Of a DNA stretch of 27,642 nucleotides, positions 1 to 27,642 are shown piece by piece. The notes beneath the pieces were generated by a model that saw nothing but the letters and a program-made list of their open reading frames with translations, did no database searches and was not told the DNA's origin. The stretch spans positions 1 to 27,642 of the forward strand of contig JAFGDV010000013.1 in the NCBI GenBank assembly GCA_016931955.1, written 5' to 3'. A program made the position numbers and the translations under genes. How positions within the stretch are numbered: the stretch's first letter is position 1; the number at the start of each line of letters is the position of its first letter. The stretch comes from Candidatus Altarchaeota archaeon. Lineage in GTDB: Archaea; Altiarchaeota; Altiarchaeia; IMC4; QMZM01.

Positions 1-32
1 GGAGGTAGAAGCAAGGGTAAAAATATTTTACG

Positions 33-74
33 TCGCAATTCCTCCGTGGACTAAAGTCCACGGTATCCTTGCGA
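33..74. repeat. Long hairpin resembling an IS200/IS605-type right end
   Basis: The outer arms TCGCAA (33-38) and TTGCGA (69-74) enclose a perfect 9-bp inner stem: CCGTGGACT at 44-52 and AGTCCACGG at 55-63, with a 2-nt loop. The layout (CGCAATTCCTCC, stem, GGTATCCTTGCGA) resembles the terminal hairpins of IS200/IS605 and TnpB-only elements as I remember them. No transposase or tnpB gene lies inside the window, so this may be a remnant, the end of an element starting to the left, or a non-autonomous copy. It ends 8 bases before the next gene's ATG. The hairpin is certain; the family assignment is inference. Confidence 0.5.
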
Positions 75-81
75 GTTTGTA

Positions 82-936
82 ATGAAAGGCTATGAGATCC
101 TGCTCAATGAACTGCGGAAGATAAAAAAGGGCTGGCAAGTCAGGGACCTGATGACGACTAACGTGAAAACCATAAAGCCTGATGCAACTGTCAGCAAAGC
201 CGTCAGAGACATGAAGAGATACGGCATCCACGGCCTCGTTGTTACAGATGGGGGGAAACCAAAGGGTATCATCACAACATACGACGCCCTGTTCGTTATC
301 GCCAGAGGGGAAAGCGGCGACAAGGTGCTTGTAAAAGACGTCATGTCTACTGGACCCATAAGCACACACCCAGAAGATGACATACTCAATGCACTGGAGA
401 GGATGCTCGACAACCAGCTTACCAAGCTGCCGGTTGTCTCGGATGACGGACTCGTGGGCATACTGAGTGCTACAGATTTAGTGGACGCATTGGATAAAGG
501 CATATTGGAGAGGAAACCAACTAAACTTGGGAAGTTGGAAGGCTACCGAAAGGTGAAGCTGACGATAAGGGATGTTATGCGCGAGCCAACCATCCTGGAG
601 CCTGAGATAACCGTATACGAGGCGGCGAAGAAGATGACAGAAAAAGGCATAGAGTCTGTGTTGGTCAGGAAGAAGGACTTACTAGGAATAGTAACCCAGA
701 TGGACATATTCAAGAAGGTCATCGCAGAAGGCCATGATACAAAAACCGTCAAAGTCTCAGATGTGATGAGTTCACCATGCCACATGATAGGACCTGATGA
801 AGGCATAGGAGACGCAAGCAAGCTCTTCAATGAACACAACATAGGAAGACTGCCTGTCGTAGAAGACAACAGGGTTATCGGCATAGTGTCTATAAGAGAC
901 ATCTCAAAGACAATAGCGATGAGGTACAGGCTATAA
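82..936 (+). CDS. Four-CBS-domain protein (two Bateman modules)
   Basis: The 284-aa soluble protein consists almost entirely of four CBS domains, at roughly residues 18-75, 84-140, 157-212 and 222-280. Each carries the recurrent pattern 'V.DVM' or 'VRDLM', then 'T..P...V..A...M', then 'GIVT' or 'GIVS'. CBS pairs bind adenosine nucleotides such as AMP, ATP or SAM and act as regulatory sensors, and archaeal CBS-only proteins usually have no known partner. A TAA stop lies immediately upstream in frame (79-81), so ATG 82 is the first possible start. There is no Shine-Dalgarno. The next gene begins at the base after its stop codon, so the CBS protein probably senses an energy or redox signal related to that membrane protein. 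That link is inference from context. Confidence 0.9.
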   Translation: MKGYEILLNELRKIKKGWQVRDLMTTNVKTIKPDATVSKAVRDMKRYGIHGLVVTDGGKPKGIITTYDALFVIARGESGDKVLVKDVMSTGPISTHPEDDILNALERMLDNQLTKLPVVSDDGLVGILSATDLVDALDKGILERKPTKLGKLEGYRKVKLTIRDVMREPTILEPEITVYEAAKKMTEKGIESVLVRKKDLLGIVTQMDIFKKVIAEGHDTKTVKVSDVMSSPCHMIGPDEGIGDASKLFNEHNIGRLPVVEDNRVIGIVSIRDISKTIAMRYRL

Positions 937-1770
937 ATGAAGAGAATAATAGGAGTAGTTATATTAATTCTCGTGGTCACTGGGGTGTATTACCTGAGTG
1001 GGGAAATAGCGGTCAAGTCATTCCCGCATCTACCCTCCTATGCTGACATCCTAACGCCAGAGAATCTGGCTGTGGCACTTACTGGGAGCTTCATCTTCGG
1101 TTTGATCATCGGCTCAACCTCCTGCCCAGTCTGCTCACTGCCATTGATAGGCTACGTGATGGGCGCCGAACCCACAGCCAAGAAGGCCTTCTGGGCATCC
1201 ATCACATACCACCTAGGTCGCTTAATAACATTCTTCCTCCTTGGAATCATCGTACTGGTTTTAGGGTACTCCCTAAGCGAAGGATTTGAAGGTGTCGGTG
1301 GCGGACTAATCACAACCCTTGCGAACATCTTTGTTGGAATCCTGATGATCCTATTCTCCATGGAGTTGTTCGGTTTGATAGACTTAAGCAAGCATTTCTC
1401 CATAAGGATGATGCAGAGGCTGAAAATCCCATTAATTTCAGTAGATCACCCCCTGCACTTGCTTGTTTGGGGAATGTTCGTTGGACTAGGATGCAGTATC
1501 ACACAAATAGCCCCCCTACTTGCCATCTTCCTAGGTACTTCAGAGCACGGTCTTGTTTACGCAGTTATTGCTGTATTGTTATTCAGCGTCGGAACGATGA
1601 TTACTCCGACAATCCTATTGGTCCTGGCCGGCAGCTCAGTCGAGATAACAGAGAAATACTTTGAAAGCGGCCTGAGGAAGTACGCCGGCTGGCTTGGAGG
1701 ACTCATATTATTGTATATTGGACTTCAGTACCTGATCCTTGAGATAATAAGACTGACCGCCGCCGGTTGA
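937..1770 (+). CDS. CcdA/DsbD-like integral membrane protein
   Basis: This 277-aa protein has about seven hydrophobic segments, beginning with an N-terminal one at residues 4-22. Its first repeat contains 'TSCPVCSLPLIG' near residue 66 and its second contains 'GLGCSITQIAPLL' near residue 183. Two inverted repeats, each with a Cys-Pro element at a membrane helix, are typical of the CcdA / cytochrome c biogenesis transmembrane family, which moves reducing equivalents across the membrane to extracytoplasmic thiol proteins. The second repeat keeps one Cys, so the pair needed for disulfide relay is plausible. The ATG directly abuts the TAA of the CBS gene, giving a two-gene operon. The substrate is unknown, since no thioredoxin-fold protein lies next to it. 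The sulfite exporter (TauE/SafE) superfamily is a less likely reading. Confidence 0.8.
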   Translation: MKRIIGVVILILVVTGVYYLSGEIAVKSFPHLPSYADILTPENLAVALTGSFIFGLIIGSTSCPVCSLPLIGYVMGAEPTAKKAFWASITYHLGRLITFFLLGIIVLVLGYSLSEGFEGVGGGLITTLANIFVGILMILFSMELFGLIDLSKHFSIRMMQRLKIPLISVDHPLHLLVWGMFVGLGCSITQIAPLLAIFLGTSEHGLVYAVIAVLLFSVGTMITPTILLVLAGSSVEITEKYFESGLRKYAGWLGGLILLYIGLQYLILEIIRLTAAG

Positions 1771-1780
1771 AGGGAAAAAA

Positions 1781-2071
1781 CTAGGGCCTTCTGTCCTTGT
1801 ACCAGAGCTTTTCCCCGCCAGAGCTCTCCAGCTGTCTGATATTCCACAACCTCTGCAGTTCGGACTTCAGCTTCTCCCGGGAGGCTTCATCACCAGCCGC
1901 TATGAACTCCGAAGCCGGGCTGGATCCCTCACAGATGATGTTTAGGAGTTCTTCGTCTTGAGGATACCGCCCGCAGAATTTTTCACAGATATCCTTCACC
2001 TTCTCTACGTCGTTGCTTTCGACCACCACTATGAGGTCGCTAATTACGTGGTGCCCTGCTAAGACCATCAT
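1781..2071 (-). CDS. Small unknown protein coupled to gcvH
   Basis: I do not recognise a family for this 96-aa protein. It is soluble, with a hydrophobic strand near the N terminus (ISDLIVVVES), two cysteines around residues 29 and 33 (DICEKFC), a third near 47 (IICEG) and a charged C terminus. Its ATG overlaps the stop of the GcvH-like gene as ATGA, so the two are almost certainly translated together. It may assist the lipoyl carrier, for example as a partner or redox helper, but that is guesswork. The start could also be the second Met. It converges with the CcdA-like gene, leaving only about 10 bases between their ends. Confidence 0.7.
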   Translation of the reverse strand: MMVLAGHHVISDLIVVVESNDVEKVKDICEKFCGRYPQDEELLNIICEGSSPASEFIAAGDEASREKLKSELQRLWNIRQLESSGGEKLWYKDRRP

Positions 2072-2481
2072 CTATGCTCTCCTATTTGAGTCTTAAGCCA
2101 TGCAACTGCTGCATCGCCTTGATCCAGGTTCTTCAGTTCAGAGGAGTCCTTCATCCCTATCTTGTAAATCCAACCCTCACCATAGCAGTCCTTGTTTATC
2201 AGCGTAGGATCATCATAGAGCTTCTCGTTTGTTGCCAGCACCTTCCCCGAGACGGGCGCATACAACTTACCAACCCACTTCCCAGTCTCCACCGTGCCTA
2301 CTTCGTCGCCCTGCTTGACTTCATCCCCCTCAAAGGGCATCTCCACATAGCTTATGTCCCCAGCCAGCTTTTGTGCGAAATCAACAAGACCGACTATTAC
2401 ATTGCTGCCATCCACTCTCGCCCACATGAATCCCTTGTCATAGTAGAGGTCTTCTGGCATCCCATATCCTTCCACGTTCAT
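2068..2481 (-). CDS. gcvH: Glycine cleavage H-like lipoyl carrier protein
   Basis: This 137-aa protein is about the usual GcvH length. It shows the hallmark order: 'WARVDG..VIVGLVDFAQKLAGDI' (21-43), the lipoyl hairpin 'VGTVETGKWVGKLYAPVSGKV' with candidate lipoyl lysine K68, then 'NDPTLIN'-like 'DDPTLINKDCYGEGWIYKI'. In the glycine cleavage complex H protein carries the aminomethyl group between P, T and L proteins. Related lipoyl carriers serve in sulfur oxidation with Hdr-like complexes. No gcvP, gcvT, lipoate ligase or hdr gene is in the window, so the partner system is open. The ATG is about 26 nt after an AT-rich TATA-like stretch (2501-2516), consistent with a leaderless transcript. 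Confidence 0.88.
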   Translation of the reverse strand: MNVEGYGMPEDLYYDKGFMWARVDGSNVIVGLVDFAQKLAGDISYVEMPFEGDEVKQGDEVGTVETGKWVGKLYAPVSGKVLATNEKLYDDPTLINKDCYGEGWIYKIGMKDSSELKNLDQGDAAVAWLKTQIGEHR

Positions 2482-2497
2482 TTTTGATCACACTCGC

Positions 2498-2517
2498 AGA
2501 AATAATTATAATTATCA
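2498..2517 (-). promoter_or_regulatory. TATA-like element of the gcvH operon
   Basis: Read on the minus strand, the AT-rich stretch ATAATTATAATTATT is centred about 26 nt before the gcvH ATG (2481). That is the spacing expected for an archaeal TATA box driving a leaderless or nearly leaderless mRNA. It also lies between the ftr stop and gcvH, so gcvH probably has its own promoter. Confidence 0.45.
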
Positions 2518-2532
2518 AACATCATATAAAAA

Positions 2533-3420
2533 TCATAACAGCCCTCTTAACCATATCTTATGTCTCCCAAGTTTTCCGCCATAGTTGCCCGCGGAAATCT
2601 TCAGGATTCCGGGAACATCTTTCACACAATCCATGGCAGCCTTCATCGCAGCCTTCACCGCATCTAGGGAAACCCCATTGATCACTATCTCTGGGATGGA
2701 TGCCACACCTTCAGGTACCAGACTGTCGGGGATCTTCCCCCCGAGGGTGGGACAGAATAGATGGTTTGTTGTAGGCCCGATCTCTGGATAGTTTGTTTCC
2801 ACCTTCGAGCCGGCAGAGCAGATGTCGAAGGACGTTATAGTGCCTTCAATCTTTGAGACGGCTTTAACTGCCAGATCCCCAGCCTCCAATGCAGATTCTT
2901 CTGAGTCACAGAAAAACCAGACGTTGCCTCCCATCACACCCATCCCATAGTTGAGTTTTCTCTCTATTAGGAACTCGCCCATCATCAATGGGATGTTTAT
3001 CATCTCTCTACCAAAGCTCTCCTCAACGAACTCATAGCCGTCACCGCAGTGCCCTACCTTGTTCATGATGTCTATCCCATCACCCGAATCAAGGAGATTA
3101 AACACCCGCGTAGTGGGAACAACAAGAATCCCCTGCCTGATCCTCTTACCGAGCTCATATTCGAGTTTTTTCTCAGACCCCTTACCATAGTTGACCCAGA
3201 CCTGGATTACTGCGCCCCTCCTACCGTCAGGCGTTTTTTCTCCTGGGAGATAGCCTTCAACGCCGCCCTCCGATTCATTGAATACCGTACAAGGCAATGC
3301 CGTCGCTCCAAAGGCTGCCCTATCAAGCCTCTTCCTGTCTCTAGCAGTGACCAACAACCTAGAGAATAAACCATCAAATGCCTCACAGTAGGTGTCTTCA
3401 ACCTCTATAGGAAACCCCAT
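2533..3420 (-). CDS. ftr: Formylmethanofuran:H4MPT formyltransferase
   Basis: At 295 aa this is very close to the family's roughly 297. The N terminus '[28 protein letters not shown]', the central '[19 protein letters not shown]' and '[19 protein letters not shown]', and the C-terminal '[27 protein letters not shown]' are characteristic of Ftr. The enzyme moves the formyl group between formylmethanofuran and tetrahydromethanopterin in the cytoplasm, in methanogenesis, methyl oxidation or the archaeal Wood-Ljungdahl branch. Methanofuran-type biosynthesis genes lie about 9 kb downstream in the same window, which supports an active C1 pathway. It is divergent from the purE-like gene, with very close promoters. 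The start ATG 3420 gives the conserved N terminus directly. Confidence 0.95.
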
Positions 3421-3450
3421 ATTTAACTATTGGATTATTTAGTATATTAC
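3418..3450. promoter_or_regulatory. Divergent ftr / purE-like promoter region
   Basis: Only 30 bases separate the two divergent start codons. On the plus strand, a TATA-like TATTTAAC (3420-3427) sits about 26 nt before the ATG at 3451, and it overlaps the ftr start codon. On the minus strand, AT-rich sequence between 3433 and 3450 could serve ftr. The two promoters must share space, so transcription of one probably interferes with the other. Confidence 0.4.
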
Positions 3451-3837
3451 ATGGACGTGTTAGTTATCGCGGGAAGCAAATCCGATGAGAAGATCGTTCG
3501 AGACTTGGAAAAGATCCTGGGTGAGCAGAAGGTAGACTACAGAACAGAGTACTGCTCCTTTCACAGGGAGCCAAACAAGCTCAGAGAGATCGTGGAAAAC
3601 TCCGATGCTAAGGTCTTCATCTGCATTGCCGGGTTGTCGGCTGCCTTACCCGGAGCCGTCGCAGCCTACACAGATAAACCAGTCATCGGCGTACCAGTCA
3701 ATTCGAAATTGGGCGGCTTGGATGCATTGTTAAGTATCGCGCAGATGCCAAACGGTGTGCCAGTCGCCTGCGTGGGAATCGACAACGGAGCTAATGCAGC
3801 CCACCTCGCCATAAGGATCCTAGGAATCTGCGAGTGA
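3451..3837 (+). CDS. purE: PurE-like N5-CAIR mutase / AIR carboxylase family
   Basis: The protein is 128 aa from ATG 3451, which fits both the PurE N terminus ([12 protein letters not shown]) and a TATA box 26 nt upstream. A TTG at 3430 would add seven non-conserved residues. It shows the GS.SD phosphate loop (9-13), 'CSFHREP' in place of the usual SAHRTP, 'GLSAALPG' in place of GGAAHLPG, and 'PVIGVPV...[34 protein letters not shown]'. PurE handles carboxylation of aminoimidazole ribonucleotide in purine synthesis. The HR pair of the catalytic motif is kept, but Thr becomes Glu and the second conserved His is lost, and the protein lacks the C-terminal helix of many PurEs. It is therefore either a divergent archaeal PurE or a relative with another substrate. 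Confidence 0.8.
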
Positions 3838-4739
3838 CAACCCCCATAATGAGCAACCTTACTGTAGTATTTTTGGTTGTCTTAGGTTACATACTTAAGA
3901 GAGGGGGCGTTGTCAGAAAGGAATTCGCAGACTCCATGATCAAGCTGGTGTTCTACGTCTTTCTCCCAGCGACCTTGTTCTATTCCCTAACCCAGTTGGA
4001 GTTGGAATCCAAGCTATTAATTCTGCCTTTGTCTGGCTTCTTCGTCGCCTTGTGCTGCTACATCTTCGCCTACCTAATAAGGAAACCCTTTCATATGGAC
4101 AGGAAGACTGAGGGTTCCTTTATAATAACCTCAGGCGCCATGAACCAGGCCCTGTTCATCTACCCCTTCTTCCTGGTCTACAAAGGCGCTGAGGGTTTGG
4201 GTTATGCGGCATTCTACGACTTCGGTCAGGCGCTTCTCAGCTTAACTCTTGGATATTACATAGCGACCAGATATGGCAGAGGTGTTTCAGGGGTAAAGAA
4301 GACACTAGAAAACATGCTGCGTTTCCCGCCCCTCCTCGCCCTCGTCTTCGCACTGACAGTGAATTATCTCGGACTGTATCCAGTAATCAAACCAGCTGAA
4401 GCATTCATCATAATGTTGCACAACTGCACCACGCCCTTGATCATGCTGTCGCTTGGAATATTCTTGGAACCACGGATATCGAAGCCTGCGCCGATGTTAG
4501 GCGTAATATTCAATAGGTTCATATTCTCACTGTGTGCTGCAGCCTTCTTTGTTTTCCTCTTCCAGCTTAGCGGCCTCGAAAAAACAACCGTCTTGATAGC
4601 ATCAGCCGCCCCACCCGCAATGCTGACACTAGTCTACTCAGTCGAAGAAAAACTGGACACAGAATTCACCGCCAACCTAATATCAACCACAATACTAATA
4701 GGACTACTATACATACCGCTACTGTTCACAATACTGTGA
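3834..4739 (+). CDS. AEC-family (auxin efflux carrier-like) transporter
   Basis: This 301-aa protein is strongly hydrophobic, with about ten predicted membrane segments. The N-terminal '[46 protein letters not shown]' and the mid-protein '[16 protein letters not shown]' are typical of the AEC family (bile/arsenite/riboflavin transporter clan), which moves organic anions such as malate or auxin-like acids. The GTG start at 3834 overlaps the stop of the purE-like gene (GTGA); ATG 3849 is an alternative. Its last ten codons and the following bases occur a second time at 6338-6386, beyond the AbiE module, which marks this 3' end as a recombination or integration point. Confidence 0.87.
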
Positions 4740-4756
4740 GCAGCCTACGGCATATG
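4709..4756 (+). repeat. Direct repeat copy 1, AEC gene 3' end (left flank of AbiE island)
   Basis: A 24-base exact core (4720-4743) recurs at 6350-6373. The match continues imperfectly about 12 bases leftward into codons and about 13 bases rightward. This copy is the functional end of the AEC gene, encoding [10 protein letters not shown] and the stop. Confidence 0.85.
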
Positions 4757-4839
4757 TTCTTAAGATTAAGATCACTTATCCGCGGAAAAGACGCAGAACA
4801 CAGACGGAACTACCTGAGGCCTTATGTGGAAATACGAAA

Positions 4840-5640
4840 TCATCTCTCAGCTGCGTAGTTTTCCAGGAATTTTTTCGCGTACTGCGGGGCTTTTTCTATC
4901 ATTTCAGTGTCTTGTTCTTTGAACAGGAAGGGCTGCACCTGTTTAGCCAGCCTGTGCAGTTCCTTGGACTCCAGTTTTTCGAGGCGTTCCATGACCAGTT
5001 TTTCTGGTGGTTCAGTGTAGCTGTTTTCTTCCAGTATCTTTGAGTCGAATGGGAACTTCTTTTTCAGCATGTACAGTAGGTCATAGACGTCCCGGCCGCG
5101 GTTCCTGCTTAGGAGCGCGAGCAGTTTCTCGGTTATAAGAGACGATTCCGCCATAACTACTGCAGTATAGTTCAGCCCATAGTAGCTTAATACCTGCGTC
5201 TGCGTCTTCTGAGGCCACTGGGGCTGATTCACCTCCAGTTTCACCATGAGGTTCATTCCCCGCTCATCGGTTATCCCGTACCGCTTCATTACGCCGGGGA
5301 AGTTTATGTGGGCGCTGTAAAGCTTACCTCTTTTTTCATATTTTATTTCAGCCCTGAATCCTTCAAGGCTTGTTTCTTTTGCTGCGGCTTCGGCAATCTT
5401 CTGAAAACTTTCATAGGATAGATTAGTTGAGTTAAAGTCGAGGTCTTCGGAGAATCTGGGCAGACGGTAGCAGAGACGGAGGGCTGTTCCACCCATAAAG
5501 TAAAGTTTCTGCCCTAACCGTATCCGGTAGATGCCTGCAAGCAGGATATTCTGGAGATATTCTCTGATTACTGCCCTCTTCTTGTTTATTGGCAGGCCGA
5601 TGTCCTTTGCTTCTTCAAGCAGGTATTCAAGAGACAACAT
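4840..5640 (-). CDS. abiEii: AbiEii/AbiGii-family nucleotidyltransferase toxin
   Basis: The 266-aa protein has the DNA polymerase beta-like nucleotidyltransferase motif 'GGTALRLCYRLPRFSEDLDFN': GG at 50-51 and catalytic acids D66 and D68. A further conserved block is 'ITEKLLALLSRNRGRDVYDLLYMLKK' near 168-193. This is the AbiEii toxin of type IV-like toxin-antitoxin and phage-abortive systems, and relatives transfer nucleotides to tRNA acceptor ends. The ATG lies 14 bases inside the end of the AbiEi gene, so the pair is co-translated. The module sits between repeats derived from the end of the AEC gene and is probably horizontally acquired. Confidence 0.92.
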   Translation of the reverse strand: MLSLEYLLEEAKDIGLPINKKRAVIREYLQNILLAGIYRIRLGQKLYFMGGTALRLCYRLPRFSEDLDFNSTNLSYESFQKIAEAAAKETSLEGFRAEIKYEKRGKLYSAHINFPGVMKRYGITDERGMNLMVKLEVNQPQWPQKTQTQVLSYYGLNYTAVVMAESSLITEKLLALLSRNRGRDVYDLLYMLKKKFPFDSKILEENSYTEPPEKLVMERLEKLESKELHRLAKQVQPFLFKEQDTEMIEKAPQYAKKFLENYAAER

Positions 5641-6244
5641 CTTCCAGCAGTTCTTTTATTGTTTCGCGGGTTCTTTTATTATATTTGGCAGCGTATTTAA
5701 TCGTTTTTTCAGCTTTTAGTCTTGTCAGATTCAGACGCTCATGCGTGAAATCTTTTTCGCCGTCAAGAAGCCGGAAGTAGATGAAGTCCACAAAGGCCTT
5801 CTCTCTGTCGGCGATAAGCGTTTTATAACCTTCAATTTTTGTCATCTGATAGCCGGTGAATGCCTCTTTTTTGCAGTTTCGGTAGATGAATGTGCCGTGC
5901 TTGTTTCTGAAGATTCTCGTCGGCCGGGTGGATACGGAAGTTGCTGACGCCGCTTCTTCGGGGATGATTCCATAGAATGAGAGAGCGGCTTCCAGAGACA
6001 CATAAGAAGGCGCATAAAGCCTGTTTGCCAGATAGTAATCCGGGACACGGGTTGGCGTCCCCGGCTCGACGACCTCATAGAGACCTCTTCTCAGCCGCTC
6101 TAAGTAGCCCTTACGCAGCCAGTTGGTGAGGTTATTTTTGATTGTTTTACGTGCTGTTGTCGGGAACAACGCTTCAATGTCCCGTAGGGTGAAAAGAACC
6201 ATCTTTTTCTCCTTCAGGGTTTTTGAAAGGGTAAAATAGTCCAT
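5627..6244 (-). CDS. abiEi: AbiEi-family antitoxin / transcriptional regulator
   Basis: This 205-aa protein carries an N-terminal winged helix ('MVLFTLRDIEALFPTTARKTIKNNLTNWLRKGYLERLRRGLYEVV', 15-59) followed by the AbiEi C-terminal region ('YLANRLYAPSYVSLEAALSFYGIIPE', 'REKAFVDFIYFRLL'). AbiEi antitoxins neutralise AbiEii and repress their own operon by binding inverted repeats in the promoter. Exactly such a repeat, AGTCCTA-TATATG-TAGGACT, lies 13 to 32 bases upstream of the start codon. ATG 6244 lies at the distance from that TATA-containing spacer expected for a leaderless start. MVLFTLRD (M15) is an alternative start. Confidence 0.92.
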   Translation of the reverse strand: MDYFTLSKTLKEKKMVLFTLRDIEALFPTTARKTIKNNLTNWLRKGYLERLRRGLYEVVEPGTPTRVPDYYLANRLYAPSYVSLEAALSFYGIIPEEAASATSVSTRPTRIFRNKHGTFIYRNCKKEAFTGYQMTKIEGYKTLIADREKAFVDFIYFRLLDGEKDFTHERLNLTRLKAEKTIKYAAKYNKRTRETIKELLEDVVS

Positions 6245-6256
6245 CTTATTTCAATT

Positions 6257-6276
6257 AGTCCTATATATGTAGGACT
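6257..6276. promoter_or_regulatory. Probable AbiEi operator overlapping the TATA box
   Basis: This is a perfect 7-bp inverted repeat: AGTCCTA (6257-6263) and TAGGACT (6270-6276), with a TATATG spacer. The spacer and inner arm bases (CATATATAG on the minus strand) form the only good TATA box for abiEi, about 22-26 nt before its ATG. A dimer bound here would exclude TBP, giving direct autorepression. Confidence 0.6.
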
Positions 6277-6337
6277 TACAGAAATAAAAATACCTGCAGG
6301 CCGAAACAGCTTCAGATGAGCCTCCACCCAACCAACC

Positions 6338-6386
6338 CTATATATCCCACTACTGTTCACAATACTGTGAGCACACCTACAGCATA
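6338..6386 (+). repeat. Direct repeat copy 2, AEC 3'-end remnant (right flank of AbiE island)
   Basis: This copy encodes the same ten residues and stop as the AEC gene end ([10 protein letters not shown]). It differs from copy 1 only at third codon positions (TAT/TAC, ATC/ATA, CCA/CCG) before the 24-base identical core at 6350-6373. No AEC coding sequence continues upstream of 6338. It is a displaced 3' end of an AEC gene with no function of its own. Confidence 0.8.
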
Positions 6387-6395
6387 CACTCGACA

Positions 6396-6403
6396 GCTTA
6401 AAT
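6396..6403 (+). promoter_or_regulatory. TATA box supporting a start at ATG 6426
   Basis: GCTTAAAT (6396-6403) lies about 26 bases before the ATG at 6426. That ATG opens a frame closed after four codons, and it differs by a single base in an A run from the frame of the membrane protein below. Confidence 0.45.
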
Positions 6404-6466
6404 AGAACGAATCGAGTATAATACCATGAAAAAATTATAAGAGAAAATTTAATAAAAAATATTGTT

Positions 6467-6844
6467 TTGGCAGTACTTCTCGTAGTCGTTTATTTTCTGG
6501 TCAAGGATTATTTAGCCGGCAGTAATATTGCAACCGATAAAGCATCGGCGGGAAATATTCTTGTAGCCGCCTCTATCATAGCAGTCACCGCCTGTTTTGG
6601 TAATTTCGCCTTCACCTACGAAAAAATAGATTCTGAAAGCGCATATCAGAGAATTTTAGCTCATTTCACAACAGGTCTTCTGATGTTGGTCATCGGAACC
6701 TCACTAATTTTCACCAGCATACTCATATCATCCATAATGGGGCACTTTATTTTAGTCGACATCATACTCTTAGCATTGTACACAGCATGTGTAGCCTATG
6801 ACTTCTGGGATATCCTGAGATTAACGAATAATAAGGTCTCTTAA
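6467..6844 (+). CDS. Small unknown membrane protein, probably frameshifted near its start
   Basis: The 125 codons from TTG 6467 encode about four hydrophobic segments ('VLLVVVYFLVKDYL', 'ILVAASIIAVTACFGNFAF', 'LMLVIGTSLIFTSILISSIM', 'LVDIILLALYTACVAYDF'). I recognise no family. The frame is open from 6422, but no ATG occurs in it. ATG 6426 lies one frame away, just before a run of six A (6429-6434), and a TATA box sits 26 bases before it. One extra A would give MKKIIRENLIKNIVLAVLLVVVYF as a natural N terminus. So the true start is probably 6426, with a one-base deletion (mutation or sequencing error). The gene lies just right of the AbiE island. Confidence 0.6.
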   Translation: MAVLLVVVYFLVKDYLAGSNIATDKASAGNILVAASIIAVTACFGNFAFTYEKIDSESAYQRILAHFTTGLLMLVIGTSLIFTSILISSIMGHFILVDIILLALYTACVAYDFWDILRLTNNKVS

Positions 6845-7022
6845 AACCAAGAGCGTGGAAGATCTCTCCCTGCTGATTCTGATTATTTACGCTACGAGCT
6901 CGATTCTCTGGACAATCTACGGGTTACTGATAGGAAGCCTGCCTGTGGCTTTGACAGACGGATTCGCATTCTTCGTCAGCTTAACCCAACTCTACCTGAA
7001 GATCAGATACACCAAGAGATAA
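6825..7022 (+). pseudogene. SemiSWEET/PQ-loop sugar transporter remnant, C-terminal part
   Basis: The frame opens after a TAA at 6822 and has no ATG. It reads RIIRSLKTKSVEDLSLL, then a membrane segment 'ILIIYATSSILWTIYGLLIGSLPVALTDGFAFFVSLTQLYLKIRY' and TAA at 7020. The KTKS..DLSL element, 'LW..YGLLIG.LPV' and the terminal 'LYLKIRY' are hallmarks of SemiSWEET proteins (about 85-95 aa, three helices). Helix 1 and the start are missing, and the 5' end overlaps the preceding membrane gene in another frame. It is most likely a truncated, dead copy. Confidence 0.65.
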
Positions 7023-7028
7023 GGCGGC

Positions 7029-7037
7029 TTTATCTTA
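7029..7037 (+). promoter_or_regulatory. TATA box before the second SemiSWEET remnant
   Basis: TTTATCTTA lies about 25 bases before ATG 7058, the leaderless spacing seen repeatedly in this window. It may still drive the downstream thiamine-binding protein and flavoprotein through the dead gene. Confidence 0.4.
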
Positions 7038-7057
7038 TACCAATTCGATAATCTATC

Positions 7058-7254
7058 ATGTTCGAAGATGTTTTTGGTTATCATGGTCAGCTTCATCCCA
7101 CAGGAGGTTAAGTCCTATAAGACAAAGAGTGCAGGCGACCTCTCACGTTGGATGCTTATATTATCAATGGAATGCCAGTCATCGCCATGAACACCATATT
7201 CGACCTAATAGTCTATACCTGCTCTACCTAAGAATCAGACACGAGAAAAGATGA
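7058..7254 (+). pseudogene. Second SemiSWEET remnant with frameshifts and an internal deletion
   Basis: Three pieces in different frames line up with one SemiSWEET protein. MFEDVFG starts at ATG 7058. IMVSFIPQEVKSYKTKSAGDLSRWMLI lies at about 7080-7162. NGMPVIAMNTIFDLIVYT leads through another shift to LLYLRIRHEKR and a TGA at 7252. The middle helix segment (about 18 codons, normally ending in YG..IGDLP) is missing. The TGA overlaps the ATG of the next gene as ATGA, so the intact ancestor was coupled to the thiamine-binding protein gene. With the remnant before it, this shows decay of a tandem sugar-transporter pair. Confidence 0.65.
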
Positions 7255-7550
7255 TAATTGCGGAAATCAGTGTCGTCCCATTAGGGACGAAAACACCCAG
7301 CGTCGGCAGTTATGTGAGGAAGGCAGTAGACAAGCTCAGAAAAATGGGGCTGAAGCCCGAACTCACTGCCATGGGCACTGTATTTGAGGCAGAAGATATC
7401 GAAGTGATACTGAAGGCGTATAAGGCAGTCCATGAGTCAGTCTTCAAGGAAGGAGCATGCCGGGTGATAACAACACTGCGGATAGATGAGAGGAGAGATA
7501 AGGAAGGCAGCATAAGACAGAAGATAAAATCTATAAGCCCTGACAGGTGA
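7251..7550 (+). CDS. MTH1187-type thiamine-binding protein (DUF77 family)
   Basis: The 99-aa protein has the full DUF77/MTH1187 pattern: 'MIIAEISVVPLGTKTPSVGSYVRKAVDKLRKMGLKPELTAMGTVFEA' followed by 'VILKAYKAVHESVFKEGACRVITTLRIDERRD'. Members are ferredoxin-fold, often tetrameric cytoplasmic proteins that bind thiamine or its pyrimidine part. The physiological role is not settled. Start ATG 7251 overlaps the stop of the SemiSWEET remnant, and the stop overlaps a GTG of the flavoprotein gene. It may need the upstream TATA box at 7029. Confidence 0.88.
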   Translation: MIIAEISVVPLGTKTPSVGSYVRKAVDKLRKMGLKPELTAMGTVFEAEDIEVILKAYKAVHESVFKEGACRVITTLRIDERRDKEGSIRQKIKSISPDR

Positions 7551-7555
7551 AAACC

Positions 7556-8614
7556 ATGAGAGGGATAAGGATCCTGGGCGGCGGCCTTTCAGGTCTGACT
7601 GCGGCGATAAACCTGGCGAAGGAAGGCTATGACGTGACAGTCTATGAAAAAAACGGCGACGTTGGGATGAGATTCCACGGCGACCTCCAGGGTTTAGAGA
7701 ACTGGTCGGAAAAAAAAGACATCATAGAGGAACTAAGATGGATGAACGTTGAAGTCAACTTCGACTGCGACTCATTCACTCACATAAAACTGACGAACTG
7801 CGCTAAAACCCGGGACATCCACAGGGAAAAGCCCCTGTATTACTTGGTGAAGAGGGGTTCCTTTCCGGGGACTCTTGACTACGGCCTGAAAGAGCAAGCA
7901 CGAAAGTCCGGCGCCAGAATACTCTTCAAGGAAACGCTCCCACCAGAGGACGCAGACATCGTAGCCACAGGCCCTGTACCCAGTAAAGCACCGGCTGTTG
8001 TTAAAGGGATCACCTTCAAGACAAGAAAAGGGGATACTGCAGTCTTAGCACTAAACGCTGACCTCGCCCACATGGGATACTCTTACCTATTCACCACGAA
8101 AGGATACGGCTGCATGTGCGCAGTAGTTTTCACTGAAACAAATAAGGTCAGCGACTGCTTCGAAAAAACCAGAGAGTTTTTCGTGAAAGAATTCAACCTA
8201 GAAATTCAATCCCCTAAAGAAGTTGGGGGAATAGGCAACTTCTCCCTGAAAAAAGTCTACAGGAGGGGAACCACATTATATGTTGGAGAGGCGGCAGGAT
8301 TGCAGGACTTCCTGTGGGGCTTCGGCATGAGATACGCTATTGAGTCAGGTTATCTCGCAGCTAAGAGCATCATCGAAGACAAAGACTATGAGAAAATGGC
8401 TGGAAAACGCTTCGGCAAAAAATCAAAAGCAAGCTTTGTAAACAGGTATCTATGGGAGAGGACAGCTGAAAAGGATTACTCCTATCTAATCAACAACGCA
8501 GAATTCGTAGCAAAAAATCTCCATTCATTCCACCACTATAATCTCTTACAGAGGGGGATCTACACTCTGGCTTTATTCAATCTAAAGAAAAAATATCCCC
8601 AAATAATGGAGTAG
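7556..8614 (+). CDS. FAD-dependent oxidoreductase, geranylgeranyl-reductase type
   Basis: The protein is 352 aa from ATG 7556; a GTG at 7547 overlapping the previous stop is an alternative. The N terminus 'IRILGGGLSGLTAAINLAKEGYDVTVYEKN' is a dinucleotide-binding GxGxxG fold with the acidic residue at the end of strand 2 (E). Near residue 240, 'GTTLYVGEAAGLQDFLWGFGMRYAIESGYLAAKSI' matches the 'GDAAG...P..G.G...A..SG..AA' FAD motif of geranylgeranyl reductases and lycopene-cyclase-like flavoproteins. These saturate isoprenoid chains of archaeal lipids or quinones. It is shorter than typical GGRs (about 390-450 aa), so the substrate is unsure. It is followed by a membrane protein gene that may share a lipid role. 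Confidence 0.75.
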   Translation: MRGIRILGGGLSGLTAAINLAKEGYDVTVYEKNGDVGMRFHGDLQGLENWSEKKDIIEELRWMNVEVNFDCDSFTHIKLTNCAKTRDIHREKPLYYLVKRGSFPGTLDYGLKEQARKSGARILFKETLPPEDADIVATGPVPSKAPAVVKGITFKTRKGDTAVLALNADLAHMGYSYLFTTKGYGCMCAVVFTETNKVSDCFEKTREFFVKEFNLEIQSPKEVGGIGNFSLKKVYRRGTTLYVGEAAGLQDFLWGFGMRYAIESGYLAAKSIIEDKDYEKMAGKRFGKKSKASFVNRYLWERTAEKDYSYLINNAEFVAKNLHSFHHYNLLQRGIYTLALFNLKKKYPQIME

Positions 8615-8650
8615 ACAACTTTTTACCGTATCTTCTTCATACATATAAGC

Positions 8651-9571
8651 ATGAAAAAAAAGAACAGCCTGGCATTCGGGGTCGGATTCATCATTCTGGC
8701 GTACATAATTTACACCCTAGAGCCTGAAAAGATAGTTGATACATTCCTTAAGACGAAACCTGAATATTTTCTGGTTGCTGGAGTATTCTACTTGACCAAT
8801 GAACTCATCGCCGCAGTCGCTCTGAGGATGATAAGCCCCGGAAAGATAAGCCTCATTGAGACCCTCATATCCCACATGTGCGGGATGTTCTACAGCAACG
8901 CAACACCTGGAAGAATCGGCTACTACTATACTTCGCTGTCCATGGCGAAGAAAACAAAGACTTCAAGGAGGGGAAACATAGGATTACTCACCCTGTTCCA
9001 GGGGATGAATTTCTTCATAAAGGTCTTCCTCTGCGTCATAGCAGTGATCTATTTTTCAACATATGTCATGGATGCCGAATCCCTGAACTATCTGCTGCTA
9101 GTATCCATATTCCCCCTGATAGGCGTGGTCCTGCTGGTGGTAATATTCTACACGAAGATATTCAACAGGTTCATGGCTAGGATCCCATTAGCCAGAAACT
9201 TCACAGAGCACGTTAAAGACATGCAGCAGGCAGTCCGCGAAGTGAAGAAAGAAAAGCTGTTTAAACTCTCCGTTCTCTTAATCCTTGGCTGGCTTTCCAT
9301 GGGCGCCCAATGGTATTTTCTCGCGAAATCAATAAACCTTGAGATAAGCTACCTCATGGCCTTGATGCTGCAGCCCCTCCTCACCACAGTAATGTTCATC
9401 CCGATATCGCCGTCAGGATTAGGGATCACAGAAGCTGGAAGCGCCCTCTTATTCAATGTAATCGGGTTTACCGCTGCAGACGGGGTGGCTTTCATGCTCC
9501 TGTTCAGGCTGAACTCCATCCTAGTAGACTTCATCGGGATAATAGACATGAAGATACACGGAAAAGACTAA
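8651..9571 (+). CDS. LPG-synthase-type membrane protein (UPF0104 family)
   Basis: This 306-aa protein has about eight membrane segments. 'MISPGKISLIETLISHMCGMFYSNATPGRIGYYYTSLSMAKKTKTSRRGNIGLLTLFQG' and 'LMLQPLLTTVMFIPISPSGLGITEAGSALLF' are the two signature regions of the lysylphosphatidylglycerol-synthase transmembrane/UPF0104 family (Pfam LPG_synthase_TM), common in archaea and related to lipid flippases. The aminoacyl-transferase domain of MprF is absent, so it is the transmembrane part alone and probably works in lipid or glycolipid translocation. It follows the flavoprotein after 36 bases and ends in a 4-base convergent overlap with the methylthiotransferase gene. Confidence 0.85.
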   Translation: MKKKNSLAFGVGFIILAYIIYTLEPEKIVDTFLKTKPEYFLVAGVFYLTNELIAAVALRMISPGKISLIETLISHMCGMFYSNATPGRIGYYYTSLSMAKKTKTSRRGNIGLLTLFQGMNFFIKVFLCVIAVIYFSTYVMDAESLNYLLLVSIFPLIGVVLLVVIFYTKIFNRFMARIPLARNFTEHVKDMQQAVREVKKEKLFKLSVLLILGWLSMGAQWYFLAKSINLEISYLMALMLQPLLTTVMFIPISPSGLGITEAGSALLFNVIGFTAADGVAFMLLFRLNSILVDFIGIIDMKIHGKD

Positions 9572-10815
9572 ACGATTTCACCTCTCAGGTCATAGTAGGT
9601 CGCTTCGGTGATTCGCACATCAACGAATCTACCAAGCAGATCCTCACCTGACTGCAGGATGATGGGCTTATAGGAGGAATTCCTGGCACAGAATCCGTTA
9701 GAGGTTTTCTCGGAAACCAATACTTTGCCTTCCCAGCCAACCCATCCGCGGTTTTTTTCCAGACCAATCCTCTTGAAGGCTTCATTCACTATCCTCGACC
9801 TCATCTTCGTTATTCTGCCTGGGAGCTGCTTCATCTCCTCGGCTTTCGTCCCAGGCCGAACCCAAAACCTTGAGATATTCAGTACTTCGGGTTTGACTTC
9901 TTCGATGACTTTCACAGTATTCTTGAAGGCTTCTTCACCCTCTGATGGAAAACCCAGGATAACGTCAGTAGACAACGTAAGTTCTGGGAAGCCTTCCCTG
10001 AATCTGGAAACGATCTCTTTAAAATCTCTGACGCTGTAGTTTCGGTTCATATCAGACAAAACACGGTCGTCACCAGACTGCAAGGGCAGGTGGAGGAACT
10101 TATAGATTTTCTCGTTGTCGTATGCATCAACCAGCTCATCCAAGAAGCCGAGAACGTGGGCAGGATTCATCATACCAACACGGACTCTGAAAACGCCCTC
10201 TATGGCCGACACGGATTTAAGCAGGGAAGGCAGGCTCTCCCCGATGTCCAGCCCATAGGCGCCGGTATCCTGAGCTGTGAGCCACACCTCCTTCACGTTC
10301 TCAGAAAGCGCCTTCTTCATGTTCGCTGCAATCAGCTCAGGAGGGTAAGAAATAAGACAACCCCTCGCCAGCCTCGTGATGCAGTAGCTGCAGTCCCCCA
10401 CACAGCCCTGCGCTACAGGGATTATTTCTACAACAGGATTCTGTCTCTTTTTCGGGAGACGAAGTCTACATTCTCCCGTATTTATTCTAACGAATCTTTC
10501 CCCGCGTTCAACCGCCTTGACCGCTTCAACCACGTCTTCGACATTCAATCCGAGAAAGGAAAACTCAGGAAATTCCCCAACAACAGAGGGTGTTGCGGCA
10601 GGAAGGCATCCTGAGACGACAACCTTTTTTCCTCTGAGCTCTTTCAGCCTCCTCAGGATCTTTCTCTCAGTGGGTGTTTTAACAGTGCAGGTGTTTATGA
10701 CTAGTATCCCTGAGTCACCGAAGCTGAAGCCTGCTTGCTCTAGAAGCCCCATCATTGCCTCAGAGTCCGCCTTATTCATAGAGCAACCATAGGTCTCAAT
10801 CCGAACATCAGTCAT
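9568..10815 (-). CDS. Archaeal tRNA methylthiotransferase (CDKAL1 / MtaB-like)
   Basis: The 415-aa length fits archaeal/eukaryotic e-MtaB. The N-terminal domain has cluster cysteines C11 (ETYGCSMNKADSE), C43 (VINTCTVKTPTE) and C70 (VSGCLPAA). The radical-SAM CxxxCxxC is C138, C142 and C145 in 'QGCVGDCSYC', followed by a TRAM domain at the C terminus ('LLGRFVDVRITEATYYDLRGEIV'). It converts t6A37 to ms2t6A in ANN-decoding tRNAs, using SAM and a second iron-sulfur cluster. It begins inside the last codons of the NOG1-type GTPase gene (ATGA overlap), so a ribosome-assembly factor and a tRNA-modification enzyme form one operon. Confidence 0.93.
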   Translation of the reverse strand: MTDVRIETYGCSMNKADSEAMMGLLEQAGFSFGDSGILVINTCTVKTPTERKILRRLKELRGKKVVVSGCLPAATPSVVGEFPEFSFLGLNVEDVVEAVKAVERGERFVRINTGECRLRLPKKRQNPVVEIIPVAQGCVGDCSYCITRLARGCLISYPPELIAANMKKALSENVKEVWLTAQDTGAYGLDIGESLPSLLKSVSAIEGVFRVRVGMMNPAHVLGFLDELVDAYDNEKIYKFLHLPLQSGDDRVLSDMNRNYSVRDFKEIVSRFREGFPELTLSTDVILGFPSEGEEAFKNTVKVIEEVKPEVLNISRFWVRPGTKAEEMKQLPGRITKMRSRIVNEAFKRIGLEKNRGWVGWEGKVLVSEKTSNGFCARNSSYKPIILQSGEDLLGRFVDVRITEATYYDLRGEIV

Positions 10816-11777
10816 CTTTTGTCTGAGAATATGAACTCTGAAACCCTTCTACAGTCTTCTCCATTCTCGGCTGAGATAACCAAGGCAGTAGGCACGTTCA
10901 ATCTCGCGGATAACTCTTCGAGGACTATGGGCTTAACAGCATCCCTTTTGTTTATTACAACAGTCAACGGAACCGTGAACTTCTTCTGTACATCCCTCAA
11001 CAGGTTTATCTGAGGCTCTATTTCCTGAGTTGGGTCGAGGATGAACAGGACCCTATCAGCTAATTCGCTTAATGCGAGAATGGCCTGTAATTCAATCCTG
11101 TTTCTTTGCTCCATCGGCCTATCCAACAGCCCAGGAGAATCTATGACCTGATAGCGAGTATATCCCCTCTTGAAATACCCCACCAGTATCTCCTGCGTAG
11201 TAAACGGATAAGAGGCTATCTTAACCTCCGAGCCCGTGAGATTCCTCATAAAGGTTGATTTTCCGACGTTAGGATAGCCTGCGACAACCAACGTAGGCCG
11301 GTCCTCTATGGTAGGAAATCCCCTGAAGGCTTTCTTTATCTCGATGAGTTCATCGAGTTCATCGGATATCTGCTTTATGAGAGAAGACGATCTGCCGAGG
11401 AATTCCCGGGCATAGGAGGTATCTCTAGTTATCCTGATATCGGCGAGGGTCTTGTTTTCCAGACCTTCTATCCGCTTAAGACACCATTGCACGGCTCCGA
11501 GGCACTTCTTGTACCTGTCCTTGTCCACCTTTATGTCAAGGAGCCTTTGATAGAAGGATGGGAGCTGCTCGTAGCTGGGGAAGTTCTTCACTATGGATTT
11601 CAGGTCGGAGCGGATTATATTGGCTACGGCTTTAACCCGCTCCTCCTCGGACTTCCTGAGCCTGGTTTCCCTATAATCCTTCCGCGTCGACCTCTTCTTT
11701 TTCGCCTTCTCCGAGCCGTGCCTGAAGGCCTTGTCTACCAGGTTATCTGAAGTTGGGACATAGGGCAGATTAAACAT
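10812..11777 (-). CDS. NOG1-type ribosome-assembly GTPase
   Basis: This 321-aa protein carries an N-terminal helical NOG1 domain (1-155) then an OBG/NOG G domain: G1 'GYPNVGKST' (167-175), G2 at 'PFTT' (191-194), G3 'DSPG' (213-216), G4 'NKRD' (276-279) and G5 near 'SAENGE' (about 299). Archaeal NOG1 acts in 50S subunit assembly. The protein ends just after the G domain and lacks the long eukaryotic C-terminal extension, as is normal in archaea. The basic stretch 'KAKKKRSTRKDYRETRLRKSEEER' fits rRNA contact. The downstream methylthiotransferase gene overlaps it by four bases. Confidence 0.93.
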   Translation of the reverse strand: MFNLPYVPTSDNLVDKAFRHGSEKAKKKRSTRKDYRETRLRKSEEERVKAVANIIRSDLKSIVKNFPSYEQLPSFYQRLLDIKVDKDRYKKCLGAVQWCLKRIEGLENKTLADIRITRDTSYAREFLGRSSSLIKQISDELDELIEIKKAFRGFPTIEDRPTLVVAGYPNVGKSTFMRNLTGSEVKIASYPFTTQEILVGYFKRGYTRYQVIDSPGLLDRPMEQRNRIELQAILALSELADRVLFILDPTQEIEPQINLLRDVQKKFTVPLTVVINKRDAVKPIVLEELSARLNVPTALVISAENGEDCRRVSEFIFSDKR

Positions 11778-11799
11778 AGAAGGATATAGGAAAGAGCAG

Positions 11800-12900
11800 C
11801 TAAATGATGCCCTCTAAGTCAGCTATGAAGTTGCAGATGACCTCTCTTGTGACGTGGGGCATTACGACGATTCGCAGACTTCCAGTCTGGGAGTCCAGGA
11901 GGATATTCCAATCCCTGCTCTTCAGTTGACTCCAGACCTCCTCGATTTTTTGGGTTCTTATCGCCACAAAATTTATCTCCGGTTCTGCAACGATTTCAAC
12001 ACCAATACGCTTCAGTTCACTGCAGAGAAAACGAGTGTTTTCCATACACTCATCCACGATCTTCGTGTAACCTTCCACGCCAAGGTATTTAATTGCAGCC
12101 CACGTCGCAGCTACCGCTCCACCAGGCCTACTACCGCTGAGCGTCCAAGTCTTAACGGGTAGATAGGTCGGAAAAAAGGTGAGCCCCTTAGTGTAAGAAT
12201 CACCCCTGAACAATATCACCCCCGACGGTATCGGGACCAAACCCATCTTATGCGGGTCAACTGTGATAGAGTCCACGTTTTGTAGAGAGAAGTCAGCCTT
12301 CGGCCCCTTCCTCAGGAAGGGGAGAACGAAGCCGCCGAAGGCCGCATCCACGTGAAAGAACACATCCTCACAGAGTCCGTTGATCTCCTCAATGGGGTCA
12401 ACGACGCCTAATGCAGAGGTTCCCGCTGTTGCAATAACGGCCAAGGTCTGTTCGTCGATGGACTCCTTTATGGCGGAAACGTCAGCCTTAAAGTCTTTGT
12501 CTAGAGGGATCCACTCAACATCCAATCCAATGATGTCAGCTGCCTTAGGAACTGAATAGTGAGCGGATTCAGGGACCAAGACCCTCTTTCTATCAGGGTG
12601 AAGCTTCTTAGCAGCCCACAAAGCGGCTATGTTCGACTCCGTTCCACCGGATGTTACATACCCTGCAGTCTTCTTGCTGTGGAATACCTCAGCAAACCAG
12701 GATATCACCTCCTTCTCTATCCCATGAACACTCTTGAACACGTGAACATCAAGTGCATTGGTGTCGGAGAATATCTCAAACGCCTTGACGGCGACGTCCA
12801 AAGGCTGCGTGCATACGGAAGAGAGTACTCTACCACATGAGTAGGACGGATCCGTGCTTCTCAGCCTCTTAAGTTCTGAGATGATTTCACTCTCATCCAT
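11800..12900 (-). CDS. mfnA: Tyrosine/aspartate decarboxylase, methanofuran pathway
   Basis: This is a 366-aa group II PLP-dependent decarboxylase. PLP-fold landmarks counted from ATG 12900 are 'TSGGTESN' (83-90), H113 in 'ESAHYSVPKAA', D185 in 'FFHVDAAFGG' and the Schiff-base lysine K218 in 'VDPHKMG'. MfnA makes tyramine for methanofuran, or beta-alanine for CoA in some archaea. A longer frame to 12981 exists but would run deep into the upstream gene. 'MDESEIISELKRLR' matches the family start and leaves an 8-base overlap with the HisA/HisF-related gene. Together with Ftr this indicates methanofuran use. Confidence 0.92.
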   Translation of the reverse strand: MDESEIISELKRLRSTDPSYSCGRVLSSVCTQPLDVAVKAFEIFSDTNALDVHVFKSVHGIEKEVISWFAEVFHSKKTAGYVTSGGTESNIAALWAAKKLHPDRKRVLVPESAHYSVPKAADIIGLDVEWIPLDKDFKADVSAIKESIDEQTLAVIATAGTSALGVVDPIEEINGLCEDVFFHVDAAFGGFVLPFLRKGPKADFSLQNVDSITVDPHKMGLVPIPSGVILFRGDSYTKGLTFFPTYLPVKTWTLSGSRPGGAVAATWAAIKYLGVEGYTKIVDECMENTRFLCSELKRIGVEIVAEPEINFVAIRTQKIEEVWSQLKSRDWNILLDSQTGSLRIVVMPHVTREVICNFIADLEGII

Positions 12901-13567
12901 CTTTGAATATGCTCCCACTATGAAGTGCGGCTCCAACAAGGACCTTGTCCACGCCCAGCTTTTCCAGGACGTAAACATCATAGAAGTCTCGAATCCCTCC
13001 GCCGTAGATCAACTTCTTCTCAGGCAGGCGTGGGACAACGCTCCTGCAGAGTTCCAGGTTAGGGCCCTGCGAAAGCCCCATTCGGTTAAGATCCAATAGG
13101 ATGATCTCTTGGATCCTGGTGCTGTCTTTGATGAGGTCGATTAGGGTGAAGAGTTCGCCACATGTTTCGGCGATTAGTTCACCCTCTCTGGTGTCTATGC
13201 AGAGCACGACCTCGTGTGGGAACTCCAGGAGATCTAGGGTGCAGAAGGTCTCTGATGCGATCACGGGTTTGACTTCCTCCATCAGTATTATCATCTCCTT
13301 CGACCAGATGCCGATATCCAACATCACCGAAAGGTTTGTGCTCGTGACGATCTTCTCTATTATCTCAAGGTTCGGCTTCGAATCCAAGATGCCATCAAGG
13401 TCTGCTATGTAGACCTCCTCAAAACCCAGATCCTCGTAGGTCTTTGCTACATCAAGTGGGTCGGAGGACTTGCAGACCACGCTCCTAAGCTCCTCATATT
13501 CGCCGAACTTGCCGAGTTTCCCACTCACCGCTTTCTCATCCTTTATGTCGATTACTGGTACGATCAC
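12893..13567 (-). CDS. HisA/HisF-related TIM-barrel protein
   Basis: At 224 aa, the protein opens 'MIVPVIDIKDEKAVSGKLG' like HisA. It continues with 'PLDVAKTYEDLGFEEVYIADLDGIL', and ends with the phosphate-binding 'KKLIYGGGIRDFYDVYVLEKLGVDKVLVGAALHSG'. It belongs to the hisAF-related group of methanogens and relatives, which is distinct from true HisA and HisF and often found near methanofuran genes; its reaction is not known to me. It is the first gene of the mfnA operon, with an AT-rich promoter shared with the divergent Lrp-type regulator. Involvement in furan or cofactor synthesis is inference from gene order. Confidence 0.82.
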   Translation of the reverse strand: MIVPVIDIKDEKAVSGKLGKFGEYEELRSVVCKSSDPLDVAKTYEDLGFEEVYIADLDGILDSKPNLEIIEKIVTSTNLSVMLDIGIWSKEMIILMEEVKPVIASETFCTLDLLEFPHEVVLCIDTREGELIAETCGELFTLIDLIKDSTRIQEIILLDLNRMGLSQGPNLELCRSVVPRLPEKKLIYGGGIRDFYDVYVLEKLGVDKVLVGAALHSGSIFKDG

Positions 13568-13589
13568 TTTTTAGGTGCTCAAAAATTCT

Positions 13590-13632
13590 GACATAAATTA
13601 TACAAATTCCTAATAAGTTAAGTATTTATACA
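13590..13632. promoter_or_regulatory. Divergent promoters of the hisAF-mfnA operon and the Lrp-type gene
   Basis: On the plus strand, TATTTATA (13623-13630) lies about 27 bases before the Lrp-type ATG at 13657. On the minus strand, TGTATAATTTATG (about 13591-13603) lies some 30 bases before the HisA/HisF-related ATG at 13567. An Lrp dimer binding this 89-base gap could control both directions. Confidence 0.5.
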
Positions 13633-13656
13633 ATATAAGACAAATAGTTAATTGCA

Positions 13657-14127
13657 ATGAAAATCGACAACCTCGATCTGGAGATAATCAAAAACCTGCA
13701 GCAAGATGCGCGTTTGAGTTTTAGGGAACTAGGTCGGAAGCTTGGCGTACCCCATACTACAGTATTCACTCGAGCTGAGAGACTGCTGGAGAGGGGCATA
13801 ATAAGGAACTTCTCCGCGATACTTCACCCACACGACCTAGGACTTCAGATCGGTTTCATTATAGTGGATTCTCCACCAGCGCAGTCAAAGGACACCGCAA
13901 GAAGGCTGGCAGGATTCGACGAAGTCAGAAAGGTCTACAGGACATTCGACGGCAAGGTGATAGCCAAGATCATAGTATCTGAAGGACACCACGGGCTTGA
14001 GGAGTTTCTGATGAAGCTCGGAGACCTGAACATGAAAGCCTATCCAGTGCATGATGTTGTGAAATACGACCACACCATTCCAGAATCTGGACTGAAGAAC
14101 CTGGACCTGTATAAGGAGAAAAAATAG
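13657..14127 (+). CDS. Lrp/AsnC-family transcriptional regulator
   Basis: The 156-aa length is standard. The N-terminal helix-turn-helix is 'NLDLEIIKNLQQDARLSFRELGRKLGVPHTTVFTRAERLLERGIIRNFSAIL' (4-55), followed by a RAM-type ligand-binding domain with 'GFIIVDSPPAQ..DTARRLAGFDEVRKVYRTFDGKVIAKIIVSE'. Such proteins sense amino acids and act as repressors or activators. It sits head-to-head with the hisAF-mfnA operon, so a candidate ligand is tyrosine or another MfnA-related amino acid (inference). It is convergent with the methyltransferase gene, whose stop directly follows. Confidence 0.93.
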   Translation: MKIDNLDLEIIKNLQQDARLSFRELGRKLGVPHTTVFTRAERLLERGIIRNFSAILHPHDLGLQIGFIIVDSPPAQSKDTARRLAGFDEVRKVYRTFDGKVIAKIIVSEGHHGLEEFLMKLGDLNMKAYPVHDVVKYDHTIPESGLKNLDLYKEKK

Positions 14128-14667
14128 CTACAAATCAACCCAGAACTTAAATTCTTCCAACTGCTTCTTCAGTTTATAGGGCATCGCTCGCCCCCACTCA
14201 GACAGCCACCCATCATCTTTAAAGCTATTCCTGAGCGAGTCGTCGGCTATCTCAGCCCTCTGCAAAAACTCCGCTAAACCGCGGTTCCTGATCACTGAAT
14301 TCTTCGGCTTGAAGACGCCTGACCAGATAGCCCACACCTTGAATACGGTGTCAGGGTATCTTCCGCCGCCCAAGTCAACGGCCAACACATCACATTCTCT
14401 AGTGAACCCCATCACCCGCCTTACGGTGGGGAAAATCCTGGCATCCCCCCGGATGAATCTAAGTTGTGGAAAGCGCTCCTCCAAGGGTTTGAAGAAGTCC
14501 TCCGACTGCTTGCCTTTGTCCACAACAACGGCAAGCTTCGCCTTATCGATGTATGAAAGCGTGCTCTTCCCCGTATGGGGTCCGAGCTCTACGACCACAT
14601 CCCCTTCCCTGACAATCCCGGCTAGCAACCTCCTGTAGGCTTTGACTTCATAGACTATTGATATCAT
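14128..14667 (-). CDS. Small class I SAM-dependent methyltransferase-like protein
   Basis: The protein is 179 aa from ATG 14667; a TTG two codons upstream is less likely. The Rossmann SAM-binding motif I is 'GDVVVELGPHTGKSTLSYI', motif II is 'LAVVVDKGKQ', motif III 'LRFIRGDARIF', and 'CDVLAVDLGGGRYPDTVFKVW' is a possible motif IV. The substrate cannot be told from sequence. Close archaeal relatives are annotated only as SAM-dependent methyltransferases. It is divergent from SMC, with AT-rich promoters between. Confidence 0.7.
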   Translation of the reverse strand: MISIVYEVKAYRRLLAGIVREGDVVVELGPHTGKSTLSYIDKAKLAVVVDKGKQSEDFFKPLEERFPQLRFIRGDARIFPTVRRVMGFTRECDVLAVDLGGGRYPDTVFKVWAIWSGVFKPKNSVIRNRGLAEFLQRAEIADDSLRNSFKDDGWLSEWGRAMPYKLKKQLEEFKFWVDL

Positions 14668-14679
14668 CCCCAAAACACA

Positions 14680-14715
14680 TTAAATTATAAACGTGAAGCA
14701 ACTATAAATTTACAC
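14680..14715. promoter_or_regulatory. smc upstream region with TATA-like boxes
   Basis: AATTATAAAC (about 14683-14692) and ACTATAAATTT (about 14701-14711) are both TATA-like. The first would give a transcript starting about 8 bases before the smc ATG (14721). The region also serves the divergent methyltransferase gene. Confidence 0.35.
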
Positions 14716-14720
14716 ACAAA

Positions 14721-17700
14721 ATGCACCTTGAGAGACTGGAGATCCATGGATTCAAATCCTTTAGGGATAAGACAGTGCTTGAGTTCCCGGACAAGTTCAC
14801 GGCCATTGTCGGCCCCAACGGCTCGGGGAAAAGCAACATCGTCGACGCCATATGTTTTGTCTTGGGCAAGTCCAGAGGCCTCAGGGTGGGAAACCTCAGG
14901 GAATTAATCTACAACGGGGGGGTTGACGGCAAAGAATCAGATCACACAAAGGTTTCGATCTACCTAAACAACGGCGGCAAGAAGATAAGGATAAGCAGGG
15001 AAGTAAACACTGAAGGACAAAGCCTCTATAGGATAGATAAAAAACGCGCTTCAAGGCAGGAGGTCGTAGAAATCGTGGGCGACAATGAATACAACATAAT
15101 CCTCCAAGATGACGTGACTGGTGTCATAGAGATGCTGCCGAAGGAGAGACGACAGATAATAGATGACCTCTGTGGCATAGGTGAATACAACAAAAAGAAG
15201 GCCAAGGCTTTGAAGGAACTGGAGACGGTGGAAAACAGGATATCTGACACACACATAATCCTCGGAGAAAAACAGGGCTACATGGAGCAGCTTGGAAAGG
15301 AGCGGAATGACGCACTCCAACATCAGGAGCTAAGCAAGGATCTGGAGAAATGCAGGGCAAGCATACTCTACAAGAACATCGAAGGCGTAGAGAAAAAGCT
15401 CGAGGGGATAGACTCAGGTCTTACTGAACTCATGGATGAGGAAAACAACCTCAAAGAGAAAATCAACAAGATAAAGAGGGACATAGAAGAGAAAAACAAG
15501 GAACTTAAGCAGATAAACTCGGAAATAGTCGGGCTGGAGGAGGAGAAGAGCCTGGGGAAGATCCCAGGGATCAGGGGTGAACTGAGCCGGAAGCAGGACA
15601 AACTGGAGAGCCTGAATAAGGTGCTTGAAGACGACAAAAAAACGATTCACGAGAAAAAAGAAAAAAGAAGCAAGCTTATCTCCAACATAAACTCGCTTGA
15701 AGCAAAACTGAGGGCTGCCAAAGAGAGGCTTGAGTTTCTCAACGACCAGATACTTGAGGAGTCAAAGAAGATCAAAGGCCTTGAGGTCGAGGAAAAAATA
15801 GACACATTAAAGAACCACATTTTTGAGCTTAGGTCAAAGGTTACTTCATTGGTTGAATCCGAGGAATCGAACAAGAAGAGGATCGAAGACTTCCTCAGAC
15901 AGAAGGATGGAATAACTGAGAGAATACATGAGCTTCTGCAGCAGGAGAAGGAGCTAGAAAAAAGGATAAAGGAGAGAGACAAACAGCATAAGGGCGAATT
16001 CGAGGAATTCGAACAACTCAGGAAGAGGCTGCCCGAACTAGAGGAAAAAATAGATGGAATGCAGAGCCGTTTGGAGAGCCTCCGCGTAGAATACGCCGCA
16101 AAGAAGACCGAGATCGAAACAGTGGAGAAGAGCAGCGGCGGATTGAAGGGTGCGATCAGCGCCATAAACAAACTGAAGGGGATAATCGATGGGGTTCATG
16201 GACCTGTATTCCAGTTGGGCAGGGTGCTGAACCCAGAGTACGATGAGGCTATGAAGATCGCCGCTGGCGGCAGAATGTATGACGTACTCGTCGAAAACGA
16301 GGATACAGCAATAAAATGCATAAAATACCTGAGGGAGAAGAAAATCGGGAGAGCAACCTTTCTGCCGCTAAATAGGATAACCTTCAGGAGACAGGATAAA
16401 GCGCCGAAAGGGGCAATAGGTTTCGCTCGAGACTTTATCACAACAAACGCGAGGTTTAAGCCTGCATTCGACTACGTCTTCGGGAACACCTTGCTCGTGA
16501 GAAGCCTTGAGGATGCGAAGAAGATCGGAGTCGGCAGGTTCAGGATGGTGACGCTCGACGGCGACCTGCTGACTGAAAGCGGTGCAATGACCGGCGGATA
16601 CACGAGAAAGATAGAGATTGGGTTTTCGAGGGCTGATGAGCTAGAGAAAGACCTAAAGGAGCTGGAGCAGAGAATAATAGACCTCGATGGTGAAAGACAG
16701 GAGCTGCTGCTGGAAAAGAAGAAGGTAGGGGATATGCTATCGAAACTGGAGGCCCCAGTGACGAACATAATAACAGACGTGGAGAGGATAAGGCTTGAGA
16801 AAGGCTCCCTCGGAGACAAGTTGGGGGACCTCCGGTATAGGACGGAAGAAATCGAAGACATCGTCAAAAAGATAAAACAGGAGATTACAGAGAACAAGGG
16901 CGAAGCCAGATCACTTGAGGGGGAGATAAAAAACAAGGAAAAGGAGCTTGCTGTCCTCTTGAAGAAGCGCTCGGAGACGAACATCGACAAACTTGAGAAG
17001 CTTAAGGATGACTACCGTGACCTGGAGGTGGAAGAGAAGACCCTGACAGAGAAAAGAGAGCTGATAAAGCAGCAGATAGGTGACTTAGACGACGAAATCG
17101 AGAAGCTGAACGAAAAGAAGACAGGCTTAGAGACAGATATCCAGGAGGTCATGGAGTCCTGTGAAGGGCTCGAGAAGGAGCTCCAAGTCATGGAGAAAGA
17201 GAACACTAAGCTGATGGAGAAGCTCGGAGTTCTTATAGAAGATAGGTCTGCCATCGAAGATGAGATAACGTCATTGGGCTCGGGTAGGGGTGAAACTGAA
17301 CTCAAACTGGAGTCTGCGAAGGAGGAAATAAATTCCCAGCTAATAAAGAAGGCCTCCCTGGAGACAAGGTTGTCAGACCTCAGGGAGGAATATAAGCCTT
17401 ATCTTGAGATGGAGGTCTTAGACGAAGGCCTAAAGAGGCTTGAGTCCAGGATTTCTGAGATAACAACCAGTCTAGAGGCATTAGGCTCTGTTAACATGAG
17501 GGCTATTGAAACCTATGAAATCATCAGGAGGGAATTCGATGAAACTGTGGAGAAACTCGAAACCTTAAAGAATGAACGCCAGTCGATATTCGACTTCATG
17601 GAGAAGGTCGAACAGAAGAAGAGAGAGACCTTTATGGCGGCCTTCGACTTTGTCAAAAATGGTTTTGAACAGATCTATGGAGAGCTTGCGAACGGAGAAG

Positions 17701-18062
17701 GCACATTGATTTTAGACAACCCAAGAGACATATCCGATTCTGGGCTGATCATTAAGGCGTCTCCTGAGGGCAAGAAGCTGATAAACATCGACGCCATGTC
17801 CGGCGGCGAGAAAGTCCTCACCTGCTCCGCTTTCCTGCTTGCGATTCAGAGGTATAAGCCCTCATATTTTTACATCGTAGACGAGATCGACGCCTCCCTT
17901 GATAGGGCAAACTCCCTTAAGCTGGCTGATATCCTGAGGAATTCTGCCGCCCAGTTCCTGATCATCTCACACAACAATGAAGTGATCAAGAAGGCTGAAT
18001 CCGTTATCGGCGTCTCAATGAGTAACGGAGTGTCTCAGATAGTGGGTGTAAAATTGACTTAG
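14721..18062 (+). CDS. smc: Chromosome segregation ATPase SMC
   Basis: This 1113-aa protein has the full SMC layout. The N-terminal head has Walker A 'GPNGSGKSN' at 31-39. A long coiled coil runs over about 170-480, and a hinge lies around 490-640 ('GVHGPVFQLGRVLNPEYDEAM', then 'GGRMYDVLVENEDTA'). The returning coiled coil runs over about 660-985, and the C-terminal head has the ABC signature 'MSGGEK' near 1025 and Walker B 'YFYIVDEIDASLD' near 1050. It compacts and separates chromosomes as a dimer, normally with ScpA/ScpB-type kleisin partners. No scpA or scpB lies next to it; the convergent downstream gene is a DUF5752-like protein. It is slightly shorter than many archaeal SMCs, but nothing essential is missing. 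Confidence 0.97.
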   Translation: MHLERLEIHGFKSFRDKTVLEFPDKFTAIVGPNGSGKSNIVDAICFVLGKSRGLRVGNLRELIYNGGVDGKESDHTKVSIYLNNGGKKIRISREVNTEGQSLYRIDKKRASRQEVVEIVGDNEYNIILQDDVTGVIEMLPKERRQIIDDLCGIGEYNKKKAKALKELETVENRISDTHIILGEKQGYMEQLGKERNDALQHQELSKDLEKCRASILYKNIEGVEKKLEGIDSGLTELMDEENNLKEKINKIKRDIEEKNKELKQINSEIVGLEEEKSLGKIPGIRGELSRKQDKLESLNKVLEDDKKTIHEKKEKRSKLISNINSLEAKLRAAKERLEFLNDQILEESKKIKGLEVEEKIDTLKNHIFELRSKVTSLVESEESNKKRIEDFLRQKDGITERIHELLQQEKELEKRIKERDKQHKGEFEEFEQLRKRLPELEEKIDGMQSRLESLRVEYAAKKTEIETVEKSSGGLKGAISAINKLKGIIDGVHGPVFQLGRVLNPEYDEAMKIAAGGRMYDVLVENEDTAIKCIKYLREKKIGRATFLPLNRITFRRQDKAPKGAIGFARDFITTNARFKPAFDYVFGNTLLVRSLEDAKKIGVGRFRMVTLDGDLLTESGAMTGGYTRKIEIGFSRADELEKDLKELEQRIIDLDGERQELLLEKKKVGDMLSKLEAPVTNIITDVERIRLEKGSLGDKLGDLRYRTEEIEDIVKKIKQEITENKGEARSLEGEIKNKEKELAVLLKKRSETNIDKLEKLKDDYRDLEVEEKTLTEKRELIKQQIGDLDDEIEKLNEKKTGLETDIQEVMESCEGLEKELQVMEKENTKLMEKLGVLIEDRSAIEDEITSLGSGRGETELKLESAKEEINSQLIKKASLETRLSDLREEYKPYLEMEVLDEGLKRLESRISEITTSLEALGSVNMRAIETYEIIRREFDETVEKLETLKNERQSIFDFMEKVEQKKRETFMAAFDFVKNGFEQIYGELANGEGTLILDNPRDISDSGLIIKASPEGKKLINIDAMSGGEKVLTCSAFLLAIQRYKPSYFYIVDEIDASLDRANSLKLADILRNSAAQFLIISHNNEVIKKAESVIGVSMSNGVSQIVGVKLT

Positions 18063-18460
18063 TCGAATATCAGGTTTATTGAATCCGACTTCAAGGACTT
18101 TATCTTGGAGTCTAGGACGTGCACTAGTTTGGCTTTGGCGTCCACTTCTATGGAGGGTCTTATCAATTCCAGATCTCCGCTGAGTTCTCTATCCCCTATG
18201 ATCTCTCTAACCCATGTGGCGAAGTCGTTCCTTCCTTCAAGGTGGTGTAGAACTGCCTCTTCCGGCGCTTCCTTGATCGCTTCCTTCAGCTCCTCCAGTA
18301 GGAAGCATTCGTCTATGATCTCGTGGTCGTTTTTCTTGAGCTTGAATCCATGATGGGGGTGTACGCGCCTTAGGTGTGGGTGCGTGATCACCCTCTTGTC
18401 GTGTATTATAGAATTGACTATGCCCCAGTACAGGTCTTCATCGTAGTCTTTTTTCGCCAT
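18059..18460 (-). CDS. DUF5752-like protein
   Basis: The protein is 133 aa from ATG 18460; a second ATG three codons upstream (18469) is possible. The core 'AVLHHLEGRNDFATWVREIIGDRELSGDLE' matches the DUF5752 pattern 'HH...NDFA.WV....GD..L...L', a family of unknown function found as a stand-alone protein or attached to glycosyltransferases. The protein is rich in His near the N terminus ('THPHLRRVHPHHG'), which could bind a metal. A TATA box GTATATAAA (18480-18488) lies about 26 bases before ATG 18460, favouring that start as leaderless. It overlaps the smc stop by four bases in convergent orientation. Confidence 0.7.
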   Translation of the reverse strand: MAKKDYDEDLYWGIVNSIIHDKRVITHPHLRRVHPHHGFKLKKNDHEIIDECFLLEELKEAIKEAPEEAVLHHLEGRNDFATWVREIIGDRELSGDLELIRPSIEVDAKAKLVHVLDSKIKSLKSDSINLIFD

Positions 18461-18479
18461 GTCCACCATCTAGAATGAG

Positions 18480-18488
18480 TTTATATAC
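18480..18488 (-). promoter_or_regulatory. TATA box of the DUF5752-like gene
   Basis: On the minus strand, GTATATAAA lies about 24-26 bases before ATG 18460 and too close to the alternative ATG at 18469. Confidence 0.5.
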
Positions 18489-18546
18489 ATAACTTTATAA
18501 AACAACTATAAATACTTTGGGTATTTGCAGTATCCAGGTCAACATA

Positions 18547-18577
18547 TTTATATATCTAAAATCCTAAATATTAGGAT
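18547..18577 (+). promoter_or_regulatory. ars operon promoter and ArsR operator
   Basis: TATA box TTTATATA (18547-18554) is followed, with start-site spacing of about 26, by a perfect 7-bp inverted repeat ATCCTAA-ATA-TTAGGAT (18561-18577). The last bases of the repeat form the first two bases of the arsR ATG (18576). The operator thus covers the predicted transcription and translation start of a leaderless mRNA, so bound ArsR would block initiation. Confidence 0.65.
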
Positions 18578-18836
18578 GAAACACAGTCTTAGAATTTTCA
18601 AGGCCCTTAGCGATGAAACACGGCTTAGGATAGTGGAATTCCTCCTCGGCGGAGAGAGATGCGTCTGCGAGATAATCCCATACACGAAGAGGGCGCAGTC
18701 CACCGTCTCCCTCCAGCTCGCAAAACTCGAAAGCCTTGGAATACTGAAATCAAGGAGAGACGGCAAGAAGATATTCTACAGAATAGCCAGCAACAAAGTC
18801 AAAAAGATACTGGAGTGCATGGAAGATGAAGATTGA
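18576..18836 (+). CDS. arsR: ArsR-family metalloid-responsive repressor
   Basis: This 86-aa winged-helix protein ('LRIFKALSDETRLRIVEFLLGGERCVCEIIPYTKRAQSTVSLQLAKLESLGILKSRRDGKKIFYRI') is typical of ArsR/SmtB. The CVC pair in 'GERCVCEII' is the ELCVCDL-like arsenite/antimonite site of classical ArsR. A longer frame opens at 18525, but that start lies upstream of the TATA-predicted transcript start and operator, so ATG 18576 is preferred. It is the first gene of a four-gene operon with a thioredoxin-like protein, permease and ArsM, and it overlaps the next gene by 11 bases. Confidence 0.93.
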   Translation: MKHSLRIFKALSDETRLRIVEFLLGGERCVCEIIPYTKRAQSTVSLQLAKLESLGILKSRRDGKKIFYRIASNKVKKILECMEDED

Positions 18837-19059
18837 AATACTTGGAATGGGGTGCATCAAATGCAATACCCTCTACGGAAACGTTAGAAAAGCAGTTACT
18901 GAATTAGACATGAAGCCGGAAATAGAACATGTAAGAGACCTCAACAAGATAGTGGAATACGGCGTCATGTCGACACCCGCGTTGGTCATAGACGGAGAAG
19001 TGATGGCCTCCGGGAGAATACCCTCCGTAGAGGAGATAAAGGGGTGGCTTAAAGAATGA
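18826..19059 (+). CDS. Thioredoxin-like small redox protein (MTH895/TM0996 type)
   Basis: The 77-aa protein opens 'MKIEILGMGCIKCNTLYGNVRKAV', with a CxxC (C10-C13) at the start of helix 1 and the cis-Pro loop 'GVMSTPALVIDGEV'. This matches the short archaeal thioredoxin/glutaredoxin family typified by MTH895, often encoded next to DUF318 permeases and arsenic genes. It probably supplies electrons for disulfide reduction, either on ArsM or the permease, or for arsenic reduction. It overlaps arsR by 11 bases and the permease by 4 (ATGA), so the operon is tightly coupled. Confidence 0.87.
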   Translation: MKIEILGMGCIKCNTLYGNVRKAVTELDMKPEIEHVRDLNKIVEYGVMSTPALVIDGEVMASGRIPSVEEIKGWLKE

Positions 19060-20180
19060 GAGACAGATACAAGATAGCGTTGATAATAGTAGCGTTCTTC
19101 GCCTTCTATTTTATTCCACACTATCTGCCGCAGGCAGCTCAGGCCTCAAAAGACCCGCTGATGAACGGATTATTCATGCTCTACGACTACGCAAAAGCCC
19201 ACACATTGACCTGCCTTCTGCCAGCGTTCTTCATTGCGGGGGCAATATCCGCTCTTATGCCAAAGGAGAGCATCAGCCGCCACCTAGGACAGAAGGCACC
19301 TAGACATATAGCGTATCCGCTTGCGATACTAGGCGGATTACTTTTAGCAGTCTGCTCCTGCACCATCCTCCCATTGTTTGCGGGGATAAAGAAGAAGGGC
19401 GCAGGTTTGGGGCCGGCGATAGCGTTCCTCTACACCTCTCCGGCTACGAACATTCTAGCGATAGTCTTCACCGGCGGAGTATTAGGCTGGCAGCTTGCAG
19501 GCTCAAGGATATTTCTCTCAGTCATATTCGCAACCCTCATCGGGATCATAATAACGGCCATATTCAAGGAAGACGATGTAAAACCCACCGAATCCCAGGA
19601 AAAAATCCGGTGGAATCTGAAAAACATCCTCACAGACAGAATCTTCCAGTTCACCGCCACACTCATCCTGATCCTGATAACAGGGACGAGGCTCACCGGC
19701 ATGGAGAGGATCGTGGCATTCCTCGGGTTGACGTTTCTCCTAATACTGCAGGCAATATACCGGCTGAGCAGAGAGGAAGCCAAGGCGTGGCTTTCCGAGA
19801 GCTACCTTTTCACAGCTAAAATATTCCCATTGCTTCTCATCGGAGTCTTCGTCGCAGGAGCCATCTCCGCCCTGATGCCAGAAGACCTCTTAGAGAACTA
19901 CGTCGGAGGAAACACCATAACAGCAAACCTTTTCGCAGTATTGTTCGGCGTAGTAATGTATTTTCCAACACTCGTTGAAGTCCCGATGGCGCAGATGTTC
20001 CTCAGCCATGGAATGGGCAACGGACCGCTGCTGGCTTACCTATTAGCTGATCCGGTCATCTCGCTGCCCAGCATATTGGTCGTAAGAGGACTCATAGGCA
20101 CGAAGAAGACGGCAGTATACATTCTGCTGATAACATTCTTCTGCACGCTCGCAGGACTCATATATGGAACATTAACCTAA
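19056..20180 (+). CDS. DUF318/ArsP-type permease
   Basis: This 374-aa protein has eight to ten membrane segments in two similar halves: 'FIAGAISALMPKESISRHLG' (first) and 'FVAGAISALMPEDLLENYVG' (second). 'AVCSCTILPLFAGIKKKGAGLGPAIAFLYTSPATNILAI' carries the conserved Cys-x-Cys of the family. ArsP proteins export trivalent organoarsenicals. Next to ArsM that function fits well: methylated arsenic made by ArsM would leave by this permease. In the second half the CSC is replaced by 'YFPTLVEVPMAQMFLS'. The gene is coupled upstream to the thioredoxin-like gene and followed by arsM one base after its stop. Confidence 0.88.
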   Translation: MRDRYKIALIIVAFFAFYFIPHYLPQAAQASKDPLMNGLFMLYDYAKAHTLTCLLPAFFIAGAISALMPKESISRHLGQKAPRHIAYPLAILGGLLLAVCSCTILPLFAGIKKKGAGLGPAIAFLYTSPATNILAIVFTGGVLGWQLAGSRIFLSVIFATLIGIIITAIFKEDDVKPTESQEKIRWNLKNILTDRIFQFTATLILILITGTRLTGMERIVAFLGLTFLLILQAIYRLSREEAKAWLSESYLFTAKIFPLLLIGVFVAGAISALMPEDLLENYVGGNTITANLFAVLFGVVMYFPTLVEVPMAQMFLSHGMGNGPLLAYLLADPVISLPSILVVRGLIGTKKTAVYILLITFFCTLAGLIYGTLT

Positions 20181-20181
20181 G

Positions 20182-20949
20182 ATGGAAAACGAAAAGATGA
20201 GGAAGGCTGTTAGAGAGGGCTACGCCAGGATAGCGGAGAAAGGTGGTTGCTGCGTTCCCAGTAATTCATGCTGCGGAGGCGCTGATCTTACAGAGAATAT
20301 CAGCAGGAAAATCGGATACTCTGAGAGGGAGCTTAGGGCTGTTCCAGAGGGATCGAATCTCGGGCTTGGCTGCGGGAATCCAATCGCCCTCGCCTCTCTA
20401 AGAGAGGGTGACATGGTTCTCGACCTCGGCTCAGGGGCTGGATTCGACTGTTTCTTAGCTGCCAACGTAGTCGGCGGAAAAGGCAGGGTTATCGGCGTAG
20501 ATATGACGCCTGAGATGATCGAGAAGGCCAGGATGAACGCCAAAGAAGGCAGATATAAGAATGTGGAGTTCAGATTAGGGGAGATCGAGAACCTTCCCGT
20601 AGGCGATAATTCCGTCGACGTAATAATCTCGAACTGCGTCATCAATCTCTCACCGGACAAGGAAAGGGTCTTCAGGGAAGCCTTCAGGGTGCTGAAGCCA
20701 GGCGGCAGATTAATGGTTTCAGACATTGTTCTGTTGAAGGAACTCCCAGATTCCGTAAAGGATAGTATCAAAGCATATGTTGGCTGCGTCTCCGGTGCCT
20801 TAATGAGGAACAAATATCTTGACTTAGTAGAGGAGGCTGGTTTTCATGATGTCAAGGCCATAGAGGATTCCAGCTTCCCCATTGAGTGCATTGCCGAGGT
20901 TGCGGATTCGATTGCAAGCATAAGGGTCTCAGCAATAAAACCTGGATGA
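20182..20949 (+). CDS. arsM: Arsenite S-adenosylmethionine methyltransferase
   Basis: The 255-aa protein has SAM motif I 'VLDLGSGAGFDCFLAA' (79-94), acidic 'VIGVDMTPEMI' and the ArsM cysteines: C64 in 'GLGCGNP', C152 in 'ISNCVINL' and C202 in 'YVGCVSGA'. The 50-residue gap between the last two equals that of characterised ArsM enzymes. An N-terminal pair of CC motifs (C23/C24 and C30/C31) probably also binds metalloid. It methylates As(III) to mono- and dimethyl products using reduced thiols. It starts one base after the permease stop, as the last gene of the ars operon. Confidence 0.94.
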   Translation: MENEKMRKAVREGYARIAEKGGCCVPSNSCCGGADLTENISRKIGYSERELRAVPEGSNLGLGCGNPIALASLREGDMVLDLGSGAGFDCFLAANVVGGKGRVIGVDMTPEMIEKARMNAKEGRYKNVEFRLGEIENLPVGDNSVDVIISNCVINLSPDKERVFREAFRVLKPGGRLMVSDIVLLKELPDSVKDSIKAYVGCVSGALMRNKYLDLVEEAGFHDVKAIEDSSFPIECIAEVADSIASIRVSAIKPG

Positions 20950-21007
20950 GAAGATTTTACTCGGTCGTATTCATCTGCATTGGAGTCTACTACTCTTGTG
21001 AGTTATA

Positions 21008-21748
21008 GTGGATAATAGCCTATATTATTCTGTGAAATCATATGCAGTATTCCTTATCTTTGTGTTGCTTGCATTTCCAGTCAACGGAGAATCCTATTAC
21101 GCCGACGTGTCTGTGGAGGTCGAAGAATCAGGTGTCTCATCTATCTCTGGAATAAGCAATCACCCGCTCCTCCAAGAGAGGGCCACCGACTCCCTTACAT
21201 CCAAGAAGGGTGGACATTGGCTCTTCAACCTGACGCTGCCCGAGGAAGACCTGTTCTCTGATTTTGTATATACTGTAGACCTCCCTGATGGAGCGGAAAT
21301 CAACTACGTGAAGACCACCGGGAGGTTCAGGATAACCTCTTCTGAAGGCAGGATATCCGTGAGCGGCACCGGAAGCGACATGGATATGAGCGTACTCATA
21401 CAGTACCGTTTAGCTGCCCGCGAGGAGACCAACAGTTGGTATCTGCTTCCTGTTGCATTCTTCACCGTCCTAGCGGTTGCTTTAATCTATCTCAAATCAA
21501 GGAGGAAGCCTGCATCCGAGGAAGCTAAACCAGAGGAGCCCTTCCTTGATGTCTTGACTGAAAGGCAGAAGGCTATTCTCCAAATTATCACTGAATCCGA
21601 TAAGCCAGTCAACCAGTCCTTGATCTGTGAGAGGCTTAGCCTCCCGAAGTCTTCTGTTTCGAGGAACGTGAATTCATTGGCTGGACTAGGCCTCATAGAG
21701 AAGAGGAGGGTGGGTGTTAGCACCTTCCTCTCATTGAAGAGGTCCTGA
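21008..21748 (+). CDS. Membrane-anchored winged-helix regulator with an extracytoplasmic domain
   Basis: This 246-aa protein has an N-terminal signal or membrane segment ('YAVFLIFVLLAFPVNGES', 13-30) and an outside domain (about 30-140) of beta character. A membrane helix follows ('WYLLPVAFFTVLAVALIYL', about 143-161), then a basic anchor, then a cytoplasmic winged helix ('DVLTERQKAILQIITESDKPVNQSLICERLSLPKSSVSRNVNSLAGLGLIEKRRVGVSTF', 180-240). It looks like a one-component sensor that reads the cell surface and binds DNA. GTG 21008 is the start, with no ATG before the signal. It precedes a cluster of secreted proteins; a perfect TTCCGGCCGGAA palindrome just before the next gene is a candidate target. 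Confidence 0.75.
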   Translation: MDNSLYYSVKSYAVFLIFVLLAFPVNGESYYADVSVEVEESGVSSISGISNHPLLQERATDSLTSKKGGHWLFNLTLPEEDLFSDFVYTVDLPDGAEINYVKTTGRFRITSSEGRISVSGTGSDMDMSVLIQYRLAAREETNSWYLLPVAFFTVLAVALIYLKSRRKPASEEAKPEEPFLDVLTERQKAILQIITESDKPVNQSLICERLSLPKSSVSRNVNSLAGLGLIEKRRVGVSTFLSLKRS

Positions 21749-21771
21749 CTTGTTCCGCCTTTTTCCACCTG

Positions 21772-21783
21772 TTCCGGCCGGAA
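21772..21783. promoter_or_regulatory. Perfect palindrome before the secreted-protein gene
   Basis: TTCCGGCCGGAA, 12 bases and fully symmetric, lies directly before a TATA-like CTTTTATG (21784-21791). TGTTCCG also occurs 20 bases earlier (about 21751-21757) in the same orientation. The position next to BRE/TATA fits an operator or activator site. Confidence 0.4.
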
Positions 21784-21836
21784 TCTTTTATGTTGTTCCA
21801 GCTAAATCACTGATAGAACACTTAGAGGTGCTTGAG

Positions 21837-22862
21837 ATGAAAAAATTGTTTATCTTTGCGGTTATGTTTCTGTTGGCATTAAGTATTACGTCAGCAGATA
21901 ATGAAACAATAGAACCACCCGAGGAGAACGAGACAGTGGAACCACCGGAAGAGAACCAGACAGTAGATGAGGATGTTGATGCCTTTGGATCTGTTTTAGG
22001 TGCTGAGATCAGGCTTCTGCAGCTTGAAAGTGCTTTGACGAAGAACATCCTCTGGGGGGAGGAGATTGTTGCAGCGATCTTGGGGAAGAATTCAAGCGCT
22101 GATGTAAGCGAGCTTGAGGCTATTCTCGCAGAGCTGCAGGTCTTGAGGAATGATGTCGCATCCACTGCCCCTGAGTCAGGCAGTGAATCTGCTCTGCTGT
22201 TTGTGGACTTGAAGAAGGATGCCATAGATCTGACCCATGAATTCCGGACTATTGCGCAGAACATGCTTAAACCGAACGAAGCCGACGGCCTTCGCAGAAG
22301 GCTTCAATTGATCAAGTGGGATGAGACGAAGGCTCGGAATGGGAGAATCCACGCCCTCCAAAGGGAATACAACGCCCAGAAGGTGAATGAATCCCTTTCC
22401 ACGATCGGTGTAAGCAATCCTCAGCTGTTAGATAGGGTGCGTGCAGGAAATGCATCTCTCTCCGAGGTGAAGGCGTCTCTTAAGGCTGCAATACAGAACA
22501 TGGGTGCATACAACAAGACTCAGGCGATGGTAGCATTACAAGAGAATGTTGCCAGGAAGAATGTCTTCAAGAGGGCTGTAATTGAAAAAGTGGGATACAA
22601 GAAGCTTGAGAGGCTTCAGACGCGGACCGAAAACAGGATCGCTGCCGCCCAGAGCCTCAATCTCTCGGAGAAGACACATGCCAGGCTTGAAAACCGCCTA
22701 CAGAAGGCAATTAAGAAGGAAGAGCGCATACAGAACAGAACCGAGGAGGAGATTAACAGATCAGAGCAGGTCTCTGAGAAGACGCCTTCACAGGCGCAGG
22801 TCAAAGGCGTGAATAAATCCCAGAATGGTAACGGTAATGGTGTTGGAGGTGGTAGGAGATGA
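21837..22862 (+). CDS. Secreted coiled-coil protein with Glu/Pro-rich repeats
   Basis: The protein is 341 aa from ATG 21837, which follows a good Shine-Dalgarno (GAGGTG, 21825-21830). Longer upstream starts are not supported. There is a cleavable signal ('KKLFIFAVMFLLALSITSADN', 2-22), then two imperfect repeats of EPPEEN(E/Q)TV, then helical coiled-coil sequence with many NxS/NxT sites, and a Gly/Asn tail ending NGNGNGVGGGRR. I recognise no domain with confidence. The start signal, glycosylation sites and Pro-rich neck indicate a secreted or surface protein. A four-base overlap (ATGA) couples it to the lipoprotein gene that follows. Confidence 0.75.
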   Translation: MKKLFIFAVMFLLALSITSADNETIEPPEENETVEPPEENQTVDEDVDAFGSVLGAEIRLLQLESALTKNILWGEEIVAAILGKNSSADVSELEAILAELQVLRNDVASTAPESGSESALLFVDLKKDAIDLTHEFRTIAQNMLKPNEADGLRRRLQLIKWDETKARNGRIHALQREYNAQKVNESLSTIGVSNPQLLDRVRAGNASLSEVKASLKAAIQNMGAYNKTQAMVALQENVARKNVFKRAVIEKVGYKKLERLQTRTENRIAAAQSLNLSEKTHARLENRLQKAIKKEERIQNRTEEEINRSEQVSEKTPSQAQVKGVNKSQNGNGNGVGGGRR

Positions 22863-23041
22863 AAAAATTTTTGGTTTTTTTCCTGGCTTTGTCTCTGCTC
22901 TTCCTAGGCTGCCTTGACGGAGGTATTGAAGAGAAAACGCCTTCATCTACTACCTTGGCTTCTGAGGACCTCTCCTTGGAAGAATTAGATGTTTCCTTTA
23001 TGTTGGAGAATGACTCAGTAGAAATCGGGGACATGATCTAG
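22859..23041 (+). CDS. Tiny lipoprotein
   Basis: The 60-aa protein 'MKKFLVFFLALSLLFLGCLDGG...' has a clear lipobox (LFLGC, lipidated Cys 18) and a short acidic, Ser/Thr-rich tail ending 'VEIGDMI'. It is co-translated with the preceding secreted protein (ATGA overlap). It could anchor or partner that protein at the membrane; this is inferred from coupling alone. No family is recognised. It ends 4 bases before the stop of the convergent Thr-rich gene. Confidence 0.7.
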   Translation: MKKFLVFFLALSLLFLGCLDGGIEEKTPSSTTLASEDLSLEELDVSFMLENDSVEIGDMI

Positions 23042-23045
23042 GTTT

Positions 23046-23573
23046 TTACTTACAGAATGCGAAGGCCCAGTCTCCGCAGCCTTGTTTGCCGCTTGGGACT
23101 GATGGGTTGCATTCTACGGGCTGACACCACCCCTGTGAGCCAATCATACAGCCTTCGCTGCAGTTTCCGTCCGCGCAGGGCGGCTGAAGCTCTCCCCCAC
23201 AGGGCTGACATAATCCCAGGGTTCCTACCACGTAGCCTTCCATGCAGCCGAAATCACAAGAAACCTGAAAGACGCCTCCACAGAGGGTTGTAGTGGTTGA
23301 GGTGGTTGTGGTCGTCGTAGTTGTAGTGGTCGTCGTGGTTGTAGTGGTCGTTGTCGTAGTCGAAGTGGTCGTAGTCGAAGTGGTTGTCGTAGTTGTGGTC
23401 GTAGTGGTCACGAATACTACAATGGATACTGCACTTATCGTCAGCATACCCAGTAACACTATTGTTATGAAAATGACAACTGTCGTTGACGTGTTCTTTC
23501 CCTTCTCTGGTTCCTCTTCTTCGTCGAAGAGCGTGCTCCTCTTCTCCCTAAAATTAAAGGACTGCAGACCCAT
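23046..23573 (-). CDS. Membrane-anchored Thr-rich stalk with a Cys-rich outer domain
   Basis: The protein is 175 aa from ATG 23573 ('MGLQSFNFREKRSTLFDEEEEPEKGKN'); a longer frame to 23666 is less likely. An acidic cytoplasmic N terminus is followed by a membrane segment ('TVVIFITIVLLGMLTISAVSIVVFV', about 30-55). About 40 residues of almost pure Thr with single Ser follow (nucleotides about 23293-23412), and then a Cys-rich domain with two similar units ('CGGVFQVSCDFGCMEGYVVG', then 'CGGELQPPCADGNCSEGCMIG'). The Thr stalk is probably O-glycosylated and holds the disulfide-rich head above the S-layer. It points toward, and ends 4 bases from, the lipoprotein gene. Confidence 0.72.
   Translation of the reverse strand: MGLQSFNFREKRSTLFDEEEEPEKGKNTSTTVVIFITIVLLGMLTISAVSIVVFVTTTTTTTTTTSTTTTSTTTTTTTTTTTTTTTTTTTTSTTTTLCGGVFQVSCDFGCMEGYVVGTLGLCQPCGGELQPPCADGNCSEGCMIGSQGWCQPVECNPSVPSGKQGCGDWAFAFCK
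23293..23412 (-). repeat. Thr-codon tract (GTN on plus strand)
   Basis: About 40 consecutive Thr or Ser codons use ACC, ACT, ACA and ACG mixed without a fixed period, with TCG or TCA inserts. The mixture shows selection for the amino acid rather than recent slippage of one trinucleotide. Confidence 0.85.
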
Positions 23574-23740
23574 ATTATGTTTAAGTATGGTTTTCCACGG
23601 ATAAAAACAGCCCCAATAAGCCGCCTTAGATCCCATCAAGACTTGTTTTGTGTTTTTGGAGGGCATGAATCCTTAGAAAAGTTCAGAAAATATGCTATTT
23701 ATTGGATTGTTTCCATAGTTTAACAGTAGGAGGTGCTTTC

Positions 23741-24196
23741 ATGGTCGGCCACTTAGGGCATATATTAGGGGGCGTGCTTGTATTAGCATTCTGTGCCTGG
23801 CTTCTGACGCTTGTTGGAGTATGGGATTTCATCCAGATCATAGCCGTTCTATTGATTCTCTTTGTCTTATCGTGCGCTGTTTATTATATCAAAACAGAGG
23901 CTGACATAATAAAAAGGCGCGAAGAAGATAAAAGAAAACGCGAGGAACAGGAGAAGAAACAGAAGGGAGAGAAAGAGAGACAGGAGAAGGAACGGCAGGA
24001 GCGGTTGGAGAAGGAAACCGACATCGCATTGGGTCAGGTGAAAAAATTGAGGGACGTGGACCTCTATGGTCTCACAGAGGAGCAGAGGAAGTATCTCATA
24101 AATGAATGGAAGAAACAGATTCGCACTTACCTCCAGCGGGGCTGGACGTGGGAGAAGACCGTAGAACAAGTATGCAAAGGAGTACCTCCAGTCTAA
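23741..24196 (+). CDS. Two-helix membrane protein with a charged coiled coil
   Basis: The protein is 151 aa from ATG 23741, preceded by a strong Shine-Dalgarno (GGAGGTG, 23729-23735); an in-frame TTG at 23702 is rejected. Two membrane helices ('LGGVLVLAFCAWLLTLVGVW', 'IIAVLLILFVLSCAVYYI') lead to a highly charged helix (residues about 55-95, alternating K, R and E). A small C-terminal domain follows ('LYGLTEEQRKYLINEWKKQIRTYLQRGWTWEKTVEQVCKG'). The charged region is cytoplasmic if the N terminus is inside. No family is recognised. A run of ten T bases at 24220-24229 probably ends its transcript. Confidence 0.65.
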   Translation: MVGHLGHILGGVLVLAFCAWLLTLVGVWDFIQIIAVLLILFVLSCAVYYIKTEADIIKRREEDKRKREEQEKKQKGEKERQEKERQERLEKETDIALGQVKKLRDVDLYGLTEEQRKYLINEWKKQIRTYLQRGWTWEKTVEQVCKGVPPV

Positions 24197-24747
24197 TGGT
24201 GGTTGAAGTGACTGAATCCTTTTTTTTTTCTTGCGAACTTGGGGTATTCTCTTAAGAAGCGTTTTGGTTATGGCGGATTTCAGATAATTAGATCTGGGTC
24301 TATTGGCGGCTTTGCAGGTTTTTTGATTTTTTTGTTAGTCATCGTGGTAAGTAGTCTGTTTATAATGATTTTTCCCTTTTTCAGGGCTGTTGGCTTTATT
24401 TTTTTTCCGCTCATTATTTTATGTGCTTTTTTAAGTGGTCTTTTTTCAAGTCATTCTCTAAGCCGCAGCATTCGCTCCCCAAGTTTGTTTAATCATCTAA
24501 CAGCAGCTATTGTAAGCGCTGTGTTTTTTTTCATTAGATCATGCTCTCTGTGTTTATCTGTTTATGTTTTCTTCCTCTGCATTATTCCTTACTTTCATAT
24601 CTTCCTTCGTATTTACTTTGATTCCCAGTTTCTTGGGCGGACTGATAGGTGGAATTCTTTCAAAGAAAAAAAAGAGGGGATAAATAGTCTCAAAAAAAAC
24701 TGCCTTTTTATCTGGTTGTCTCCATTAGATAAATTGAGGTGTTTCGT
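24197..24747. other. T-rich stretch with an uncertain membrane-type reading frame
   Basis: Here the plus strand is strongly T-rich, with several runs of seven to ten T. A frame from TTG 24239 stays open to 24880 and reads as Phe/Leu/Ile-rich segments ('FAGFLIFLLVIVVSSLFIMIFPFF', 'LTAAIVSAVFFFI', 'VYVFFLCIIPYFHIFL'). T-rich DNA gives such sequence by chance, there is no good start or Shine-Dalgarno, and the last 45 codons overlap the SecD-like gene in another frame. It may be a degenerate membrane gene or a spacer. GATAAATAG (about 24677-24685) could be a TATA box for the next gene. Confidence 0.3.
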
Positions 24748-25758
24748 GTGCGAGGTTTTGTGTTTTTGTTTGTTGTTTTGTTTTTGTTTTCGTGTTGTGT
24801 TGAGGAGCGGGTGGATTCTCCGATCACTTGTTGTAGCGGTGGTGGATTTGAGGTTGTTTTGGGTTTTGATGAGCCAGTAACCGGTTCGGAATTGACGACG
24901 TATGAGGGCATATTAGGGGATCGGTTAGGTTATATTGGGTTTGAGAGATACTATCTGGTTTCTCAGGGAAACCGGAGTATTCTGGTTCAGGTCTGCAGTG
25001 TCTCATCTGAGGATTTAGACAGAGTTCTGAAGCCGGGTAGGTTTGAAGCCAGGATAGACGGAGAACTCGCGATACTGGGTTCTGAGGTAAGCGCCGACTT
25101 GGGTCCGCAGGGAAGCGCTATTAGCGGCAGTGGATCTTATTATAGTTGGTACGTCTCCCTCAGATTAGATTATGACGGTGGTCAACGCTTCTGTGAGATT
25201 GGGGGGGATAAGAAGGGCAGGCCCATTGACATGTTCCTCGACCGTCCGGAGAACACGATACTTGTCGTGGATAAGGTCACATACACTATTCTCGGTGAAC
25301 TCACTGAAGATAAAGACGATCCATCCTATGATTCCTATGTCCAAATTGTTGAAAACCGTTCACTGATACCCCTTCTGGTGATAGAAAACAACACATTTGA
25401 CCTTGAGCGGCTTTCAGCATTAAAAGACTATAAGAAAGCGATCTTAGCCGGCGACGAAGAGCATATACCTGAGGCTGTCAGAGAGAAACTTGAGGGACAC
25501 GGCTTTACTACTGTGAGGAAGCCTCGAGAAGGTAAAGACTATGAGGAATGGGTTCTGGATTTGGTGGGTCTAAGGTCGTCTCCACGGCTTAGATGTGATC
25601 CCTGCACTCAATGCAAGTATGCTGCTCAGATCGCCGGCAGCGCCTTTACCTTAGAAGGAGCTAAACAGGATAGGGATGAGATCATGTCTCTTTTGGGGTT
25701 CGGTATGTTGCCTGCCAACTTGGGGATAGAATCTAAGACAACGATTCCGGCATGCTAG
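24748..25758 (+). CDS. SecD-like extracytoplasmic-domain lipoprotein without membrane channel
   Basis: The protein is 336 aa from GTG 24748, six bases after Shine-Dalgarno GAGGTG (24736-24741). The signal ends in 'VLFLFSCC', a plausible but atypical lipobox. The body resembles the first periplasmic domain of archaeal SecD in order: 'LTTYEGILGDRLGYIGFERYYLVSQGNRSILVQVC', then 'LKPGRFEARIDGELAILGSEV', 'FLDRPENTILVVD', 'YKKAILAGDEEHIPEAVREKLEGHGF', and finally 'FTLEGAKQDRDEIMSLLGFGMLPANLGIESKTTIPAC'. That last block is the stretch just before SecD's second membrane helix. It stops exactly there, so all channel helices are missing. Extra cysteines ('RCDPCTQCKYA') are unusual. The SecD relation is my reading from remembered family patterns. 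Confidence 0.6.
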   Translation: MRGFVFLFVVLFLFSCCVEERVDSPITCCSGGGFEVVLGFDEPVTGSELTTYEGILGDRLGYIGFERYYLVSQGNRSILVQVCSVSSEDLDRVLKPGRFEARIDGELAILGSEVSADLGPQGSAISGSGSYYSWYVSLRLDYDGGQRFCEIGGDKKGRPIDMFLDRPENTILVVDKVTYTILGELTEDKDDPSYDSYVQIVENRSLIPLLVIENNTFDLERLSALKDYKKAILAGDEEHIPEAVREKLEGHGFTTVRKPREGKDYEEWVLDLVGLRSSPRLRCDPCTQCKYAAQIAGSAFTLEGAKQDRDEIMSLLGFGMLPANLGIESKTTIPAC

Positions 25759-25762
25759 GATG

Positions 25763-25774
25763 TAGTGCCTAACT
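25763..25774 (+). repeat. Direct repeat, left flank of the toxin-antitoxin pair
   Basis: TAGTGCCTAACT, five bases after the SecD-like stop, recurs at 26348-26359. AGG three bases before the core is also shared. A 12-base match alone is expected by chance in a window this size; its tight placement around the module is the reason to list it. Confidence 0.45.
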
Positions 25775-25853
25775 GAGATGCCGCCATATTGAGGAAGGCG
25801 TAGTTGATAATATTTATGTCTTAAACTGATAATTATCTATTGAGGGAGAAAAA

Positions 25854-26015
25854 ATGGCTGAGATGATACATATCTCAAAGAAGGAATATGAGGAGATGAA
25901 GGCTACAATAGAGACCCTCCAAGATCAGGAGGTTTTGAAGCAGATTGCTATGAGTGAAAAAGAGATCCTTGAAGGGAAAACCCACAGATGGAAGGATGTG
26001 AGGGATAAAATCTAG
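25854..26015 (+). CDS. RelB-like antitoxin
   Basis: The 53-aa protein 'MAEMIHISKKEYEEMKATIETLQDQEVLKQIAMSEKEILEGKTHRWKDVRDKI' fits the short RelB/Phd-like antitoxins of archaea: the strand 'IHISKKEYEEMKATIETL', then 'QIAMSEKEILEGK...W.DV' as the toxin-wrapping helix. Shine-Dalgarno GAGGGAG (about 25842-25848) precedes ATG 25854, and AATATTTATG upstream may be the TATA. The stop TAG at 26013-26015 is shared base for base with the stop of the toxin gene on the other strand (CTAG). The antitoxin is thus convergent with its toxin rather than upstream in the same operon. Confidence 0.75.
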   Translation: MAEMIHISKKEYEEMKATIETLQDQEVLKQIAMSEKEILEGKTHRWKDVRDKI

Positions 26016-26293
26016 TATTCCTTTTCGGCTTCTTTCTTGCTTTTCAGGGCTACCAGATGCAGCAGATTTTTTGCTTTGTCTTCTAAGAACCACAGCCTCC
26101 AACTGCCAATCCTCTGCTGGAGGAATGGGTGGAGTCTTCCCTTGAGTCGTTTTTCTATCACCTTCGGGGGTTCGATGTCGAGCTCTGATATCTTGTATTC
26201 TATGTCGCCCAGTTTTTTCTTGATTCTTTCTCTGTCCGTTCCGCTCAGAGTCAATAATTTCTTTAGGATATGGTCTGGTATCTCAAGTTCCAT
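26012..26293 (-). CDS. RelE/ParE-superfamily toxin
   Basis: The 93-aa protein begins 'MELEIPDHILKKLLTLSGTDRERIKKKLGDI' and ends with the RelE core: 'KRLKGRLHPFLQQRIGSWRLWFLEDKAKNLLHLVALKSKKEAEKEY', in which R61, W65 and the C-terminal HLVALKSKKE are typical of the mRNA-interferase or ParE-like fold. RelE toxins cut ribosome-bound mRNA; ParE relatives act on gyrase. Start ATG 26293 is preceded by an AT-rich promoter (TATAGTATT at about 26296-26304). The gene ends inside the antitoxin's stop codon on the opposite strand, so the pair is tail to tail. Confidence 0.82.
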   Translation of the reverse strand: MELEIPDHILKKLLTLSGTDRERIKKKLGDIEYKISELDIEPPKVIEKRLKGRLHPFLQQRIGSWRLWFLEDKAKNLLHLVALKSKKEAEKEY

Positions 26294-26347
26294 TGTTAAT
26301 ACTATAGCATACGCTCATAAAATTCTGGATGGATTTTTGCGAGGCCA

Positions 26348-26359
26348 TAGTGCCTAACT
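26348..26359 (+). repeat. Direct repeat, right flank of the toxin-antitoxin pair
   Basis: Second copy of TAGTGCCTAACT, between the toxin start region and the end of the winged-helix gene. The two copies enclose about 585 bases. Confidence 0.45.
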
Positions 26360-26376
26360 TTTTAACTGCGGAACCT

Positions 26377-26709
26377 TCAGGCAGGAACGGTCTTATCCTG
26401 CTTTTCCAGCTCTTTCTTGATGAAGTAGTCGGAGATCCTGACGTCAACCTTTACCAATTCCTGGACAAGAGGGTTTTTCTCGTCAAGGCGGTATAGTCTG
26501 GCGTTGGCTATCGTCCGGGTCTGCTCTACAATACCTGTTTCCAAGAGCCCTGGAAATATCCTATGCAGGGTGGACCATGAAACTCCTGAGTTCTTGGAGA
26601 TGTCTGATAGTGTGTAGTCATACAAGCCTCTTTCAGCTAACAGAAAGTCTATGACTTTGATCGTCGGCGAGTCCCCGAAGACCCTCTTGAAAGCGGATTT
26701 TTCCTCCAT
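26377..26709 (-). CDS. Winged-helix transcriptional regulator
   Basis: The 110-aa protein 'FKRVFGDSPTIKVIDFLLAERGLYDYTLSDISKNSGVSWSTLHRIFPGLLETGIVEQTRTIANARLYRLDEKNPLVQEL' is a single winged helix of a type abundant in archaea, followed by a charged helix. The recognition helix is 'GVSWSTLHRIFPGL'. The target is unknown. A TATA box (ATTTAAATAC on the minus strand, about 26731-26741) lies about 26 bases before ATG 26709, so it is probably leaderless and transcribed alone. It sits beside the RelB/RelE-type pair but is separated from it by the direct repeat. Confidence 0.85.
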   Translation of the reverse strand: MEEKSAFKRVFGDSPTIKVIDFLLAERGLYDYTLSDISKNSGVSWSTLHRIFPGLLETGIVEQTRTIANARLYRLDEKNPLVQELVKVDVRISDYFIKKELEKQDKTVPA

Positions 26710-26781
26710 CGTTAATTATTATTATTCATAGTATTTAAATTTAATTATTTGAATTAAATTTTTGGTATACTACACATATGG

Positions 26782-26788
26782 ATATAAA
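26782..26788 (+). promoter_or_regulatory. TATA box of the TAG-interrupted winged-helix gene
   Basis: ATATAAA lies 25 bases before ATG 26810, the leaderless spacing found at many genes here. A second AT-rich box (CTATATAT, 26798-26805) is too close to serve this ATG. Confidence 0.45.
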
Positions 26789-26809
26789 CGCCCGACTCTA
26801 TATATTTTT

Positions 26810-27046
26810 ATGGATAAGCTTAAAGTTCACATACTCAGAAGGCTGCACAGGCACACCTACGTCGGCAGACGGCATATGGCAATAACGGACCTGATGTAGG
26901 GTTTGCCCAGAGAGGAAAGAGTTCTCAGAGATATAAAGCAGGTAGCCAAGGAACTGATAAATGAGGGCTATCTACTACCCCAACACACCGACAGAGTATC
27001 CATCAACCCAAGAATGCTCAAGGAGATCAGAGAAATCGCCAGTTAA
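26810..27046 (+). pseudogene. Small winged-helix protein gene interrupted by an in-frame TAG
   Basis: From ATG 26810 the frame encodes 'MDKLKVHILRRLHRHTYVGRRHMAITDLM', then TAG at 26897-26899. It continues in the same frame with 'GLPREERVLRDIKQVAKELINEGYLLPQHTDRVSINPRMLKEIREIAS' to TAA at 27044. Both halves form one compact winged-helix domain (helix bundle, recognition-type helix, and 'VSINPRML' wing). In archaeal relatives the position before 'G.P' is usually Lys, as I recall, one base from TAG. The likely readings are a nonsense mutation, a sequencing error, or UAG read as pyrrolysine. Confidence 0.6.
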
Positions 27047-27048
27047 AG

Positions 27049-27070
27049 TATAGCCCCGCCAGGATCGAAA
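27049..27070 (-). repeat. Second copy of the tRNA-Gln 3' end
   Basis: The 17 bases 27049-27065 are identical to 27170-27186, which span the 3' end of tRNA-Gln and two bases beyond. The match continues loosely into the T-loop (TTCG). There is no D-arm or anticodon arm, so it is not a tRNA gene. The offset between copies is 121 bases. Confidence 0.8.
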
Positions 27071-27171
27071 TAAGGGCATCTTATACCCTTATCAACCCTA
27101 AGAATTCGCCACAGGCGAATTCCTTTTTCTTTTGGGATGATAGACCTTTTCTTTCGCAAAGAAAAGGGCTA
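27066..27171 (-). repeat. Three-hairpin module 1 (after tRNA-Gln)
   Basis: Hairpin A has arms CCTTTTCTTT (27145-27154) and AAAGAAAAGG (27158-27167). TTTGGGATGATAG (about 27131-27143) follows. Hairpin B has arms GAATTCGCC (27102-27110) and GGCGAATTC (27114-27122) with a T-rich tail on the plus strand. Then comes CAACCC (27093-27098), and hairpin C has arms ATAAGGG (27070-27076) and CCCTTAT (27086-27092). The same order recurs in module 3. Confidence 0.8.
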
Positions 27172-27244
27172 TAGCCCCGCCAGGATTCGAACCTGGGTCT
27201 CCGGGTCCAAAGCCCGACAGGATTGGCCACTACCCTACGGGGCT
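27172..27244 (-). tRNA. tRNA-Gln (anticodon TTG)
   Basis: This is a 73-nt cloverleaf. The acceptor AGCCCCG pairs with CGGGGCT, with A discriminator. The D arm has GGG/CCT, and the anticodon arm TCGGG-CTTTGGA-CCCGG gives TTG. The T arm is CCAGG-TTCGAAT-CCTGG. There is no intron and no encoded CCA, as in many archaea. It decodes CAA and CAG. Its 3' end is copied 121 bases downstream (27049-27065). Confidence 0.95.
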
Positions 27245-27341
27245 ACGTAGAAGGGATAAATTCCTCTTGAGTCGAATTTGCCATAAGGTGAATTCCTTTT
27301 TCTTTCGCCAGCGTTTCTTTTTCCTAAAAAGAAAGGCTGAA
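27245..27341 (-). repeat. Three-hairpin module 2, degraded (between the Gly 3' copy and tRNA-Gln)
   Basis: Hairpin A remains (TTTCTTTTT 27314-27322 and AAAAAGAAA 27326-27334). Hairpin B has two mismatches (GAATTTGCC 27274-27282 and GGTGAATTC 27287-27295). The GATGATAG linker and hairpin C are lost or changed. It is clearly derived from the same unit as modules 1 and 3. Confidence 0.65.
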
Positions 27342-27368
27342 GGCTATTTATGCGCCCGCCAGGATGAA
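27342..27368 (-). repeat. Second copy of the tRNA-Gly 3' end
   Basis: Positions 27342-27364 match 27483-27505 with one mismatch. The match covers the T-arm 3' half, acceptor 3' strand, discriminator and about nine bases beyond the tRNA. The offset is 141 bases. No other tRNA arms are present. Confidence 0.8.
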
Positions 27369-27491
27369 CATAAGGGCGCCTCCCCCGCCCTTATCAACCC
27401 ATCCGAGCCGTCGAATCCGCCTTGTGGCGGATTCTTTTTTTTTCTTTGGGATGATAGCACTTTCTTTTTCTTAAAAAGAAAGGGCTATTTA
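27369..27491 (-). repeat. Three-hairpin module 3 (after tRNA-Gly)
   Basis: Hairpin A has arms CTTTCTTTTT (27460-27469) and AAAAAGAAAG (27473-27482). The linker TTTGGGATGATAG (27445-27457) is identical to module 1. Hairpin B has arms GAATCCGCC (27413-27421) and GGCGGATTC (27426-27434) followed on the plus strand by nine T. CAACCC (27395-27400) comes next, and hairpin C has arms ATAAGGGCG (27370-27378) and CGCCCTTAT (27386-27394). Arm sequences differ from module 1 but keep pairing. Confidence 0.85.
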
Positions 27492-27564
27492 TGCGCCCGC
27501 CGGGATTTGAACCCGGGTAATCAGCTTGGAAGGCTGAGGTCCTACCAGACTAGACTACGGACGC
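27492..27564 (-). tRNA. tRNA-Gly (anticodon TCC)
   Basis: This is a 73-nt cloverleaf. The acceptor GCGTCCG pairs with CGGGCGC, with one G-U pair and A discriminator. The D arm has GTC/GAC, and the anticodon arm CAGC-CTTCCAA-GCTG gives TCC. The T arm is CCGGG-TTCAAAT-CCCGG. There is no intron and no CCA. It decodes GGA and GGG. Its 3' end is copied 141 bases downstream (27342-27364). Confidence 0.95.
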
Positions 27565-27642
27565 ATAAGTGTGAGAACCTACGATTCTCCCTTATCAACC
27601 CACCTCTCCCTTAAGATGAGCATCATCTAGGGTTTTGATGAA
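27565..27642 (-). repeat. Partial module 4 upstream of tRNA-Gly
   Basis: On the minus strand, GGGTTGATAAGGGAGAA and then TTCTCACACTTAT directly precede tRNA-Gly. This is the hairpin C part of the module, with new but still pairing arms. Further out, AGATGA (27614-27619) and TCATCT (27623-27628) form a small stem. No clear TATA box for the tRNA is seen, and the window ends here. Confidence 0.6.

Follow-up and report, generated by a model that had tools for sequence, protein, structure and literature searches.

Gene-less hairpin chains at tRNA genes of Altiarchaeales as probable non-autonomous mobile elements

Short (about 60–200 bp), gene-less chains of covarying hairpins are in all probability non-autonomous mobile elements of Altiarchaeales (probability about 0.8), because copies, empty sites and flanking duplications occur together. 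The chains are dispersed, associated with tRNA genes and flanked by duplications; orthologous sites are empty, related hairpins are present as tRNA introns, and the hairpin arms change in a compensatory manner. The original prediction, made from one stretch of DNA, proposed a tiny non-autonomous element that targets different tRNA genes. This proposal is the best fit to the present results, with a wider range of targets that includes 5′ ends, introns and the ends of coding sequences (CDS).

The tRNA-Gly/tRNA-Gln locus and its hairpin modules

The host is an Altiarchaeales MAG of 1.55 Mb (92% complete), and the window, the whole stretch of 27,642 nt that was analysed, is its contig C24. The host formyltransferase shares 78% identity with the one in an Altiarchaeota MAG and 67% with the one in Altiarchaeales IMC4, which places the host in Altiarchaeota. 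At positions 27049–27604 on the minus strand, two tRNA genes lie within a chain of three-hairpin modules. The order on this strand is hairpin C, tRNA-Gly, module A-B-C and a Gly 3′ fragment, followed by a degraded module, tRNA-Gln, module A-B-C and a Gln 3′ fragment, as predicted originally and as verified by ARAGORN, Rfam and direct reading of the strand. Module scores in the following list refer to CM R1, a covariance model from five modules, the E-values of which are rough.

27566–27594, minus strand: terminal hairpin C (AAGGG-GAGAA..TTCTC-..CTTAT), end of the element inserted at the tRNA-Gly 5′ end
27491–27565, minus strand: intact tRNA-Gly (TCC); ARAGORN; Rfam RF00005, 67.5 bits
27370–27486, minus strand: hairpin module 1 (A-B-C); CM R1 57.6 bits, outside the model training set; A AGCCCTTTC.../...GTGCT, linker CTATCATCCCAAA, B GAATCCGCC/GGCGGATTC, C ATAAGGGCG/CGCCCTTAT
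27350–27369, minus strand: duplicate of the tRNA-Gly 3′ end, from the T-loop to the 3′ end, with identity continuing through AAATAGCC
27249–27338, minus strand: degraded hairpin module (A-B); CM R1 33.2 bits
27171–27245, minus strand: intact tRNA-Gln (TTG); ARAGORN; Rfam RF00005, 61.8 bits
27070–27170, minus strand: hairpin module 3 (A-B-C); CM R1 114.4 bits, training-set member; fold −38.5 kcal/mol; A AGCCCTTTTCTTT/AAAGAAAAGGTCT, B GAATTCGCC/GGCGAATTC, C ATAAGGG..CCCTTAT
27049–27069, minus strand: duplicate of the tRNA-Gln 3′ end (nt 55–75 of the tRNA plus 1); sequence match

The Gln fragment, TTCG-ATCCTGGCGGGGCTATA compared with TTCGAATCCTGGCGGGGCTATA, agrees at 21 of 22 positions with one gap and includes the 17 contiguous identical bases that had been claimed. 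The Gly fragment, described as near-identical, differs from ATCC[C/T]GGCGGGCGCATAAATAGCC by one mismatch, and its identity reaches 8 nt beyond the tRNA end into AAATAGCC. The supposedly invariant linker TTTGGGATGATAG is indeed exact at 27131 and 27445. The modules have fold energies of −38 to −52 kcal/mol, and an Rfam scan of the window returned the two tRNAs only, with no known RNA family above the gathering score for the hairpins. Contig C27 shares 26 bp with the end of the window, and the two contigs are probably adjacent. C27:1–230 (L168) contains the rest of the hairpin element inserted at the tRNA-Gly 5′ end, together with two copies of a tRNA-Gly 5′ fragment (TGCGTCCGTAC...), which lie upstream of tRNA-Gly in the joined region. 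The description of the fragments as 3′ copies downstream of a tRNA therefore held and was incomplete, as 5′-end copies also lie upstream of tRNAs, including this one.

Hairpin A has the form AGC[C]CTTTTCTTT/AAAGAAAAG[N]GCT, in which a mismatch recurs. Next comes CTATCATCCCAAA; its ATCATCCC part is able to pair with a later GGGTTGAT around hairpin B. The arms of hairpin B (GAATTCGCC, GAATCCGCC, GAATCTGCC, GAATTTGCC, GAATTCCC and GGATCTGC) are each accompanied by their exact complement, and the same holds for the changing arms of hairpin C (ATAAGGG..CCCTTAT); the arms of a fourth hairpin type (CAAGACC, CAAGACGC, CAAGATGC and CAAGACAGC) likewise have complements. Arms that change and still pair, a feature first pointed out at this locus, are found genome-wide. 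The compensation test was performed on GAAT-N13-ATTC, in which only the outer four pairs are fixed: all five inner positions form Watson-Crick pairs in 21 of the 47 distinct sites (about 0.05–0.07 expected), and several pair types occur at four of the five. Judged from the sequences, arm pairing is kept by compensation, which is compatible with a DNA structure as well as an RNA structure.

Dispersed copies, duplicated gene ends and empty sites

A search of the genome and its relatives with a covariance model, as suggested with the original prediction, located modules beyond the window. CM R1 has 23 matches in the host genome at E≤0.01, and 14 of them lie no more than 500 bp from a tRNA, spread over nine tRNA loci (0.27 expected, p about 7e-22); the modules are thus not confined to the first locus. 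The linker TTTGGGATGATAG has 10 exact genome copies; some lie at contig ends, the others beside tRNA genes such as those for Val, Arg, Phe, Glu and Gly. The affected tRNAs also include Val, Arg, Phe, Glu, Pro, Met, Gly, Ser, Thr and Asn. Most strong matches are on the tRNA strand, the module composition is combinatorial and variable, and the inserts are mostly about 60–200 bp in size, with 37–308 nt between tRNA and fragment. Perfect 9-bp hairpins number 55 in 407 kb of the genome versus 7 in Markov-1 shuffles and are concentrated at tRNA loci, so the pattern at the locus is not due to chance. Among 60 further sampled genomes, CM R1 matches were obtained in 16, 15 of which belong to the same order. 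The elements are abundant in G000, G002, G008, G009, G015 and G018 and scarce in G001 and G024–G028. Two element patterns gave 0 matches to viral relatives in IMG/VR, and a 16-mer gave 12 matches, which is roughly chance level by a rough estimate for a collection of that size. The genomes compared are MAGs, several of them fragmented, partly since these repeats break assemblies. Many host contigs (C3, C28, C44, C45 and C46) end inside hairpin arrays, and tRNA genes (17 found) are therefore probably under-counted in this MAG. A 13-bp motif, GTTAGGCACTACA, is dispersed in about 20 genome copies, two of them in the window at 25761–25773 and 26346–26358 (both minus strand), and was noted at L068–L088; short arrays of it are present in G001 and G002, and it occurs as direct repeats around hairpin elements at L180 and L214.

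Inspection of 17 of 17 host tRNA loci revealed 5′-end copies upstream of tRNA-Ile, Phe, Glu, Thr and Ser and 3′-end copies downstream of Val-TAC, Gly-TCC, Gln, Met, Phe, Arg-TCG and Pro, with more than one downstream copy for Met and Pro. Fragments were counted when they matched their own tRNA, were end-anchored and lay within 300 bp of it, with other tRNA genes masked. Among the 132 tRNA genes in seven Altiarchaeales genomes, 48 have such a fragment across a hairpin-bearing insert, versus 0 of 69 tRNAs in control archaea (Fisher 7e-11), a small set consisting of 18 tRNAs from one genome of the same class but a different order and 51 from other archaea; a swapped-flank control gave fragments in 2 of 264. 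The 5′ fragments end at nt 12–34, and most 3′ fragments are 13–21 nt long and therefore start in or near the T-loop. The outer boundary lies within −2 to +4 nt of the mature tRNA end for 19 of the 22 3′ copies and within −2 to +5 nt for 26 of the 31 5′ copies. A boundary always exactly at the mature end was rejected, as 5 of the 31 upstream copies run at least 10 nt beyond it. The duplication length is variable (about 8–61 bp). A generic flanking-repeat search was weakly discriminating (12 of 83 matches above the 99th percentile, with a high control maximum), and the tRNA-anchored test was substituted for it. About a third of the CM matches have a clear flanking duplication; of the other two thirds or so, some may be old or arranged differently. 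Upstream of tRNA-Glu, three families (G000, which is the host, G008 and G015) share the same hairpin at nt 28, and the nt 1–28 fragment of G008 is identical to its own tRNA, which differs from the tRNAs of G000 and G015; such a close resemblance of fragments to their own tRNA would be explained by repeated site-specific insertion or by gene conversion.

Other inserts were observed in the relatives. At L294–L309, L233 and L253 of G018, tRNA 3′ inserts of 58–71 bp are flanked by duplications of 14–17 bp and contain a terminal hairpin with apparently conserved tandem GA mismatches (GC-GA-GTC..GAC-GA-GC) and a covarying tip. A different element, beginning GTCGGAGTTAGCCGAC at or a few bases from the end of the 5′ fragment, is present in tRNA 5′ inserts of G002, G009 and G018; it mostly follows directly after TAGTCTAG/TAGCTCAG (nt 15/16), such that element type and target site are coupled.

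Introns are present in 33 of the 132 Altiarchaeales tRNAs versus 1 of the 69 controls. A hairpin-1 signature, N-CCC(C)TTTTCTTT...AAAGAAAAGG-N′, occurs in introns of G018 tRNA-Glu, Arg, Ser (as called), Thr, Ala and Asn, which makes at least six G018 introns, and in G020 tRNA-Lys. The intron of host tRNA-Asn has a 29-nt stretch, CAGCCTTTTAGGAAAAGGCTGGCGAAAAC, in common with the C27 element upstream of tRNA-Gly. The intron inserts occupy the canonical position beside the anticodon and leave the tRNA foldable, and helices across the intron junction are predicted in some precursors. At CDS ends, too, hairpin elements lie between two copies of the gene end, with duplications of 47–61 bp. The duplication at L139 (61 bp) ends at the stop codon, and that at L156, in a PEP-synthase-like gene, has 57 identical bp inside a longer copy ending at the stop; at L217, 47 bp are perfect and the gene is four codons shorter, with a new stop from the element. 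L144 and L170 also carry hairpin elements between duplicated gene ends. A stop codon as the invariable end of CDS duplications was considered as well; L139 and L156 agree with this rule, and L217 and L170 do not.

Empty sites were found in G001, a genome of the same genus, in which fragments are nearly absent (1 of 25 tRNAs). The spacer from Gly-TCC to Gln-TTG is 24 bp long in G001, with no insert, extra tRNA or hairpin, versus 245 bp in the window, which argues against tandem duplication of a tRNA-spacer unit, the competing origin named in the original prediction. In the host, tRNA-Asn contains a hairpin intron of 72 nt and is preceded by a hairpin chain that follows a copy of the tRNA start (TGCCTCG), whereas tRNA-Asn in G001 lacks both the intron and the upstream insert. 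In syntenic comparison between the genomes, insertions are likewise absent from the Thr, Ser-GGA, Gly-GCC, Pro-TGG and Arg-TCG loci of G001; the host tRNA-Thr is called ‘Phe aaa’ by ARAGORN because of its intron. As an exception, a related hairpin subfamily follows tRNA-Phe and tRNA-Ser in G001.

Insertion mechanism and alternative explanations

The elements would preferentially insert in tRNA genes, in the D-arm/anticodon-arm (nt 12–34), the anticodon loop or the T-loop (nt 54–62), and less frequently close to protein-gene ends. The target would be duplicated from the internal break to the gene end, so that an intact gene flanks the element at one end and a fragment at the opposite end. We infer that one strand is cut at the tRNA end and its partner in a loop region, after which the hairpin element would be joined in and gap filling of the staggered cleavage would create the duplication; a folded DNA or RNA shape may be recognised, presumably by an enzyme provided in trans. 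An insert at the anticodon would survive as an intron if spliceable. Both the missing enzyme and the way in which the duplication boundaries match tRNA ends suggest a mobility mechanism undescribed so far, possibly a structure-guided one. A tentative extension, which we regard as conceivable rather than likely, is that the elements form a new mobile-element class whose machinery reads nucleic-acid shape over sequence, placing paired-arm hairpins into tRNA loops and mature ends, duplicating the segment and acting as a continuing source of tRNA introns and fragments in Altiarchaeales.

Some findings run against a mobile element. RT, Cas1 and Y1 are absent from the host and most element-bearing relatives, the variable duplication length is unlike that of most DDE transposases or site-specific recombinases, and random staggered cuts do not explain an outer boundary at mature tRNA ends. 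No parent autonomous element with matching ends was seen at the loci examined, and no polymorphism was observed inside a single population. Variable duplications and a missing enzyme, along with perfect short palindromes having 3-nt loops, would suit replication or repair errors (fold-back synthesis, template switching or filler DNA at tRNA-gene breaks) with no dedicated element. However, internal sequences (the linker, GGGTTGATAAGGG and GTCTGAGTYGAG) and family-specific ends recur at unlinked loci and therefore indicate the copying of particular sequences, which makes such errors an unlikely source.

Slightly less likely still is a functional structured RNA, an option also named in the original prediction, with hairpins in tRNA transcripts (trailers, leaders and introns) serving processing or regulation and with the fragments as part of the architecture. 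The arms covary as those of a structured RNA do, the strong matches are mostly on the tRNA strand, and the hairpin shared before tRNA-Glu at nt 28 in G000, G008 and G015, with fragments resembling their own tRNA, fits as well. Nevertheless, orthologous tRNAs in the same genus have no hairpins, similar elements occur at protein-gene ends, in introns and at GTTAGGCACTACA repeats, and the modules are combined variably. SINE-like retroposition by target-primed reverse transcription would explain target duplications of variable length and one 3′ terminal hairpin that recurs (GGTTGATAAGGG..CCCTTAT) while the 5′ parts vary; it is improbable given that no RVT_1 protein (RT, PF00078) is present in the host, G001, G002, G008, G009, G015 (a single contig) or G018. 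Least probable of all are footprints of tRNA-targeting integrative elements (tyrosine integrase, attB in the tRNA) with a deleted interior, since, although an intact tRNA plus a displaced T-loop-to-3′-end fragment is their classical footprint and a 5′ tRNA fragment with a 1.8-kb recombinase element is a precedent in Caldiarchaeum (PMC3293823), one hairpin family occupies many tRNAs, both tRNA ends, introns and CDS ends, every target would require a separate attP, and no integrase gene or remnant was seen in the inserts, which at 37–308 nt are too short for one.

Relation to known systems and candidate enzymes

The closest known kinds to these probable mobile elements are organellar palindromic elements, archaeal MITEs and the tRNA-intron cases of Caldiarchaeum and Thermoproteales. 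MITEs are also non-autonomous and short, with inverted repeats and flanking duplications, and three features expected of a MITE-like element were found here: copies at unlinked loci, a flanking target duplication and an empty orthologous site in a close relative. In contrast to MITEs, the Altiarchaeales elements have no parent transposon found, a variable duplication and several covarying hairpins instead of one terminal-repeat pair. Organellar palindromic elements include yeast mitochondrial GC clusters (PMC4478555) and the repetitive hairpin elements of sponges (PMC2800124, citing double-hairpin elements). By analogy, with no homology claimed, these are similarly short, gene-less, hairpin-forming and dispersed, lie near tRNA, rRNA and protein genes, form larger arrays and have no established enzyme. 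The yeast GC clusters are flanked by repeats of 2–3 bp (AG, ACT), whereas the duplications in Altiarchaeales cover 8–61 bp of tRNA or gene ends; the Altiarchaeales elements further differ in being archaeal, in preferring tRNA genes and in occurring also as tRNA introns.

Transposition of tRNA introns in Thermoproteales is known from similar introns in different tRNA genes (Fujishima et al. 2010, as cited in PMC4390854); compared with the cases as summarised there, the Altiarchaeales hairpins are also found outside introns, at tRNA and CDS ends, with duplicated gene ends. In Caldiarchaeum, the disruption of tRNA-Thr left a 5′ fragment upstream of the intact tRNA and was tied to mobile DNA and intron gain, but it concerns a single locus, where the element is 1.8 kb long and has a putative recombinase, whereas dozens of loci and gene-less elements of about 60–200 bp are involved in Altiarchaeales (PMC3293823). 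No description of such elements in Altiarchaeota was found in the open-access literature. The elements bear on how tRNA introns, split tRNAs and tRNA gene fragments arise in archaea. Related hairpins occur at 5′ ends, at 3′ ends and as introns, and a genome of the same genus has empty sites, so that an origin of tRNA introns from mobile elements can be tested directly.

By the tests made, the elements are not casposons, SINE-like retroelements or IS200/IS605 derivatives. Casposons, which use a Cas1 integrase, target the 3′ ends of tRNA genes and create duplications of about 14–15 bp, similar to the 14–17 bp at tRNA 3′ ends in G018; however, no Cas1 (PF01867) is present in the host, G018, G015, G002 or G009. 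Spacer acquisition, raised by the 3′ inserts of G018, was dropped as Cas1 is absent. IS200/IS605 or REP-RAYT elements are not known to create a target duplication, unlike the Altiarchaeales elements, and the Y1 transposase (PF01797) is absent from the host, G001, G002, G009 and G018 and present in G008 and G015. LAGLIDADG_3 proteins were rejected as the mover, as LAGLIDADG genes do not track the elements. Among the other genes observed, the window encodes an AbiEi/AbiEii-type toxin-antitoxin gene pair at 4840–6244 on the minus strand (Pfam AbiEii 2.8e-24, AbiEi_4 6e-6) and, at 23046–23666 on the same strand, an ORF with a hydrophobic segment followed by a long polythreonine tract and a cysteine-rich part. 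On host contig C26, a free-standing LAGLIDADG_3 ORF lies between a carB-like gene and tRNA-Met (L040:1592–2101, minus strand) and is the only LAGLIDADG_3 match in the host genome.
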